A DNA stretch of 64,000 nt, taken from positions 62,001-126,000 of the forward strand of contig NZ_LLZN01000039.1 in the NCBI RefSeq assembly GCF_001509795.1. Direction: 5' to 3'. The position numbers and the translations under genes are program-made. Position 1 is the stretch's first letter; each line of letters starts with the position of its first letter. The stretch is from Streptomyces sp. NRRL WC-3605 (lineage in GTDB: Bacteria; Actinomycetota; Actinomycetes; Streptomycetales; Streptomycetaceae). Below, in pieces: positions 1 to 64,000 of this stretch. The notes under the pieces are model-generated. The model was not told where the DNA came from and did no database searches. It saw nothing but the letters and a program-made list of their open reading frames with translations.

Positions 1-537
1 GACCGCCACGAAGCGGTCCACGCCGTCCTGGTGGGCCCGCACGATGTGGTGCGACTCGCACTCCGCCAGCTCCCGGCGCCGCCCGATCCGCACCCGCTCG
101 TGGTGGGCCAGCGTGTGCAGGCCGCCGTCGCGCGCACTGTCCAGTTCGGACAGCAGCTGTTCCAGGGCGCCGGACGCCTCCACCAGGGCCCGGTAGGAGC
201 GGGCCGCCGGACGCTGGTGGGCGCTCTGGCCGTCCACCTCGGCGAGCAGCCGGATCAGGGACTCCTCGGGCAGCTGGAGTATCTCCTCCAGCGCCCGCAC
301 CGCACGCAGGGACTCCGGGCGCTGCGGCCGGCGGGCTCCCTGCTGCCAGTAGCTCAGGCTGGTCACGCCGACCTTCACCCCGCGCCGGGACAGATGGTGC
401 TGGACCCGCTGCAGGGGCAGGCCCCGTGCCGCGATCGCGGCACGCAGGGCGACGTGGAAGGGGCCGCCTCTCAGGGCCGTGTCCAGCTCCGCGGTGCTGA
501 CGGCGGCGATGTCCGCGTGCTGAGGGGCGTGCGGCAT
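1..537 (-). CDS. Helix-turn-helix (XRE-like) regulator, partial at its 3' end
   Basis: Reading leftwards from an ATG at 537, an open frame of 179 codons runs off the left edge, so the C-terminus is missing. Codon use is typical Streptomyces and a purine-rich AGAAAGG lies just upstream of the start. Residues about 25-85 look like a helix-turn-helix domain: a segment with ARGLPLQRVQHHL, then VTSLSYWQQGARRPQRPESL, the usual 'recognition helix plus tail' of XRE-type proteins, followed by ALEEILQLPEESL. The rest is rich in Arg, Glu and His. I recognise this only as a conserved Streptomyces DNA-binding protein of unknown target. It is divergent from uvrC. Confidence 0.75.
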   Translation of the reverse strand, partial: MPHAPQHADIAAVSTAELDTALRGGPFHVALRAAIAARGLPLQRVQHHLSRRGVKVGVTSLSYWQQGARRPQRPESLRAVRALEEILQLPEESLIRLLAEVDGQSAHQRPAARSYRALVEASGALEQLLSELDSARDGGLHTLAHHERVRIGRRRELAECESHHIVRAHQDGVDRFVAV

Positions 538-848
538 GCAGGGGCCTTTCTGTGGAGTCACACGGCTGGTCGGACCGTTCACGCGGCCCGGGGCACCCGT
601 CGGCGAGGGCGGGGCGGGGGTCTTCACATCCGTAAGCCGTCGTTCAGGGCCCCGGGTTCCCCCGCATTGAAGCGTGTCGGCCAGGCCCCGACAACACTTG
701 CGCCGCAACGGCGGTGCGGTCCTGGCCGAGTCCCGACGCATCGGCTTCCGGATGCCGCCCCCGATGACGGAGGGTGACGGGGCGAGGTCGCCCGGCGTCG
801 GGGCGGGTCGCCCACCTGCTGCCCGGCCGCGATGATCACGGTGTCCGG

Positions 849-857
849 TTGTCCACA
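849..857 (+). promoter_or_regulatory. DnaA box upstream of uvrC
   Basis: The nonamer TTGTCCACA matches the known Streptomyces DnaA-box consensus exactly. It lies 42 nt upstream of the uvrC start codon, just upstream of the likely promoter. Only one copy is present, so this is not an origin. A regulatory role is inference. Confidence 0.5.
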
Positions 858-885
858 GGCTCGCCGGAGTGTCACCGCGCGCCAG

Positions 886-891
886 TAGGGT
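886..891 (+). promoter_or_regulatory. uvrC -10 box, leaderless transcript likely
   Basis: TAGGGT matches the Streptomyces housekeeping -10 pattern (TAnnnT with GG). It ends 7 nt before the uvrC ATG, so transcription would start at or next to the A of the start codon. There is no Shine-Dalgarno sequence, which fits a leaderless mRNA. No clear -35 is seen. Confidence 0.45.
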
Positions 892-898
892 GTGAGAC

Positions 899-3013
899 AT
901 GGCCGACCCCTCCAGCTACCGCCCCAAGCCGGGACAGATCCCGGACTCCCCCGGGGTGTACAGGTTCCGCGACGAGCACCGCCGGGTGATCTACGTCGGA
1001 AAGGCGAAGAGCCTGCGCCAGCGCCTGGCGAACTACTTCCAGGACCTGGCGGGCCTGCACCCGCGCACCCGGTCGATGGTCACCACCGCCGCGTCCGTGG
1101 AGTGGACCGTCGTCTCCACCGAGGTCGAGGCGCTGCAGCTGGAGTACTCCTGGATCAAGGAGTTCGACCCCCGGTTCAACGTCAAGTACCGCGACGACAA
1201 GAGCTACCCGTACCTCGCGGTCACGATGAACGAGGAGTATCCGCGCGTGCAGGTGATGCGCGGTCACAAGAAGAAGGGCGTCAGGTACTTCGGTCCGTAC
1301 GCGCACGCGTGGGCGATCCGCGACACCGTCGACCTGCTCCTGCGGGTGTTCCCCGTACGCACCTGCTCGGCCGGCGTGTTCAAGAACGCCCGCCGCACCG
1401 GCCGGCCCTGCCTCCTCGGCTACATCGGCAAGTGCTCCGCGCCCTGTGTGGACCGGATCTCCACGGAGGACCACCGGGAGCTGGCCGACGAGTTCTGCGA
1501 CTTCATGACCGGCCGGACCAGCACCTACCTGCGCCGACTTGAGCGGCAGATGGGGGAGGCGGCCGAGGCGATGGAGTACGAGCGCGCCGCGCGTCTCCGG
1601 GACGACATCGGGGCGCTCAGGAAGGCCATGGAGAAGAGCGCCGTCGTGCTCGCCGACGCGACGGACGCCGACCTGATCGCGGTCGCCGAGGACGAGCTGG
1701 AGGCGGCCGTGCAGATCTTCCACGTCCGCGGCGGACGCGTGCGCGGCCAGCGCGGCTGGGTCACCGACAAGGTGGAGGAGATCACCACCGGCGCGCTCGT
1801 GGAGCACGCCCTCCAGCAGCTGTACGGCGAGGAGACCGGCGACGCGGTCCCCAAGGAGGTCCTCGTTCCGGCCCTGCCCGACCCGCTGGAGCCCGTGCAG
1901 GAGTGGCTGTCGGGGCGGCGGGGCGCCCAGGTCTCGCTGCGCGTGCCGCAGCGCGGCGACAAGCGCGCCCTGATGGAGACCGTCGAGCGCAACGCCCAGC
2001 AGGCCCTCGTCCTGCACAAGACCAAGCGCGCCTCCGACCTGACCACCCGCTCCCGCGCGCTGGAGGAGATCGCCGACGCCCTGGAGCTCGACAGCGCCCC
2101 GCTGCGGATCGAGTGCTACGACATCTCGCATCTCCAGGGCGACGACGTGGTGGCCTCCATGGTCGTCTTCGAGGACGGCCTGGCCCGCAAGAGCGAGTAC
2201 CGCAGGTTCCAGATCAAGGGCTTCGAGGGCCAGGACGACGTCCGCTCCATGCACGAGGTGATCACCCGCCGCTTCAAGCGCTACCTCGCGGAGAAGGAGC
2301 GGACGGGGGAGTGGGCCGACGGCGACACTCCGGACGGTGCCGCCGGGGACGGCGCGAGCGACGGTTCGGGCCCGCTCACGGACATCTCGTCGGCACCGCT
2401 GTCCGACGGCCTCAAGGACGAGGACGGGCGTCCCAAGCGCTTCGCCTACCCGCCGCAGCTCGTCGTCGTGGACGGCGGGCAGCCGCAGGTCGCGGCCGCC
2501 CAGCGGGCCCTGGAGGAGCTCGGCATCGACGACATCGCGGTGTGCGGCCTCGCCAAGCGGCTGGAGGAGGTCTGGGTCCCCGGCGACGACGACCCGGTCG
2601 TCCTGCCCCGTACCAGCGAGGGCCTCTACCTGCTCCAGCGCATCCGCGACGAGGCGCACCGGTTCGCGATCACCTACCAGCGGACCAAGCGCTCCAAGCG
2701 TTTCCGCTCCAGCCCGCTGGACGACGTCCCCGGTCTGGGCGACACCCGCAGGCAGGCGCTGATCAAGCACTTCGGTTCGCTGAAGAGACTGCGGTCCGCG
2801 ACCATCGACCAGATCTGCGAGGTGCCGGGCATAGGCCGCAAGACGGCCGAGACCATCGCCGTGGCCCTCGCGCAGGCGGCCCCGGCCGCCCCCGCCGTGA
2901 ACACCGCGACGGGAGAGATCATGGAGGACGAGGCACCCGACCCCACGGCGGGGGCCTCGGGGGAGCCCGTGTCCGCGGGCGCCCCGGACGAACGACGGGG
3001 GCAGGAGAGATGA
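899..3013 (+). CDS. uvrC: Excinuclease ABC subunit C
   Basis: UvrC makes the dual incisions around bulky DNA lesions after UvrAB damage recognition. The 704-aa product has the full family layout: GIY-YIG nuclease (SPGVYRF about residue 17, [10 protein letters not shown] 30-39), a UVR coiled-coil motif for UvrB contact ([19 protein letters not shown], about 211-230), the RNase H-like nuclease ([12 protein letters not shown] about 405-416, [11 protein letters not shown] about 521) and a C-terminal tandem helix-hairpin-helix ([25 protein letters not shown], about 608-655). A Gly/Asp-rich linker at about 475-505 is extra relative to E. coli and common in actinomycetes. The start is the first ATG after the -10 box. 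It is the first gene of a four-gene operon; its TGA overlaps the rapZ ATG. Confidence 0.97.
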
Positions 3014-4026
3014 ACGAGCACGACACCGGGGCCACGGCCGACCGAGATCCCGAGCCCCGGGACCCGCACAGGAGTCCCGGAGACGACCCCGCCCAGCAGG
3101 ACGCACGCCAGGAAGACGGAGCACAGGTGAGTACGGGCAGCGAGAAGGCCGGAGTCCCGGACGCGGCCATCCCCGAGCTGGTGATCATCTCCGGCATGTC
3201 CGGAGCCGGCCGCTCCACGGCCGCGAAGTGCCTGGAGGACCTCGGCTGGTTCGTCGTCGACAACCTCCCGCCGGCGCTGATCCCCACCATGGTGGAGCTC
3301 GGCGCCCGCTCCCAGGGCAACGTGGCGCGGATCGCGGTCGTCGTCGATGTCCGCGGCAGGCGGTTCTTCGACAACCTCCGCGAGTCCCTCTCCGACCTCG
3401 ACGCGCGCGGCGTGACCCGGCGGATCGTCTTCCTGGAGTCCTCGGACGACGCCCTGGTGCGCCGGTTCGAGTCGGTGCGCCGCCCGCACCCCCTGCAGGG
3501 CGACGGCCGGATCGTCGACGGCATCGCCGCCGAACGGGAGCTGCTGCGCGAGCTGCGCGGCGACGCCGACCTGGTGATCGACACCTCCAGCCTGAACGTG
3601 CACGAGCTGCGGGCGAAGATGGACGCCCAGTTCGCCGGCGAGGAGGAGCCCGAGCTGCGGGCCACCGTCATGTCCTTCGGCTTCAAGTACGGCCTGCCCG
3701 TCGACGCCGACCTGGTCGTGGACATGCGGTTCCTGCCCAACCCGCACTGGGTCCCGGAGCTGCGCCCCTTCACCGGTCTGAACGAGGAGGTCGCGGCCTA
3801 TGTCTTCAACCAGCCCGGCGCCAAGGAGTTCCTCGACCGGTACGCCGAGATGCTCCAGCTCGTTGCCGCGGGCTACCGTCGTGAGGGCAAGCGCTATGTG
3901 ACGATCGCCGTCGGCTGCACGGGCGGGAAGCACCGCTCGGTGGCCATGTCGGAGAAGCTCGCCGCGCGCCTCGCGGCCGAGGGCGTGGAGACGGTGGTCG
4001 TGCACCGGGACATGGGACGGGAATGA
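3010..4026 (+). CDS. rapZ: RNase adapter / nucleotide-binding protein RapZ
   Basis: RapZ (YvcJ) family P-loop protein. In E. coli it directs the small RNA GlmZ to RNase E; in Gram-positives it binds NTP and the role is less clear. The 338-aa product has a Walker A variant [12 protein letters not shown] at about residues 62-73 and the family C-terminal motif [13 protein letters not shown], probably RNA/metabolite binding. The ATG at 3010 overlaps the uvrC stop (ATGA) and has GGAG 3 nt upstream; a GTG at 3127 would remove a low-complexity Asp/Gly/Gln-rich N-terminal stretch of about 39 residues that is not conserved in the family, so the true start could be there. It is coupled to yvcK by a second ATGA overlap. 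Confidence 0.93.
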
Positions 4027-5099
4027 CCGGACGTACTCCGCGGCTGAGCAGGCTGCGCCGGGCGGTGCCGGAAGGGCGTGCGAGCCGCGCCGGCCGAACC
4101 ACCGAGACCCGGGGCGGCCGGCCGCGCCGCCGCGGCGCCCAGCCCAAGGTCGTCGCCCTCGGCGGCGGCATGGGCCTGTCGGCGTCGCTCGCCGCGCTGC
4201 GCCGGATCACCGGCGACCTCACCGCCGTCGTCACCGTGGCCGACGACGGCGGCTCCAGCGGGCGCCTGCGCGACGAGCTGGGCGTGCTGCCGCCCGGCGA
4301 CCTGCGCAAGGCGCTGGCCGCGCTGTGCGGCGACGACGACTGGGGCCAGACCTGGTCCCGGGTCATCCAGCACCGCTTCCACTCCCAGGGCGACCTGCAC
4401 GACCACGCCGTCGGCAATCTGCTGATCGTCGCCCTCTGGGAGCAGCTAGGCGACCACGTCCAGGCCCTCGACCTGGTCGGCAAGCTGCTCGGCGCGCACG
4501 GCCGGGTGCTGCCCATGTCGGCCGTGCCGCTGGAGCTCCAGGCCCTGGTCAAGGGGCACGACCCGGAGCGGCCCGACGAGGTCGACACCGTCCGGGGCCA
4601 GGCCACCGTCGCCCTCACCCGGGGCGAGGTGCAGTCCGTGCACCTGGTGCCGCCCGACCCGCCCGCGGTCCCCGAGGCCGTCGCCGCAGTGCGCGACGCG
4701 GACTGGGTGGTGCTCGGTCCCGGCTCCTGGTTCTCCTCCGTCATTCCGCACCTGCTGGTGCCGGAACTCCTGGACGCCCTCACCGAGACGAAGGCGCGCC
4801 GGGTACTCTCCCTGAACCTCGCCCCGCAGCCGGGAGAAACCGAAGGGTTCTCCCCGCAGCGTCATTTGGAGGTTTTGGGACGACACGCCCCTAAACTCGC
4901 CCTGGACGTGGTGCTGGCCGACGAGGCCGCCGTGCCCGACCGCGAAGTGCTCACGGAGGCCGCGAAGCGGCTCGGTGCCGCGGTCGAGCTGGCCCCGGTG
5001 GCCCGGACGGACGGGACGCCCCGGCACGACCCGGAGCTCCTCGCCGCCGCGTACGACCGTATTTTTCGGATGCATGGAAGGATCGGCCCATGGCGATGA
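4023..5099 (+). CDS. yvcK: CofD/YvcK-family gluconeogenesis factor
   Basis: YvcK proteins bind UDP-sugars and influence gluconeogenic growth and cell-wall synthesis; they are structurally related to CofD. The 358-aa product shows the glycine-rich nucleotide loop [16 protein letters not shown] (about 44-59), [27 protein letters not shown] (first residue about 71), a [11 protein letters not shown] segment and [20 protein letters not shown]. The N-terminal 40 residues are Arg-rich and probably disordered. It starts inside the rapZ stop codon and ends 7 nt inside whiA, so the operon is translationally coupled. Codons for about residues 280-290 are unusually AT-rich; that stretch appears to double as a whiA promoter. 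Confidence 0.93.
4864..4900 (+). promoter_or_regulatory. Probable internal whiA promoter with a GACAC motif
   Basis: Inside yvcK a run of codons rare in Streptomyces (CAT TTG, GTT TTG, GGA CGA) interrupts otherwise GC-ending codons. The stretch contains GACAC at 4882-4886, the core motif bound by WhiA, and a -10-like TAAACT at 4892-4897, about 190 nt upstream of whiA. In S. coelicolor a developmentally induced, WhiA-dependent whiA promoter is known to lie within the preceding gene; this matches in position and motif. The exact start site is inferred. Confidence 0.6.
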
Positions 5100-6079
5100 C
5101 GGCAGCGGTGAAGGATGAGATCTCCCGGCTCCCCGTCACCCGGACCTGCTGCAGGAAGGCGGAGGTCTCCGCCATTCTGCGGTTCGCCGGCGGCCTCCAC
5201 CTGGTCAGCGGACGCATCGTGATCGAGGCGGAGCTCGACACGGCGATGGCGGCCCGCAGACTCAAGCGGGACATCCTGGAGATCTTCGGGCACAGCTCCG
5301 AGCTGATCGTCATGGCGCCCGGCGGGCTGCGACGCGGCTCGCGTTACGTCGTTCGGGTGGTCGCGGGCGGTGACCAGCTGGCCCGGCAGACCGGCCTGGT
5401 CGACGGGCGCGGACGCCCGATCCGCGGGCTGCCGCCGCAGGTGGTCTCGGGGGCCACGTGCGATGCCGAGGCCGCGTGGCGCGGCGCCTTCCTCGCGCAC
5501 GGCTCGCTGACCGAGCCCGGCCGCTCCTCCTCGCTCGAGGTGACCTGCCCGGGTCCCGAGGCCGCGCTGGCCCTCGTCGGCGCCGCCCGCCGGCTGTCCA
5601 TCGCCGCCAAGGCCCGCGAGGTGCGCGGCGTGGACCGCGTGGTCGTCCGGGACGGCGACGCGATCGGCGCGCTGCTGACCCGGCTCGGCGCCCATGAGTC
5701 GGTGCTGGCCTGGGAGGAGCGCCGGATGCGCCGCGAGGTGCGGGCCACGGCCAACCGCCTCGCGAACTTCGACGACGCCAATCTGCGCCGCTCCGCCCGC
5801 GCGGCCGTCGCCGCCGGGGCCCGTGTGCAGCGCGCTCTGGAGATCCTCGGCGAAGAGGTTCCCGAGCACCTCGCCGCGGCCGGGCGGCTGCGCATGGAGC
5901 ACAAGCAGGCGTCCCTGGAGGAGCTGGGCGCGCTCGCCGACCCGCCGCTGACCAAGGACGCGGTCGCGGGCCGTATCCGCCGTCTGCTGGCCATGGCCGA
6001 CAAGCGGGCGCAGGATCTCGGCATCCCGGGCACCGAGGCCAATCTCAGCGACGAACTCGCCGACAACCTCGTGGGATGA
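5090..6079 (+). CDS. whiA: Sporulation transcription factor WhiA
   Basis: WhiA works with WhiB to switch on genes for sporulation septation (ftsZ, ftsK, ftsW) and to shut down hyphal growth. The 329-aa protein has the typical two-part structure: an N-terminal degenerate LAGLIDADG homing-endonuclease-like fold ([22 protein letters not shown] from residue 11; [19 protein letters not shown] about 122) and a C-terminal helix-turn-helix ([31 protein letters not shown], about 268-300). It starts 7 nt upstream of the yvcK stop; an in-frame ATG two codons later is an alternative. Last gene of the uvrC operon. Confidence 0.98.
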
Positions 6080-6109
6080 CGGTCTGAGCTGACCCGATGT
6101 CAGAAGATG

Positions 6110-6140
6110 GGTGCCGATGACCACTTGGGACATCGGCACC
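6110..6140 (+). terminator. Hairpin after whiA
   Basis: Perfect 10-bp stem GGTGCCGATG / CATCGGCACC with an 11-nt loop, 30 nt after the whiA stop. As usual in Streptomyces there is no strict U tract, though ATTTGT follows. Likely the operon terminator. Confidence 0.6.
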
Positions 6141-6238
6141 GTCATTTGTCGCTCTTTGCGGCACTCTTGACTAGGACATGATGTGGCATGAGCCTGGCAG
6201 TCATTCGCCGCTGTGGCGAAACACTGCTAGGGGGGTAC

Positions 6239-9193
6239 ATGAGACCCAGAGCGAGATCGATCCTCGCTGTCGGCGCGCTCCTCGTCGGGGGAGCGAGTAT
6301 CGCACCCATCGCCCAGGCACAACCGGGGAATTCGCCCCACACCGACCCGAGCGAAGTGAAGGTCTTCCGGGCCGAGGTCACCAAACAGCAGGTACCCCTG
6401 CTGCTGGCGGCCGGTCAGGACGGCCACGAACTCAGTGAGCAGGCACCCGACAAGGGCAAGGCCACCGTCGAGGTCTACCTGACCGACGAACAGGCCGGGA
6501 AACTGCGCAAGCAGGGCGTCGACCTGACCGAGCACCAGGTCACCGCCCGAGCCGAGGCCCGCACCGAGAAGGCCGCCGAGGGCGTGTTCCGCCCGTACAG
6601 CGGAAGCGGCGGGCTCAAGGAGGAGATCGTCCGGGCCGGGCAGCAGAACCCGGGCCTCACCAAGGTCGTCTCCATCGGCAAGACGTCACGTGGCCAGGAC
6701 ATCCTGGCCCTGAAGCTGACCAAGCACGCCGCGAAGTCCAAGGACGGCTCCAAGCCCGCCGTCCTGTACATGTCCAACCAGCACGCCCGCGAGTGGATCA
6801 CGCCGGAGATGACCCGGCGCCTGATGCACTACTACCTGGACAACTACAAGAAGGACAAGCGGGTCCGGAAGATCGTCGACTCGACCGAGCTGTGGTTCGT
6901 CCTCTCGGCCAACCCTGACGGCTACGACCACACCTTCAAGGACTCCAGCACCCGTCTGTGGCGCAAGAACCTGCGGGACGTCAACGGCGACGGCGTCATC
7001 AGCACCGGCGACGGCGTCGACCTCAACCGCAACTTCTCCTACAAGTGGGGCTACGACGACGAGGGCTCGTCCCCGAACCCGACCAGTGAGACCTACCGCG
7101 GCGCGTCCCCGGGCTCCGAGCCCGAGACCAAGGCGCTGGACGCCCTGCAGAAGCGCGTCGGCTTCACCTACGGCATCAACTACCACTCCGCCGCCGAACT
7201 CCTGCTCTACGGCGTCGGCTGGCAGGTGGCCACGAACACCCCCGACGACGTGATGTACAAGGCGCTCGCCGGCACCCCCGAGAACTCCGCGATCCCCGGC
7301 TACCACCCGCAGGTCTCCTCGGAGCTGTACACGACCAACGGCGAGGCGGACGGGCACGCGTCGAACGTCAACGGGCTGGCGATGTTCACCCCCGAGATGT
7401 CGACCTGCCAGACCGCGTCGAACATCGACCCGAACGACCAGTGGAACGCGGCGGACTGCCAGTCCGTCTTCAACTTCCCCGACGACGAGAAGCTGATCCA
7501 GGACGAGTTCGCGAAGAACGTGCCCTTCGCGCTCTCCGTCGCCGAGAGCGCCGACCGTCCCGACCAGCCCGCCTCCTCGCTCGGCCTGAAGGCCGCGGAC
7601 TTCACCCCGGCGCCGTTCACCACGTCGTACGCGCGCGGTGCGGACCAGGAGGTCTCCGTCGTCGTCCGCAAGGCGCTGCGCGACAAGGAGCTCAAGTACC
7701 GCGTCAACGGCGGCCGTACGTGGGACGTGGCGCTGCGGCCCTGGAAGGGCGGCGAGACCTTCGGCGGCGAGGACAACCTCTACTTCGACGAGTACCGGGC
7801 CAAGGTCCTGGACGGTGACCAGGGCGACAAGGTCGAGGTGTGGTTCACCGGCGAGACCCGCGACGGCAAGAAGGTCTCCAGCAGCCACTTCACCTACACG
7901 ATCGCGAAACGCCCGCGCGCGGACGTCCTCGTGGTCGCCGAGGAGGGCACCGGAGCCCCGCAGGCGCAGAAGTACGTGGACGCCCTGAAGGCCGATGGGC
8001 ACCGGGCGGTCGTCTGGGACGTCGCCGCGCAGGGCGCGCCCGACGCCCTCGGCGTACTCGGCCACTTCGACACCGTCGTCCACTACACGGGCGCCGGCGT
8101 CCCCGGCAACGCCACCCAGCTCCAACTGCGCGCCTACCTCAACGAGGGCGGCAAGCTCCTGGAGGCCGGTGAGCAGGCCGGCGGCAACGTCAACCTGGGC
8201 GACGGCACCCTGTCGAACGACTTCAGCCAGTACTACCTGGGCGCCTACTCCCGTACGTCCCTGCCCGGAGCCACCGGCTTCACCGGGTCCGGAGCGCTCG
8301 CCGGGTTCTCCGGCGCGCTCGCCGACGCCCCCGGCAACCCGCTCGACCGGGCCGGGAGCTACAGCGTCACCTCCGACCAGCTGCCCGCCGTCACGTTCCC
8401 GCAGTTCGCGAGCGCGGGAGCGGGCCAGTTCGCGGGGACAGTCAACCCCTACGGGCCGTTCGCGGGCTCCTGGATGGCGGCCGCCGTGCACACCGACGAC
8501 GCCTGGAAGCGGCTGACCAGGACCGTCGACCTCACCGGGGTGACCGCGGCCCAGCAGCCCACACTGCGCACCCAGCTGCTGTGGGACGTCGAGCCCGGCT
8601 ACGACAACGTCCTGATCGAGGCCCACACCACCGGGGCCGAGGACTGGACGACACTCCCGGAGAAGAACGGAGCGTCCAGCGCCGCCGTGCCCGAGGAGTG
8701 CGAGGCCGGCTTCTACATGAACGAGCACCCCTGGCTCGCGCACTACCTGACGCGGTCGCCGCAGAGCTGCACCGCGTCCGGCAGCAGCGGAAGCTGGAAC
8801 GCGCTCACCGGCGCCTCCGCCGGCTGGCAGCAGGTCGAGTTCGACCTCAGCGCGTACGCCGGCAAGTCCGTCCAGGTCTCGATCAGCTATGTCTCCGACC
8901 CGGGCTCCGGTGGACGCGGCGTCCTCGCCGACCAGGCCTCGCTCGTCGTCGGCGGCACCGCGGTCGACACGGAGGGCTTCGAGACGTCGCTCGGCGCCTG
9001 GAGCCCGACCGGACCGCCCCCCGGCAGCCCGGCCGTCCTCAAGGACTGGGCGCGCACCGGGGCGCTGTTCCAGACCTACGGCGCGGTCACCACGCGCGAC
9101 ACGGTCCTCCTCGGCTTCGGCCTGGAGCACCTGTCCTCGGCGGCCGATCGAACGGCGCTCATCAGAAAGGCATTTTCCTCACTTGAGAGGTGA
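6239..9193 (+). CDS. Secreted M14 zinc carboxypeptidase, large multidomain form
   Basis: Extracellular metallocarboxypeptidase of family M14. The 984-aa product begins with a signal peptide (MRPRARSILAVGALLVGG...AQAQPG). The catalytic domain has the zinc ligands HARE (H182, E185) and H316 (NYHSAAE), the substrate-binding GVDLNRNFSYKWG and the catalytic Glu of FTPEMST (E386). The C-terminal half, about residues 560-980, looks like an immune-inhibitor-A/M6-type accessory region (SWMAAAVHTDDAWKRL, QLLWDVEPGYDNVLIEA), probably for substrate or wall binding. I chose the ATG at 6239 over 6188 because AGGGGGG lies just upstream and the signal peptide begins cleanly there. Single gene between two hairpins. 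Confidence 0.92.
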   Translation: MRPRARSILAVGALLVGGASIAPIAQAQPGNSPHTDPSEVKVFRAEVTKQQVPLLLAAGQDGHELSEQAPDKGKATVEVYLTDEQAGKLRKQGVDLTEHQVTARAEARTEKAAEGVFRPYSGSGGLKEEIVRAGQQNPGLTKVVSIGKTSRGQDILALKLTKHAAKSKDGSKPAVLYMSNQHAREWITPEMTRRLMHYYLDNYKKDKRVRKIVDSTELWFVLSANPDGYDHTFKDSSTRLWRKNLRDVNGDGVISTGDGVDLNRNFSYKWGYDDEGSSPNPTSETYRGASPGSEPETKALDALQKRVGFTYGINYHSAAELLLYGVGWQVATNTPDDVMYKALAGTPENSAIPGYHPQVSSELYTTNGEADGHASNVNGLAMFTPEMSTCQTASNIDPNDQWNAADCQSVFNFPDDEKLIQDEFAKNVPFALSVAESADRPDQPASSLGLKAADFTPAPFTTSYARGADQEVSVVVRKALRDKELKYRVNGGRTWDVALRPWKGGETFGGEDNLYFDEYRAKVLDGDQGDKVEVWFTGETRDGKKVSSSHFTYTIAKRPRADVLVVAEEGTGAPQAQKYVDALKADGHRAVVWDVAAQGAPDALGVLGHFDTVVHYTGAGVPGNATQLQLRAYLNEGGKLLEAGEQAGGNVNLGDGTLSNDFSQYYLGAYSRTSLPGATGFTGSGALAGFSGALADAPGNPLDRAGSYSVTSDQLPAVTFPQFASAGAGQFAGTVNPYGPFAGSWMAAAVHTDDAWKRLTRTVDLTGVTAAQQPTLRTQLLWDVEPGYDNVLIEAHTTGAEDWTTLPEKNGASSAAVPEECEAGFYMNEHPWLAHYLTRSPQSCTASGSSGSWNALTGASAGWQQVEFDLSAYAGKSVQVSISYVSDPGSGGRGVLADQASLVVGGTAVDTEGFETSLGAWSPTGPPPGSPAVLKDWARTGALFQTYGAVTTRDTVLLGFGLEHLSSAADRTALIRKAFSSLER

Positions 9194-9227
9194 CCCGCCG
9201 AGGCGGCACACGCCCGGCGGAGCATGA

Positions 9228-9245
9228 CCGGATCGGCCGATCCGG
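9228..9245. promoter_or_regulatory. 18-bp perfect palindrome
   Basis: CCGGATCGGCCGATCCGG is perfectly self-complementary with no spacer. It lies 35 nt after the carboxypeptidase stop, before a separate hairpin. It may be part of the termination region or a protein site; function not assignable. Confidence 0.4.
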
Positions 9246-9260
9246 GCTCCCGGGCGGGGC

Positions 9261-9289
9261 GGTCCGTACCCTACTGACGGGTACGGGCC
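9261..9289 (+). terminator. Terminator-like hairpin after the carboxypeptidase gene
   Basis: Arms GGTCCGTACCC and GGGTACGGGCC pair over 11 bp with one T-G pair and a 7-nt loop (TACTGAC). It lies between the carboxypeptidase gene and gap. Confidence 0.6.
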
Positions 9290-9343
9290 GCCGTGCCGTG
9301 TATGAGGCATCTGGATGTCACCACGGCGGCTTCAGGGAGGTAG

Positions 9344-10429
<1,086 letters not shown>

Positions 10430-10458
10430 TATCCAGAGCAGGCACCTCGATGTGAGGT

Positions 10459-10500
10459 TCAGGGCTCGGGCGGCGCAAGGACGCGTCGCCCGAGCCCTGA
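10459..10500 (+). terminator. Strong hairpin between gap and pgk
   Basis: Arms TCAGGGCTCGGGCG and CGCCCGAGCCCTGA pair perfectly over 14 bp, with an inner GCG/CGC pair in the 14-nt loop. It should end or stabilise the gap transcript and so uncouple gap from pgk-tpiA expression. Confidence 0.75.
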
Positions 10501-10524
10501 CTCACGTACAGAACAGACCTGTTG

Positions 10525-10560
10525 GATCACGAGCGCTTCCGAGCGATCACGAGCTCTTCC
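10525..10560 (+). repeat. Tandem 16-bp direct repeat upstream of pgk
   Basis: GATCACGAGCGCTTCC (10525-10540) is repeated as GATCACGAGCTCTTCC (10545-10560), one mismatch, period 20 bp. The second copy ends right at the pgk ribosome binding site. Two copies about two helical turns apart suggest a protein-binding site or a leader element. Confidence 0.5.
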
Positions 10561-10574
10561 CAGGAGTCCCCTAC

Positions 10575-11786
10575 ATGAAGACGATCGACGAACTTCTCTC
10601 CGAAGGCGTCGCCGGCAAGCGGGTGTTCGTCCGCGCCGACCTGAACGTGCCGCTGGACGGCACCACGATCACCGACGACGGCCGCATCCGCGCCGTGCTG
10701 CCCACCGTCAAGGCCCTCGCCGAGGCGGGCGCCCGCGTGATCGTCGCCTCCCACCTGGGCCGCCCCAAGGGTGCCCCGGACCCCGCCTTCTCCCTCGCCC
10801 CGGCCGCCGCGCGCCTCGGTGAACTCCTCGGTGCCGACGTGGCGTTCGCGACCGACACGGTCGGCGACTCCGCCCAGGGCGTCGTCGCGGGCCTCGCCGA
10901 CGGGCAGGTCGCCGTCGTGGAGAACCTGCGGTTCAACGCGGGTGAGACCAGCAAGGACGACGCCGAGCGCGCCGCCTTCGCCGACCGGCTCGCCGCGCTC
11001 GCCGACGTCTACGTCGGTGACGGCTTCGGCGCGGTGCACCGCAAGCACGCCTCGGTGTACGACCTGCCGGCCCGTCTGCCGCACTACGCCGGCCACCTCA
11101 TCGCGACCGAGGTCGGCGTCCTGAAGAAGCTCACCGACGACGTCCGGCGGCCGTACGTCGTCGCCCTCGGCGGCGCCAAGGTCTCCGACAAGCTCGCCGT
11201 CATCGACCAGCTGCTCGCCAAGGCCGACCGGCTGCTCATCGGCGGCGGCATGGCCTACACCTTCCTCAAGGCCAAGGGCTACGAGGTCGGCATCTCCCTC
11301 CTGCAGGAGGACCAGATCCCGGCCGTCACCGAGTACCTGGAGCGCGCCGAGAAGAGCGGCGTGGAGATCGTGCTGCCGGTCGACGTCCTGGTCGCGTCCG
11401 AGTTCCCGGACCTGAAGACCAAGGCCCCGGCCCACCCCACCACCGTCGCCGCGGACGCCATCCCCGCGGACCAGGAGGGCCTGGACATCGGCCCGGAGAC
11501 CCGCAAGCTGTACGCCTCGAAGCTCGCCGACGCCGCCACCGTCTTCTGGAACGGCCCCATGGGCGTCTTCGAGCACCCCGACTACGCCGAGGGCACCAAG
11601 GCGGTCGCCCAGGCCCTCGTCGACTCCAAGGGCTTCACCGTGGTGGGTGGCGGCGACTCCGCCGCGGCCGTCCGTACCCTGGGCTTCGACGAGACGGCAT
11701 TCGGCCACATCTCGACCGGAGGCGGCGCCTCCCTCGAATACCTCGAGGGCAAGACGCTCCCCGGCCTCGCCGCACTGGAGGACTGA
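10575..11786 (+). CDS. pgk: Phosphoglycerate kinase
   Basis: Transfers the acyl phosphate of 1,3-bisphosphoglycerate to ADP. The 403-aa protein begins MKTIDELL and has the N-terminal substrate motif [25 protein letters not shown], the hinge and nucleotide-binding segment [18 protein letters not shown] and [12 protein letters not shown]. The ATG at 10575 is preceded by CAGGAG; the open frame extends further upstream but that part overlaps the gap-pgk hairpin and is not conserved. tpiA follows after 6 nt. Confidence 0.98.
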
Positions 11787-11792
11787 CTCTCT

Positions 11793-12569
11793 ATGAGCAC
11801 GCGCACGCCGCTGATGGCGGGCAACTGGAAGATGAACCTCAACCACCTCGAGGCCATCGCGCACGTCCAGAAGCTCGCCTTCGCCCTGGCCGACAAGGAC
11901 TACGAGGCCGTCGAGGTCGCGGTCCTGCCGCCCTTCACGGACCTGCGCTCGGTCCAGACCCTGGTCGACGGCGACAAGCTGAAGATCAAGTACGGCGCCC
12001 AGGACATCTCCGCGCACGACTCCGGCGCCTACACCGGCGAGATCTCCGGGTCCATGCTGGCCAAGCTGAAGTGCACGTACGTGGCGGTCGGCCACTCCGA
12101 GCGCCGCCAGTACCACGCCGAGACCGACGAGATCGTCAACGCCAAGGTGAAGGCCGCCTACAAGCACGGCCTGACCCCGATCCTGTGCGTCGGCGAGGAG
12201 CTGGACGTCCGCGAGGCGGGCGACCACGTCTCCCACACGCTCACCCAGGTCGAGGGCGGTCTCAAGGACCTCCCCGCCGAGCAGGCCGAGACGATCGTGA
12301 TCGCCTACGAGCCCGTCTGGGCCATCGGCACCGGCAAGGTCTGCGGCGCCGAGGACGCCCAGGAGGTCTGCGCCGCCATCCGTGGCAAGATCGCCGAGCT
12401 GTACTCGCAGGACTTGGCCGCCAAGGTCCGCATCCAGTACGGCGGCTCCGTGAAGTCGGGCAACGTCGCCGAGATCATGGCGCAGGCCGACATCGACGGC
12501 GCCCTGGTCGGCGGTGCCTCCCTGGACGCGGACGAGTTCGTCAAGATCGTGCGATTCCGTGACCAGTGA
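11793..12569 (+). CDS. tpiA: Triosephosphate isomerase
   Basis: Interconverts dihydroxyacetone phosphate and glyceraldehyde-3-phosphate. The 258-aa product carries all catalytic elements: GNWKMN (Lys), VGHSERR (His), the signature [12 protein letters not shown] with the catalytic Glu, and the phosphate-binding [17 protein letters not shown] Shine-Dalgarno sits inside the end of pgk, so the two are co-transcribed and probably translationally coupled. Confidence 0.98.
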
Positions 12570-12691
12570 GTAGGCCATAGCGGCGATCCGTCGTACCCTT
12601 GCGGGGGCATGGTAGGCCTGGATGCGTGGCTCGCTCCGCGCGGCTGCCGTGCCCCCGTCGTTCATCCGAGTCCGAGAGAGTTGGTCCAGCC

Positions 12692-12928
12692 GTGGTTTTG
12701 GGGTTCTCGATCGCCCTGATCGTCTTCAGCGGGTTGCTGATGCTGCTGGTGCTAATGCACAAGGGGAAGGGCGGCGGCCTCTCCGACATGTTCGGTGGTG
12801 GCATGCAGTCGTCCGTCGGCGGCTCCTCCGTCGCCGAGCGCAACCTGGACCGGATCACCGTGGTGGTCGGTTTGCTGTGGTTCGCGTGCATTGTCGTGCT
12901 GGGCATGCTGATCAAGGTGAACAACTGA
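12692..12928 (+). CDS. secG: Preprotein translocase subunit SecG
   Basis: Small membrane subunit of the SecYEG channel. The 78-aa product has two transmembrane helices (GFSIALIVFSGLLMLLVLM at 4-22 and ITVVVGLLWFACIVVLGML at about 54-72) joined by the family loop HKGKGGGLSDMFGGG. I chose the GTG at 12692 over an upstream in-frame start because the family begins MVLGFSIAL. It lies in the usual actinobacterial position after tpiA. Confidence 0.93.
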   Translation: MVLGFSIALIVFSGLLMLLVLMHKGKGGGLSDMFGGGMQSSVGGSSVAERNLDRITVVVGLLWFACIVVLGMLIKVNN

Positions 12929-12942
12929 CCGGCACACACCGT

Positions 12943-12998
12943 CCTTACGTAAGGCCCCATGTTCGGTACGCGCAGCTCAGCGCGGCCTATCATGGGGC
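12943..12998 (+). terminator. Nested hairpins after secG
   Basis: A 12-bp perfect palindrome CCTTACGTAAGG (12943-12954) touches an 8-bp stem GCCCCATG (12954-12961) / CATGGGGC (12991-12998). Inside that stem is a smaller hairpin with arms CGCGC / GCGCG and loop AGCTCA. Probable terminator of secG. Confidence 0.5.
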
Positions 12999-13034
12999 TT
13001 GCGTCTAGGTGTGGGGGGCTTGTAACTCCAATCA

Positions 13035-13063
13035 CTGGACGCGCGTTGGGCCTTACGTAGACT
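13035..13063 (+). promoter_or_regulatory. Promoter of the RbpA-like gene
   Basis: CTGGAC (13035-13040), a 17-nt spacer and TAGACT (13058-13063) fit a housekeeping-sigma promoter. The 5' leader would be about 60 nt and contains an AAGCGA / TCGCTT inverted repeat. Confidence 0.4.
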
Positions 13064-13129
13064 GAGGCGCTCGCAGCGAAGCGAAACGCCGACTCGCTTT
13101 GCGGCACCATCACGCAGGGAGTTACGACC

Positions 13130-13465
13130 GTGGCAAGTGGCAACGCGATCCGAGGAAGCCGGGTCGGGGCGGGGCCGATGGGCGAGGCCGAGCGCGGCGA
13201 GTCCGCGCCGCGTCTGCGCATCTCCTTCTGGTGCTCCAACGGGCACGAGACGCAGCCCAGCTTCGCCAGCGACGCGCAGGTTCCCGACACCTGGGACTGC
13301 CCCCGCTGTGGCTTCCCCGCCGGACAGGACCGGGACAACCCGCCGGACCCGCCGCGCACCGAGCCGTACAAGACGCACCTGGCGTACGTACGGGAGCGGC
13401 GCAGCGACGCGGACGGCGAGGCGATCCTCGCCGAGGCGCTCGCCAAACTGCGGGGCGAGATCTAG
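13130..13465 (+). CDS. RbpA-family RNA polymerase-binding protein (second paralogue type)
   Basis: RbpA proteins bind group 1/2 sigma factors and stabilise the RNA polymerase open complex in actinomycetes. The 111-aa product has the N-terminal RGSR motif, a zinc-type core with Cys-x3-His (WCSNGH) and Cys-x2-Cys (WDCPRCG), and the C-terminal sigma-interacting helix region (PYKTHLAYVRERR...ILAEALAKLRGEI). The N-terminus and the SNGHETQPS core differ from the S. coelicolor RbpA I remember (SCO1421), so this is more likely the second paralogue, sometimes called RbpB. GTG start with AGGGAG 8 nt upstream. Confidence 0.85.
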   Translation: MASGNAIRGSRVGAGPMGEAERGESAPRLRISFWCSNGHETQPSFASDAQVPDTWDCPRCGFPAGQDRDNPPDPPRTEPYKTHLAYVRERRSDADGEAILAEALAKLRGEI

Positions 13466-13475
13466 ACATTGACGA

Positions 13476-13504
13476 CCGGCCGGGTGCCCTGGGCACTCGG
13501 CCGG
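13476..13504 (+). terminator. Terminator after the RbpA-like gene
   Basis: Arms CCGGCCGGGTGCCC and GGGCACTCGGCCGG form a nearly perfect 13-14 bp stem with one G-T pair and a minimal loop, 10 nt after the stop codon. Confidence 0.75.
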
Positions 13505-13610
13505 AGCCGTACCGCCCCCGCCTCACCCGCGCTCCGGGGTGATTGTCAGTGGTGCCCTCTACGGTGGTTCCCGTCGACGCCCACGCGTCGATGCACCGGG
13601 AGGGGGACCT

Positions 13611-14879
13611 GTGGCGACGACGGGGGAGACGGGCGTTTCCACGCTCGCCTGGCGCGGCGGATTCGGACGCCTGTGGGGCGCCGCCGTGCTGTCCAGCTTC
13701 GGCGACTCCCTCCGTACGGCCGCCCTGCCGCTCCTCGCCGTGACGCTGACCGACCGGCCCCTGCTGATCGCCGCGGTCACCGCCTGCGGCTATCTGCCGT
13801 GGCTCGTCTTCGGCCTGCTCGGCGGCGCCGTCGCCGACCGGGTCGACCAGCGGCGCGCGATGTGGACGGTGGACGCCGTGCGGGGCGCCCTGGTCGCCGC
13901 CTTCGCGGTCGCCGTAGCCCTCGGGCACGCCTCGATCGGACTGCTCATCGCCCTGGCCTTCACGCTGACCACGCTCCAGACCCTGTTCGACAACGCCTCC
14001 ACGGCCCTGCTCCCCGCCCTGGTGGACCGGGACGCGCTCGGCACGGCGAACGCCCGGCTGATGACCGGGCAGCGGATCGCCGGCGGACTGCTCGGGGCGC
14101 CCGCGGTGCCGCTGCTGCTCGCGGCCGGCGCCGCCGCTCCCTTCCTGGCCGACGCGGCGACCTTCCTGCTGGCCGCGGCCCTCATCGCGTCCCTGCGCGT
14201 CCCTGCGCCGGACCGGGCCGCCCGGCTCGGGGGCAGCACCCTGCGCCGGGAGATCGCCGACGGGCTGCGCACCCTGTGGCGTGACCGGGCCCTGCGCGGC
14301 CTGTGCGCCGCGACCGCCCTGTGCAACATCGGGATGGGCGCCCTCATCGCGACCCTGGTCCTCCTGGTCACCGACTGGCTCGACGCGGGCACCACCGGTT
14401 ACGCCGTCGCCTCCACCGCGTACGCCGCCGGCAGCCTCGCGGGCGGGTTCGGGCACGGGCCCCTCACCGCCCGGCTCGGGCTGACCCGGGCCGTGCTGTG
14501 CGCCGGGCTCGTGCAGATCGGCGCCCTGGTCGTCATGGGCTCCGTGCGCAGCCAGACGGCTCTGGCGGCGGCCCTCGCGGTCTTCGGCTTCATGGGCATG
14601 GTGTGGAACGTCAGCACCGCCACGCTGATGCAGCGGCGGACCCCCGCCGACCTGCTGGGCCGCGTAGCCTCCGCCTTTCGCACCCTGGCCGTGGCCGGCG
14701 CCCCGCTGGGCGCCCTGCTCGGCGGGGCCGTCGCCACCGCCTGGGGCCCGAACACCCCGGCGCTGCTCACCGCCGCCTTCTTCGTCCTGTCCGTCCTCGC
14801 GCTGATACCCGGGCGCGAGCGGGACGTATCTGTGGATGCGCCGGACGACGACGTCACGACGGCTCACGTCCCGCGCTGA
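13611..14879 (+). CDS. MFS transporter, enterobactin-exporter/EntS-like family
   Basis: A 422-aa integral membrane protein with about 12 hydrophobic helices and the major-facilitator signature: [13 protein letters not shown], the cytoplasmic loop 2-3 motif, at about residues 70-82. The overall pattern ([27 protein letters not shown] at the N-terminus, [21 protein letters not shown] late) is that of the MFS_3/EntS group of drug or siderophore exporters. The GTG at 13611 has GGAGGGGG just upstream; longer in-frame starts are unsupported. It precedes pgi by 52 nt. The substrate cannot be told. Confidence 0.82.
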
Positions 14880-14931
14880 TCAATTAGGTTGGAACAGCTG
14901 GGACAGGCACGAAAGAAGGCTGAAGTCGCAC

Positions 14932-16587
14932 ATGAACGCAGACGGCCGTACCAGGCTCAACCGGACCCCCGAGTGGACCGCGCTGGCCGAGCACCGTGAG
15001 GAGCTCGCCGGTGTCGGGCTGCGGCAGCTGTTCGCCGCCGACCCGGGCCGCGGCACGGGGTACACGCTGCAGGTCGGCGACCTGCACATCGACTACTCCA
15101 AGCACCTGGTCAACGACGAGACACTGCGGCTGCTGCGCGAGCTGGCCGCCGCCACGGACGTGTTCGGGCTGCGGGACGCCATGTTCCGCGGCGAGAGGAT
15201 CAACACCACCGAGGACCGCGCGGTGCTGCACACCGCCCTGCGCGCCCCGCGCGACGCGGTGATCGAGGTCGACGGGGAGAACGTCGTACCCGCGGTGCAC
15301 GCCGTCCTCGACAAGATGGCGGACTTCGCCGGACGGGTCCGCTCCGGCGAGTGGACCGGCCACACCGGCCGGCGGATCAAGAACGTCGTCAACATCGGCA
15401 TCGGCGGCTCCGACCTCGGCCCGGCGATGGCGTACGAGGTGCTGCGCGCCTTCACCGACCGGGACCTCACCGTGCGCTTCGTGTCCAACGTGGACGGCGC
15501 CGACCTGCACGAGGCCACCCGCGACCTGGACGCGGCCGAGACGCTGTTCATCGTCGCGTCCAAGACCTTCACCACGATCGAGACGATCACCAACGCCACC
15601 TCCGCGCGCGAATGGCTGCTCGCCGAACTGAAGGCCGGACCGGAAGCGGTCGCGAAGCACTTCGTCGCGCTGTCGACCAACGCCGGAAAGGTCGCCGACT
15701 TCGGCATCGACACCGCCAACATGTTCGAGTTCTGGGACTGGGTGGGCGGCCGCTACTCGTACGACTCCGCGATCGGCCTCTCGCTGATGATCGCGATCGG
15801 CCCGGACCGCTTCCGGGAGATGCTCGACGGCTTCCGGACCGTCGACGAGCACTTCCGCACCGCGCCCGCCGAGTCCAACGTGCCGCTCCTGCTCGGCCTC
15901 CTGGGCATCTGGTACGGCAACTTCCACGACGCCCAGTCGCACGCGGTCCTGCCGTACAGCCACTACCTGTCGAAGTTCACCGCCTATCTCCAGCAGTTGG
16001 ACATGGAGTCCAACGGCAAGTACGTCGGGCGGGACGGACGCGAGGTCGACTGGCAGACCGGCCCGGTGGTGTGGGGCACGCCCGGCACCAACGGGCAGCA
16101 CGCCTACTACCAGTTGATCCACCAGGGCACCAAGCTGATCCCGGCGGACTTCATCGGTTTCGCCGAGCCCGTCGCCGAGATGAGCGACCGGCTCAAGGCG
16201 CAGCACGACCTGCTCATGGCCAACTTCTTCGCCCAGACGCAGGCGCTGGCCTTCGGCAAGACACCGGACGAGGTCCGGGCCGAGGGCGTGCCCGAGGAGC
16301 TGGTGGCGCACAAGACGTTCAAGGGCGACCACCCGACGACGACGATCCTCGCCCGTGAGCTGACGCCGTCCGTGCTGGGTCAGTTGATCGCGCTGTACGA
16401 GCACAAGGTGTTCGTGCAGGGCGCCGTCTGGAACATCGACTCCTTCGACCAGTGGGGCGTCGAGCTCGGCAAGGTCCTCGCCAAGCGCGTCGAGCCCGCG
16501 CTGACCGAGGGCGCCGACGTACCGGGGCTCGACGCGTCGACGCAGGCCCTCGTCGCCCGGTACCGGGAGCTGCGCGGCCGGGCGTGA
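14932..16587 (+). CDS. pgi: Glucose-6-phosphate isomerase
   Basis: Interconverts glucose-6-phosphate and fructose-6-phosphate, linking glycolysis with the pentose phosphate genes nearby. The 551-aa product has the sugar-phosphate motifs [36 protein letters not shown] and the C-terminal signature [14 protein letters not shown]. The loop that usually reads [11 protein letters not shown] reads [11 protein letters not shown] here: the position equivalent to the catalytic Glu of rabbit and E. coli enzymes is Thr. The ATG at 14932 has AAGAAGG upstream, and TAGGTT at 14885-14890 is a plausible -10. Confidence 0.96.
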
Positions 16588-16602
16588 CGCCGGGCGCGGG
16601 AA

Positions 16603-16628
16603 GCGGGCGGTGCCGTACGGCCGTCCGC
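16603..16628. terminator. Possible bidirectional terminator between pgi and the ABC permease gene
   Basis: Arms GCGGGCGG (16603-16610) and CCGTCCGC (16621-16628) pair with one mismatch, and the loop contains the palindrome GCCGTACGGC. It sits between convergent genes. Confidence 0.4.
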
Positions 16629-16656
16629 CTCCCGCCCGCCGCGGGCAGCCGGCGGG

Positions 16657-18939
16657 TCAGGCCACCGCGCTCAGCGTGTCCGCGAGCCGGCGGCGGGCCG
16701 CCCGGGACGCCGGCAGCGCGGCCAGCGCCGCCGCCCCCGTCACCGCCGCCACGCCGAGCAGCAGCAGAAGCGGAGCCGACGGTCCCGCCGCGATGCCGGA
16801 GCCGATCCCGCTCGAAGCCCCCTGGGCGTCGATGAGCCAGCGCGCGAGCGGCACCCCGAGCCCGGTGGCGACGACCGCCGCGGCAAGGGCGGTGCACGCC
16901 GTCGACACCACGGTGATCGCGGTGATCTGCCGCGGTGAGAGACCGATGGCCTTCAGGGCCAGCAGATCGCGCTCGCCCTCGCGTACCGTCCCGCCGATCG
17001 CCGTCAGCAGCTCGATCAGCCCGATCAGGGCCAGGACGACGATCAGACCCACGATCACCCCACGCAGCGGCGAGAGCCCGTCGGCCGGGTTGGGCACCGC
17101 GTGCACGTCCAGGTGCCCGCGCCCGGCGGCCGTCAGCCGGTCGGCGACCGTGCCCGGATCGGCGCCGGGGCGCAGCCGCAGCTCGTAGAGGGTGGGGCCG
17201 AGCCCCGGGTCGTTCTCGCGGAGGGTGTCGAGGGAGGTGGAGATGACCCGCCCGGCGTTCTCCGGCTCGATGCTGCGGCCCACGATGTGCAGGATCTGCG
17301 GCTGGTCGCCCACGGTGATCCGCACCCAGTCGCCGACCCGCGCGTCCAGCAGCGCCAGCAGCCCCTGCCCGGCGACCGCCTCGTCGCGGCCCGTCGCGGC
17401 ACGGCCCTCGGCCAGGGAGTACGGGTAGGGGTCCTGCCGGGTGCCGAGCCCGCGCAGCGCGATCGTGGCCGTCTGCCCCGGGACCAGCGCCGCCACCTCG
17501 ACGCCCGGATAGGCGGCCGCAACCTGCGGGTCGCCCTCCAGCACGCTCCGGGCGGCCCGGCCGGTCAGCCCGGCGTCGGCGTGCACGGTGAGCGAGGTCG
17601 GCAGGCCCACCTGCTCCGGCCGCCCGTCGAAGCGCTCGATGGTGTTCCAGGCGCTCATCGCGACCACGATCAGCAGCAGCGGCAGCGCCAGCCGCGCGAC
17701 CGTGGCCGGGGACCGCAGACGCCTGCTGAACGCCCGGTGCCAGCCCAGCACCAGCGCCGGGGGCAGCCGCAGGCCCAGCGCGCCGCGGGCCGCACCCGAC
17801 AGCCGTCCACCGGGCGCGGACGCCCGCCGCGGCACCGGCACCGGAGGGACCCGCCCCGCCCGCCACGCGGCGAGCCCGGTGGTCGCGCCGATGAAGAGCA
17901 CCACCGCCACCGGCACCACGAGCAGCGCCAGCGTGTGGCCGGGGAGCCCGTGCCACACCCCGACCGCGTCCCCGAGCCGCCCCGGTATCCGGCTGCCCAG
18001 CCCTTGCACGACGGCGGCGGCGGCCAGCGCGCCCAGCAGCGCGTACGCGAGGTGCTGGAGCAGGAAGACCCGGACGACCTGGCCCGGGGTGAACCCGATC
18101 GCCTTCAGCACCGAGATGTCCCGCAGATGCCCGCGGATGCGGGTGCCGATCGCGCCGTGCACGGCCAGTCCGGCCGCGACCAGGGCGCCCAGGCCGAACA
18201 GCCCGAGCACCTGCCCGAGCAGCCGGTTGTCACCCTGCGCCTCGGCCCGGGCCTGCTTCCAGGTGGAGACCTCGCTGACCGCGCCCGCGCCCAGCACGGT
18301 CACGGCGCGCTGGACGGCGTAGTCGGTGTCCTCGGGGTCGACCAGGCGCAGCGCGACCACCTGGCCCCTCGGGTCGCGCACGGCGGACGGCTGCGCCCAG
18401 ACCAGACCTGGCTGCTCACCGGGCCGGTAGCGCTTCTCGGCGCTGTCCGCCACGCCGAGGACGGTCAGCTTGCGGTCCGTGCCGGGCAGGGCAAGGGTGT
18501 CGCCGGGCGCGGCCAGCAGGGCGCGGGCGAGGCGGCTCTCCAGGACCACTCCGTCGGGGTCCGACGGGTCCAGCCAGTGGCCGGACGTCAGCAGGGGGCG
18601 CCCCACGGACGGCTCCTCGGGGGTGCCGCGCAGCTCGACGGCGGCTCGCGCGCCCCGGGAGGCCAGGGTGGCGGAGGAGGTGGGGTAGGGGCCGGTGACG
18701 GACTCGACGCCGTCGAGCTCGGTCAGCCTGCCGGTGTCGGCGGACGGCGCCGTGTGCAGCCACACGTGCGCGCCGTGCGCCTGGGTGAAGACCCGCTGCC
18801 ACGGGTTGGTGGCGTACCCGAACAGGGCCGTGGCCAGCAGCAGCGAGACGACGATCCCGGCCGTGGCCAGCACCAGGAACAGCGCCTCGCCGCGGTGCGT
18901 GCGCAGATCGGAGTGCGCCCAGCGCAGGGTGGCTCGCAT
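16657..18939 (-). CDS. FtsX/MacB-type ABC transporter permease
   Basis: A 760-aa membrane protein with an N-terminal helix (LFLVLATAGIVVSLLLATALF), a large extracytoplasmic MacB_PCD-like domain, a first helix cluster ending near residue 360 (LFGLGALVAAGLAVHGAIG, HLAYALLGALAAAAVVQGL, LLVVPVAVVLFIGATTG), a second helix and periplasmic domain, and a C-terminal FtsX permease block (VGLIVVLALIGLIELLTAIG, LLLLGVAAVTGAAALAALPA). EGERDLLALKAIGLSPRQ is the family coupling helix, and ISVLKAIGFTPGQV is its duplicate in the first half. It pairs with the ATPase encoded 50 nt upstream. Likely an exporter or an extracellular-signal mechanotransmission complex; substrate unknown. Confidence 0.88.
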   Translation of the reverse strand: MRATLRWAHSDLRTHRGEALFLVLATAGIVVSLLLATALFGYATNPWQRVFTQAHGAHVWLHTAPSADTGRLTELDGVESVTGPYPTSSATLASRGARAAVELRGTPEEPSVGRPLLTSGHWLDPSDPDGVVLESRLARALLAAPGDTLALPGTDRKLTVLGVADSAEKRYRPGEQPGLVWAQPSAVRDPRGQVVALRLVDPEDTDYAVQRAVTVLGAGAVSEVSTWKQARAEAQGDNRLLGQVLGLFGLGALVAAGLAVHGAIGTRIRGHLRDISVLKAIGFTPGQVVRVFLLQHLAYALLGALAAAAVVQGLGSRIPGRLGDAVGVWHGLPGHTLALLVVPVAVVLFIGATTGLAAWRAGRVPPVPVPRRASAPGGRLSGAARGALGLRLPPALVLGWHRAFSRRLRSPATVARLALPLLLIVVAMSAWNTIERFDGRPEQVGLPTSLTVHADAGLTGRAARSVLEGDPQVAAAYPGVEVAALVPGQTATIALRGLGTRQDPYPYSLAEGRAATGRDEAVAGQGLLALLDARVGDWVRITVGDQPQILHIVGRSIEPENAGRVISTSLDTLRENDPGLGPTLYELRLRPGADPGTVADRLTAAGRGHLDVHAVPNPADGLSPLRGVIVGLIVVLALIGLIELLTAIGGTVREGERDLLALKAIGLSPRQITAITVVSTACTALAAAVVATGLGVPLARWLIDAQGASSGIGSGIAAGPSAPLLLLLGVAAVTGAAALAALPASRAARRRLADTLSAVA

Positions 18940-18989
18940 GGCCTCAGCCCCTCGGCCCGGGCGCGGGGCGGCGGTCGGACTCCGGCATC

Positions 18990-19742
18990 TCAGTCCCTGA
19001 GCTCCAGCACACCGGAGGCGCCGGCGCGACGGGGCGGGGCACCGCCGTCGAGCGCCGCGTCGTCGGCTATCCGGCCGTCGAAGAAGCTGATCACACGGTC
19101 GGCGGCGCTCGCGAGCCGCGCGTCGTGGGTGACCAGGACGATGGTCTGGCCGCGCTGGTGGAACCGGGTCAGCAACCGCATCACCTCACGCGTGCCCTTG
19201 CTGTCCAGACTGCCCGCGGGCTCGTCGGCCAGCAGCAGCGGCGGACGGTTCACCAGGGCCCGGGCGAGCGCGACGCGCTGCTGCTCACCGCCGGACAGCT
19301 CGCCCGGCAGGCTGCGCTCCTTGCCCTCCAGGCCCAGCTCGGCCAGCAGGTCCGCCCGCTCGGCGCGGGCCCGCTTCGGCGGGACACCGGCCAGCAGGGC
19401 GGGCAGCTCGACGTTGTCGGCGACGGACAGGTCGGAGACCAGGTTGAAGAACTGGAAGACGATGCCGATGCGCCTGCGGCGCTCGACCGCCCACCGGGCC
19501 TCGCGCCAGCCGTCCGCGCACTCCCCGTCCAGCCAGATGCTGCCGCTGTCCGGGCGCTGCAGACCGCCGAGCAGATGCAGCAGGGTCGACTTGCCGGCGC
19601 CGGACGGGCCGGTGACGGCGACGAACTCGCCGCGCCGGACACAGAGATCGACACCCCGCACGGCACGGGCCGGAGCGCCTTCGCCGTGATGCGTCTTGAC
19701 CAGGCCCTCGGCGCGCAGCACAGGAGTGGGGTCGTCGCTCAC
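18990..19742 (-). CDS. ABC transporter ATP-binding protein, MacB/LolD type
   Basis: The 250-aa ATPase has Walker A GPSGAGKST, a Q loop (GIVFQFFNLVSDLS), the signature LSGGEQQRVALARAL, Walker B LLLADEPAG and the H-loop VTHD. The sequence RIGIVFQFFNL and PALLAGVPPKRARAE is typical of MacB/LolD/FtsE-like ATPases that partner FtsX-type permeases. The GTG at 19742 overlaps the PadR stop as GTGA, with GGAGGAGCTGGA upstream, so translation is coupled; a GTG 27 nt further up is less likely. Confidence 0.9.
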   Translation of the reverse strand: MSDDPTPVLRAEGLVKTHHGEGAPARAVRGVDLCVRRGEFVAVTGPSGAGKSTLLHLLGGLQRPDSGSIWLDGECADGWREARWAVERRRRIGIVFQFFNLVSDLSVADNVELPALLAGVPPKRARAERADLLAELGLEGKERSLPGELSGGEQQRVALARALVNRPPLLLADEPAGSLDSKGTREVMRLLTRFHQRGQTIVLVTHDARLASAADRVISFFDGRIADDAALDGGAPPRRAGASGVLELRD

Positions 19743-20254
19743 TCCAGCTCCTCCAGCTCCTCCTGGCACCGTTCCAGCCAGTCGAGGTCCGCCTGGAGGT
19801 GCAGCATCGCACCCTCGATGAGCAGATGCGCGACGCGGTTGTCCCGGTTCTCGGCGGCGGCCAGCTTCGACAGGTGACGCATGGTGTTCAGGTACTGGCG
19901 CCGCTGTCGGTTGATGAGGGCGATCTGGTCGGCGAGGCCGGTCTGCGGGGCGAGGGCCAGTTTCATGAAGAACTCGTCCCGCACCCGAGGCTCGTCCTCG
20001 GTCTCCTCGAACCAGGCGTGCAGCGCCTCACGCCCGGCGTCGGTGAGGTGGTAGACCTTCTTGTTGGGCCGGCCCGCCTGCTCGACGTCCTCGCCCTCTA
20101 TGAGTCCCGACTTCTCGAGACGGCCGAGGGTGACGTAGATCTGGCCGACGTTCGGCTGAGGGTACGCGGAGCCCAGCAGTAGCTCAAGGTCCTGCTTCAG
20201 CTCGTATCCGTGCGCCGGGCCGCGCGCCAGCAGGGCCAGGAGGGGCAGCCGCAC
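19739..20254 (-). CDS. PadR-family transcriptional regulator
   Basis: A 171-aa regulator. The N-terminal winged helix is typical: LPLLALLARGPAHGYELKQDLELL, then PNVGQIYVTLGRLEKSGLIEGE and the GRPNKKVYHLTDAGREAL wing. The C-terminal part is the PadR_2 (Vir-like) helical dimerisation domain (QYLNTMRHLSKL, LEGAMLHLQADLDWLERCQEEL). PadR proteins usually repress an adjacent transporter and their own gene; this one heads the PadR-ATPase-permease operon. The GTG at 20254 has GGAGGAGA 7-14 nt upstream, better than the TTG eight codons earlier. Confidence 0.9.
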   Translation of the reverse strand: MRLPLLALLARGPAHGYELKQDLELLLGSAYPQPNVGQIYVTLGRLEKSGLIEGEDVEQAGRPNKKVYHLTDAGREALHAWFEETEDEPRVRDEFFMKLALAPQTGLADQIALINRQRRQYLNTMRHLSKLAAAENRDNRVAHLLIEGAMLHLQADLDWLERCQEELEELE

Positions 20255-20308
20255 TCGTGACTCTCCTCCCGATGCCAAGCCGATGTGCCGCAGGCCCTAG
20301 TATCGCGC

Positions 20309-20323
20309 ATACCTAACGGGTAT
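20309..20323. promoter_or_regulatory. Candidate PadR operator
   Basis: Inverted repeat ATACC-TAACG-GGTAT in the divergent promoter region between the PadR gene and the binding-protein gene, in an AT-richer patch likely to hold a promoter. It includes the 8-mer TACCTAAC that recurs before the GH13 gene. Assignment to PadR is inference. Confidence 0.45.
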
Positions 20324-20379
20324 ACATGGCCTCTGTCCCGGGCGACGACGCCCGGTGCCAGGTGTACAGGGAGGAACCT

Positions 20380-21648
20380 ATGCGGTGGATCCACGCCGCC
20401 GGTAGGGGCCTTCTCGTCCTGGTCGTGATCCTGACCGGGTACGTCGCCTCCGGAGCCCGCGCCGACGACGGTCCCGGAGCGGGCCGCGGGCCGATGACCC
20501 TGGCCACCGCGGGCGACCTCACCGGGTATCTCGGCTCCGTCCTGGACGGCTGGAACCGCACGCACCCCGACGAGCGGGTCACCCTCGTCGAACTGCCCGA
20601 CTCGGCCGACGAGACCCACGCGCAGATGACGACGGACCTGCGCGGCGGCGACCGCAGCCGCTTCGACATCCTCAACATCGACGTCAGCTGGACCTCGGAG
20701 TTCGCCGCCCAGGGCTGGATCCGCCCCCTGGAGCGCGACCGCTTCCCGCTGGACACCTTCCTGAAGCCGGTCGTGGGCACGGCGACCTACGAAGGACGGC
20801 TGTACGCGGTCCCGTACGTCACCAACGCCGGCCTGCTCCTGTACCGCAAGGACATCCTCGCCAAGGAGGGCGTCGACCCGCCGCGTACCTGGGACGAGCT
20901 GGAACGGGCGGCGAAGGTGATCGCGCCGAAGTACGGACTGGACGGGTACGCGGGGCAGTTCCTGCCGTACGAGGGGCTCACCGTCAACGCCGCCGAGGCG
21001 GTCTACTCGGCGGGCGGATCCATCCTCGGCGACGAGGGCGAACGCGTCACCGTCGACTCGGCGGCCGCCCGCGACGGCATCGACTTCCTCGCCCGCGGGG
21101 TGCGCGAGGGCTGGATCCCGAAGCAGGCGCTCACGTACAAGGAGGAGGAGTCCAAGCAGGCCTTCCAGGACGGGCGCCTGCTGTTCCTCCGCAACTGGCC
21201 GTACGCCTACGCCGTCGCGTCGGCCGAGGGCTCACCGGTCGCCGGGAAGATAGGCGCCGTCCCGCTGCCCGGGCCCGACGGACCCGGCACGAGCGTGCTC
21301 GGCGGCTCCAACCTCGCCGTCAGCACCCACGCCCGGCACCCGGACTCGGCCGCCCGGCTGCTCGCGTACCTGACCAGCGAGCACGTCCAGCGGCAGGTGC
21401 TCACCCGCGGCGCCCTTCCGCCGGTGCGGGCCGACCTGTACGAGGACCCGGACCTGGTGCGCAGGTTCCCGTATCTGCCGACGCTGCGCGAGAGCGTGCG
21501 GACGGCCGCTCCCCGCCCCAAGAGCCCGCGGTACGGCCAGGTGAGCCTCGTGGTGCAGGCGGTCGTGCGGGACGCCATGGCCGGGCACGACACGTCCGAG
21601 GCCGCGGTGCGACGGCTGGCGCGCGAGCTCGACGCCATCGCACGCTGA
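20380..21648 (+). CDS. Extracellular solute-binding protein, family 1 (sugar ABC), no lipobox
   Basis: A 422-aa protein of the MalE-like binding family: DVSWTSEFAAQGWIRPL, ATYEGRLYAVPYVTNAGLLLYRKDIL, PRTWDELERAAKVI, FLRNWPYAYAVA and GGSNLAVSTHARHPDSAARLLAYLTS are all hallmark segments. The N-terminus is a Sec signal peptide (RGLLVLVVILTGYVASGARADDG) without the cysteine of a lipobox, so the product should be released or held by other means, unlike usual Gram-positive binding lipoproteins. A perfect AGGGAGGA lies upstream of the ATG at 20380. It is transcribed divergently from the PadR gene and lies upstream of the GH13/permease operon. Confidence 0.88.
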   Translation: MRWIHAAGRGLLVLVVILTGYVASGARADDGPGAGRGPMTLATAGDLTGYLGSVLDGWNRTHPDERVTLVELPDSADETHAQMTTDLRGGDRSRFDILNIDVSWTSEFAAQGWIRPLERDRFPLDTFLKPVVGTATYEGRLYAVPYVTNAGLLLYRKDILAKEGVDPPRTWDELERAAKVIAPKYGLDGYAGQFLPYEGLTVNAAEAVYSAGGSILGDEGERVTVDSAAARDGIDFLARGVREGWIPKQALTYKEEESKQAFQDGRLLFLRNWPYAYAVASAEGSPVAGKIGAVPLPGPDGPGTSVLGGSNLAVSTHARHPDSAARLLAYLTSEHVQRQVLTRGALPPVRADLYEDPDLVRRFPYLPTLRESVRTAAPRPKSPRYGQVSLVVQAVVRDAMAGHDTSEAAVRRLARELDAIAR

Positions 21649-21677
21649 GCCCTCACGCCCTCCCGGCCTACTTACTT

Positions 21678-21687
21678 GTTAGGTAAC
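21678..21687. promoter_or_regulatory. Upstream copy of the TTAGGTA element
   Basis: GTTAGGTA (21678-21685) is the reverse complement of TACCTAAC at 21790-21797, 104 nt further on. The pair could allow a looping repressor to act on the GH13 promoter. Confidence 0.35.
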
Positions 21688-21768
21688 GGCGGAGTCTCAT
21701 CCTCTCGAATCCCGTATGGGTATGCCCGGATTTGCCGGGTCAACTGTTCGGTAGCTTGCGCCATTTCA

Positions 21769-21799
21769 TTGACACCCCTCTGAAACAGCTACCTAACAT
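21769..21799 (+). promoter_or_regulatory. Promoter of the GH13 operon, leaderless
   Basis: A perfect -35 TTGACA (21769-21774) is followed by CCTAAC (21792-21797, spacer 17) or TAACAT (21794-21799, spacer 19) as -10. The start codon at 21806 lies 6-8 nt later, there is no Shine-Dalgarno, and the -10 overlaps the element TACCTAAC (21790-21797), which suggests repression at this site. Confidence 0.6.
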
Positions 21800-21805
21800 G
21801 CATAC

Positions 21806-23449
21806 ATGCTGAGTAAGTACCACTGGTGGCGCGACGCGGTGATCTACCAGGTCTACGTCCGCAGCTTCCTCGACAGCACCGGCGACGGTGTCGGCGACCT
21901 CGCCGGGGTCCGCGCGGGGCTGCCGTACCTCAAGAAGCTCGGGGTCGACGGGATCTGGCTGAGCCCCTTCTACCCCTCGCCGCAGCACGACCACGGCTAC
22001 GACGTCGCCGACTACTGCGACGTCGACCCGCTCTTCGGCGACCTCGCCGAGTTCGACCTGCTGGTCACGGCGGCCCGGCGGCTCGGCGTCAAGGTGCTGC
22101 TCGACATCGTCCCCAACCACTGCTCCAGCGAGCACCCGTGGTTCCAGGAGGCGCTGAGCGCCGGCCCCGGCAGCGCGGCCCGCGCCCGCTTCCACTTCGC
22201 CGACGGCCGCGGCGCCGACGGCAGCGAGCCGCCCAACAACTGGCACGCCATGTTCGGCGGCCCGGCGTGGAGCCGGGTGACCGAGGCGGACGGGCGGCCC
22301 GGCCAGTGGTACCTGCACATGTTCACCCCCGAGCAGCCCGACTGGAACTGGCGCGACCCCCAGGTCGGCGCCGAGTTCGACCGGGTCCTGCGGTTCTGGC
22401 TCGACCGGGGCGTCGACGGCTTCCGCATCGACGTCGCCGCCGGCCTCTTCAAGCACCCGGAGCTGCCCGACTCCGACGACCCGGAGGCCGACGCCCGCAC
22501 CCGCGACTCGGTGAACCCGCTCGCCTGGAACCAGCCCGAGGTGCACGCGGTGTGGCGCTCCTGGCGCTCCATATGCGAGGAGTACACCGCCCGGGACGGC
22601 CGCGAACGGCTCCTCGTCGGCGAGGTGTCCGTGCCGACCGCCCGCGAACACGCCCTGTACGTCCGCTCCGACGAACTCCACCAGGCGTTCTTCTTCGACC
22701 TGCTCAGCGCCCCCTGGGACGCCGACGCCTTCCGCAAGGTCGTCTCCGAGGCCATGCAGGACATCGCGGGCACCGGCTCGACGGTCACCTGGGTGCTCAA
22801 CAATCACGACCAGGTCCGCACCGTCACCCGTTACGGCGAACCCGCGCCCGAGGGCAGCGGCCTCGGCGCCGCCCGTGCCCGCGCCGCCGCGCTGCTGATG
22901 CTGGCGCTGCCCGGTGCCGCGTACATCTACCAGGGAGAGGAACTCGGCCTGCCCGAGGTCGTGGACCTGCCCGACGACGTCCTCACCGACCCCATCTTCC
23001 GCCGCACCGGGAGCCGTGCCCGCATCCGCGACGGCTGCCGGGTTCCGCTGCCCTGGTCGGGGCAGGCGTCACCGTTCGGCTTCACCTCCGGCGTGGAGAG
23101 CGCCAAGCCCTGGCTGCCCCAGCCCGAGTACTTCGCCGAGTACGCCACCGACCGGGCGCTGGCCGACACCCGCTCCTTCTGGCACCTGTACCGCGACGGC
23201 CTCCAACTGCGCGCTGCACTGCCCCAGTTGGGCGAGGGCACGCTGCGCTGGCTGGACAGCCCGCCCGGCGTCCTGGCCTTCGCCCGCGGCGACGGCCTGG
23301 TCTGCGCCGTCAACTTCGGCACGGCACCCAGCTCCGCGCCGGTCTCCGGCACCCCGCTGCTGTCGAGCGGCCCCTGCCCGGCCGGCGTGCTGCCCGGCTC
23401 CACGGCCGCCTGGTGGATGAGCGACGGGACCGAGTCCCCCGCTCCCTGA
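21806..23449 (+). CDS. Alpha-glucosidase, glycoside hydrolase family 13
   Basis: A cytoplasmic 547-aa GH13 enzyme of the oligo-1,6-glucosidase/alpha-glucosidase type that hydrolyses imported alpha-glucosides. It starts WWRDAVIYQVYVRSF and contains GVDGIWLSPFYPSPQHDHGYDVADY, DIVPNHCSSEHPWF, the nucleophile motif DGFRIDVA, the acid/base region LLVGEVSVPT and the third acidic residue in NNHDQVR. No signal peptide. It is the first gene of an operon with a lipoprotein and two permeases, consistent with uptake followed by hydrolysis of maltose-like or trehalose-like sugars. Confidence 0.94.
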   Translation: MLSKYHWWRDAVIYQVYVRSFLDSTGDGVGDLAGVRAGLPYLKKLGVDGIWLSPFYPSPQHDHGYDVADYCDVDPLFGDLAEFDLLVTAARRLGVKVLLDIVPNHCSSEHPWFQEALSAGPGSAARARFHFADGRGADGSEPPNNWHAMFGGPAWSRVTEADGRPGQWYLHMFTPEQPDWNWRDPQVGAEFDRVLRFWLDRGVDGFRIDVAAGLFKHPELPDSDDPEADARTRDSVNPLAWNQPEVHAVWRSWRSICEEYTARDGRERLLVGEVSVPTAREHALYVRSDELHQAFFFDLLSAPWDADAFRKVVSEAMQDIAGTGSTVTWVLNNHDQVRTVTRYGEPAPEGSGLGAARARAAALLMLALPGAAYIYQGEELGLPEVVDLPDDVLTDPIFRRTGSRARIRDGCRVPLPWSGQASPFGFTSGVESAKPWLPQPEYFAEYATDRALADTRSFWHLYRDGLQLRAALPQLGEGTLRWLDSPPGVLAFARGDGLVCAVNFGTAPSSAPVSGTPLLSSGPCPAGVLPGSTAAWWMSDGTESPAP

Positions 23450-23515
23450 ACCCCCCCGCACCTCCCGAATCTCCGGAACCTCCGGCCGTTCTTCCCATTC
23501 CCCGAAGGGACATCG

Positions 23516-24850
23516 ATGATGATGCGACGCCGTACCACCCTGCTCACTGGCTGTACCGCCCTCGTCCTCGCGCTCGGCGCGACCGCCTGCGGCGGCGACC
23601 CCGTCTCGGCCGGCGGCGGCGACAAGGCACTCGACGGACAGACGGTCACCGTGGCCGGTGTCTGGACCGGCACCGAGCAGAAGAACTTCCAGAAGGTGCT
23701 GGACGCCTTCACCGAGAAGACCGGCGCCAAGACGACGTTCGTCTCCACCGGCGACAACGTCTCCACCGTCGTCGGCAGCAAGATCGAGGGCGGCAACGCC
23801 CCCGACGTCGTGATGGTCCCGCAGGTCGGCGTCCTCAAGCAGTTCGCGCAGAAGGGCTGGCTCAAGCCGCTGTCGGCCACCGCCCAGAAGTCCGTGGACG
23901 CCAACTTCGCGCCCGTCTGGAAGAACTACGGCAGCGTCGACGACACCCTCTACGGCCTCTATTTCAAGGCCGCGCACAAGTCGACCGTCTGGTACAGCCC
24001 CGACGCCCTCACCCAGGCGGGCGTCGAGCCGCCGAAGTCGTACGACGACCTGCTCAAGGCCGGGCGGACCGTCTCCGACTCCGGGCTCGCCGCCTTCTCC
24101 GTCGCCGGTCAGGACGGCTGGACCCTGACCGACTGGTTCGAGAACGTCTACCTCTCCCAGGCCGGCCCCGAGAAGTACGACGCGCTCGCCACGCACCAGC
24201 TGAAGTGGACCGACGCCTCGGTGGTGAAGGCGCTGACCACCCTCGGTGAGCTGTTCAAGGACAAGCAGCTGATCGCGGGCGGCCAGAAGGGCGCCCTGAA
24301 CACCGACTTCCCGGGCTCGGTGGAGAAGGTGTTCGGACCGAAGCCCGAGGCCGGCATGGTCTACGAGGGCGACTTCGTCGCGGGCGTCGCCAAGGACCAG
24401 TTCGGCAGGAAGATCGGCGAGGACGCGAACTTCTTCCCGTTCCCGGCGGTCGGCGCCGGCAAGCCGCCCGTCGTCAGCGGCGGCGACGCGGCCGTCGTGC
24501 TGAAGGACGGCAAGAGCCAGAAGGCCGGCATGGCCCTCCTGGAGTACCTGGCCACCCCCGAGGCCGCGGCCGTGTGGGCCGAGGCAGGCGGTTTCCTGTC
24601 GCCGAACAAGAACGTCGACCTCGCCTCGTACGGCGACGACGTCACCCGCGAGACCGCCAAGTCCCTGGTCGCCGCCGGTGACTCGGTCCGCTTCGACATG
24701 TCCGACCAGGCCCCCGCGGCCTTCGGCGGCACCAAGGGCGCCGGCGAGTGGAAGCTCCTGCAGGACTTCCTGCGCGACCCGTCCGACCCGAAGGGGACCG
24801 CGGCGAAGCTGGAGGCCGCGGCCGCCAAGGCGTACGAGGGCCAGGGCTGA
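23516..24850 (+). CDS. Sugar ABC transporter substrate-binding lipoprotein
   Basis: A 444-aa MalE-type lipoprotein. The signal peptide ends in a lipobox (LGATAC, Cys about residue 24), so it is anchored outside the membrane. Family segments include GTEQKNFQKVLDAFTEKTG, GNAPDVVMVPQVGVLKQFA, LYGLYFKAAHKSTVWYSP and GGDAAVVLKDGKSQKAGMALLEYL. GAAGGGA precedes the start; ATGs at 23516, 23519 and 23522 are all possible. Downstream are its two permeases. Confidence 0.93.
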   Translation: MMMRRRTTLLTGCTALVLALGATACGGDPVSAGGGDKALDGQTVTVAGVWTGTEQKNFQKVLDAFTEKTGAKTTFVSTGDNVSTVVGSKIEGGNAPDVVMVPQVGVLKQFAQKGWLKPLSATAQKSVDANFAPVWKNYGSVDDTLYGLYFKAAHKSTVWYSPDALTQAGVEPPKSYDDLLKAGRTVSDSGLAAFSVAGQDGWTLTDWFENVYLSQAGPEKYDALATHQLKWTDASVVKALTTLGELFKDKQLIAGGQKGALNTDFPGSVEKVFGPKPEAGMVYEGDFVAGVAKDQFGRKIGEDANFFPFPAVGAGKPPVVSGGDAAVVLKDGKSQKAGMALLEYLATPEAAAVWAEAGGFLSPNKNVDLASYGDDVTRETAKSLVAAGDSVRFDMSDQAPAAFGGTKGAGEWKLLQDFLRDPSDPKGTAAKLEAAAAKAYEGQG

Positions 24851-24854
24851 CCCC

Positions 24855-26225
24855 ATGACCGCGACCCTCGTCAACGAGGCGGGGCCCAGGCCGCCCGCCG
24901 CGAGCCCCGGCGCGTCCCGTGCCCGGCGCTCGCGGCGGCGCGCCCGCGTCATCGCCCTGCTCTTCGTCCTGCCCGCGCTGCTCCTGCTGGGCGCCCTGGT
25001 CGTCTACCCGGTGCTGTTCTCCGTCGGCCGGAGCTTCTTCGACGCCTCCGGCACCCGGTTCGTCGGCGGCGACAACTACACCGAGATGTTCCGGGACCCG
25101 GCCACCCTCAAGGCCATCCGCAACACCACGATCTGGGTCGTGGTGGCCCCGGCCCTGCTCACCGGACTCGGCCTCATCCTGGCCGTCCTCGTGGAGAAGG
25201 TCCGCTGGGCGACCGCGTTCAAGCTGCTGCTGTTCATGCCGATGGCCGTGTCCTTCCTGGCCGCCGGCATCATCTTCCGGCTCGCCTACGACGAGGACCC
25301 GGACAAGGGCGTGCTCAACGCCGCCGCGGTGTCCGTGCACGACATGTTCCAGGACACGTCGGCCTACCCCACGGCCCGCGCCCGTGACGGGCAGGGCGGC
25401 CTGACGAAGGCGTCCGACGGCGCCTACCGCACGACCGGCACGGTCTCGCCCGGCCAGAGCGTCGCGCTGGGCCTGGTCGGCGTCCTGCCCGCCGACCTGC
25501 CCGACGGCACCGAACCCGCGTACGAGGCCGCCCGGCGCACGGCGGGTGCCGACGAGCTGAGCGGCGTCGTCTACCTGGACTTCACGCCCGGCGGGGGCGG
25601 GAAGCAGGGCGTCGTCGACCGGCGTGAGAACGGCCTGCCCGGGATGAAGGTCGAGGCGGTGCGCGCGGGGGAGAGCGTCGCCACCACGACCACGGCGTCC
25701 GACGGCTCCTTCCGCTTCGACGGCCTGGACGACGGCGCGTACACGGTGCGCCTGCCCGCGTCGAACTTCGCCGCCCCCTACGAGGGCATCTCCTGGCTCG
25801 GACCCACGCTCGTCACCCCGGCGATCATCGGCGCGTACCTGTGGATCTGGACCGGGTTCGCGATGGTCCTGATCGGGGCGGGCCTGTCCGCCCTGCCCCG
25901 GGACTCGCTGGAGGCGGCCCGGATGGACGGCGCCAACGAGTGGCAGATCTTCCGCCGGATCACCGTGCCGCTGCTCGCGCCGGTCCTCACCGTCGTCTTC
26001 ATCACCCTCGTCATCAACGTGATGAAGGTATTCGACCTCGTCTACATCATCGCGCCCGGCCCGGTGCAGGAGGACGCGACCGTGCTCGCGACGCAGATGT
26101 GGCTGGTGTCGTTCGGCGGCGGCAACAACCAGGGCCTGGGCAGCGCCCTCGGCGTCCTGCTCCTGCTGCTGGTCATCCCCGCCATGGTCTTCAACGTCCG
26201 CCGCTTCAAGAGGAGTCAGCGATGA
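24855..26225 (+). CDS. Sugar ABC transporter permease (MalF type) with an extra-cytoplasmic insert
   Basis: A 456-aa permease, far longer than the usual 290-320 aa. The first helix is VIALLFVLPALLLLGALVVYPVLF; the EAA loop is EAARMDGANEWQIFRRITVPLL at about 353-374. Between the helix ending near residue 146 and the one starting near 312 lies an insert of about 165 residues. Its second half (about 236-305, SGVVYLDFTPGG...GLPGMKVEAVRAG...TASDGSFRFDGLDDGAYTVRLP) looks like a prealbumin/SdrD-B Ig-like fold. By position it corresponds to the MalF P2 loop, which contacts the binding protein. Coupled to the next gene by ATGA. Confidence 0.92.
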   Translation: MTATLVNEAGPRPPAASPGASRARRSRRRARVIALLFVLPALLLLGALVVYPVLFSVGRSFFDASGTRFVGGDNYTEMFRDPATLKAIRNTTIWVVVAPALLTGLGLILAVLVEKVRWATAFKLLLFMPMAVSFLAAGIIFRLAYDEDPDKGVLNAAAVSVHDMFQDTSAYPTARARDGQGGLTKASDGAYRTTGTVSPGQSVALGLVGVLPADLPDGTEPAYEAARRTAGADELSGVVYLDFTPGGGGKQGVVDRRENGLPGMKVEAVRAGESVATTTTASDGSFRFDGLDDGAYTVRLPASNFAAPYEGISWLGPTLVTPAIIGAYLWIWTGFAMVLIGAGLSALPRDSLEAARMDGANEWQIFRRITVPLLAPVLTVVFITLVINVMKVFDLVYIIAPGPVQEDATVLATQMWLVSFGGGNNQGLGSALGVLLLLLVIPAMVFNVRRFKRSQR

Positions 26226-27061
26226 ACGCGGTCAGGCGCGGCCTGGGCAACTCGCTCGTGCAGGCCTTCCTCGTGGTGATCGGCCTGGTCTGGCTGACCC
26301 CGCTGGCCGGACTGTTCCTGTCGTCGATGCGGTCCGCCGAGGACACCGCGAAGGGCGGCTGGTGGACGGTCTTCACCAGCCCCGGGCAGCTGTCCTTCGA
26401 CAACTACTCGGCCCTGCTGGGCAACTCCGGGATCACGCAGGCCTTCTGGAACACGGTGCTGATCTCGGTGCCGACGACCGTCCTGGTGGTGGTGCTCGCC
26501 GCCCTTGCCGGGTACGCCTTCGCCTGGCTGGACTTCCCGGGCCGTGAGGCGGTCTTCCTGCTGGTGGTGGCCCTGCTGGTGGTGCCGGTGCAGATCGGTC
26601 TGCTCCCGGTCGCCAAACTCTTCGGCCAGCTCGGCCTGTTCGGCACGATCCCGGGCGTCGTCCTGTTCCACGTCGCCTACGGCCTGCCGTTCGCGGTGTT
26701 CCTGCTGCGGAACTACTTCGCGGAGATGCCCAAGGAGATGCTGGAGGCCGCCCGGATGGACGGCGGCACCGAGTGGCGGATCTTCACCCGCCTGGTCCTG
26801 CCGGTCGGCCGCCCGGCGATCGCCTCCCTGGCGATCTTCCAGTTCCTGTGGGTCTGGAACGACATGCTGGTGGCGCTGCTCTTCGCCGACAGCTCCTCCC
26901 AGCCGCTGACCGTGGAACTCCAGTCCCAGATCCGTCAGTTCGGCAGCAACATCGACGTCCTCGCGCCGGGCGCGTTCCTGTCCCTGGTGGTGCCGGTGGT
27001 CGTGTTCTTCGCGTTCCAGCGGCACTTCGTGCAGGGCGTGATGGCGGGCTCGGTCAAGTAG
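26222..27061 (+). CDS. Sugar ABC transporter permease (MalG type)
   Basis: A 279-aa partner permease with about six transmembrane helices and the EAA loop EAARMDGGTEWRIFTRLVLPVG. It starts inside the stop codon of the first permease, preceded by AGGAG. No ATPase gene follows; in Streptomyces such systems are usually energised by the shared ATPase MsiK encoded elsewhere. It ends at a strong terminator facing the pentose phosphate operon. Confidence 0.95.
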   Translation: MNAVRRGLGNSLVQAFLVVIGLVWLTPLAGLFLSSMRSAEDTAKGGWWTVFTSPGQLSFDNYSALLGNSGITQAFWNTVLISVPTTVLVVVLAALAGYAFAWLDFPGREAVFLLVVALLVVPVQIGLLPVAKLFGQLGLFGTIPGVVLFHVAYGLPFAVFLLRNYFAEMPKEMLEAARMDGGTEWRIFTRLVLPVGRPAIASLAIFQFLWVWNDMLVALLFADSSSQPLTVELQSQIRQFGSNIDVLAPGAFLSLVVPVVVFFAFQRHFVQGVMAGSVK

Positions 27062-27079
27062 CCCTCCCGCCGGGCGAGT

Positions 27080-27112
27080 TCGGGCCCCGCCTCGTGAAAG
27101 GTGGGGGCCCGA
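27080..27112. terminator. Bidirectional terminator between the sugar-uptake and pentose phosphate operons
   Basis: Left arm TCGGGCCCCGCCT (27080-27092) pairs with AGGTGGGGGCCCGA (27099-27112), 13 pairs with one bulged G and one G-T, loop CGTGAA. It lies between convergent operons and can serve both. Confidence 0.8.
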
Positions 27113-27130
27113 CTGCCGTTCACGTGCCGG

Positions 27131-27922
27131 TCAGGGAATGGCCGGCGGATACAGCGACCGCGGCAGCTGGGACGCCGCCGCCGCGTCCAGCAGCCACAGG
27201 GTGCGGGAGCGGCCCCGCGCGCCCGCCGCCGGCGCCTGGATCTCGCCCGCGCCGGACAGGGCGATCGCCGCGGCCTCCGCCTTGTCCTCGCCGGCTGCCA
27301 GCAGCCACACCTCGCGCGCCGCGCGGATCGCGGGGAGCGTGAGGGTGACACGGGTCGGCGGGGGCTTGGGGGCGCCGTGGACCCCGACGACCGTGCGCTC
27401 GGTCTCCCGTACCGCGGGCAGTTCCGGGAACAGGGAGGCGACGTGCGTGTCGGGACCCACGCCCAGCATCAGGACGTCGAACGACGGCACCGAGCCGTGG
27501 TTCTCGGGGCCCGCGGCCCGCGCCAGCTCCTCCGCGTAGGCGGCGGCCGCCGCCTCCACGTCCGCGCCGAACGGGCCGTCCGAGGCGGGCATGGCGTGCA
27601 CCCGCTTCGGGTCCAGCGGCACCGCGTCCAGCAGGACCTCGCGGGCCTGCGTGACGTTGCGCTCCGGATCGCCCTCGGGCAGGAACCGCTCGTCGCCCCA
27701 CCACAGGTCGAGGCGGCCCCAGTCGACGGCGCCCCGGGCCGGAGCCGCCGCCAGCGCGGCCAGCAGGCCGTTGCCGTTGCGGCCGCCGGTGAGGACCACG
27801 GACGCCGAGCCCCGGGAGGCCTGCGCGTCCACGATCTTCGTGATCAGCCGGGCCGCCGCGGCCTGGGCCATCAGCTCCTTGTCGTGGTGCACGACGAGCT
27901 GCGGGGTGGTGTGCGTGCTCAC
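27131..27922 (-). CDS. pgl: 6-phosphogluconolactonase
   Basis: Hydrolyses 6-phosphogluconolactone in the oxidative pentose phosphate pathway (DevB/SOL family). The 263-aa product shows the family motifs VVLTGGRNGNGLLAAL (normally GGSTP, variant here), LWWGDERFLPEGDPERN, and DVLMLGVGPDTHVASLFP with GxGxDxHxASLFP. The GTG at 27922 overlaps the opcA stop codon. Last gene of the tkt-tal-zwf-opcA-pgl operon. Confidence 0.95.
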   Translation of the reverse strand: MSTHTTPQLVVHHDKELMAQAAAARLITKIVDAQASRGSASVVLTGGRNGNGLLAALAAAPARGAVDWGRLDLWWGDERFLPEGDPERNVTQAREVLLDAVPLDPKRVHAMPASDGPFGADVEAAAAAYAEELARAAGPENHGSVPSFDVLMLGVGPDTHVASLFPELPAVRETERTVVGVHGAPKPPPTRVTLTLPAIRAAREVWLLAAGEDKAEAAAIALSGAGEIQAPAAGARGRSRTLWLLDAAAASQLPRSLYPPAIP

Positions 27923-29001
27923 TTGGCCGCCGCCTTCTTCACCGGTTCCCCCGTCGTCGCTTCCTTCGCCGGGGCCTTGGCGGCGTCTTCGACAGGAGTC
28001 GCGGCCGCTTCTCCTTTGGCCGGCCCGTCCTCCGCCGCCTTCCCGGTCCCGTTCCCGGCGGGCCGGGTGACCGCTGAGGCGTGCAGCTTCTCCACGCCGA
28101 AGCGCAGCGCCGACGCGTAGGTGTCGTCCGGGTCGAGCCGGCGCAGCTCCTCCGCGATCAGCTCGGAGGTCTCCCGGCGCTTCAGCGCCACCGCTCGGTC
28201 CGGCTGCCCCTGGATGGACAGGGTCGCCAGTGAGCCGTCGGCCCGGTCGAGGACGATCGGGCCGCAGTCGGTGTCCAGCCGCACCGCCGTCAGGCCGGGA
28301 CCCGACGACAACGACCGCTGCACGGGCACGTCCAGCCGGTCCGCGAGCCACATCGCCAGCAGCTCACAGCTCGGGTTGAACTCCTCGCCCTCCACCTCGA
28401 CGGCCTTCACCTCGCAGACCACCTGGTCCAGGGCCGCCGCCAGCATCGAGCGCCACGGCGTGATCCGGGTCCAGGACAGGTCGGTGTCGCCCGGTGTGTA
28501 CGTCCCCGCGCGCGCCGACAGATCCCGCACCGGCTGCTCCGAGGCGTAGGTGTCGGTCACCCGGCGCTGGGCGAGCGCGCCCAGCGGGTCGTTCGCCGGG
28601 TCGATGGGCGCGTTCACCGGCCACCAGACCACCACCGGGGCGTCCGGCAGCAGCAGGGGCAGGACGACGGACTGGGCGTGCTCGGACACCTCGCCGTACA
28701 GGCGAAGCACCACCGTCTCGCCGGTCCCGGCGTCGGCGCCCACCCGCACCTCGGCGTCCAGCCGGGACTGCGTGCGGTCCCGGGGCGAGCGCGAGACACG
28801 CTTGATCACCAGCAGCGTGCGCGAGGGGTGCTCGCGCGAGGCGTCGCCGGCGGCCTTCAGGGCGTCGTAGGCGTTCTCCTCGTCCGTGACGATGACCAGC
28901 GTCAGCACCATGCCGACGGCCGGCGTGCCGATGGCCCGCCGCGCCTTCACCAGCGCCTTGTTGATCTTGCTGGCCGTGGTGTCCGTGAGGTCTATCTTCA
29001 T
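27919..29001 (-). CDS. opcA: Glucose-6-phosphate dehydrogenase assembly protein OpcA
   Basis: OpcA is needed for full glucose-6-phosphate dehydrogenase activity in cyanobacteria and actinomycetes. The 360-aa product begins MKIDLTDTTASKINKALVKAR and has VVVWWPVNAPIDPANDPLGALAQRRVTD and LDQVVCEVKAVEVEGEE, both family hallmarks. The last 50 residues are a low-complexity Ala/Lys/Glu tail. ATG overlaps the zwf stop (ATGA), matching its role as Zwf partner. Confidence 0.95.
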   Translation of the reverse strand: MKIDLTDTTASKINKALVKARRAIGTPAVGMVLTLVIVTDEENAYDALKAAGDASREHPSRTLLVIKRVSRSPRDRTQSRLDAEVRVGADAGTGETVVLRLYGEVSEHAQSVVLPLLLPDAPVVVWWPVNAPIDPANDPLGALAQRRVTDTYASEQPVRDLSARAGTYTPGDTDLSWTRITPWRSMLAAALDQVVCEVKAVEVEGEEFNPSCELLAMWLADRLDVPVQRSLSSGPGLTAVRLDTDCGPIVLDRADGSLATLSIQGQPDRAVALKRRETSELIAEELRRLDPDDTYASALRFGVEKLHASAVTRPAGNGTGKAAEDGPAKGEAAATPVEDAAKAPAKEATTGEPVKKAAAK

Positions 29002-30536
29002 GGCCGGCGCCAGCTCCGTCCCTCTCGTGCGAGCATTTCGTCCGCCTCGACGGGCCCCCAGGTGCCCGCCGAATACTGGGCGGGCCTGCCGTGCCTGTCC
29101 CAGTACTCCTCGATCGGGTCGAGGATCTTCCAGGACAGCTCGACCTCCTCCGTGCGCGGGAAGAGGTTCGAGTCGCCGAGCAGGACGTCGAGGATCAGCC
29201 GCTCGTACGCCTCGGGGGAGGACTCGGTGAAGGACTCGCCGTACGCGAAGTCCATCGAGACGTCCCGGATCTCCATGGAGGTGCCGGGCACCTTGGAGCC
29301 GAAGCGGACGGTGACGCCCTCGTCGGGCTGGACGCGGATGACGATCGCGTTCTGGCCCAGCTCCTCGGTCGCCGTCGTGTCGAAGGGGGAGTGCGGGGCG
29401 CGCTGGAAGACGACCGCGATCTCCGTGACGCGCCGGCCGAGCCGCTTGCCGGTGCGCAGGTAGAAGGGGACGCCCGCCCAGCGGCGGTTGTCGACCGACA
29501 GCTTGACCGCGGCGTACGTGTCGGTCTTCGACTTGGGGTCGATGCCCTCCTCCTGGAGGTAGCCGACCGCCTTCTCGCCGCCCTGCCAGCCCTCCGCGTA
29601 CTGCGCGAACACCGTGTCGCGGCCCAGGTCCTTCGGCAGCCGGACGGCGCCGAGCACCTTGGTCTTCTCGGCGGCGAGCGCGTCCGCGTCGAAGGAGGCG
29701 GGCTCCTCCATGGCGGTGAGCGCCATCAGCTGCAGCAGGTGGTTCTGGATGACGTCGCGAGCGGCGCCGATGCCGTCGTAGTAGCCGGCCCGGCCGCCGA
29801 TGCCGATGTCCTCGGCCATGGTGATCTGCACGTGGTCCACGAAGGACCGGTTCCAGATCGGCTCGAACATCGTGTTGGCGAAGCGGAGCGCCAGGATGTT
29901 CTGGACGGTCTCCTTGCCCAGGTAGTGGTCGATGCGGAAGACCTGGTCCGGGGCGAACACCTCGTGCACGACCTTGTTGAGCTCCTCGGCGGAGGTCAGG
30001 TCGTGTCCGAACGGCTTCTCGATGACCGCGCGGCGCCAGGAGCCGCCCGTCTGGTCGGCGAGCCCGTGCTTCTTCAGCTGCTGGATGACCACCGGGAAGG
30101 AGCGGGGCGGCACCGACAGGTAGAAGGCGAAGTTGCCGCCCGTGCCCTGGGCCTTGTCCAGCTCCTCGATGGTGCCGCGCAGCCGTTCGAAGGCGTCGTC
30201 GTCGTCGAAGGTGCCCTGGACGAAGCGCATGCCCTGGATGAGCTGCTGCCAGACCTCCTCGCGGAAGGGGGTGCGCGCATGGGCCTTGACCGCGTCGTGG
30301 ACCTCCTGGGCGAAGTCCTCGTTCGCCCACTCGCGGCGGGCGAAGCCGACGAGCGAGAAGCCCGGCGGCAGCAGTCCACGGTTCGCGAGGTCGTACACAG
30401 CGGGCATCAGCTTTTTACGTGACAAATCGCCCGTAACGCCGAAGATCACCAGGCCCGACGGCCCCGCGATACGCGGGAGCCGTCGGTCGGCGGCGTCACG
30501 AAGCGGGTTCGCTTCAGTGACGTTGAAGGGTGGCAA
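28998..30536 (-). CDS. zwf: Glucose-6-phosphate 1-dehydrogenase
   Basis: First enzyme of the oxidative pentose phosphate pathway; makes NADPH. The 512-aa protein has the nucleotide loop VIFGVTGDLSRKK, the substrate motif EKPFGHD, the active-site signature RIDHYLGKE and the usual C-terminal KVPGTSMEIRD region. No ATG fits: the best start is a TTG at 30536 with GGAGGG upstream, 4 nt after the tal stop, giving the expected length. A longer in-frame extension into tal is not homologous to anything in the family. Confidence 0.95.
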   Translation of the reverse strand: MPPFNVTEANPLRDAADRRLPRIAGPSGLVIFGVTGDLSRKKLMPAVYDLANRGLLPPGFSLVGFARREWANEDFAQEVHDAVKAHARTPFREEVWQQLIQGMRFVQGTFDDDDAFERLRGTIEELDKAQGTGGNFAFYLSVPPRSFPVVIQQLKKHGLADQTGGSWRRAVIEKPFGHDLTSAEELNKVVHEVFAPDQVFRIDHYLGKETVQNILALRFANTMFEPIWNRSFVDHVQITMAEDIGIGGRAGYYDGIGAARDVIQNHLLQLMALTAMEEPASFDADALAAEKTKVLGAVRLPKDLGRDTVFAQYAEGWQGGEKAVGYLQEEGIDPKSKTDTYAAVKLSVDNRRWAGVPFYLRTGKRLGRRVTEIAVVFQRAPHSPFDTTATEELGQNAIVIRVQPDEGVTVRFGSKVPGTSMEIRDVSMDFAYGESFTESSPEAYERLILDVLLGDSNLFPRTEEVELSWKILDPIEEYWDRHGRPAQYSAGTWGPVEADEMLAREGRSWRRP

Positions 30537-30540
30537 GGGA

Positions 30541-31659
30541 TCAGCCCTCCGAGGGGGCGAGGCGCTCCAGCTCCGCCTCGGTCGACTTGAGCAGGTCGTT
30601 CCAGGACGCCTCGAACTTCTCGACGCCCTCGTCCTCCAGCAGCTGCACGACCTCGTCGTACGAGATGCCGAGCCGCTCGACCGCGTCGAGGTCGGCACGG
30701 GCCTGCTCGTACGTGCCGGAGACCGTGTCGCCGGTGATCTGGCCCTTCTCCTCCACCGCGTGCAGGGTGGCCTCGGGCATGGTGTTCACCGTGTTCGGCG
30801 CCACCAGGTCGTCGACGTAGAGGGTCGGCTTGTAGGCCTTGTCCTTCACACCGGTCGACGCCCACAGCGGACGCTGCTTGCGGGCGCCCGCCTTCTCCAG
30901 CGCGCTCCAGCGGTCGGAGGAGAAGACCTCCTCGTACGCCTGGTAGGCGAGCCGGGCGTTGGCGATGGCGGCCTTGCCGCGCAGGGCCTTGGCCTCGTCG
31001 GTGCCGAGCGCGTCGATGCGCTTGTCGACCTCGCTGTCCACGCGGGACACGAAGAACGACGCCACCGAACGGATCTGCGACAGGTCCAGGCCCTTGGCCT
31101 TCGCCTTCTCCAGACCCGCGAGGTAGGCGTCCATGACCTCGCGGTAGCGCTCCAGCGAGAAGATCAGCGTGACGTTGACGCTGATGCCGAGGCCGATGAC
31201 CTCGGTGATCGCCGGGATGCCGGCCCGGGTGGCCGGGATCTTGATGAGCGTGTTCGGGCGGTCCACCAGCCAGGCCAGCTGCTTGGCCTCGGCGACGGTC
31301 GCGTGCGTGTTGTGCGCGAGCCGCGGGTCGACCTCGATGGAGACCCGGCCGTCCTGGCCGTCCGTGGCGTCGAAGACCGGGCGCAGGATGTCGGCGGCGT
31401 CCCGGACGTCCGCCGTGGTGATCATGCGGATCGCCTCTTCGACCGTCACCTTGCGGGCGGCGAGGTCGGCGAGCTGCTGGTCGTAGCCGTGGCCCTCGCT
31501 GATGGCCTTCTGGAAGATCGTCGGGTTGGTGGTGACACCGACGACGTGCTGCTGGTCGATCAGCTCGGCGAGGTTGCCGGACGTGATGCGCTGGCGCGAC
31601 AGGTCGTCCAGCCAGATCGCGACGCCTTCCTCGGAGAGGCGCTTCAGTGCGTCTGTCAT
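30541..31659 (-). CDS. tal: Transaldolase
   Basis: Transfers dihydroxyacetone units between sugar phosphates in the non-oxidative pentose phosphate pathway. The 372-aa product is the longer actinobacterial/cyanobacterial type: [16 protein letters not shown] at the N-terminus, the Schiff-base lysine in [29 protein letters not shown] and [15 protein letters not shown]. It lies 34 nt after tkt in the operon. Confidence 0.97.
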
Positions 31660-31693
31660 GGAAAATCAAACTCCTACGTCTCGTATGTGAGCG

Positions 31694-33796
31694 TCAGCGC
31701 TGGACCGCGGCGAGGGATTCCCGCGCGACCGCCGCCACGTTCTCGGCGGTGAAGCCGTACTCCTGGAAGAGGACCTTGGCGTCGGCCGAAGCACCGAAGT
31801 GCTCCAGGGAGACGATGCGTCCCGCGTCCCCGACGTACTTGTGCCAGGTGAGCCCCACCCCCGCCTCGACCGCGACGCGCGCCTTCACGGACGGCGGCAG
31901 GACGCTGTCCCGGTACCCCTGGTCCTGCTCCTCGAACCACTCCACGGACGGCATGGAGACCACGCGCGTGGGCACCCCGTCGGCCTGGAGTCGCTCGCGC
32001 GCCTCGACCGCCACATGCACCTCGGAGCCGGTGGCGATCAGGACGACCTCGGGCTCCGCGCTCTGCCCGGAGGGCCCTTCGGCCTCGAACATCACGTAGC
32101 CGCCGCGCGCGGTGTCCTCGTTGGCCTCGTACGTCGGCACACCCTGCCGGGTCAGCGCCAGCCCGTGCGGGGCGCCCTTGCCGTACTCCTTCGTCCAGCG
32201 CCGCAGGATCTCGCGCCAGGCGATCGCCGTCTCGTTGGCGTCGGCCGGGCGGACCACGTTCAGGCCGGGGATGGCACGCAGCGACGCGAGGTGCTCGACC
32301 GGCTGGTGCGTCGGGCCGTCCTCGCCGAGACCGATGGAGTCGTGCGTCCACACGTACGTCACCGGCAGGTGCATGAGGGCCGACAGCCGCACCGCGTTGC
32401 GCATGTAGTCGGAGAACACCAGGAAGGTGCCGCCGTAGATGCGGGTGTTGCCGTGCAGCGCGATGCCGTTCATCTCCGCGGCCATGGAGTGCTCGCGGAT
32501 GCCGAAGTGGATCGTGCGGCCGTACGGGCTGGCCTCCGGGAGCGGGTTGCCCTCGGGCAGGAACGACGACGTCTTGTCGATCGTCGTGTTGTTCGAGCCC
32601 GCCAGGTCGGCCGAGCCGCCCCACAGCTCCGGGATGACCGCGCCGAGTGCCTGGAGCACCTTGCCGGACGCGGCACGCGTCGCGAGGCCCTTGCCGGGCT
32701 CGAAGACCGGGATCTTCTCCTCCCAGCCGGTGGGCAGCGCGCCCTTGGCGACGCGGTCGTACTCGGCGGCGCGCTCGGGGTTGTTGTCCCGCCACTGCTG
32801 GAAGGACTTCTCCCACACGGCACGGGCCGCCTGCCCGCGCTCCAGGGCGCCCCGGGTGTGCGCGAGGACCTCGTCGGAGACCTCGAAGGTCTTCTCCGGG
32901 TCGAAGCCGAGGACCCGCTTGGTGGCCGCGACCTCGTCGTCGCCGAGCGCCGAGCCGTGCGCCGCCTCGGTGTTCTGCGCGTTGGGGGCCGGCCAGGCGA
33001 TGATCGAGCGCATCGCGATGAAGGACGGGCGGTCGGTGACCTTCTTCGCCTCCTCGATCGCGTCGTAGATCGCGTTCGGGTCCAGGTCGCCGTCCGGCTT
33101 CGGGGCCACGCGCTGCACGTGCCAGCCGTACGCCTCGTAGCGCCTGACCGTGTCCTCGGAGACGGCCGTCTCGGTGTCGCCCTCGATCGAGATGTGGTTG
33201 TCGTCCCACAGCAGGATCAGGTTGCCGAGCTTCTGGTGAGCGGCCAGCGAGGACGCCTCCGCGGAGATGCCCTCCTGGAGGCAGCCGTCACCGGCGATGC
33301 AGAAGATGAAGTGGTCGAACGGAGAGGTGCCCGCGGCGGCCTCCGGGTCGAACAGACCGCGCTCGTAGCGGGCGGCCATGGCCATGCCGACGGCGTTGGC
33401 GACACCCTGGCCCAGCGGACCGGTCGTCGTCTCCACACCCGTGGTGTGGCCGTACTCCGGGTGGCCGGGGGTCTTCGAACCCCACGTCCGGAACGCCTTG
33501 AGGTCGTCCAGCTCCAGGCCGAAACCGGCCAGGTAGAGCTGGGTGTAGAGGGTCAGGGACGAGTGGCCGGCGGACAGCACGAAGCGGTCCCGCCCGACCC
33601 AGTCGGCGTCCGCCGGGTCGTGCCGCATCACCTTCTGGAAGAGGGTGTAGGCGGCGGGCGCCAGGCTCATCGCCGTACCAGGATGGCCGTTACCGACCTT
33701 CTGTACGGCATCTGCGGCCAGGACGCGGGCGGTGTCCACCGCCCGCTGGTCCAGCTCGGTCCACTCGAGGTCTGTGGTGGTCGGCTTGGTGCTCAC
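31694..33796 (-). CDS. tkt: Transketolase
   Basis: Thiamine-diphosphate enzyme moving two-carbon units between sugar phosphates. The 700-aa protein has [14 protein letters not shown], the ThDP-binding motif [17 protein letters not shown]...[30 protein letters not shown] and the C-terminal pyrimidine-binding [36 protein letters not shown] start at 33796. First gene of the pentose phosphate operon; its promoter lies in the 383-bp divergent region shared with ctaB. Confidence 0.98.
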
Positions 33797-34179
33797 CCTG
33801 GGTCAGGGCTCCTCTCCACATGTCGGTTGCCGGCGTCACGGGCACGCGCCCACCGGCTGCCGGCGTACTCGGCGTCGGCCGGCCGTTGTCGAGCCTACCC
33901 CCGGAAGTACGTGCGTCTTTTCGACTCATCCCAGACTGCCGGGACTCTTCGGGATGTGCCTGTCGGCCGCATCGTTCCGGGGCTCGGCACATGAATACGC
34001 GGCCGCTCATCCGGGTGCTCAATCGAGCCGCCACGCGCCCTTCGGACCACACCTCCAACACGACCGGACCCCCGCGATGGTCCGGGTCTGGGCAACGTCT
34101 AGAGTGGCGTGGTACGCGCGAGCCTTTACCGCCACTTCACACGGTCGGGCTTGCTGGGATGTCTCTGTCAGGGGTGTGC
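33797..34179. other. Divergent promoter region between tkt and ctaB
   Basis: No gene is supported in these 383 bases. On the minus strand TAGGCT (33897-33892) is a good -10 for tkt with AAAGAC 17 nt upstream as a weak -35. On the plus strand TAGAGT (34100-34105) is a good -10 for ctaB, giving a leader of about 70 nt. An open frame running through from 33820 into ctaB is not conserved in the family. Confidence 0.5.
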
Positions 34180-35127
34180 GTGACGGCCGTTGAATCCCGT
34201 CCAGCGGGGATTGTCGGGACGAGCCAGAGCCCGAGCCGACGGCCGATCGGGGCCCGGGTCGCGGCTTTCGTGGCGCTGACCAAGCCGCGGATCATCGAGC
34301 TGCTGCTCATCACCACCGTTCCGGTGATGTTCCTGGCCGAGCGCGGCGTGCCCGACCTCGGTCTGGTGCTCCTCACCTGTGTGGGCGGTTACCTCAGCGC
34401 GGGCGGCGCAAACGCGCTCAACATGTACATCGACCGCGACATCGACGCCCTGATGGACCGCACCTCCCAGCGTCCCCTGGTCACCGGGATGGTCAGCCCG
34501 CGCGAGTGCCTCGCCTTCGGCATCACCCTGGCGATCGTCTCGACGCTGCTGTTCGGCCTCACCGTCAACTGGCTGTCGGCCTGGCTGTCACTCGGGGCGC
34601 TGCTCTTCTACGTCGTCGTCTACACGATGCTGCTCAAGCGCCGTACCTCGCAGAACATCGTGTGGGGCGGCATCGCGGGCTGCATGCCGGTGCTGATCGG
34701 CTGGTCCGCGGTCACGAACTCGCTGTCCTGGGCCCCGCTGATCCTCTTCATGGTCATCTTCTTCTGGACGCCGCCGCACTACTGGCCGCTGTCCATGAAG
34801 GTGAAGGAGGACTACGCGCGCGTGGGCGTGCCGATGCTCCCCGTCATGGCTTCCAACAAGGTCGTCGCCAGGCAGATCGTCCTCTACAGCTGGGTGATGG
34901 TCGCGGTCTCGCTGCTGCTGACGCCGCTCGGCTACACGGGCTGGTTCTACACGGTGGTCGCGCTCGCCGCGGGCGGCTGGTGGCTGTGGGAGGCGCACGC
35001 GCTGCAGAACCGCGCGAAGGCCGAGGTGACGGGCGCGAAGCTGAAGGAGATGCGCCTGTTCCACTGGTCGATCACCTATGTCTCGCTGCTCTTCGTGGCC
35101 GTCGCCTTGGACCCCTTCCTGCGCTGA
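34180..35127 (+). CDS. ctaB: Heme O synthase (protoheme IX farnesyltransferase)
   Basis: Adds a farnesyl group to heme B to give heme O for cytochrome oxidase; integral membrane UbiA-family prenyltransferase. The 315-aa product has the first Asp-rich motif [21 protein letters not shown], the second conserved loop [25 protein letters not shown] and about nine helices. I chose the GTG at 34180 because AGGGG lies 5 nt upstream; GTG 34174 and ATG 34159 are alternatives. Heme A synthase (ctaA) is encoded 2.4 kb away on the other strand. Confidence 0.95.
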
Positions 35128-35192
35128 TCGCGCTGATCGCGCTGAGGTGCAGTTCACGCACCCCTCCCGTCGCCAAGCGATCTACTGGTCGG

Positions 35193-35198
35193 TAGCAT
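35193..35198 (+). promoter_or_regulatory. -10 box for the 104-aa gene
   Basis: TAGCAT ends 7 nt before the ATG at 35206 and no Shine-Dalgarno is present, so a leaderless transcript is likely. Confidence 0.4.
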
Positions 35199-35205
35199 CC
35201 TGGCC

Positions 35206-35520
35206 ATGGCAGACGACACGCAGCAGGCCGACGACCGCAAGGTCACCCGCCTCGCCCACCGGATCAACGCCTTCGCCACGTCACACGGCGGTGCCGAGGC
35301 CCAGATCGCGTACCTCGGCGAGCGCGGCGCCCGCATCGTCCTCGTGGGCGAGGACGGCGGCTGGGGCGACCTGGTGGCCCCCACCTTCGAGACCGCCGAG
35401 AAGGCCGTCGAGAAGGCCGGGATCACCCGGCACGAGTCCTTCGACGGCGAGTTCGCCGCGAAGGTGTCCACGGGCCCCTACGAGTGGAAGCGGATGGCCG
35501 GCATCCAGATCGGCGGCTGA
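35206..35520 (+). CDS. Conserved hypothetical protein, 104 aa
   Basis: A small acidic cytoplasmic protein without recognisable domains. It has alternating helix and strand segments (KVTRLAHRINAFATSHGGAEAQIAYLGERGARIVLVGEDGGWGDLVAP and EKAVEKAGITRHESFDGEFAAKVSTGPYEWKRMAG). I recognise it as widely conserved in Streptomyces at this place, but no function is known to me. Codon use supports that it is real. It follows ctaB by 78 nt with its own promoter. Confidence 0.8.
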   Translation: MADDTQQADDRKVTRLAHRINAFATSHGGAEAQIAYLGERGARIVLVGEDGGWGDLVAPTFETAEKAVEKAGITRHESFDGEFAAKVSTGPYEWKRMAGIQIGG

Positions 35521-35610
35521 GGAGCCCGCCCTCTCCACCCCAACACCTCGGCACCGGTTCACCCGTTAGGACGTGTAGAGCACGCCAGCGTCCACCCACG
35601 GGGAGCCCGG

Positions 35611-36717
35611 ATGATCGACACGCCGTCTCTCGTGGACCAGTACTGCCACGGCGTACTGAGAGCGGAACTGGGCCTCGGCACCTTCGAGGCCCAGCTGGCC
35701 CGCACCGAAGGCCCGCCGGCCCCCGGCACCACGCTCTTCGACACCCAGACCGGCTTCGCCGTACGGCGCTGGTGCCCACCGCTCCTCGGCCTCGAGCCGC
35801 ACTGCCCGCCCGCCCGCTATCTGGCCCGGCGCCGTGAGCTCGGCGTCTGGGAGGCCGGGCGGCGGCTGCTGCGGGGCAGCGGCATCACGACCTACCTGGT
35901 CGACACCGGCCTGCCCGGCGACCTGACCGGCCCCCCGGAGATGGCCTCCGCCGCCTCCGCCGAGGCCCGCGAGATCGTCCGCCTCGAACTCCTCGCCGAA
36001 CAGGTCGCCGACACCTCCGGCACCGTCGAGTCCTTCCTCGCCAACCTCGCCGAGTCCGTGCACGGCGCCGCCGCGCACGCCGTCGCCTTCACCTCGGTCG
36101 CCGGCGTACGGCACGGCCTCGCGCTGGCGCCCGAGCCGCCGGGACCGGGGGAGGTGCGGGGCGCGGCCGGGCGCTGGCTCGCGGCCCGCGACGTCGGAGG
36201 CGAGCTGACGGACCCGGTCCTCCTGCGGCACCTGCTGTGGATCGCGGTGGCCTCCGGGCTGCCGCTCCAGCTGCACGCCGGGCTGGGCCAGCCGGGCCTG
36301 CGCATCGACCGCACCGACCCGGTCCTCCTCACGGACTTCGTCCGCGCCACCGCGGGCCTCGGCACGGACCTGGTCCTGCTGCACGGCTACCCCTACCACC
36401 GGCACGCGGCCCATCTCGCCGGCGTCTTCCCTCACGTCTACGCCGACTCCGGCGCCGCCCTCGTGCGCACCGGCGCCCGCGCGGCCACGATCCTCGCCGA
36501 GATCCTGGAGCTGGCCCCCTTCGGCAAGATCCTCTTCTCCAGCGGCGCCCAGGGCCTGCCCGAACTGCACGTCGTCGGCGCACAGCTGTTCCGCGAGTCC
36601 CTCGCCCGGGTGCTCGGAACCTGGGTCGCCGAAGGCGCCTGGTCACCGGCCGACGCCCAGCGGGTCGCGGAGATGGTGTCGTCGGGGAACGCCCGCCGGG
36701 TCTACGGACTGGAGTGA
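35611..36717 (+). CDS. Amidohydrolase-family protein with altered metal-site residues
   Basis: A 368-aa protein of the amidohydrolase_2 / FluG-N-terminal-like group: EIVRLELLAEQVADTSGTVESFLANLAES, LPLQLHAGLGQPGLRIDR, LVLLHGYPYHRHAAHLAGVFPHVYADSG and the C-terminal ILFSSGAQGLPELHVVGAQLFRESLARVL. The N-terminal metal motif, usually DxHxH, reads VDQYCHGV, and the late Asp normally in the G/S-S-D-A motif is Gly (FSSGAQ). The TIM-barrel pattern remains, but classic metal-dependent hydrolysis may be lost or changed. ATG 35611; GGGGAGCCCGG lies upstream. Confidence 0.8.
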   Translation: MIDTPSLVDQYCHGVLRAELGLGTFEAQLARTEGPPAPGTTLFDTQTGFAVRRWCPPLLGLEPHCPPARYLARRRELGVWEAGRRLLRGSGITTYLVDTGLPGDLTGPPEMASAASAEAREIVRLELLAEQVADTSGTVESFLANLAESVHGAAAHAVAFTSVAGVRHGLALAPEPPGPGEVRGAAGRWLAARDVGGELTDPVLLRHLLWIAVASGLPLQLHAGLGQPGLRIDRTDPVLLTDFVRATAGLGTDLVLLHGYPYHRHAAHLAGVFPHVYADSGAALVRTGARAATILAEILELAPFGKILFSSGAQGLPELHVVGAQLFRESLARVLGTWVAEGAWSPADAQRVAEMVSSGNARRVYGLE

Positions 36718-36764
36718 GCGGACCCGGGGTGTACGCCCCGTGCGTCCGAGGCCAGACTGACGGG

Positions 36765-37517
36765 ATGCCGACCGACGGGACACCGACCGACGCCCTGCTC
36801 GACCGTTTCCTCACCGCCCTGGGACCGCTGAGGCCCGTCGCCGTCTGGGCGCACGGCTCGCTCGCCGGCGGCGACTACCAGGAGGGCCGCAGCGACCTGG
36901 ACCTGATCGCCGTCCTGGACGGCCCGCTCACCGCGCGCACGATCTGGCGCCTGGCCACGCTGCACGCCCGGCTGCGGACCGCGCCCCTCGCCCCGCTGCT
37001 GCACTGCTCCTACCTCACGCCGGACACCCTGGAGGAGCCCGCCCGGCGCGATCTCACCTGGGCGCACGAGGAACTGTTCCGGCGGCCGGTCACCCCCGTG
37101 ACCCGGCGGGAGCTGCACACCTTCGGGCGCGTGCTGCACGGCGAGGCACCCACCGCCCTGCTGCCGCCGGTGCCGGACCGCGAGCTGGCCGCGTTCGTCG
37201 TGCGCGACCAGCGGGACTTCTGGCGGCCCGCCGTGGCCGACGCCCGGCTGTGGACCCGGGACGTCTGGGTGGACCTGGGGCTGATCACCTTCGCGCGGGC
37301 GAGCGTCACCGCGCGCGAGGGACGGCTCATCTCCAAACGGGAGGCGCTGGAGCTGCTGCCCGGGCTGGGAGCGCCCGCCGAGGTCGTCGACGACGTCCAC
37401 GGCCGCCGCTACGGCCGGACGAAGCCGCGGTCCGGCGCCAGGGCGGCGCGGCGGGCCCGGCTGACGCGTGCCTACCTGGGGCCGGCGATCGACGCGCTGG
37501 TGGCGTCGAGCGGCTGA
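36765..37517 (+). CDS. Nucleotidyltransferase-domain protein
   Basis: A 250-aa protein with the minimal nucleotidyltransferase (Pol beta/MNT-like) signature HGSLAGGDYQEGRSDLDLIAVLDG, i.e. GS-x(n)-DxD, at about residues 27-49, followed by a helical C-terminal half (RDLTWAHEELFRR, FVVRDQRDFWRPAV, ISKREALELLPGLG). Related proteins include aminoglycoside nucleotidyltransferase-like and toxin-antitoxin MNT proteins, but no HEPN partner is adjacent. CAGACT 6 nt from the ATG suggests a leaderless start. Its last 46 bp overlap the 3' end of ctaA on the other strand. Confidence 0.75.
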   Translation: MPTDGTPTDALLDRFLTALGPLRPVAVWAHGSLAGGDYQEGRSDLDLIAVLDGPLTARTIWRLATLHARLRTAPLAPLLHCSYLTPDTLEEPARRDLTWAHEELFRRPVTPVTRRELHTFGRVLHGEAPTALLPPVPDRELAAFVVRDQRDFWRPAVADARLWTRDVWVDLGLITFARASVTAREGRLISKREALELLPGLGAPAEVVDDVHGRRYGRTKPRSGARAARRARLTRAYLGPAIDALVASSG

Positions 37518-38494
37518 GCGGGCAGATCCGGCACCGACGCCTCCGGCCGCTCGCGCAGCGCGAGGAGCACGCGCACCACCGCGATCCACACCAGGGTCGA
37601 GCCCAGCATGTGCAGGCCGACCAGCAGCTCCGGGAGGTCCGTGAAGTACTGGACGTAGCCGACGACACCCTGCGCCAGCAGCACGAGGAACAGGTCGCGG
37701 GTGCGGTCCAGCGGCCCCTTCGGGGCGTCGACCGCCTTGAGCACGAACCAGAGCGCGAAGGTCAGCGTCACGACGATCCAGGCCAGCACCGCGTGCAGCT
37801 TCGTCACGGTCTCCCAGTCGACCGGCATCCGCTCGACCTCGCTGGAGTCACCCGCGTGCGGTCCCGCGCCGGTGACCACCGTGCCCACCAGGATCAGCAG
37901 CACCGAGGCCGCGACCAGGAACCACACCAGCTGCTGGACGGCCTTGCCGACCAGCGGGCGCGGCGCCGCGTCCCCCTCACGGGTGCGCTGCCACATCACC
38001 ACGGCGACCGCGATGAGCGCGGACGACACCGCGAAGTGGGCCGCGACGGTGTACGGGTTCAGGCCGACCAGGACCACGATGCCGCCGAGCACGGCGTTGC
38101 TCATCACGATCCAGAACTGCGCCCAGCCCAGCCGGGTCAGGTCGCGCCGGTACGGCTCGGTCGAGCGGGCGGCGATGATCGCCCAGCCGACCGCCGCGCA
38201 GAGCACGTACGTCAGCAGGCGGTTGCCGAACTCGATCGCGCCGTGCAGGCCCATCTCGCGGGTGGCGGTGAGCGAGTCCCCGGTGCACTTGGGCCAGGTC
38301 GGGCAGCCGAGCCCGGAACCGGTGAGGCGCACGGCCCCGCCCGTGACCACGATGATCACGGACATCACGAGCGCGGCGAGCGCCGCGCGCCGGACGGTCC
38401 TCGGGTCCGGGGTCCAGCGGGCGGCGATGAAGGCGAGCGGGTTGCGCACGGCGGCCTGGGCGTCGGCGCGGGTCAGGTTCTGCACGCGCACCAT
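37472..38494 (-). CDS. ctaA: Heme A synthase
   Basis: Oxidises heme O to heme A for the cytochrome aa3 oxidase. A 340-aa membrane protein with eight helices; the first extracytoplasmic loop has GGAVRLTGSGLGCPTWPKCTGDSL (Cys pair), followed by LHGAIEFGNRLLTYVL with a heme His. Further conserved His residues are in PYTVAAHFAVS, TKLHAVLAW and LVGLHMLGSTLVW. I take the ATG at 38494 (MVRVQNL), the family start; a GTG at 38515 would add seven residues. Convergent with the nucleotidyltransferase gene, overlapping by 46 bp. Confidence 0.94.
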   Translation of the reverse strand: MVRVQNLTRADAQAAVRNPLAFIAARWTPDPRTVRRAALAALVMSVIIVVTGGAVRLTGSGLGCPTWPKCTGDSLTATREMGLHGAIEFGNRLLTYVLCAAVGWAIIAARSTEPYRRDLTRLGWAQFWIVMSNAVLGGIVVLVGLNPYTVAAHFAVSSALIAVAVVMWQRTREGDAAPRPLVGKAVQQLVWFLVAASVLLILVGTVVTGAGPHAGDSSEVERMPVDWETVTKLHAVLAWIVVTLTFALWFVLKAVDAPKGPLDRTRDLFLVLLAQGVVGYVQYFTDLPELLVGLHMLGSTLVWIAVVRVLLALRERPEASVPDLPAQPLDATSASIAGPR

Positions 38495-38552
38495 CGTAGG
38501 CCGCCGCTTGTGCACGCTTTCACGAGGGGGCCGCCCCGCGGCGTGATCCGTG

Positions 38553-39329
38553 CTACTCCCAGCGGAAGAACCGGCCGGCCGCCGCGAGGCCCACGACCGC
38601 CCACACGGCGAGGATCGCCGCGTCGCCCCAGGGCATCCCGGCGCCGTGCTGGAGGACGTCCCGCAGCCCGTCGGAGAGCGCGGAGACGGGCAGCAGGGCG
38701 AGGACGTCCTGGGCCGCGTCGGGGAACTTGTCCAGCGGCACGATCACCCCGCCGCCGACCAGCAGCAGCAGGAAGACCAGGTTGGCGGCGGCCAGCGTCG
38801 CCTCCGCCTTGAGCGTCCCGGCCATCAGCAGCCCGAGCCCCGAGAAGGCGGCCGTCCCGAGGACCAGCAGCAGGAGCACGGCCGCCGGGTTGCCGTGCGG
38901 CGACCAGCCCAGCGCGAAGGCGATCAGCGTCAGCAGGACGACCTGCAGGACCTCGGTGACCAGCACCGAAAGGGTCTTCGCCGTCATCAGGCCCCAGCGC
39001 GGCAGCGGTGAGGACGCCAGCCGCTTCAGCACGCCGTACCGGCGCTCGAAACCCGTCGCGATGGCCTGCCCGGTGAACGCCGTCGACAGTACGGCGAGCG
39101 CCAGGATGCCGGGCGCGAGGAAGTCGACCGCCTCGCCCGCGCCGGTGTCCACGATGTCGACCGAGCTGAAGAGCACCAGCAGCAGGGTCGGGATCACAAC
39201 CGTCAGCAGCAGCTGTTCGCCGTTGCGCAGCAGCATCTTCGTCTCGAGCGCGGCCTGCGCGGCGATCATGCGCCCCAGTGGCGCGGCGCCCGGCTTCGGG
39301 GCGTACGTGCCGGTGCTCGTGGTGGTCAT
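38553..39329 (-). CDS. ABC-2 type transporter permease
   Basis: A 258-aa membrane protein of the ABC2 export family with six helices (LLTVVIPTLLLVLFSS, FLAPGILALAVLSTAFTGQAIATGFERRYGVLKRL, VLVTEVLQVVLLTLIAFALG, and two C-terminal clusters LVFLLLLVGGGVIVPL, AAILAVWAVVGLAAAGRFFRW). FERRYGVLKRLASSPLPR is the typical coupling loop. ATG overlaps the ATPase stop. Together they form a DrrAB-like exporter; substrate unknown. Confidence 0.9.
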   Translation of the reverse strand: MTTTSTGTYAPKPGAAPLGRMIAAQAALETKMLLRNGEQLLLTVVIPTLLLVLFSSVDIVDTGAGEAVDFLAPGILALAVLSTAFTGQAIATGFERRYGVLKRLASSPLPRWGLMTAKTLSVLVTEVLQVVLLTLIAFALGWSPHGNPAAVLLLLVLGTAAFSGLGLLMAGTLKAEATLAAANLVFLLLLVGGGVIVPLDKFPDAAQDVLALLPVSALSDGLRDVLQHGAGMPWGDAAILAVWAVVGLAAAGRFFRWE

Positions 39330-40249
39330 GAGCGCAGCTCCTTGCCGGTCAGCTCCAGGAAGACGTCCTCCAGCGTGTGCCGCTCCACCGAGATCCGGTC
39401 CGGCATCACCCCGTGCTGCGCGCACCAGGACGTCACCGTGGCGAGCAGCTGCGGGTCGACCTTGCCGACCACCCGGTAGGAGCCGGGCGTCAGCTCGGCG
39501 GCCGTGCAGTCGGCGGGCAGCGCCTTGAGCAGCGAGCCCACGTCGAGGCCGGGGCGCCCGCTGAAGCGCAGGGTGTTCTCGGCGCCGCCGCGGCACAGTT
39601 CCTCGGGGGAGCCCTGGGCGATGACCCGGCCCGCGTCGATGATGGCGACGTCGTCGGCGAGCTGTTCGGCCTCGTCCATGTAGTGCGTGGTGAGGATCAC
39701 CGAGACGCCGTCGGCGCGCAGGTCCCGGATCAGGTCCCAGGTGGCCCGGCGGGCCTGCGGGTCGAGTCCGGCGGTCGGCTCGTCGAGGAAGACCAGCTCG
39801 GGCCGGCCGACGACGGCCATGGCGAGCGCGAGGCGCTGCTGCTGGCCGCCCGAGAGCCGGCGGTACGCGGTCCGGCCGCAGCCGCCGAGGCCGAGGCGCT
39901 CGATGAGCGCGTCCACGTCCAGGGGATGGGCGTGCAGTCTGGCGACATGGCGCAGCATCTCGTCCGCGCGCGCACCGGAGTAGACACCGCCGGACTGGAG
40001 CATCACCCCGATCCGGGGCCGCAGCGCGGCGGACTGCCGCACCGGGTCGAGGCCGAGGACGCGCACCGTGCCGGAGTCCGGTCTGCGGTAGCCCTCGCAG
40101 GTCTCCACCGTCGTCGTCTTGCCGGCGCCGTTCGGTCCGAGCACGGCCGTGACGCCCGCCCGGGCCACCAGGTCGAGACCGTCCACCGCGGTTCTGCCGC
40201 CGTAGCGCTTCACCAGGGCGTGGACCTGGACCACGGGCTCGTTTCGCAT
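39326..40249 (-). CDS. ABC transporter ATP-binding protein, DrrA/CcmA type
   Basis: A 307-aa ATPase: Walker A LGPNGAGKTTT, Q loop IGVMLQSGGVY, signature RLSGGQQQRLALAMA, Walker B LVFLDEPTAGLDP, H-loop LTTHYMDEAEQLADD. The extra C-terminal domain (about 220-307, ELTPGSYRVVGKVDPQLLATVTSWCAQHGVMPDRISVERHTLEDVFLELTGKEL) is typical of DrrA-like drug-export ATPases. Operon partner of the permease gene downstream. Confidence 0.94.
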   Translation of the reverse strand: MRNEPVVQVHALVKRYGGRTAVDGLDLVARAGVTAVLGPNGAGKTTTVETCEGYRRPDSGTVRVLGLDPVRQSAALRPRIGVMLQSGGVYSGARADEMLRHVARLHAHPLDVDALIERLGLGGCGRTAYRRLSGGQQQRLALAMAVVGRPELVFLDEPTAGLDPQARRATWDLIRDLRADGVSVILTTHYMDEAEQLADDVAIIDAGRVIAQGSPEELCRGGAENTLRFSGRPGLDVGSLLKALPADCTAAELTPGSYRVVGKVDPQLLATVTSWCAQHGVMPDRISVERHTLEDVFLELTGKELRS

Positions 40250-40317
40250 GGCTCAAGAGTCTAGGGAGACCGCGGGTCCCCCGAACGGCCGGGTGCGCGT
40301 CATCCCGTACCGCCGCC

Positions 40318-41115
40318 TCATATCTCCTCGGCGCGGGGCCGGTGCGTCTCCAGCCACCGCACCGCGTAGGCCACGGCGTCCGGCAGCGGGAACAGGCGTG
40401 CCTCGGCCGCGCCGACCCGGCCGCGCAGCACCGGGCGGTCCCGTTCGAAGTCGTGTCCGAGCTCGTCGAAGCGCTCCGAGGTGATCGACACCTCGGTGAC
40501 CACCTCCCACCCCTTCGGCCCCGGCCGTCCCACCCGCACCCGCGGGGACGGGATCCGGTACTCGGCCAGGTGGAAGCCGGTGCAGGTGCCGTAGCCGGCG
40601 CCGAGCAGCAGCACGCGCGCGTGCAGCGCCTCCAGCCGGGCCAGCGGGCTGTGCTCGCCGAGCCGGCAGTCCTGCGCGTGCCCGTCGGTGATCTCCCGCG
40701 CGCGGGCGCCGAGGGCGGCGAAGGACGTCTGGGGGTGCGCGCTGCGCGTGGCGCCGGGCCAGGTCCGCACGGCCTCCGGGACGGCGCCCATGCCGCGTGA
40801 GGGGGTCGTCCGGGGGTCATAGGCGGGCATGGTCGCCCGGATGGTCTCCCACCACTCCTCCGGCACCGGCGGGTTGTGCCACACGGCCGGGTCGGACAGG
40901 TCGCCGGTCTGGGTGGGGACCACGAGCGTGCCGTCCGGGCCGAGGGCGTCGAGCAGCCCCTGGACGACGGCGACGGCGCCTCCGCACACCCAGCCGAGGG
41001 AGCTGAGCGAGGAGTGCACGAGGAGCGTGTCACCCGGTTGCACGCCGAGGGCGCGCACGTGGGCCGCGAGCGTGTCGCGGGTGACAAGAGGGCCGGTCGG
41101 AGGGGGTGTCGACAT
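40318..41115 (-). CDS. AAC(3)-family N-acetyltransferase
   Basis: A 265-aa protein of the Antibiotic_NAT (aminoglycoside 3-N-acetyltransferase) family: [88 protein letters not shown] and [18 protein letters not shown] are the conserved blocks, including the family His. Such chromosomal genes are common in Streptomyces and do not by themselves show resistance. ATG 41115 was chosen because the upstream extension to 41169 overlaps the operator region. Confidence 0.85.
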
Positions 41116-41156
41116 GGTCCGGGAGTGTTCCGGACGGACCCGTCCGGCGCCACCGG

Positions 41157-41170
41157 TTTGATCGATCAAA
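41157..41170. promoter_or_regulatory. 14-bp perfect palindrome in the AAC/sufR divergent region
   Basis: TTTGATCGATCAAA, perfectly symmetric, 20 bp from a second 14-bp palindrome. AT-rich in a GC-rich genome, so probably a protein site or promoter part for the acetyltransferase gene or sufR. Confidence 0.5.
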
Positions 41171-41190
41171 GATCGTTTCCGCAGGTCACA

Positions 41191-41204
41191 TTAGGTATAC
41201 CTAA
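41191..41204. promoter_or_regulatory. Candidate SufR operator
   Basis: TTAGGTATACCTAA is a perfect 14-bp palindrome; flanking TCAC and GTGA extend the symmetry apart from one extra A. It lies 72 bp upstream of the sufR start, the expected place for autoregulation by SufR. Assignment is inference. Confidence 0.5.
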
Positions 41205-41240
41205 GTGACGTAGGGCACCGTCGTCGCGGAGGGGGGCGGC

Positions 41241-41270
41241 TTGCCTGGCTTCGAGGAATTACGCAACAAT
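41241..41270 (+). promoter_or_regulatory. sufR promoter, leaderless
   Basis: TTGCCT (41241-41246), 18-nt spacer, AACAAT (41265-41270), then the GTG start 6 nt later at 41277 without a Shine-Dalgarno. Fits a leaderless transcript. Confidence 0.4.
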
Positions 41271-41276
41271 GGCGTT

Positions 41277-42029
41277 GTGAAAAACGTCGGCGAGGTTCGG
41301 GAGACCCCCACGGGGGCCCCTCAGGAGGAACTCGCGACCGGTGAGCGCTCCACGCGCAACCGGGTCGCGCGGTCCATCCTGGACCACGGGCCGTCGACCG
41401 TCGCCGAGCTGGCCGGCCGCCTGGGCCTCACGCAGGCCGCCGTGCGTAGGCATCTCGACGCACTGGTCGCCGACGACGTCGTGGAGGCCCGGGAACAGCG
41501 GGTCTACGGCACGCGCACGCGCGGGCGGCCCGCCAAGGTCTTCGCGCTCACCGACTGCGGCCGCGACGCCTTCGACCAGTCCTACGACAAGCTCGCGGCG
41601 GACGCCCTGAAGTGGATCGCCGAGCGCGAGGGCGGGAGCGAGGCGGTCGCCGCCTTCGCCCGCGCCCGTCTCGAGGCCCAGGCGCGCGCCTACCGCGAGG
41701 CGATCGAGGCGGCCGGACCCGACGCGCGCACCGAGGCCCTGGCCAAGGCCCTCAGCGCCGACGGGTACGCTGCGGCGGCGCGCAGTGCGCCCCACCCCCA
41801 GCAGGGCGAGCAGCTCTGCCAGCACCACTGCCCGGTCGCCCATGTCGCGGAGCAGTTCCCGCAGCTGTGCGAGGCGGAGACGGAGATCTTCGCCGAGCTG
41901 CTCGGGACCCACGTCCAGCGACTGGCGACCATCGCGCACGGCGACGGCGTCTGCACGACGTTCATCCCCAGGATTTCCCACACCACTGACCACGCATCCG
42001 CAAGCACGGCCGGGAGGAACCCCGCATGA
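41277..42029 (+). CDS. sufR: Iron-sulfur cluster-responsive repressor SufR
   Basis: Controls the suf operon according to Fe-S cluster status. The 250-aa product has an N-terminal winged helix ([43 protein letters not shown], wing [19 protein letters not shown]) and C-terminal cluster-binding cysteines LCQHHC and, 12 residues on, QLCEAE, then GDGVCTTF. The GTG at 41277 is preferred over an earlier TTG because homologues start at MKNVGE. Its stop overlaps the sufB ATG. Confidence 0.92.
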
Positions 42030-43447
42030 CTCTCCCCACGGAGACTGCCCACCCTGAGCTCGAGGGCCTGGGCAACTACGAATACGGCTGGGCCGACTCC
42101 GACGAGGCCGGTGCCGCGGCGAAGCGCGGCCTGAACGAGGACGTCGTCCGCGACATCTCCGGCAAGAAGTCCGAGCCGGAGTGGATGACGAAGCTGCGCC
42201 TCAAGGGTCTGAAGCTCTTCGAGAAGAAGCCCATGCCGAACTGGGGCTCGGACCTGTCGGGCATCGACTTCGACAACATCAAGTACTTCGTGCGCTCCAC
42301 GGAGAAGCAGGCGGCGTCCTGGGAGGAGCTCCCCGAGGACATCAAGAACACCTACGACAAGCTGGGCATCCCGGAGGCCGAGAAGCAGCGCCTCGTCGCC
42401 GGTGTCGCCGCCCAGTACGAGTCGGAGGTCGTGTACCACCAGATCCGCGAGGACCTGGAGGAGCAGGGCGTCATCTTCCTCGACACCGACACCGCCCTGA
42501 AGGAGCACCCGGAGCTCTTCAAGGAGTACTTCGGCACCGTCATCCCGGCCGGCGACAACAAGTTCGCCGCGCTGAACACCGCGGTGTGGTCCGGCGGCTC
42601 CTTCATCTACGTGCCGAAGGGCGTGCACGTCGAGATCCCGCTCCAGGCCTACTTCCGGATCAACACCGAGAACATGGGCCAGTTCGAGCGGACCCTGATC
42701 ATCGTCGACGAGGGTGCCTACGTGCACTACGTCGAGGGCTGCACCGCCCCGATCTACAAGTCGGACTCGCTGCACTCCGCGGTCGTCGAGATCATCGTCA
42801 AGAAGAACGCCCGCTGCCGCTACACGACCATCCAGAACTGGTCGAACAACGTCTACAACCTGGTCACCAAGCGCGCCGTCGCCTACGAGGGCGCCACCAT
42901 GGAGTGGATCGACGGCAACATCGGCTCCAAGGTGACGATGAAGTACCCGGCCGTCTACCTGATGGGCGAGCACGCCAAGGGCGAGACCCTGTCCATCGCC
43001 TTCGCGGGCGAGGGCCAGCACCAGGACGCCGGCGCCAAGATGGTCCACATGGCCCCGAACACGTCCTCCAACATCGTCTCCAAGTCGGTGGCGCGCGGCG
43101 GCGGCCGTACCTCCTACCGCGGTCTCATCGAGATCGGCGAGGGCGCCCCGGGCGCGAAGTCCAACGTGCTCTGCGACGCGCTGCTCGTCGACACGATCTC
43201 GCGGTCGGACACCTACCCGTACGTCGACGTCCGCGAGGACGACGTCTCCATGGGCCACGAGGCGACCGTCTCCAAGGTCTCCGAGGACCAGCTCTTCTAC
43301 CTGATGAGCCGCGGTCTGAGCGAGGACGAGGCGATGGCGATGATCGTGCGCGGCTTCGTCGAGCCGATCGCCAAGGAGCTGCCGATGGAGTACGCCCTCG
43401 AGCTCAACCGGCTGATCGAGCTGCAGATGGAAGGCGCGGTCGGCTAA
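42026..43447 (+). CDS. sufB: Fe-S cluster assembly protein SufB
   Basis: Scaffold subunit of the SufBCD complex, where [Fe-S] clusters are built. The 473-aa product has the family core [44 protein letters not shown] with the scaffold cysteine region, the beta-helix repeats and the C-terminal [21 protein letters not shown]. Its ATG lies in the sufR stop. First structural gene of sufBD-Rieske-CSUT. Confidence 0.97.
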
Positions 43448-43473
43448 CACCCGCCCTCCGCTCCGGCAGCAGG

Positions 43474-43496
43474 CGGCCCGCCCCAGCGGCGGGCCG
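43474..43496 (+). other. Intercistronic hairpin between sufB and sufD
   Basis: Perfect 9-bp stem CGGCCCGCC / GGCGGGCCG with loop CCAGC in the 86-bp sufB-sufD gap, the only sizeable gap in the operon. It may protect the sufB message or partly terminate. Confidence 0.5.
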
Positions 43497-43533
43497 AAGA
43501 TCGTAAACGTAGGAAGAGAGCAGACCGACAGCC

Positions 43534-44718
43534 ATGGCTGAGGCCCAGAACATCCCGGTGGGCAGCACCACCGCCGGCTCGATCGCGGTGGCCGCGGAGT
43601 CGACCGTCGTCTCGCGCATGAGCGCGCCCCCGTCCTTCGACGTGGCGGACTTCCCCGTCCCGCACGGCCGTGAGGAGGAGTGGCGGTTCACCCCGCTGGA
43701 GCGCCTGCGCGGCCTGCACGACGGCACCGCCGTCGCGGCCGGCGAGGGCGTCAAGGTCACCGTCTCGGCGCCCGACGGCGTCGTCGTCGAGACCGTCGGC
43801 CGCGACGACGCCCGGCTCGGCAGGGCGGGCACGCCCGCGGACCGCGTCGCCGCCCAGGCGTACTCGTCCTTCGAGCAGGCCGGCGTGGTCACCGTCCCCA
43901 AGGAGACGGTCCTCACCGAGCCCATCCGCATCGCCGTGCACGGCGAGGGCGGGGTCCGCTACGGCCACCAGATCATCGAACTGGGCGCCTTCGCCGAGGC
44001 CGTCGTCGTCATCGACCACACCGGTGACGCCGTGCTCGCCGCCAACGTCGACTACATCCTGGGCGACGGCGCCAAGCTGACCGTCGTCTCCGTCCAGGAC
44101 TGGGACGACAAGGCCGTGCACGTCGCCCAGCACAACGCCCTCGTGGGCCGCGACGCCTCCTTCAAGTCGGTCGTCGTCACCTTCGGCGGCGACGTCGTCC
44201 GGCTGAACCCGCGCGTCGAGTACGCCGGCCCCGGCGGCGAGGCCGAGCTGTTCGGCCTGTACTTCACCGACGCCGGGCAGCACCAGGAGCACCGCCTCCT
44301 GGTCACCCACAACACCCCGCACTGCAAGTCCAACGTCGTCTACAAGGGCGCGCTGCAGGGCGAGGACGCCCACGCCGTATGGATCGGCGACGTCCTCATC
44401 GAGGCCAAGGCCGAGGGCACGGACACCTACGAGATGAACCGCAACCTGGTTCTGACCGACGGCGCCCGCGTCGACTCCGTGCCGAACCTGGAGATCGAGA
44501 CCGGTGAGATCGTCGGCGCCGGCCACGCCTCCGCGACCGGCCGCTTCGACGACGAGCAGCTCTTCTACCTGATGGCCCGCGGCATCCCGGAGCACGAGGC
44601 CCGCCGCCTCGTCGTCCGCGGCTTCTTCGCCGAGCTCGTCCAGCAGATCGGCGTCGAGGACATCGAGGAGCGCCTGCTCGCCAAGATCGAGACGGAGCTG
44701 GAGGCGTCGGTCGGATGA
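43534..44718 (+). CDS. sufD: Fe-S cluster assembly protein SufD
   Basis: SufB partner in the SufBC2D complex, important for iron entry. The 394-aa protein has the N-terminal segment EEEWRFTPLERLRGL, the beta-helix core (AVHVAQHNALVGRDASFKSVVVTFGGDVVRLNP) and the C-terminal conserved GRFDDEQLFYLMARGIPEHEARRLVVRGFFAELVQQI. The family His in HNTPHCKSNVVYKGAL is present. Shine-Dalgarno AGGAAGAGAG lies rather far upstream. Its stop overlaps the Rieske gene ATG. Confidence 0.96.
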   Translation: MAEAQNIPVGSTTAGSIAVAAESTVVSRMSAPPSFDVADFPVPHGREEEWRFTPLERLRGLHDGTAVAAGEGVKVTVSAPDGVVVETVGRDDARLGRAGTPADRVAAQAYSSFEQAGVVTVPKETVLTEPIRIAVHGEGGVRYGHQIIELGAFAEAVVVIDHTGDAVLAANVDYILGDGAKLTVVSVQDWDDKAVHVAQHNALVGRDASFKSVVVTFGGDVVRLNPRVEYAGPGGEAELFGLYFTDAGQHQEHRLLVTHNTPHCKSNVVYKGALQGEDAHAVWIGDVLIEAKAEGTDTYEMNRNLVLTDGARVDSVPNLEIETGEIVGAGHASATGRFDDEQLFYLMARGIPEHEARRLVVRGFFAELVQQIGVEDIEERLLAKIETELEASVG

Positions 44719-45044
44719 CTGACTCATCCGTGTTCGTGCGCGTCTGCGCGCTGAGCGAGCTGGAGGAGGACACCCCCAAGCGGGTGGAACTCGACGGCAC
44801 GCCGGTCTCGGTCGTCCGTACCGAGGGAGAGGTGTTCGCCATCAACGACATCTGCTCCCACGCGAACGTCTCGCTCTCCGAGGGCGAGGTGGAGGACTGC
44901 CAGATCGAATGCTGGCTGCACGGCTCCGCGTTCGACCTCCGCACCGGCAAGCCGTCCGGCCTTCCCGCGACGCGCCCCGTCCCCGTATACCCCGTAAAGA
45001 TCGAAGGGGACGACGTGCTCGTCTCCCTCACCCAGGAGTCCTGA
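44715..45044 (+). CDS. Rieske-type [2Fe-2S] ferredoxin of the suf operon
   Basis: A 109-aa NirD-like Rieske protein. The cluster ligands are CSH (Cys-x-His) and CWLH (Cys-x2-His), separated by 17 residues, in the order expected. It probably supplies electrons during Fe-S assembly. The position between sufD and sufC is typical for actinomycetes. Start codon overlaps the sufD stop. Confidence 0.93.
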   Translation: MTDSSVFVRVCALSELEEDTPKRVELDGTPVSVVRTEGEVFAINDICSHANVSLSEGEVEDCQIECWLHGSAFDLRTGKPSGLPATRPVPVYPVKIEGDDVLVSLTQES

Positions 45045-45051
45045 GGCACCC

Positions 45052-45812
<761 letters not shown>

Positions 45813-45816
<4 letters not shown>

Positions 45817-47069
45817 CACAGCTGCCGGGCCTCCTCGACACCGAGGCGCTGCGCAAGGACTTCCCGATCCTGGACCGCGTCCTGCACGACGGCAGGAAGC
45901 TCGTGTACCTGGACAACGCGGCGACCTCGCAGACGCCGCGCCAGGTCCTCGACGTGCTCTCCGAGTACTACGAGCAGCACAACGCCAACGTCCACCGTGG
46001 AGTGCACGTCCTCGCCGAGGAGGCCACGGCACTGTACGAGGGCGCGCGGGACAAGGTCGCGGAGTTCATCAACGCGCCCTCGCGCGACGAGGTGATCTTC
46101 ACCAAGAACGCCTCCGAGTCGCTCAACCTCGTGGCGAACATGCTGGGCTGGGCCGACGAGCCCTACCGCGTGGACGCCGACACCGAGATCGTCATCACGG
46201 AGATGGAGCACCACTCCAACATCGTGCCGTGGCAGCTGCTCGCGCAGCGTACGGGCGCGAAGCTGAAGTGGTTCGGCCTGACCGACGACGGCCGTCTCGA
46301 CCTGTCCAACATCGACCAGGTGATCACGGAGAAGACGAAGATCGTCTCCTTCGTACTGGTGTCGAACATCCTCGGCACCCACAACCCGGTCGAGGCCATC
46401 GTGCGCCGCGCGCAGGAGGTCGGCGCGCTGGTCTGCGTCGACGCCTCGCAGGCGGCCCCGCACATGCCGCTGGACGTGCAGGCCCTCCAGGCCGACTTCG
46501 TGGCCTTCACCGGCCACAAGATGTGCGGCCCGACCGGCATCGGCGTCCTGTGGGGCCGCCAGGAGCTGCTGGAGGACCTGCCCCCGTTCCTCGGCGGCGG
46601 CGAGATGATCGAGACCGTCTCGATGCACTCGTCGACGTACGCCCCGGCGCCGCACAAGTTCGAGGCCGGCACCCCGCCGATCTCGCAGGCCATCGGCCTG
46701 GGCGCGGCGATCGACTACCTCAACTCGATCGGCATGGACAAGATCCTCGCCCATGAGCAGGCCCTCACCGAGTACGCGGTGAAGCGCCTGCTGGAGGTCC
46801 CCGACCTGCGGATCATCGGCCCCACCACGGCCGAGGACCGCGGCGCCGCGATCTCCTTCACGCTGGGCGACATCCACCCGCACGACGTGGGCCAGGTCCT
46901 CGACGAGCAGGGCATCGCGGTCCGGGTAGGCCACCACTGCGCCCGTCCCGTGTGCCTGCGGTACGGAATTCCTGCGACCACGCGAGCGTCGTTCTATCTG
47001 TACTCCACGCCGGCCGAGATCGACGCTCTGGTGGACGGCCTGGAGCACGTACGGAACTTCTTCGGCTGA
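45813..47069 (+). CDS. sufS: Cysteine desulfurase SufS
   Basis: PLP enzyme that takes sulfur from cysteine for cluster assembly. The 418-aa protein has YLDNAATSQTP, HRGVHVLAEEATALYEGARDKV, the PLP lysine in AFTGHKMCGPTGIGVL, EMIETVSM and the active-site cysteine in RVGHHCARPVC, the group II arrangement used with SufU. GTG start at 45813 overlaps the sufC stop. Confidence 0.97.
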
Positions 47070-47090
47070 CGGGACGGGACGAGCGATCGC

Positions 47091-47558
47091 ATGAAGCTGG
47101 ATTCGATGTACCAGGAAGTCATCCTGGACCACTACAAGAACCCGCACGGGCGTGGTCTGAGGGATGGCGACGCCGAGGTGCACCACGTGAACCCGACGTG
47201 CGGCGACGAGATCACCCTGCGTGTGAAGTACGACGGCACGACCATCGAGGACGTCTCGTACGAGGGCCAGGGCTGCTCCATCAGCCAGGCGAGCGCGTCC
47301 GTACTGAACGAGCTCCTCGTCGGCAAGGACCTCTCCGACGCGCGGACGATCCAGGAGACCTTCCTGGAGCTGATGCAGTCCAAGGGGAAGATCGAGCCGG
47401 ACGACGCGATGGAGGACGTGCTGGAGGACGCGGTGGCGTTCGCCGGAGTCTCCAAGTACCCGGCCCGGGTGAAGTGCGCCCTCCTCAGCTGGATGGCGTG
47501 GAAGGACGCGACGGCCCAGGCCCTGGGCGGAGCCGACGCCGAAAGGAAGACGGCATGA
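47091..47558 (+). CDS. sufU: SufU-family zinc-dependent sulfurtransferase
   Basis: Accepts persulfide sulfur from SufS. The 155-aa product has the three conserved cysteines: NPTCGDEI, GQGCSISQASAS and RVKCALLSW, and the start MYQEVILDHYKNPHGRG. This pairing replaces SufE, which is absent here. Stop overlaps the next gene (ATGA). Confidence 0.96.
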   Translation: MKLDSMYQEVILDHYKNPHGRGLRDGDAEVHHVNPTCGDEITLRVKYDGTTIEDVSYEGQGCSISQASASVLNELLVGKDLSDARTIQETFLELMQSKGKIEPDDAMEDVLEDAVAFAGVSKYPARVKCALLSWMAWKDATAQALGGADAERKTA

Positions 47559-47887
47559 GCGAGACCGTTGAGATGAAGCCGGCCTCGGAGGAAGAGGTCC
47601 GCGAGGCGCTGTACGACGTCGTCGACCCCGAGCTGGGTATCGACGTCGTCAACCTCGGCCTGATCTACGGCATCCACATCGACGACGCGAACATCGCGAC
47701 CCTCGACATGACCCTGACTTCGGCGGCCTGCCCGCTGACGGACGTCATCGAGGACCAGGCCAAGTCCGCCACGGACGGCCTCGTCAGCGAGCTGCGCATC
47801 AACTGGGTCTGGATGCCGCCGTGGGGTCCGGACAAGATCACGGACGACGGGCGCGAGCAGCTGCGCGCGCTCGGCTTCAACGTCTGA
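47555..47887 (+). CDS. sufT: SufT/MIP18-family metal-sulfur cluster assembly protein
   Basis: A 110-aa DUF59 protein: EEVREALYDVVDPELGIDVVNLGLIYGI, DMTLTSAACPLTDVIEDQ with the conserved Cys and NWVWMPPWGPDKITDDGREQLRALGF. It helps in late Fe-S maturation. Last gene of the suf operon. Confidence 0.94.
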   Translation: MSETVEMKPASEEEVREALYDVVDPELGIDVVNLGLIYGIHIDDANIATLDMTLTSAACPLTDVIEDQAKSATDGLVSELRINWVWMPPWGPDKITDDGREQLRALGFNV

Positions 47888-47905
47888 GACCGCGCGGTAC
47901 GACGG

Positions 47906-47944
47906 ACCTGTGGCCCCCGGCTCTCCCTGCCGGGGGCCACAGGT
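47906..47944. terminator. Terminator of the suf operon
   Basis: Perfect 16-bp stem ACCTGTGGCCCCCGGC / GCCGGGGGCCACAGGT with loop TCTCCCT, 18 nt after sufT, the strongest hairpin noted in the window. It also faces the convergent minus-strand gene. Confidence 0.9.
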
Positions 47945-47954
47945 GTGTCCGGGC

Positions 47955-48782
47955 TCAGCCGGCCGGCGCGTCGACCAGCCGGAACGCCGAGTCGGCCAGG
48001 AACAGCCCGTCCCGCTGGTAGGGGTCCAGCCGCAGCCGGAAGTCCCGGTGCCGCAGGAACCGGCCGGGGTGGTTCACCGACTCCAGCATGACCGCACCGG
48101 AGTGCGGCGAGGAGCGGGGACAGAAGGTGGCGTCCCGGCGGAACAGGGCGGAGCCGTCGGAGCGGTCCTCGCGCAGCACGAAGTCCCGGTGGCGCAGATA
48201 GCGCCCGTCGGCCGTGGCGAAGGAGTGGCAGGAGGCGTCGGCGAGGCCCGCGACGAGCCGGAAGGCGACGTCGGAGCGCCGCCCGGAGCCGACCGGGTCG
48301 AGCCGCACGGAACCACCGGTCACATGCCACTGCCGGTCGGGGTAGTTGACCGCGCGGACGGAGCGCCAGGCGCTGTCGGCGGGCGGCCGGTGGGTGGGGC
48401 GGGCCGCCGGGCTGGTCCCTGCCGACCCGGACGTCGGCGGCGTGGACGCGGAGGGGGATGTGTCCGTACGTCCGGGTGCCGGGCTCTCCGACTGCCCCGG
48501 GGCCATGCCGCTCCGCCCCGCGGGAGGAGTCTGCGAGGGCGTGGCGAACCCGATGAGTCCGGGGACGCTGACATCGACGCGTGAGGGCGTCGGTGTGGCC
48601 GACACGGCGTCAGAATCCTTGCCGGACACGGTCAGCGCCGTCGCACAGGCGACGATCGTCGCCACGGCCAGAGCGCCGGCCAGCCACAGCCGGCGGGTCC
48701 CCGGCGCCCGGGACGTGTCCGGGGTCCAGCCGTCCTCCCAGACCGGCCGGTCCGGGGAGGGCCGGGATGCGTTGTCGGGCAT
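47955..48782 (-). CDS. Membrane-anchored AbfB-domain (arabinose-binding) protein
   Basis: A 275-aa protein: about 35 N-terminal cytoplasmic residues, one transmembrane helix (LWLAGALAVATIVACATALTV), a Ser/Pro/Thr-rich linker of about 85 residues and a C-terminal beta-trefoil AbfB domain (VRAVNYPDRQWHV, GRYLRHRDFVLRED, LESVNHPGRFLRHRDFRLRL) like the arabinose-binding module of arabinofuranosidases. There is no catalytic domain, so it probably binds arabinan-type polysaccharide at the cell surface. ATG 48782 has GGAGGAA upstream. Confidence 0.85.
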   Translation of the reverse strand: MPDNASRPSPDRPVWEDGWTPDTSRAPGTRRLWLAGALAVATIVACATALTVSGKDSDAVSATPTPSRVDVSVPGLIGFATPSQTPPAGRSGMAPGQSESPAPGRTDTSPSASTPPTSGSAGTSPAARPTHRPPADSAWRSVRAVNYPDRQWHVTGGSVRLDPVGSGRRSDVAFRLVAGLADASCHSFATADGRYLRHRDFVLREDRSDGSALFRRDATFCPRSSPHSGAVMLESVNHPGRFLRHRDFRLRLDPYQRDGLFLADSAFRLVDAPAG

Positions 48783-49022
48783 GGGTGTTCCTCCAGCGGC
48801 GTCCCAGGACGACGGCCGCGGCTGTGCAGGAAAGGTGTGTGAACGGTGGAACAGTAGTGGACACGGGGGCTGCGGAGTAACTGTTCGGAGTGATCGGTGT
48901 CGAGTTCTGCGCCCATTCCCCACGCATACGCAACTCACCTGCCTCAAAGGGGACTTGACGCGTGAGCGGGATGATCGCCGACCCTGTCCGTGCCCGTCTT
49001 CCGGCCCCGCACGGCATCATGG

Positions 49023-49039
49023 CGGGAGATCATCTCCCG
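49023..49039. promoter_or_regulatory. Palindrome upstream of the GH114 gene
   Basis: CGGGAGAT-C-ATCTCCCG, 8-bp arms about one base, 24 nt before the GH114 start codon. Possible operator or leader hairpin. Confidence 0.4.
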
Positions 49040-49062
49040 GTGACGACAGGAGTGCCCCGACC

Positions 49063-49944
49063 ATGTTCCAGCGCGTCCCCCGCGCCCTGCGGCGGCTGAC
49101 GGTGGCCGCGGCCCTGTGCGGTGTCTTCGGTACGGTCCTGAGCGGCTGCACCGGTTCCGGCGGGTCCGGCGGTCCCGGCGGGTCCGGTGCTTCCGGCCGC
49201 GGGGACGGCGAGACGGCGCCCCGCGAAGTACGGGCGCCCGAGCCGGGTCTCGCGTTCGACTACCAGATCGGCGGTCCGTACCGCCCTCCGGCCGGAGTGC
49301 GCGCGGTGTCCCGCGACCGTACGTCGGAGCCGGCGAAGGGCGTCTACAACATCTGCTACGTCAACGCCTTCCAGGCCCAGCCGGACGCCGGCGACTGGTG
49401 GCAGGAGCATCACCCGGACCTGGTGCTGCGCGACGCCGACGGCGACCCGGTCGTCGACCGCGACTGGGACGAGCTGGTCCTGGACATCTCCACGCGGGGC
49501 AAGCGCGCACGCCTCGCCCGGATCGTCGGCGAGTGGATCGACGGCTGCGCGAAGGACGGCTTCCAGGCCGTGGAGGCGGACAACCTCGACTCGCACGAGC
49601 GCTCCGAGGGGCGGCTGACCGCGGCCGACAACATCGCCTTCGGCAAGCTGATCACCGCGCGGGCGCACGCCGCCGGCCTCGCCATAGGCCAGAAGAACGC
49701 CGCCGAATTGGCGGGACAGGGGCGTCGTATCGGCTTCGACTTCGCGGTCGCCGAGGAGTGCGGCCAGTACGACGAGTGCGACGTGTACGCGGACGCCTAC
49801 GACGACCGCGTCTTCGACATCGAGTACCGGACGGACGGCTTCGACGCGGCCTGCGAGGGCTGGGGCGACCGCGTTTCGGTGGTCCTGCGGGACCTGGACG
49901 TGGTGGCACGGGGGGAATCGGGATACCGCCGCCGGACGTGCTGA
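49063..49944 (+). CDS. GH114-family (endo-alpha-1,4-polygalactosaminidase-like) lipoprotein
   Basis: A 293-aa lipoprotein (lipobox LSGC, Cys about residue 29, then a Gly/Ser linker). The rest is a GH114 TIM barrel: FDYQIGGPYRPPAGVRAVSRDR, VYNICYVNAFQAQP, LVLDISTRGKRARLARIVGEWIDGCAKDGFQAVEADNLDSHE, AIGQKNAAELAG and FDFAVAEECGQYDEC are the conserved strands. Enzymes of this family cut galactosaminogalactan-type polymers, which Streptomyces and fungi make on their surfaces. AGGAG precedes the ATG. Confidence 0.88.
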   Translation: MFQRVPRALRRLTVAAALCGVFGTVLSGCTGSGGSGGPGGSGASGRGDGETAPREVRAPEPGLAFDYQIGGPYRPPAGVRAVSRDRTSEPAKGVYNICYVNAFQAQPDAGDWWQEHHPDLVLRDADGDPVVDRDWDELVLDISTRGKRARLARIVGEWIDGCAKDGFQAVEADNLDSHERSEGRLTAADNIAFGKLITARAHAAGLAIGQKNAAELAGQGRRIGFDFAVAEECGQYDECDVYADAYDDRVFDIEYRTDGFDAACEGWGDRVSVVLRDLDVVARGESGYRRRTC

Positions 49945-49974
49945 GAGGTCCCACAGGAGACGGGGGTCTGCGCT

Positions 49975-50012
49975 GTGTACGCCCGTACACACCGCTGTGT
50001 ACGCTCGTACGC
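49975..50012. promoter_or_regulatory. Tandem operator next to the SMR start codon
   Basis: GTGTACGCCCGTACAC (49975-49990), a palindrome with 7-bp arms, is repeated as GTGTACGCTCGTACGC (49997-50012) with a 22-bp period. The second copy abuts the ATG at 50013. A tandem TetR-type operator is likely. Confidence 0.6.
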
Positions 50013-50333
50013 ATGGGATACCTGCTGCTCGCCGGAGCCATCGCGGCCGAGGTGGCCGCCACCACCGCCATGAAGTACAGCGAAGGCTTCAGCAGGCTTC
50101 TGCCCTCCCTGCTGACCGCGCTCGGCTACCTCGTCTCCTTCACCCTGCTCGCCCAGACCCTGAAGACGGTGTCCGTCGGCACGGCCTACGCGATCTGGGC
50201 CGGCATCGGCACGGCGACCATCGCCACCATCGGCGTCCTCTTCCTGGGAGAGGGGATGACCGCCGTCAAGGCCGCCGGCATCGCGCTGATCATCCTCGGC
50301 GTGGTCGTGCTCAACCTGGGCGGTGCGCACTGA
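50013..50333 (+). CDS. Small multidrug resistance (SMR) family efflux protein
   Basis: A 106-aa four-helix protein: MGYLLLAGAIAAEVAATTAMKYSEGF with the essential Glu14, GYLVSFTLLAQTLKTVSVGTAYAIWAGIGT and the last helix GIALIILGVVVLNL. It exports cations or quaternary ammonium/guanidinium compounds. There is no Shine-Dalgarno between the operator and the ATG, so the mRNA is probably leaderless. It overlaps the TetR gene by one base (TGATG). Confidence 0.93.
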   Translation: MGYLLLAGAIAAEVAATTAMKYSEGFSRLLPSLLTALGYLVSFTLLAQTLKTVSVGTAYAIWAGIGTATIATIGVLFLGEGMTAVKAAGIALIILGVVVLNLGGAH

Positions 50334-50869
50334 TGGCCCGGCGCCACGACCCCGAACGACGGCAGCGGATCATCGACGCGGCGATCCGGGTGGTCGGCGC
50401 GCACGGCATCGCGGGGCTCAGCCATCGCACGGTCGCCGCGGAGGCGGACGTGCCGCTCGGCTCCACGACGTACCACTTCAAGACCCTCGACGACCTGCTC
50501 GTGGCCGCGCTGCGCCAGGCCAACGAGGGCTTCGCCAAGGTGATCGCCTCGCGCGGCGGTCTGGAGGATCCGGACACCGACCTGGCCGCCGAGCTCGCCG
50601 GGTGGATGGGGGAGTGGCTGGCGGGCGACCGCACCGGCGTGGAACTGGAGTACGAGCTGTACCTCGCCGCCCTGCGCCGCCCGGCCCTGCGCCCGGTCGC
50701 CGCCGAGTGGGCCGACGCCCTGGCCGCCCTGCTGACCCGCCACACGGACCCGGTCACGGCACGGGCGCTGGTGGCCCTGATGGACGGCATCTGCCTGCAA
50801 GTGCTGCTCACGGAGACGCCGTACGACGAGGGGTACGCGCGGGAGGTGCTGGGGCGGGTGGCGGGGTGA
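50333..50869 (+). CDS. TetR-family regulator of the SMR pump
   Basis: A 178-aa TetR protein: RRQRIIDAAIRVVGAHGIAGLSHRTVAAEADVPLGSTTYHFKTLDDLLVAAL is the N-terminal HTH domain; the C-terminal ligand domain is helical. Translationally coupled to the SMR gene and most likely represses it through the tandem operator upstream. Confidence 0.93.
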   Translation: MARRHDPERRQRIIDAAIRVVGAHGIAGLSHRTVAAEADVPLGSTTYHFKTLDDLLVAALRQANEGFAKVIASRGGLEDPDTDLAAELAGWMGEWLAGDRTGVELEYELYLAALRRPALRPVAAEWADALAALLTRHTDPVTARALVALMDGICLQVLLTETPYDEGYAREVLGRVAG

Positions 50870-50871
50870 GA

Positions 50872-50942
50872 GCTCGCCGTTGCCAGGGCTGAGGTTGCCC
50901 TGGTGGGGCGGAGGGCTCGCCCCTGCCAGGGCTGGGGTTGCC
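50872..50942. repeat. Direct repeats and hairpin after the TetR gene
   Basis: A 28-nt unit with a few mismatches (core TGCCAGGGCTG, then GGTTGCC) occurs at 50872-50899 and 50915-50942, period 43. The first forms a hairpin CCAGGGC (50883-50889) / GCCCTGG (50897-50903). Likely a terminator that was duplicated. Confidence 0.5.
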
Positions 50943-50998
50943 GGCCCGTACCCTGAGACGCCCCGGAGGCCGGTTGGCCCGGGCGGCCCCGCGCCGGT

Positions 50999-51004
50999 TA
51001 GGTT
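50999..51004 (+). promoter_or_regulatory. dapD -10 box, leaderless transcript
   Basis: TAGGTT ends 6 nt before the ATG at 51011; TTGGCC at 50974-50979 is a possible -35 (spacer 19). No Shine-Dalgarno. Confidence 0.45.
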
Positions 51005-51010
51005 TCCCTC

Positions 51011-52000
51011 ATGACCGACACGACTGCTCCCCGCACCACCGGCGCCGTGGCCGCCGGCCTTGCCACGATCGCCGCCGACGGCACCGTTCTGGACACCTGG
51101 TTCCCCGCGCCCGAGCTCGTCGCCGAGCCGGGCCCCTCCGGCAGCGAGCGGCTGTCCGCCGAGAAGGCCGTGGAGCTGCTCGGTGAGGGCGCCGCCAAGG
51201 CGATCGGCCCGGACGCCCGGCGCGGGGTCGAGGTCGTCGCGGTCCGCACGGTCATCTCCTCGATCGACGAGAAGCCCGTCGACGCGCACGACGTCTACCT
51301 GCGTCTGCACCTGCTCTCCCACCGCCTGGTCAAGCCGCACGGCCTGAGCCTGGAGGGCCAGTTCGGCTTCCTCGCCAACGTGGCCTGGACGTCCCTCGGC
51401 CCGGTCGCCGTGGACGACGTCGAGAAGGTCCGCCTGAACGCGCGCGCCGAGGGTCTGCACCTGCAGGTGACCTCGATCGACAAGTTCCCGCGGATGACGG
51501 ACTACGTGGCCCCGAAGGGCGTCCGCATCGCCGACGCCGACCGCGTCCGCCTCGGCGCGCACCTCGCCGAGGGCACGACGGTCATGCACGAGGGCTTCGT
51601 CAACTTCAACGCCGGCACGCTCGGCACGTCGATGGTCGAGGGCCGCATCTCCGCGGGCGTCGTCGTGGGCGACGGCTCGGACATCGGCGGCGGCGCCTCC
51701 ACGATGGGCACGCTGTCCGGCGGCGGCAACGTCATCATCTCCATCGGCGAGCGCTGCCTGATCGGCGCCGAGGCGGGCGTCGGCATCGCGCTGGGCGACG
51801 AGTGCGTGGTCGAGGCCGGCCTCTACGTAACGGCGGGCACGCGCGTGACGATGCCCGACGGCCAGATCGTCAAGGCCCGCGAACTCTCCGGCGCCTCCAA
51901 CATCCTCTTCCGCCGCAACTCGGTGACGGGAACGGTGGAGGCCCGCCCGAACAACGCGGTGTGGGGCGGCCTGAACGACGTGCTGCACAGCCACAACTGA
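51011..52000 (+). CDS. dapD: 2,3,4,5-tetrahydropyridine-2,6-dicarboxylate N-succinyltransferase
   Basis: Succinylates tetrahydrodipicolinate on the way to meso-diaminopimelate and lysine. The 329-aa product is the actinobacterial DapD type: an N-terminal domain with [22 protein letters not shown], then left-handed beta-helix hexapeptide repeats ([56 protein letters not shown]) and [14 protein letters not shown]. dapA is encoded 4.3 kb downstream. Confidence 0.96.
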
Positions 52001-52004
52001 TCAC

Positions 52005-52029
52005 GGGCGGCCGTGACCTGCGGCCGCCC
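52005..52029 (+). terminator. Terminator hairpin after dapD
   Basis: Perfect 9-bp stem GGGCGGCCG / CGGCCGCCC with a 7-nt loop, 5 nt after the stop. Confidence 0.7.
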
Positions 52030-52049
52030 CATCCAACGGACCTGGCGAA

Positions 52050-52082
52050 GCCCACGGCTCTGACCGTTCAGATGCCGTGGGC
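52050..52082. terminator. Second, longer hairpin after dapD
   Basis: GCCCACGGC-TCTGA-CCGT-TCAGA-T-GCCGTGGGC: 14 paired bases with one bulged T and a tetraloop. It may end transcription from both sides, as the FG-GAP gene converges, although the latter's stop is 185 nt away; that gap shows nothing else clear. Confidence 0.6.
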
Positions 52083-52266
52083 GTTGTCGTTGCCGGTCGG
52101 CGACGGGTGAGCTCGGGCGGCCGAGCGGCGCCCTGCTCCTCGCGATTTTGGAGACCGCGCGCGACACCACGGCCCCTGAGGTCTTCTCGGCACCGAGGGC
52201 ACCTGCGCCGGCCCGGCACGACGGCCCGTTGCCGTCGCGACCGGGCCCGCCGGCCCCACAGGTCGC

Positions 52267-53622
52267 TCAGTCGCTGAACGCTGCGCCCATTTCGGGCAGT
52301 TCTGTCAGTCCTGTGGCCGTCGGCCCACTGGACGAGCCGCGCAGGAGCACGCTCAGGTCCACCGCGCCGATCGCAAGGTCCGCCTTGCCGTCGCCGGTCA
52401 CGTCGCGCACCCGCAGTGCGTATCCGAAAGACTCGTGCGAGTCGGCCGGACCCTGAACCGTCTGCGGGACCCACGAGGAACGGGTACCGGTCAGGCCATC
52501 GGATCCGCCCCGGAACACGTGGACGCCGCCCTGGTCCGCCAGCCCGTTCACGTCCTCGTGTGGCACACCGACCGCCAGGTCCGCGTAGCCGTCGCCGTTG
52601 ATGTCGCCCGCCGAGACGGCATAGCCGAAGTTGTCGTCCGCCTCGGGACTGCCGGAGACGCCGGAGCTGGCCTGGTTGTACGTCATGGAGCCGCTCGGAC
52701 CGGAGGACGTGCCGCGCCAGACGCTGACGATGCCCTTGCCGCCGTTGTTGTCGGGCAGGCCGACGGCGATGTCGCCGTACCCGTTCTTGTCGAAGTCGCC
52801 GATCGCCGCGGTCCAGGGAGCGCTGGAGTACGTCTTGGAGGCGCCCGACGTCAGGCCGCCTGTGGCGCCCTTCAGGAACCAGATCCGGGGCACTGGCTTG
52901 TTGTCGATGAACTGCTCGCCGAGCACCACCAGGTCGGTTCTACCGTCGCCGTCGACCTTGCCGGCGGCGAGGCCGGAGGAGTACCAGCCCTGGCCCTCCT
53001 TGTCGATCTTGCTGACGCTGCCGGTGGTGCCGGACTTGGTGAAGCCGCCGCGGTACAGCCACGTCTCCGAGCCGCCGATCACCGCGAGGTCCGGGGAGCC
53101 GTCACCGTTGAAGTCGCCGGCGGCGAGGTCGCGGCCGAAGTAGCTGCCGGCGCCGGACTTCGGGGTCACGTTGGTGCCGCCGGACAGGCCGGATCGGGAG
53201 CCCCAGACGATGGTGACCGTGCCGCGGTTCTGCGTGCTGCCGACCTTTTCCATCGGGTTGCCGACGATCAGGTCCGCGTAGCCGTCCTCGTTGAGGTCCG
53301 CGCTGGTCATCGAATCGCCGAACGCGTCGTCTTCTTCGCCGGTGCCGGGGATGCCCGGGCTGTCCTGGTGGACGACCTGGGTGCGGGAGGTGTCGAGGCC
53401 GCCGGCCTTGCCGTAGACGATGTTGACGGCGCCACCGTCCCAGCCGTCGTCGCCGGAGATGCCCTGGTAGTAGTGGCTGTACGCCACATCCCGGTATCCG
53501 TCACCGTTGAAGTCGTCGTAGTGCTTGGCCACGGCTGCGGACGCCGGCGCGCTCAAGGTGAGCGGCGCGAGGCCCCCGGCGAGGAGGACGGCCGCCAGGG
53601 CCGCCGTGGTGCGTCTGTGCAT
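52267..53622 (-). CDS. Secreted FG-GAP repeat (integrin-like beta-propeller) protein
   Basis: A 451-aa secreted protein: signal peptide MHRRTTAALAAVLLAGGLAPLTLSAPASA, then seven FG-GAP repeats with calcium-loop motifs (DFNGDGYRDVAYS, DLNEDGYADLIVG, DFNGDGSPDLAVI, KVDGDGRTDLVVL, DFDKNGYGDIAVG, DINGDGYADLAVG, DVTGDGKADLAIG), fitting a seven-bladed propeller. No enzyme motif seen. The ATG at 53622 has AAGGAG; an in-frame ATG 36 codons upstream also has a good AGGAGA and is an alternative. Confidence 0.88.
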   Translation of the reverse strand: MHRRTTAALAAVLLAGGLAPLTLSAPASAAVAKHYDDFNGDGYRDVAYSHYYQGISGDDGWDGGAVNIVYGKAGGLDTSRTQVVHQDSPGIPGTGEEDDAFGDSMTSADLNEDGYADLIVGNPMEKVGSTQNRGTVTIVWGSRSGLSGGTNVTPKSGAGSYFGRDLAAGDFNGDGSPDLAVIGGSETWLYRGGFTKSGTTGSVSKIDKEGQGWYSSGLAAGKVDGDGRTDLVVLGEQFIDNKPVPRIWFLKGATGGLTSGASKTYSSAPWTAAIGDFDKNGYGDIAVGLPDNNGGKGIVSVWRGTSSGPSGSMTYNQASSGVSGSPEADDNFGYAVSAGDINGDGYADLAVGVPHEDVNGLADQGGVHVFRGGSDGLTGTRSSWVPQTVQGPADSHESFGYALRVRDVTGDGKADLAIGAVDLSVLLRGSSSGPTATGLTELPEMGAAFSD

Positions 53623-54170
53623 GGGGAGTGAAGCTCCTTGTGTCTGGCCGAAACGGTCACGCCGAGTCGGAGGTCGCCGCCGGTGGAGCCCCGCCGCGAA
53701 CGCGAGGCACTGCGGGTGGTGCTCGTACATGTGGGTCTCCTGTGCGGCGGGGATGCCCGGCGGCCATCCCCCGTCTGGCGGGTGCCTGCCCGCCCGTGTC
53801 CGCCAGGAGCCGGCCCCTGCCTCACCGGGTGGCCGGCGATCAGGAGACGGCTGGAGAGGGGCAAGGGTTGTACGTGAGTACGTGGCGTCGTCGTTCTCAG
53901 GCATGCCCTGACGGCCGGCCCGGGGGCGCTCACTCCTCGCGATCCATTCGTCCCCGTGGCGGCGCAAGTCGATTTGTTGACCGAAGCCCGGCTTCTCGTG
54001 GTCGAGCCGGTCTGACTCCAGGCCGCCCCTCCGACGTGCACGAACGAGCTACCTCCCGTGACCTTTGGACCGGTCAGGTCGATGAACGGGTGGACGCAAG
54101 GTTCGATCAGACGTCGAGATGATGAGATGAGGGCCGGGAGTTGAGGGAAAGGGCGACTGGGAGGCGCGGG
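53623..54170. other. 548-bp intergenic region
   Basis: No gene supported beyond the possible upstream start of the FG-GAP gene near 53730 (minus strand). Open frames on both strands are GC shadows without conserved sequence. It should contain the FG-GAP promoter (minus) and that of the small secreted protein (plus). Confidence 0.5.
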
Positions 54171-54371
54171 GTGCCGCGTCTCGGGGTGTCGGTGCTGGTC
54201 GCGGGGGTCGTGGGTTGCGTGGTCGCCGGGCACGCCCACGCCGACGAGACCAACACCGGGGCGCACAACGGGCCCCGGATCGGGCTGGTCAACACGGGGC
54301 AGGTCGACGATCCGATGGAGGACGTGCTGGAGCACTTCCTGCTCGTCGGGGACGGGTACAGCTGGGGGTGA
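54171..54371 (+). CDS. Small secreted protein, 66 aa
   Basis: MPRLGVSVLVAGVVGCVVAGHAHADE is a typical signal peptide, followed by only about 40 mature residues (NTGAHNGPRIGLVNTGQVDDPMEDVLEHFLLVGDGYSWG). The GTG at 54171 has GGGAGG 6 nt upstream; a TTG at 54141 is possible. Codon bias fits a real gene. Function unknown; it lies before the ECF sigma gene. Confidence 0.65.
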   Translation: MPRLGVSVLVAGVVGCVVAGHAHADETNTGAHNGPRIGLVNTGQVDDPMEDVLEHFLLVGDGYSWG

Positions 54372-54535
54372 GCAGCAGCGCGGGGGCCGGGGGCCCGTCA
54401 GGTCCCCGGCTGTCCCGCGGCATCCTCCCCGTATCCGTCTGTTTCCTCGCGGAGGCATAGCGGCAGCGACCCGCACGCGTCACACGGAGCAGGAGAGGCG
54501 GGCATCCGGTCCGTCCGGGGGAAGAGAAGGTGACG

Positions 54536-55096
54536 ATGGATGCGGAAGCTCAGGACGGCTTTCGGGGGTTCGTGGAGAGCAGGTCGTCCGCACTGCTCAA
54601 GACCGCCGTGCTGCTGAGCGGCGGCGACCGGCACGCCGCCGAGGACCTGTTGCAGAACGCCCTGATCAAGGCCGCAGGCCGCTGGCAGCGCATCGACGAA
54701 CCCGAGGCGTACGTACGGCAGATCCTGTACCGGCAGCAGATCAGCCGCTGGCGGCTGAAGTGGCCCCGGCGGGAGGTGAGCGTCGCCGATCTCCCCGAGC
54801 CCGCCGGCGACCCGGACGCCTCGGCCGCCGCCGAACTCCGGCTGCTCATGCGCGGCGCCCTCGCCCGGCTCACCCCGCGCCAGCGCACCGTCCTGGTGCT
54901 GCGCTACTTCGAGGACCTGCCCGAGGCCGACGTGGCCCGCATCCTCGGCTGTTCGGTCGGCACCGTACGGTCCACCACCCACCGCTCGCTGGCCCGGCTG
55001 AGGGCCCTCGCCCCCGAGCTGCGCGCCCTCGACCCCGGCGCGGCCACCGCCCGGCCGGCGCCGTCCCGCGACTTCTCCCCGATGGAGGTGCGTTAA
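54536..55096 (+). CDS. ECF RNA polymerase sigma factor, SigE-like actinobacterial group
   Basis: A 186-aa ECF sigma factor. Region 2 is DGFRGFVESRSSALLKTAVLLSGGDRHAAEDLLQNALIKAAGRW, region 4 LTPRQRTVLVLRYFEDLPEADVARILGCSVGTVRSTTHRSLARLR. Conservation of YVRQILYRQQISRWR between them marks the SigE/'SACE' group. ATG 54536 with AGAGAAGG 5 nt upstream; a GTG two codons earlier overlaps that site. The next gene follows the TAA directly and is probably its membrane partner. Confidence 0.93.
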   Translation: MDAEAQDGFRGFVESRSSALLKTAVLLSGGDRHAAEDLLQNALIKAAGRWQRIDEPEAYVRQILYRQQISRWRLKWPRREVSVADLPEPAGDPDASAAAELRLLMRGALARLTPRQRTVLVLRYFEDLPEADVARILGCSVGTVRSTTHRSLARLRALAPELRALDPGAATARPAPSRDFSPMEVR

Positions 55097-56332
55097 GTGA
55101 ACGTCGAGGAACTCGTGCGCCAGTCGCTGCGGGAGCAGGCCGGTGAACAGCCGCCCGTGGACACCGGGTTCGCCGACCGGGTGCTCGCCGTCCGCCGGCG
55201 CCGCCGTACCCGGCGCATCGCCTCCGTCGCGGCGGCCACCGCGGCCGTCGTCGGCATCGCCGTCGCCGTGCCGCTGCTCGACCGGGGCGAGGGCGACGCC
55301 CGGCCGGCCGTCGGCCTGGGCACCGACGGTGTCCAGGCCCATCCCGACCAGTCCCCGCCGCGGGACGTCATCGGCGCCGGGCAGACCGTCCTGGCCGCCC
55401 ACTACACGTCCGCGCTGCGCGTCCGGTCCGAGAAGCGGGGGACCGTCGAGCGCACCTACTGGCTGCTCGATGCGAGGACCGGCATGTACAAGAAGGACAC
55501 CCGCTGGTCGTTCGTCGCCGTCGCGCCCGGCCTGAGGACGGCCGCCGTGCTGGAACGAGGGCTGCCCGCCCACCGGATCGGCCTGCTCGACCTCGCGTCG
55601 GGCCGCGTCGAGCGCTGGATCCAGGTCCAGCACGGCGTCGGCGGCCTCGCGTTCAGCCACGACGGGAGCAGGCTCGTGGCGACGACGTACGGGGAGGACC
55701 CCGACCTGCGCACCAAGGAGAAGATGCAAGGACCCGACGGGCCGGTGTGGCAGTGGAACTCCGCGTACGGCCGGTCGAGCAGGTCCGGCTTCTACGTCCT
55801 CGACGTGGCACACGGCACGGGCTCCTGGAGCGCCGTCCCGTCCGACCGCACCATCAACGCCCGCCAGGACTTCGCGTTCAGCCGGGCCGGCGACCGCGTG
55901 TACGCGCAGTACGTCGGGGGCCGTGACGGGCTCCAGCAGTTCTACTCCCTCGACGGCGCCAAGACCGCCGCCCCGGCCGACGAGAAGCACCTGCGCTCCG
56001 ACGTCCCCGCCCGGCTGTCCCCGGACGGACGGCTCGCCGCCCTCGGGCTGTCCAGGGAGGTCGACGGCGACCCGGGACGGAGCTACTCCTCGATCCTCGA
56101 CCCCCGCACCGGCAAGGAGATCACCAAGGTGCGCGGCGCCGACCTGCTCGCCTGGGCCGACGACAAGCGGCTCATCGCCTGGGAACGGGTGACCGGACTG
56201 GACGAGACGTACCGGCCCCGGCTGGTCCTGGTCACCCTCGGCAGTGACAAGGTCGTCCCCCTCAGCGGGGTCCGCGAGCCGGACGAGGACATCCTCCGGC
56301 AGAAGTGGGTGCCGGTCTTCGCCCGCCGGTGA
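55097..56332 (+). CDS. Membrane protein with WD40/TolB-like propeller, putative partner of the sigma factor
   Basis: A 411-aa protein with a short cytoplasmic N-terminus (VEELVRQSLREQAGEQPPVDTGFADRVLAVRRRRRTRR), one helix (IASVAAATAAVVGIAVAVPLL) and a large extracytoplasmic beta-propeller-like part (LAFSHDGSRLVATTYG, FAFSRAGDRVYAQYVGG, ARLSPDGRLAALGLS). This layout is common downstream of SigE-group ECF genes, where the N-terminus may hold the sigma factor. GTG start one base after the sigma stop codon. Confidence 0.82.
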   Translation: MNVEELVRQSLREQAGEQPPVDTGFADRVLAVRRRRRTRRIASVAAATAAVVGIAVAVPLLDRGEGDARPAVGLGTDGVQAHPDQSPPRDVIGAGQTVLAAHYTSALRVRSEKRGTVERTYWLLDARTGMYKKDTRWSFVAVAPGLRTAAVLERGLPAHRIGLLDLASGRVERWIQVQHGVGGLAFSHDGSRLVATTYGEDPDLRTKEKMQGPDGPVWQWNSAYGRSSRSGFYVLDVAHGTGSWSAVPSDRTINARQDFAFSRAGDRVYAQYVGGRDGLQQFYSLDGAKTAAPADEKHLRSDVPARLSPDGRLAALGLSREVDGDPGRSYSSILDPRTGKEITKVRGADLLAWADDKRLIAWERVTGLDETYRPRLVLVTLGSDKVVPLSGVREPDEDILRQKWVPVFARR

Positions 56333-56345
56333 GCCGGGGGCCCGC

Positions 56346-57257
56346 TCAAGTGCCGGGCACGCACTCCTCGTACGCCGCCAGCAGCCCGTCGGCCGCCTCC
56401 CGGCCGGCGGGCCGCAGCGGTGCGCGGACCGGGCCGCCGGGCAGACCGAGCGCGCCGAGCAGCGCCTTGGCGGTGACCGCTCCGGGCAGTCCGGCGCTCA
56501 TCATCGACTCGATGAGCGGGATGGCGCGATGCTGGAGGCGGGCGGACACGGGGGTGTCGCCCGCCTCGAACGCGTCGAGCACCGAGCGGAGATGGCGCGG
56601 GATCACATTGGCGACCGTGCTGACGTAGCCGGCGCCGCCCACGGCCCGCAGGGCGAGGATGTGCTCGTCGCACCCCGCGTAGTACGCCAGGTCCGTGCGC
56701 GCGAGGACCTTCTGCGCGCCCAGGAAGTCGTACGAGCAGTCCTTCACCGCCACGATCCGCGGGTGCCCGGCGAGCCGGAGCATCGTCTCCGGTTCGATAC
56801 GGGTGCCGGTCCGGCCGGGGATGTCGTAGAGGACGACCGGCAGTCCCGCCGCGTCGGCGACCTCCCGGAAGTGCGCCTCCACGGCGTCCTGCGGGGGCCT
56901 GCTGTAGTACGGGGCGACCACGAGCAGGGCGTCGGCGCCCGCCTTCTCGGCGGCCAGCGCCAGGTCGACCGTGTGACGGGTGTCGGCGGTCCCCACACCC
57001 GCGACGATCGAGGCCCGATCGCCCACGGCCTGCCGTACCGCCCGGATCAGGTCCGCCTTCTCCGCGTCGGTGGTGGTGGGGGACTCGCCGGTCGTCCCGG
57101 ACAGGACCAGGCCGTCGCACCCCTCGCCCACCAGGTGGTCGGCGAGACGCTGCGCGCCGTCGAGGTCGAGCGCGCCCTCCCGTGTGAAGGGGGTGACCAT
57201 GGCGCACAGCGCCCGGCCGAGGGGCGGGGCGGCGGCGGAAGTGCCGGGAGTCGTCAT
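56346..57257 (-). CDS. dapA: 4-hydroxy-tetrahydrodipicolinate synthase
   Basis: Condenses pyruvate and aspartate semialdehyde, first step to diaminopimelate. The 303-aa product has VLSGTTGESPTTTDAEK (Thr pair), YYSRPPQDAVEAHF, the catalytic Tyr in VVLYDIPGRTGTRI and the Schiff-base Lys in IVAVKDCSYD. N-acetylneuraminate lyase-like enzymes share the fold, but GTTGE and the Arg in PGRTG favour DapA. An AT-rich stretch upstream at 57292-57318 should hold the promoter. Confidence 0.93.
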   Translation of the reverse strand: MTTPGTSAAAPPLGRALCAMVTPFTREGALDLDGAQRLADHLVGEGCDGLVLSGTTGESPTTTDAEKADLIRAVRQAVGDRASIVAGVGTADTRHTVDLALAAEKAGADALLVVAPYYSRPPQDAVEAHFREVADAAGLPVVLYDIPGRTGTRIEPETMLRLAGHPRIVAVKDCSYDFLGAQKVLARTDLAYYAGCDEHILALRAVGGAGYVSTVANVIPRHLRSVLDAFEAGDTPVSARLQHRAIPLIESMMSAGLPGAVTAKALLGALGLPGGPVRAPLRPAGREAADGLLAAYEECVPGT

Positions 57258-57291
57258 GGAGGTAGTCTCGGCATCTGCGATTGCGTAGCTC

Positions 57292-57318
57292 CACTTAAAT
57301 TATCTACAAGGTATTCGT
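57292..57318 (-). promoter_or_regulatory. AT-rich promoter/operator region upstream of dapA
   Basis: About 27 bp of strongly AT-rich sequence, including ATTATCTACAAGG on the plus strand. On the minus strand GTAGATAATT resembles a -10 region. Such AT islands are rare in this window and point to a promoter or regulator site. Confidence 0.4.
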
Positions 57319-57445
57319 AAGCGATGCTGAGAGGTTGCGGCGGCCGGCCCCGTCAACTGCTCGTCCTTGACCTCGACTTCGCTTGAGGTCGAAAAGTGGG
57401 TGCTGCGGGTGACCGCCCGCGCTCGCGACCGATTCGGAGGCCGTC

Positions 57446-58147
57446 ATGACCCACCGCACCGACACCCACCCCGACCTCGCCCGCCCCGATGCCGGCGCCG
57501 CTCTCTTCAGTGCCTGGCGGGTGGGGACACCCCTGCGGCAGAAGGAGGCCGTCGAGGCGATCGCCGGGGCGTGGGTGCGGAGGCCCTGGCCCGCCGGCGG
57601 GCTCCTCGGCTACCACGTCTACACCGGGCACGACGCCTCCACCCTCCTGCACTACTCGCAGTGGCGGAGCCCGCAGGACTACGACGGCTTCGTCAAGGCC
57701 CACCGTCAGGAGCGGGTGGACGAGATCGACACCGCCGTACCGGGTGTCGAGCGGCTCGGACTCGGGCGGTTCCGGCACTATCGCGGTCTCGTCCGGCCGG
57801 GCGAGACGCGGGTTCCCGGTTGCGTCGTGGTCGTCGACATCGAGTTCGACGGGCCCGACCCGGACCGGCAGCGCGCCTGGGTGGACGCCGTGGTCGACGC
57901 CCTGGAGAACGAACCGCGCCCGCATCCCGGTGGCATCTCCGCCCACTTCCATCTCTCCGTCGACGGCACCCGCGTCCTCAACTACGCCGAGTGGGAGAGC
58001 GCCCAGGCCCATGTCGACGCGCTGGCCGGCCCCGGCGACGGCATCGGTTCGGCCACGGAGCAGTGGAGGCGTGTGCAGACCTGGCCAGGGCTCAGGGCCA
58101 GCACGGTCAGCCGGTACGACCACGCCCTCGGCCTCGTCCCCGACTGA
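57446..58147 (+). CDS. Antibiotic biosynthesis monooxygenase (ABM)-domain protein, tandem
   Basis: A 233-aa protein with two ferredoxin-like ABM domains: FSAWRVGTPLRQKEAVEAIAGAW...GLLGYHVYTGHDASTLLHYSQWRSPQDYDGFV and VVDIEFDGPDPDRQRAWVDAVVDALE...ISAHFHLSVDGTRVLNYAEWESAQAHVDAL. The final W/E motif of each repeat is clear. Role unknown: small monooxygenase or ligand binding. CGGAGG precedes the ATG. Confidence 0.85.
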   Translation: MTHRTDTHPDLARPDAGAALFSAWRVGTPLRQKEAVEAIAGAWVRRPWPAGGLLGYHVYTGHDASTLLHYSQWRSPQDYDGFVKAHRQERVDEIDTAVPGVERLGLGRFRHYRGLVRPGETRVPGCVVVVDIEFDGPDPDRQRAWVDAVVDALENEPRPHPGGISAHFHLSVDGTRVLNYAEWESAQAHVDALAGPGDGIGSATEQWRRVQTWPGLRASTVSRYDHALGLVPD

Positions 58148-58171
58148 GGCCGCCGTGGGCCACGGGCGCGA

Positions 58172-58217
58172 CTCACCGAAAAATCAGATCGCCTGGACAA
58201 AAAAAGTTTTCGGTGAG
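58172..58217. promoter_or_regulatory. Long inverted repeat upstream of the ArsR-family gene
   Basis: Perfect 11-bp arms CTCACCGAAAA (58172-58182) and TTTTCGGTGAG (58207-58217), 24 nt apart, with a very A-rich core. Likely operator for the ArsR-like protein encoded 12 nt downstream; the promoter probably lies between the arms. Confidence 0.6.
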
Positions 58218-58228
58218 AGGGTGGACGC

Positions 58229-58861
58229 ATGCTGGACGTCACCGTGATCGAGGACCCCGAAGCGGCAGCCGTGTCCCTGGACCCCGTCCGGGCCGGGCTG
58301 CTCGCCGAACTGGCGGCCGGGCCGGCCTCGGCCGCCATGCTGGCCGGGCGGATCGGCCTGCCCCGGCAGAAGGTGAACTACCACCTCAAGGCGCTGGAGC
58401 GGCACGGCCTGGTCGAACTGGCCGGGGAGCGCCGCAAGGGCAACGTCACCGAGCGGCTGATGCGCGCGACCGCGGCGTCGTACGTGATCTCCCCGCTCGC
58501 GCTGGCGTCCGTGCAGCCCGACCCGGACCGCTTCCGCGACCAGCTCTCCGCCCGCTGGCTGCTGGCGCTCGGCGCCCGGCTGGTCCGGGACGTCGGCTCG
58601 CTGATCACCGGAGCCACCAAGGCCCGCAAGCGGCTGGCGACCTTCGCGCTGGACGGCGAGGTCCGCTTCGCCTCGGCGGCCGACCGGGCCGCGTTCGTCG
58701 AGGAACTGGCCGCCGGGGTGAGCGCGCTGATCCGCAAGTACGACGCGCCCGGCGCCGAGGGCGGCCGCGATCACCGGATCGTGGTGGCCGTCCACCCCAC
58801 ACTGAAGCCCACGGACGCGGAGGGGCCCCGGCCCGTATCCGCCCCGGAACCGAACCCGTAG
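58229..58861 (+). CDS. ArsR-family (HTH_20) transcriptional regulator
   Basis: A 210-aa regulator: LDPVRAGLLAELAAGPASAAMLAGRIGLPRQKVNYHLKALERHGLVELAGERRKGNVTERLM is a winged helix-turn-helix of the ArsR type without metal-binding cysteines. The C-terminal half is helical with ALIRKYDAPGAEG. It is followed 16 nt later by an SRPBCC protein; this pair (ArsR plus AHSA1/SRPBCC) is common in actinomycetes. Confidence 0.9.
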   Translation: MLDVTVIEDPEAAAVSLDPVRAGLLAELAAGPASAAMLAGRIGLPRQKVNYHLKALERHGLVELAGERRKGNVTERLMRATAASYVISPLALASVQPDPDRFRDQLSARWLLALGARLVRDVGSLITGATKARKRLATFALDGEVRFASAADRAAFVEELAAGVSALIRKYDAPGAEGGRDHRIVVAVHPTLKPTDAEGPRPVSAPEPNP

Positions 58862-58877
58862 GACCCAGGAGCCCGTC

Positions 58878-59621
58878 ATGCCCAAGGAATTCGAGATCGC
58901 CAGGGAGTTCGAGGTCGACGCCACGCCCGAGGAGGTGTGGGAGGCCGTGACCACCGGCACCGGCGGCTGGCTATGGCCGATGGAGGCGCCCGAGCCCCGC
59001 CAGGGCGGCAAGGGGCCCTTCGGCTCCGAGGTCACCGTCTGGGACCCGCCGCACCGCTACACCAACCGCGTCGAGGACGTCGACGGCATCTCCGAGCAGA
59101 CACTCAACCAGCTCGACTACACCGTCGAGCCGCGCGACGGGGGCCGCCGCGCCTGGGTGCGCTACGTGCACAGCGGGATCTTCGTCGACGACTGGGACAA
59201 CCAGTACGACGGCGCGAACCGCCACACCGACTTCTATCTGCACACCCTGCGCCAGTACCTCACGGTCTTCCGGGGCCGCCCGGTGACCGCCTTCGCCACG
59301 TTCGACGGGCCGGAGGCGGGCAAGGCGCCGGACGCCCTCGTCACCGTGGGCCGTGCGCTGGGCCTCGCCGACGACACGGCCGAGGGTGCCCGGGTACGGG
59401 TCACCGGTCCCGGTGGGCGGGAGATCGACGCCGTCGTCGACTACCGCGACCCGTACTTCCTCGGGCTGCGGACGGACGACGCGCTGCTGCGCTTCTTCGG
59501 CCGCAACCACTGGGGTCACGTGGTCGGCATGTCCGTGCACGACTTCGCGCCGGGCGCCGACGCCGCCACGGACGAGGAGACGTGGAAGGGCTGGCTGAAC
59601 GGCGTGTTCAGCCAGCCCTGA
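58878..59621 (+). CDS. SRPBCC (AHSA1-like) domain protein
   Basis: A 247-aa START/Bet v1-like ligand-binding protein: FEIAREFEVDATPEEVWEAVTTGTGGWLWPM, VTVWDPPHRYTNRVED and the long C-terminal helix FYLHTLRQYLTVFRGRPVTAFATFDGPEAG. After that helix an extra about 90 residues (VGRALGLADDTAEGARVRVTGPGG...) repeat no known domain I recognise. Coupled with the ArsR-like gene; possibly senses a hydrophobic ligand. Confidence 0.88.
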   Translation: MPKEFEIAREFEVDATPEEVWEAVTTGTGGWLWPMEAPEPRQGGKGPFGSEVTVWDPPHRYTNRVEDVDGISEQTLNQLDYTVEPRDGGRRAWVRYVHSGIFVDDWDNQYDGANRHTDFYLHTLRQYLTVFRGRPVTAFATFDGPEAGKAPDALVTVGRALGLADDTAEGARVRVTGPGGREIDAVVDYRDPYFLGLRTDDALLRFFGRNHWGHVVGMSVHDFAPGADAATDEETWKGWLNGVFSQP

Positions 59622-59634
59622 GCCCACCGGAGGG

Positions 59635-61461
59635 TTACGGACGGAACCGCAGCACCTGCGGGTCGTGGTCGCTGATCTGGTCGTTGAACTCGGCGTTGAT
59701 GTGCACGCTGTCGTACTCGAAGTCGCAGCCGCGCCGGATCGAGGGGCTGACCAGGATCTGGTCCAGCGTCTGGGCGTTGCCCTGGTAGACGTACGAGTAA
59801 CGCTCGCTCCTGGGCAGCGACTTGATCGCCGACCACAGTTCGCCGTCGCCCTCGAGGATCTTCGCGGTGCCGGAGAACTCGAAGTCGTTGATGTCGCCGA
59901 GGGCGATCACGGCCGCGTTCTTCTGCGTGTGCAGGACGTCCTCGACGAAGCCGTGGATCGCCGTCGCCTGGGCGTGGCGCTGGACCTCGGAGCTGCGGGC
60001 CGGCGGCTGGTACTGCGAGGTCAGACCCTGGTCGCCGCCCTTGGAGTTGAGGTGGTTGGCGATCACGAACACGGTCTTGCCCCGGAAGACGAACTCGCCG
60101 GCCAGCGGCTTGCGGCTGTTGGCGAAGGCCGCGTTCGTCGGGTCGATCCGGCCGGGGGAGGCCGTCAGGGCCGCCTTGCCGCGCACCTTCGTGACACCGA
60201 CGGGGGTGGTCGCGTCGCCGCCCGCGCGGTCGGTGAAGGAGACCCGCTCCGGGTTGAACAGGAACGCCTGGCGGATGTTGCCGCCCGGCTCGCCGCCGTC
60301 GGCGCCGTCCACCGGGTCGATCGAACGCCACTCGTAGCGGGGACCGCCCGCGGCGACGATCGCGTCGGCCAGCTTCGTCAGTGTCTGCTCGGCGGAGACC
60401 GTGCCGTCGTTCGTGGCGCCGTTGTCGTCCTGGATCTCCTCCAGCGACACGATGTCGGGCGCGCTCAGGTTGTTCACGATCGCGGAGGCGTGCGCGGCGA
60501 ACGTGGAGTCGGACGGGTCGAGGTTCTCCACGTTGTACGTGGCGACCGCGAGCTCGCCGCGCGTCTGCCGGCGCGTGGTCTCCTTGGCGTTGCCGGCGCT
60601 CTCCAGGGTGCCGAGCCGGTTGGCGACCAGGGTGTAGCCGCCGAACTGGTTGTAGTCCAGCGGGCCGGACGTCGTGCCCTTGAGGACGTCACCGACGTTC
60701 GCGGCGGGGAAGTCGGCGGTCGCGCCCAGGGACTGGATCTGCAGCCGGCCGGTGTTCTGGGAGTCGTACGAGCCGTAGACCGTGGCGCCGCGGCGGGAGG
60801 GGTGCTCCTTCGGCTTCACCGTCACCCACAGCTCGGTGTACGGGTCGGTGGCGCCGACGACGCGGGTGTCGGCGACCTGGACGTTCTCGCCCTCAAGGGA
60901 CTCGTAGAAGTCCAGGGCGTACTCGGCCGGCTTCAGGGGCAGGCCGTTGACCGAGCCGCTCGCGGCGGTGTCGCCGGCGGGGCTGTAGGCGTCCGGCACG
61001 GACTTCGCGTCGACGACCCGGGCGGACGGGACCGCGTTGCCGCTGGAGACGACGGTCACGGTGGGGCGGGTGATCTCGGTGACCGACTGGTTGCCGGAGG
61101 AGGCGCCGCCGGGGACGAACTCGCTGACGGTGCCCGCGACCAGGACCGCGTCGCCGAAGGCGACCTTCGGGGTGGAGCTGGTGAAGACGAACACGCCCTC
61201 ACTGGTGGCCGGATCGGCGTCCGGATTCGGGTCCTGTATCCAGAAGCCTCTGGAGGAGCCGTAGCCGCGTACGCCGGTGACGATTCCGGCCACGTCGGTG
61301 ACCTGCTTGCCGGCGTACGGCGATATGCGCGTGGGGCCCTGGATGTCGTGGATGGCGACGGTGTCCGCGTGCGCGGGAGCGGTGAGGGCGACGGTGGAGA
61401 CCGCGGAACAGACGGCGGCGACGGTGAGCGCGGCGAGGCGCGCGGACTTCTTGCTCGGCAA
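59635..61461 (-). CDS. Secreted endonuclease/exonuclease/phosphatase-family nuclease
   Basis: A 608-aa extracellular protein: signal peptide (LAALTVAAVCSAVSTVALTAPAHA), an OB-fold/lamin-like region (IHDIQGPTRISPYAGKQVTDVAGIVTGVRGYGSSRGFWIQDPNPDADPATSEGVFVFT) and a C-terminal EEP domain (VATYNVENLDPSD, DIVSLEEIQDDNG, VFVIANHLNSKGGDQG, VIALGDINDFEFS, SDHDPQVLRF) with all catalytic elements. Probably a nuclease for DNA or phosphate scavenging. TTG start at 61461 with GGAGGG 5-6 nt upstream; no ATG or GTG fits the signal peptide. Confidence 0.9.
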   Translation of the reverse strand: MPSKKSARLAALTVAAVCSAVSTVALTAPAHADTVAIHDIQGPTRISPYAGKQVTDVAGIVTGVRGYGSSRGFWIQDPNPDADPATSEGVFVFTSSTPKVAFGDAVLVAGTVSEFVPGGASSGNQSVTEITRPTVTVVSSGNAVPSARVVDAKSVPDAYSPAGDTAASGSVNGLPLKPAEYALDFYESLEGENVQVADTRVVGATDPYTELWVTVKPKEHPSRRGATVYGSYDSQNTGRLQIQSLGATADFPAANVGDVLKGTTSGPLDYNQFGGYTLVANRLGTLESAGNAKETTRRQTRGELAVATYNVENLDPSDSTFAAHASAIVNNLSAPDIVSLEEIQDDNGATNDGTVSAEQTLTKLADAIVAAGGPRYEWRSIDPVDGADGGEPGGNIRQAFLFNPERVSFTDRAGGDATTPVGVTKVRGKAALTASPGRIDPTNAAFANSRKPLAGEFVFRGKTVFVIANHLNSKGGDQGLTSQYQPPARSSEVQRHAQATAIHGFVEDVLHTQKNAAVIALGDINDFEFSGTAKILEGDGELWSAIKSLPRSERYSYVYQGNAQTLDQILVSPSIRRGCDFEYDSVHINAEFNDQISDHDPQVLRFRP

Positions 61462-61541
61462 GGGATCCCTCCGGGGACGTGCGTGGGCGCCGGGACGAGG
61501 GTGGTGCTGGCAACGCGTGAGGCGCGGCCGGCGGTGCGGCG

Positions 61542-61591
61542 ACGCGCGTAGAAATCCAGTGAACAGATGTCCGCCAAGTTTCTACGCGCGT
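61542..61591. promoter_or_regulatory. 13-bp inverted repeat upstream of the nuclease gene
   Basis: Perfect arms ACGCGCGTAGAAA (61542-61554) and TTTCTACGCGCGT (61579-61591) with a 24-nt spacer containing GTGAACAG. On the minus strand TTGACA (61621-61616) lies just upstream, so the repeat covers the expected transcription start of the nuclease gene. Confidence 0.6.
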
Positions 61592-61684
61592 AATCTCGTT
61601 GCTGGTCATGTCACTTGTCAAGGTTTCGGCCATGTACGGCACCCGGCGAGGAGATGAACCGGGTGGCATGGGTGGAAATCCGTC

Positions 61685-61690
61685 TAGGCT
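61685..61690 (+). promoter_or_regulatory. -10 box of the 477-aa gene
   Basis: TAGGCT, a strong Streptomyces -10, 53 nt before the ATG at 61744; AGGAGAA lies at a normal distance from the start codon. Confidence 0.4.
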
Positions 61691-61743
61691 GAGCGGCTGA
61701 GCCGTGACGGGTACGGCCGCGCAAGCCCTAGGAGAACCAGCCG

Positions 61744-63177
61744 ATGTCAGACAGCTCCTCCCTGCCGCCGGTACGGCTGCACCCCGAAGCGGAGCTGGCG
61801 CGGGACGCGCTGTCCACGCCGTTGCTCTCCCGCGCCGCCCGGCTGGCCCGCTGGGCCGGTCCCGACACCCGGGTCGACGCGGGCGGCGGACTCGTCGACG
61901 AGCAACTGCCCGCCGCCGCCGAGGTGCTCGGCCTCGACGGCGACGACGCCGCCGCCCACGCCGGCGAGGCGTGGCGGGTGGCCGTCGACACCGGACTGGT
62001 CGACGTCGTCGACGAGGAGGCCGGCACGGTCGCCGCAGGCGCCGACCTGGACCTGCTGACCAGCGGCACCCCGCAGGACGTCCTCGCGGTGTGGCTCGCC
62101 GCGCTGGAGACGGCGCTCGCCGACGCGAGCGTGCCCGACCTGGACGACCTGGTCGACGCCATGGACTCCGGCGGGGAGATCGACCTGTCCTCCCTCGACT
62201 GGGACCCGGAGGCCGAGGCGGAGTTCCTCGACGGCGTCCTCGGCAACCTGTACCTGCTCACCGCCAGCGAGGACGCACCCCAGGGCGGACCCGTGCCGCT
62301 GCCGGCCCTCGCCGCGTCCGTGATCGTCCCCGGCGACATGAGCGAACCCACCAACGACGTGCTGGAGCAGGTGTCCGACGCGATGATGCGCCTGGACGAC
62401 CAGTTCCGGCTGCTGGAGCCGGCCGGACTCGTCGCGTACCAGCCGGTCGACGAGGCGCTGCTCGCGGACGCCGACGGCGCCGAGGAGCCGGCCGCCGGCA
62501 TCGACGACACCGACGTCTCGCGCTACGGCATGGTCCGGCTCACCCCGCTCGGGCTGTACGGGCTGCGCGCGCGGTTCCTGGAGGCCGGCTTCGACGCGCC
62601 CGCGGTCGGGGACCTCGCCGGCAAGGGCGCCGAGGCGCTCCTCGACGGCACCGCCGGCTACCCGCAGACCGCCGCGCGCGCCGAGACCGAGCAGTGGCTG
62701 GCCCGCCGTGAAGCGCTGCCCGCGGCCCGGGAGTTGCTGTCCGCCGCCAAGGGCCTCGACGAGGGGGCGCCGCTGCGCCGGCTGCGCTGCCAGCAGGCGC
62801 TGTCGCTGGTCGGCGCCGAGGCGGAGCCCGCGCTGCGGGAGGTCCTCGACGACGCGGAACTGGGCGGGCTGGCCCGGGTGTGGCTGAGCGAGGCGGGCTT
62901 CACCGATGTCCCGCCGCCCACCCAGGAGCTGGTGTTCTGGCTGACCATCGACACCCTCGCCGCCCAGCTGGCGGCCGAGGGGAACTCGGAGGAGCTGCGG
63001 GCGCTGGTGGAGGGCCTGGCAGCCCAGCACAGCGGGTTCTTCGACAAGGTGTGGCGGGTCGGGCACCCGGCCACGGCGGACGTGCTGGAGGCCATGGGCC
63101 GGCTGCACCCGGACAAGAAGGTGGCGAAGGAGGCCCGTAAGGCGGCCTTCAAGGCGCGCTCCCAGCACGGCGGCTGA
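61744..63177 (+). CDS. Conserved hypothetical protein, 477 aa, acidic, HEAT-like C-terminus
   Basis: A soluble acidic protein typical of Streptomyces. The N-terminal two thirds contain Asp/Glu/Ala-rich helices (VDEQLPAAAEVLGLDGDDAAAHAGEAWRVAVDTGLV; DLDDLVDAMDSGGEIDLSSLDWDPEAEAEFL), a wing-like SRYGMVRLTPLGLYGLRA and a C-terminal alpha-solenoid (LRRLRCQQALSLVGAEAEPALREVLDDAELGGLARVWLSEAGF; ELRALVEGLAAQHSGFFDKVWRVGHPATADVLEAMGRLHPDKKVAKEARKAAFKAR) resembling HEAT repeats. I know no function. Next gene to the right is TROVE-like. Confidence 0.8.
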   Translation: MSDSSSLPPVRLHPEAELARDALSTPLLSRAARLARWAGPDTRVDAGGGLVDEQLPAAAEVLGLDGDDAAAHAGEAWRVAVDTGLVDVVDEEAGTVAAGADLDLLTSGTPQDVLAVWLAALETALADASVPDLDDLVDAMDSGGEIDLSSLDWDPEAEAEFLDGVLGNLYLLTASEDAPQGGPVPLPALAASVIVPGDMSEPTNDVLEQVSDAMMRLDDQFRLLEPAGLVAYQPVDEALLADADGAEEPAAGIDDTDVSRYGMVRLTPLGLYGLRARFLEAGFDAPAVGDLAGKGAEALLDGTAGYPQTAARAETEQWLARREALPAARELLSAAKGLDEGAPLRRLRCQQALSLVGAEAEPALREVLDDAELGGLARVWLSEAGFTDVPPPTQELVFWLTIDTLAAQLAAEGNSEELRALVEGLAAQHSGFFDKVWRVGHPATADVLEAMGRLHPDKKVAKEARKAAFKARSQHGG

Positions 63178-63198
63178 CCGCCCGTCGTTCACGTCGCG

Positions 63199-63249
63199 CA
63201 TTCCCGTCGGACATTCCCGTCGGGCCTTCCCTTCGCGCATTCCGGTCGG
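63199..63249. repeat. Short direct repeats upstream of the Y-RNA-like cluster
   Basis: CATTCCCGTCGG occurs at 63199-63210 and 63212-63223, and as CATTCCGGTCGG at 63238-63249. They lie 55-105 nt upstream of the presumed start of the RNA cluster and could be regulator sites or leftovers of slippage. Confidence 0.45.
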
Positions 63250-63259
63250 CGGGACCGGA
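63241..63259 (+). terminator. Hairpin after the 477-aa gene
   Basis: TCCGGTC / GACCGGA, 7 bp perfect, loop GGCGG. Probable terminator separating the 477-aa gene from the RNA cluster. Confidence 0.5.
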
Positions 63260-63301
63260 CCCCCGGAATTAATTCGCTCGCCCCTTCCCGCGATCACTCC
63301 C

Positions 63302-63307
63302 TACAGT
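63302..63307 (+). promoter_or_regulatory. -10 box of the Y-RNA-like cluster
   Basis: TACAGT, TAnnnT type, places transcription start near 63314, exactly at the first base of the closing stem of the first RNA. No consensus -35 is seen. Confidence 0.45.
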
Positions 63308-63314
63308 GATGAAC

Positions 63315-63450
63315 GTCCAGGTGCGAAGGCAGGACCTACTTCCACTGATAATGGGGCGGTCGCGGGTTCGAGTCCCGCCGCCGGCACACGTGCCGGTGTA
63401 GCTCAGGGGTGAGAGCACCTTGTCGGTTCCGCCGACTTCGATCTCTGGAC
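63315..63450 (+). ncRNA. Y-RNA-like element A (YrlA type) with permuted tRNA-like domain
   Basis: Closing stem GTCCAG (63315-63320) / CTGGAC (63445-63450), internal loop GTG/ATCT, then CGAAG (63324-63328) / CTTCG (63436-63440). GTGCGAAGGC resembles the Ro60-binding strand of Y RNAs (CGAAGGYAG). The other end is a circularly permuted tRNA: T arm GCGGG-TTCGAGT-CCCGC (63362-63378), 3' acceptor CGCCGGC (63379-63385), cap loop ACACGT, 5' acceptor GCCGGTG (63392-63398) pairing 7/7 with one T-G, TA linker, D arm GCTC-AGGGGTGA-GAGC (63401-63416). There is no anticodon arm: the Y stem takes its place. This matches what is known of YrlA RNAs bound by Rsr. Confidence 0.8.
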
Positions 63451-63466
63451 ACCACAACTTCACGCA

Positions 63467-63540
63467 CCTCCCGGTGCGCGGGCCACGGTTACTTCTTCTC
63501 TCCAAAGAATCCCGACCGTGGCCGACTTGATCTCGGGAGG
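63467..63540 (+). ncRNA. Y-RNA-like element B, compact hairpin without tRNA module
   Basis: Closing stem CCTCCCG (63467-63473) / CGGGAGG (63534-63540); internal loop with GTGCGCG on the 5' side and GACTTGATCT on the 3' side; upper stem GGCCACGGT (63481-63489) / ACCGTGGCC (63515-63523), then an inner TTCTT / AAGAA. The 5' motif GTGCGCGGGC and 3' motif GCCGACTTGATCT are nearly the same as in element A (GTGCGAAGGC, GCCGACTTCGATCT), so it looks like a second Rsr-binding RNA, about 74 nt, closer in form to animal Y RNAs. Confidence 0.65.
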
Positions 63541-63553
63541 CGCAGCTCATGGT

Positions 63554-63708
63554 GGGTGCCCGGTGCGCAGGCGGCGGATACTTCGGGGAACTGGTGGGGG
63601 ACATCCCCCGTGCGGGTTCGAATCCCGTCATCGGCTCAGGGCCGGTGTGGCGGAACGGAAGACGCGCCAGTTGATAAGGACCGCAGACGATTCATTCCTC
63701 GGGCACCC
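63554..63708 (+). ncRNA. Y-RNA-like element C with permuted, leucine-type tRNA-like domain
   Basis: Closing stem GGGTGCCCG (63554-63562) / CGGGCACCC (63700-63708), 9 bp perfect, followed by GTGCGCAGGC (63563-63572). Inside are: AACTGG (63589-63594) / CCAGTT (63667-63672) as the anticodon-stem remnant, a class II variable arm GGGGG-ACAT-CCCCC (63596-63609), T arm GCGGG-TTCGAAT-CCCGT (63612-63628), 3' acceptor CATCGGC (63629-63635), cap TCAGG, 5' acceptor GCCGGTG (63641-63647), TG linker, D arm GCG...CGC (63650-63665) with GG in the loop. Apart from the strand order it reads like a bacterial tRNA-Leu. 13 nt separate it from element B. Confidence 0.75.
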
Positions 63709-63720
63709 TCCTTCTGTCGC

Positions 63721-63738
63721 GCCTTCCTGAATGAAGGC
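63721..63738 (+). other. Hairpin between element C and the TROVE-like gene
   Basis: GCCTTC / GAAGGC, 6 bp, loop CTGAAT, preceded by the pyrimidine-rich CTCCTTCTGTC. Could mark the 3' end of the RNA cluster (processing or partial termination) before the ribosome binding site AGAGGGGG. Confidence 0.45.
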
Positions 63739-63764
63739 AGCAGAGAAAGAGGGGGAATTCCATC

Positions 63765-64000
63765 ATGGCGCGATTCAACACCCGTGCGGCGAAGGCGCGG
63801 CCCACCTCACGGGTGACGTCGACCGGCCGCGTGCTGCGCACCTATGAGGGCGGCCGCGGACACGAGCGTGACGCGCGCTCCGAGCTGTTCCTGCTCGCGG
63901 TCGGCAACTTCGTCTCGCAGCGCACCTTCTACGAGAGCGGCGCCGAGCGCGACGACCGGTTCGCCACGCTCGTACGCGAGCTCGCCGTCAGCGACCCGGA
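63765..64000 (+). CDS. rsr: TROVE-domain protein (Ro60/Rsr-like), partial at its 3' end
   Basis: Only 78 codons are inside the window; the frame runs off the right edge. MARFNTRAAK...VTSTGRVLRTYEGGRGHERDARSELFLLAVGNFVSQRTFYESGAERDDRFATLVRELAVSDP is the N-terminus I associate with TROVE/Ro60 orthologues: the GRGHERDARSELFLLAVGNFVSQRTFYE segment is the first helix of the HEAT-ring, and YE/ERDDRF are conserved. Ro60/Rsr is a ring protein that binds Y RNAs and misfolded RNAs and works with PNPase in RNA decay. AGAGGGGG precedes the ATG. The three Y-RNA-like elements immediately upstream support this call. The rest of the gene must be read to confirm it. Confidence 0.85.
   Translation, partial: MARFNTRAAKARPTSRVTSTGRVLRTYEGGRGHERDARSELFLLAVGNFVSQRTFYESGAERDDRFATLVRELAVSDP

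What the first reader, a model, noticed from the sequence alone, without database searches (positions are those of the whole stretch)
63300..64000. Tandem Y-RNA-like cluster in the leader of a Ro60/Rsr-type gene
Seen: three structured elements (63315-63450, 63467-63540, 63554-63708), each closed by a perfect 6-9 bp stem, each with GTGCG[AC][AG]GGC directly after it, spaced by only 13-16 nt, ending 57 nt before a TROVE-like start codon. Known: bacterial Rsr binds Y RNAs, some (YrlA) with tRNA-like modules, and the RNA genes often lie beside rsr; Rsr-Y RNA-PNPase forms an RNA-degrading machine in Deinococcus. Inference: a single transcript carries three Rsr ligands plus the rsr mRNA, so Rsr could bind its own leader and regulate or process it. 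A tandem triplet fused to the message is not something I know to be described.
Basis: partly seen in the sequence, partly recalled or inferred. Interest (0 to 1): 0.93.

Follow-up and report, generated by a model that had tools for sequence, protein, structure and literature searches.

The report
Tandem Y RNAs carrying tRNA anticodons
Directly in front of a Streptomyces gene for a Ro60-like protein lie three Y-RNA-like elements in a row, the first of which contains a complete, circularly permuted tRNA sequence with an anticodon arm and would likely act as a decoy or docking site for enzymes that recognise tRNAs.

Summary
In detail: three elements (63315-63450, 63467-63540, 63554-63708), each with a perfect 6/7/9-bp closing stem and GTGCG[AC][AG]GGC, precede a complete 527-aa TROVE (Ro60/Rsr) gene. 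E1 and E3 covary in orthologous loci; E2 is conserved but hardly covaries. Y RNA and rsr co-occur (72 of 73 genomes with a strong match have rsr).

E1 is no plain YrlA RNA (32 bits against Rfam's cut-off of 69): its module is a whole permuted tRNA (anticodon arm, variable loop, T-arm, 7-bp acceptor, loop, D-arm) set into the Y stem. Un-permuted, 41 of 41 parsed copies are read as tRNAs by ARAGORN. Of 109 distinct Streptomyces copies with the arm, 108 carry a triplet found among this genome's anticodons (mostly CAU, GAU, CUU); on the rsr tree position 34 changed at least 14 times, between C and G only. E3 exists in a class I and a tRNA-Leu-like form with a covarying long variable arm. Arrays of 2-4 elements precede rsr in other actinobacteria, and phages have them too; some are annotated as tRNA genes.

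Best reading: co-transcribed Rsr ligands whose tRNA modules bait anticodon-reading enzymes. Transcription, Rsr binding and decoy action are untested; key Y RNA papers were not readable.

The parts
63269..63314 (+). promoter-like block: TTAATTCGCTCG (63269-63280) and TACAGT (63302-63307), 7 nt before E1
   Evidence: both halves found before the first element in 78 of 80 readable loci (79 named plus the window; L154 is cut), hexamer in 80 of 80; no sigma-70 consensus match, so promoter function is inferred
63315..63450 (+). E1: Y RNA with a complete circularly permuted tRNA module
   Evidence: R1 model 157.5 bits (the model was trained on it too); covariation; RNAalifold finds the same stems unprompted; YrlA 32.1 bits
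63340..63356 (+). E1 anticodon arm TTCCA-CTGATAA-TGGGG, anticodon GAU at 63347-63349
   Evidence: same 7-nt loop as tRNA-Ile(GAU) of this genome
63357..63416 (+). E1 variable loop CGGTC, T-arm (63362-63378), acceptor 3' strand (63379-63385), 6-nt joining loop, acceptor 5' strand (63392-63398), UA, D-arm (63401-63416)
   Evidence: segmentation; pairs
63467..63540 (+). E2: simple Y RNA without tRNA module
   Evidence: 55 copies aligned; fold z -4.57; little covariation
63554..63708 (+). E3: Y RNA with opened, permuted tRNA-Leu-like module
   Evidence: R1 42.7 bits at 63557-63705
63595..63611 (+). E3 long variable arm T-GGGGG-ACAT-CCCCC-GT (class II tRNA feature)
   Evidence: covaries across 49 distinct windows; same layout as this genome's tRNA-Leu(CAG) and (GAG)
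63650..63665 (+). E3 D-arm GCG-GAACGGAAGA-CGC, tRNA-Leu type
63708..63757 (+). leader hairpins before rsr: GCCTTC/GAAGGC (63721-63738) and a possible CTCCTTCT/AGAGGGGG pairing that covers the ribosome-binding GGGGG
   Evidence: in the 80 named loci plus the window a stem over the GGGGG scores 7 or more in 88% against 28% of shuffled controls; function inferred
63765..64000 (+). 5' part of rsr (TROVE/Ro60 relative, 527 aa, runs on outside the window)

Best explanation
Three Y-RNA-like elements stand head to tail directly before an rsr (Ro60) gene and are predicted to be made as one transcript and cut into three Rsr-binding RNAs, of which E1 carries a complete permuted tRNA sequence with an anticodon arm and would likely act as bait for enzymes that read anticodons, such as tRNA-cleaving nucleases. 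Shown: order, pairing, covariation of E1 and E3, tRNA anatomy, conservation, genome co-occurrence of Y RNA and rsr. Inferred: the common closing stem plus internal loop is the Rsr-binding part; E2 is a plain gate or tether; the modules of E1 and E3 present a tRNA surface on Rsr with the acceptor end sealed by a loop, so that enzymes can bind but not charge it. E1 offers anticodons that end in U36 (Met, Ile, Lys, Asn, Arg, Ser, Thr boxes), E3 a tRNA body that in this species looks like tRNA-Leu, and other copies offer Asp, Glu, Cys, Gly, Pro or Arg triplets. The array would thus guard real tRNAs or deliver cut tRNAs to Rsr-linked decay or repair.
For: Anatomy: E1 pairs covary and RNAalifold, given no structure, returns the same stems including the anticodon arm of 5 bp and 7 nt. 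Un-permuted E1 is read as a tRNA in 41 of 41 parsed copies; the 42nd, L067, has lost the arm. Anticodon kept as an anticodon: of 111 distinct Streptomyces E1-type copies (picked by outer stem and TAGCTCA D-arm, loop not constrained) 109 have the arm; U36 in 108, C32 and U33 in 107, A38 in 109, A34 in none; 108 triplets are among the 40 anticodons read from this genome and 90 whole loops equal a real tRNA loop. On the rsr tree of 81 loci the triplet changed at least 17 times, position 34 at least 14 times with C and G only, while 36 and 38 changed 0 times in 55 copies; 32-33 also 0 times, but the pattern of that script asked for CT there (the named copies it found are the same 54 that R1 finds). 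E3: the Leu-type D-arm goes with a long variable arm in 11 of 13 copies, the other D-arm with 5 nt in 39 of 43 (1 of 57 unparsed). Other copies with a D-arm like this genome's tRNA-Glu(UUC) have that tRNA's 4-nt variable loop in 15 of 15. Partnership: 72 of 73 genomes with a strong full-length match have rsr against 11 of 74 others. Conflict setting: the authors of PMC7790460 name competitive inhibition of an anticodon nuclease by YrlA as a possibility (passage); in 4 of 6 opened phage records rsr lies within a cluster of annotated tRNA genes.
Against: No transcript, Rsr-binding or nuclease data were available. Change between C and G only at position 34 may reflect a structural need rather than a reader. 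Position 37 is not A in 17 of 109 copies, unlike this genome's tRNAs of these boxes. In the 15 copies with a Glu-type D-arm the triplets vary (GUC 7, GCA 3, CUC, UUC, UCC, CGG, GCG one each), so body and anticodon are not those of one tRNA. 26 of 80 named loci lack E1, so it is dispensable. By thermodynamics alone the full cloverleaf of the window's E1 lies 11.6 kcal/mol above its minimum-energy fold, and the anticodon arm has a mean pairing probability of 0.24 over 42 copies, though 0.54-0.87 per pair in the window. The genome's RtcB gene is not beside rsr. In Salmonella no YrlA fragments were seen after tRNA cleavage, though that RNA is described with D, T and acceptor arms only.
Confidence: 0.38

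Rival explanations
1. The tRNA modules are only docking parts: as in Deinococcus, Y RNA tethers PNPase or another tRNA-binding enzyme to Rsr, and the anticodon arm is carried along without being read.
For: Reported for Deinococcus/YrlA (passages in PMC7790460 and PMC8394870); T-loop (except one site), D-stem and acceptor 5' strand of E1 did not change in 55 copies; E3 has no anticodon loop; in other copies body type and triplet do not match one tRNA.
Against: A tether needs no anticodon, yet 108 of 109 E1 triplets are real anticodons of the genome and A34 never occurs; the triplet changed at least 17 times within that set but for one CAA copy's row.
Confidence: 0.32
2. Relic of origin: the module came from the junction of two tandem tRNA genes (3' part of one, spacer, 5' part of the next), and the anticodon loops are inherited with weak constraint.
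For: R1 matches to ordinary genes that were inspected (L245, L246, L247) are such junctions, e.g. two tRNA-Asn genes 4 nt apart in this genome; one Y RNA sits inside a 16-tRNA cluster next to rsr (L234); 4 of 6 opened phage records have rsr in tRNA clusters.
Against: At least 17 triplet changes on the rsr tree while 36 and 38 stay fixed is more than inheritance; origin and present function are separate questions.
Confidence: 0.15
3. Leader control: Rsr binds the uncut leader and a hairpin over the ribosome-binding GGGGG switches rsr translation.
For: One promoter-like block before the array, no terminator-like site on the + strand, a stem over the GGGGG in 88% of 81 loci against 28% of controls.
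Against: 14 stand-alone loci without rsr in the fetched stretch suggest that such RNAs work away from the message; the window's hairpin differs from that of its relatives.
Confidence: 0.1
4. E1 is a permuted tRNA gene that matures into a working tRNA, as permuted tRNA genes of some algae and archaea do (recalled).
For: ARAGORN accepts the un-permuted sequence.
Against: The joining loop is 3-8 nt; the Y stem is conserved and co-occurs with rsr; 108 of 109 triplets already have normal genes in this genome. Splicing signals were not searched for.
Confidence: 0.03

Closest known systems
YrlA (Rfam RF02553), Y RNA-like A of Salmonella and others
   Same: lower stem, internal loop, second stem, T-arm, sealed acceptor and D-arm in permuted order, next to rsr
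   Different: 32.1 bits against a cut-off of 69 in the window, 0 YrlA matches in 20 loci at gathering; YrlA is described with D, T and acceptor arms (PMC8394870 passage); E1 adds an anticodon arm, E3 a class II variable arm
Deinococcus Rsr-Y RNA-PNPase machine
   Same: Ro60 relative with a Y RNA partner
   Different: PNPase link not tested here; no anticodon part named in the passages read
rsr-yrlBA-rtcBA operon of Salmonella
   Same: Y RNAs in one operon with rsr
   Different: here three Y RNAs before rsr; RtcB elsewhere in the genome
tmRNA and permuted tRNA genes
   Same: tRNA mimicry, rearranged order
   Different: no tag frame, sealed acceptor end, Y stem (recalled comparison)

Membership tests
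TROVE / Ro60 (Rsr) | TROVE domain over Pfam cut-off | tested here: met
   50.3 bits, cut-off 23
bacterial Y RNA | encoded beside rsr and found with it across genomes | tested here: met
   72 of 73 genomes with a strong match have rsr
bacterial Y RNA | conserved two-part stem with internal loop at the RNA ends | tested here: met
   covariation for E1 and E3; E2 conserved, covariation not above shuffles
bacterial Y RNA | binds Rsr | not testable with these tools
   needs pull-down
YrlA (RF02553) | Rfam gathering score | tested here: not met
   32.1 against 69; none at gathering in 20 loci
YrlA (RF02553) | permuted T-arm, acceptor, D-arm | tested here: met
   E1 and E3; not E2
YrlA (RF02553) | tRNA-like domain of D, T and acceptor arms, no anticodon arm | tested here: not met
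   E1 has the arm; E3 fits
tRNA gene | recognised in native order with free ends | tested here: not met
   ARAGORN 0 genes in the window; acceptor ends joined by a loop

The most novel reading that the evidence does not exclude
Actinobacteria and their phages carry a modular anticodon-decoy system: arrays of Y RNAs built from tandem tRNA genes, each displaying a tRNA body and often a real anticodon on a Ro60 ring, with the anticodon toggling between used triplets over evolution to match tRNA-cleaving attackers.
Probability: 0.25. Interest if true: 0.92.

Novelty: new variant of a known kind. Interest (0 to 1): 0.72.

Why it matters
What the tRNA-like part of bacterial Y RNAs is for is, as far as could be read, open. 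A form with a full anticodon arm, whose triplets stay within the real anticodon set while switching among them, makes a direct test possible: change three nucleotides and ask which enzyme loses interest. It also explains false tRNA annotations in actinobacteria and phages, and gives a covariance model for RNAs that Rfam's YrlA model misses at its cut-off.

Tried and rejected
Rejected: plain YrlA membership (cut-off not met); real tRNA genes in the window; a protein partner common to the stand-alone copies (Pfam of 20 neighbouring ORFs from 12 of the 14 loci gave no shared family beyond syntenic pairs); sigma-70 promoter and + strand terminator matches. Single-sequence folding was not decisive. 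I considered that U36-A37 marks t6A substrates (recalled), but A37 is lost in 17 of 109 copies. A pairing of the strand after the D-arm of E1 with TGGGG, as in E3, was weighed; the stem variants TTCGA/TCGGG (7) and TTCCG/CGGGG (3 of 109) favour the hairpin.

Not readable in the library: Chen 2014, Wang 2018, Sim and Wolin 2018, Sim 2020, so I cannot say that anticodon arms are absent from print; the listings (of which only the top rows were shown) held no paper on Streptomyces Y RNAs that I recognised. From recall only: Chen 2014 reports Y RNAs near rsr in more than 250 bacteria and phages, at least one per species with a tRNA-like domain.

Full report
Observation. They are closed by perfect 6-, 7- and 9-bp stems, each followed by GTGCG[AC][AG]GGC. 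The gene after them, incomplete in the window, was read on in the assembly: 527 aa, Pfam TROVE. A convergent TerD-domain gene follows it.

Orthologues. rsr relatives exist in 82 of 150 sampled Streptomyces genomes. Upstream regions were fetched, and 80 named Streptomyces loci came from a separate collection (the best 80 of 335; some may be the same strains as the unnamed ones). By a model built from 42 E1 copies (R1), 54 of the 80 named loci have E1 and 26 do not; on the rsr tree presence changed at least 14 times. A promoter-like block goes with the first element: its TANN[CG]T hexamer ends 7 nt before E1 in 54 of 55 loci and 17-19 nt before E2 in 24 of 25 readable loci without E1 (L154 is cut).

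E1. The structure is: outer stem; internal loop GTGCGAA / GACTTCGATCT; second stem GGCAGGACC/GGTTCCGCC with a usual mismatch at its fourth pair (34 of 42 copies); then a permuted tRNA: anticodon arm, 5-nt variable loop, T-arm, acceptor 3' strand, short loop, acceptor 5' strand, UA, D-arm. The acceptor is 7 bp in all 41 parsed copies. Pair counts: 97.3% of cells paired; 13 pairs with both sides changed (shuffles 2.8, slid versions 0-4). RNAalifold returns these stems without being told. After un-permuting, ARAGORN reads 41 of 41 as tRNAs: CAU 16, GAU 9, CUU 8, GUU 3 and five others once each. In the larger Streptomyces set the arm is present in 109 of 111 distinct copies (two of these in a shifted register), with CAU 50, GAU 26, CUU 19. 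The nine distinct NNU triplets in normal register all lie among the 11 of 16 that this genome uses (chance 0.005 if drawn evenly; relatedness is ignored, and the tRNA list comes from 47 distinct tRNAs read from the fetched part of 68 hits). On the rsr tree the triplet changed at least 17 times, position 34 at least 14 times, C and G only, position 35 six and 37 seven times; 36 and 38 never. Position 34 is not the fastest position: a D-loop site changed 18 times. Positions 44 and 47 of the variable loop use A or T in 31 and 43 of 109 copies; A never occurs at 34, T in five copies.

E2 is a short Y RNA with the same kind of stems and TTACTTC but no tRNA part. It is well conserved; compensatory change is slight and not above shuffles by count.

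E3 keeps the tRNA order but its anticodon stem is open and leads into the Y stem, as in the YrlA model. All five anticodon-stem pairs show two-sided changes, with 81% of cells paired. Copies with a TAGCTCA-type D-arm have a 5-nt variable loop in 39 of 43; copies with a tRNA-Leu-type D-arm have an 11- to 19-nt variable region in 11 of 13 and 6 nt in two. In the larger set 44 of 54 Leu-type copies have 10 nt or more and 10 have 6 nt. Over 49 distinct 17-nt windows, short-armed copies included, the layout T-5bp-4nt-5bp-NT pairs in 76% of cells against 51-62% when slid, with whole stems replaced (GGGGG/CCCCC, CCCTG/CAGGG, GCTTC/GAAGC, CCGTA/TACGG, TCCTG/CAGGA). The genome's tRNA-Leu(CAG) and (GAG) have the same layout and nearly the same D-arm. 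The Leu-type state, called by pattern, changed at least 18 times on the rsr tree.

Wider range. In the 147-genome order sample 73 genomes have a strong full-length match; 72 of them have rsr, while 11 of the other 74 do. The exception, G158, holds an odd element (L103). In a 246-genome class sample 51 genomes match at E 1e-6; some of these match only in model positions 26-107, which in the one inspected (L245) is a pair of tRNA genes. Arrays of four stand before rsr in L228, L229 and L230, of three in L232 (a fourth match is weak), of two in L231, L237, L240 and L244. Fourteen loci hold a match without rsr in the fetched stretch. Ten of these have a D-arm like this genome's tRNA-Glu(UUC). Over all parsed copies with that D-arm the variable loop is 4 nt in 15 of 15, as in that tRNA, but the triplets are GUC 7, GCA 3 and five others. 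GCG, seen in other families, is not among the anticodons read here; the tRNA sets of those families were not read. Neighbours of the stand-alone copies are no common protein.

Phages. 87 phage records encode a TROVE protein. Six were opened. In Streptomyces phages Alone3, BRock and pSt2308 and Arthrobacter phage Atuin the gene lies within a cluster of annotated tRNA genes; in Gordonia phage VanLee and Streptomyces phage Kela one tRNA is annotated in the stretch. Full-length R1 matches of 40-100 bits lie upstream of the gene in Alone3, BRock, pSt2308 and VanLee, and one of 58 bits downstream in Atuin. In VanLee the annotated tRNA-Arg(tct) is the first part of a 99.8-bit match; in Alone3 the annotated tRNA-Ser(gct) lies within a 40-bit match. 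Kela has only weak matches (at most 29.5 bits) and an RNA ligase gene before the Ro-like gene.

Origin. R1 matches to ordinary genes that were inspected are junctions of tandem tRNA genes, as in two tRNA-Asn genes 4 nt apart in this genome. This makes a tandem tRNA pair a natural ancestor of the permuted module. It is an inference.

Mechanism. Shown: arrangement, fold, tRNA parts, co-occurrence. Inferred: co-transcription and cutting, Rsr binding through the common stems, and bait action. The published possibility that YrlA competes for an anticodon nuclease (PMC7790460, passage) concerns an RNA described without an anticodon arm; E1 has one. A tether role is the main rival, and both could be true of different elements.

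Limits. The key Y RNA papers are not held, so novelty is judged against what could be read: passages of PMC7790460, PMC8394870, PMC8628891 and PMC7824862 and search listings. Energy calculations alone do not favour the cloverleaf. All counts of sequences ignore relatedness unless the tree is named.

Noticed in passing
L301 3204-3339 and L299 3270-3413: Public phage records annotate parts of Y-RNA matches as tRNA genes: VanLee tRNA-Arg(tct), Alone3 tRNA-Ser(gct). ARAGORN does the same in L228, L229, L230, L237, L240 and L244, and Rfam's tRNA model in L101 (29.2 bits).
   Followed up: partly
L234 2806-2939: A Y RNA with anticodon hairpin loop CTGCGGA lies inside a 16-tRNA cluster between tRNA-Thr and tRNA-Gly, next to rsr.
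   Followed up: partly
63708-63757 and the 80 named loci: Many relatives have a hairpin CCTCCGAA...TTCGGGGG over the ribosome-binding site of rsr; the window has a different one.
   Followed up: partly
L003 2968-3609 (-); L299 7770-8477: A TerD-family gene lies close to rsr both in this genome and in Streptomyces phage Alone3.
   Followed up: no
L302 2729-5165: Streptomyces phage Kela has an RNA ligase gene directly before its Ro-like gene.
   Followed up: no
E1 joining loops, e.g. L015, L022, L029, L035, L044, L060: The loop that seals the acceptor sometimes begins ACCA, like a discriminator plus CCA end; possible relic or chance.
   Followed up: no
61744-63177: A 477-aa ORF upstream of the array has no Pfam match.
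   Followed up: no
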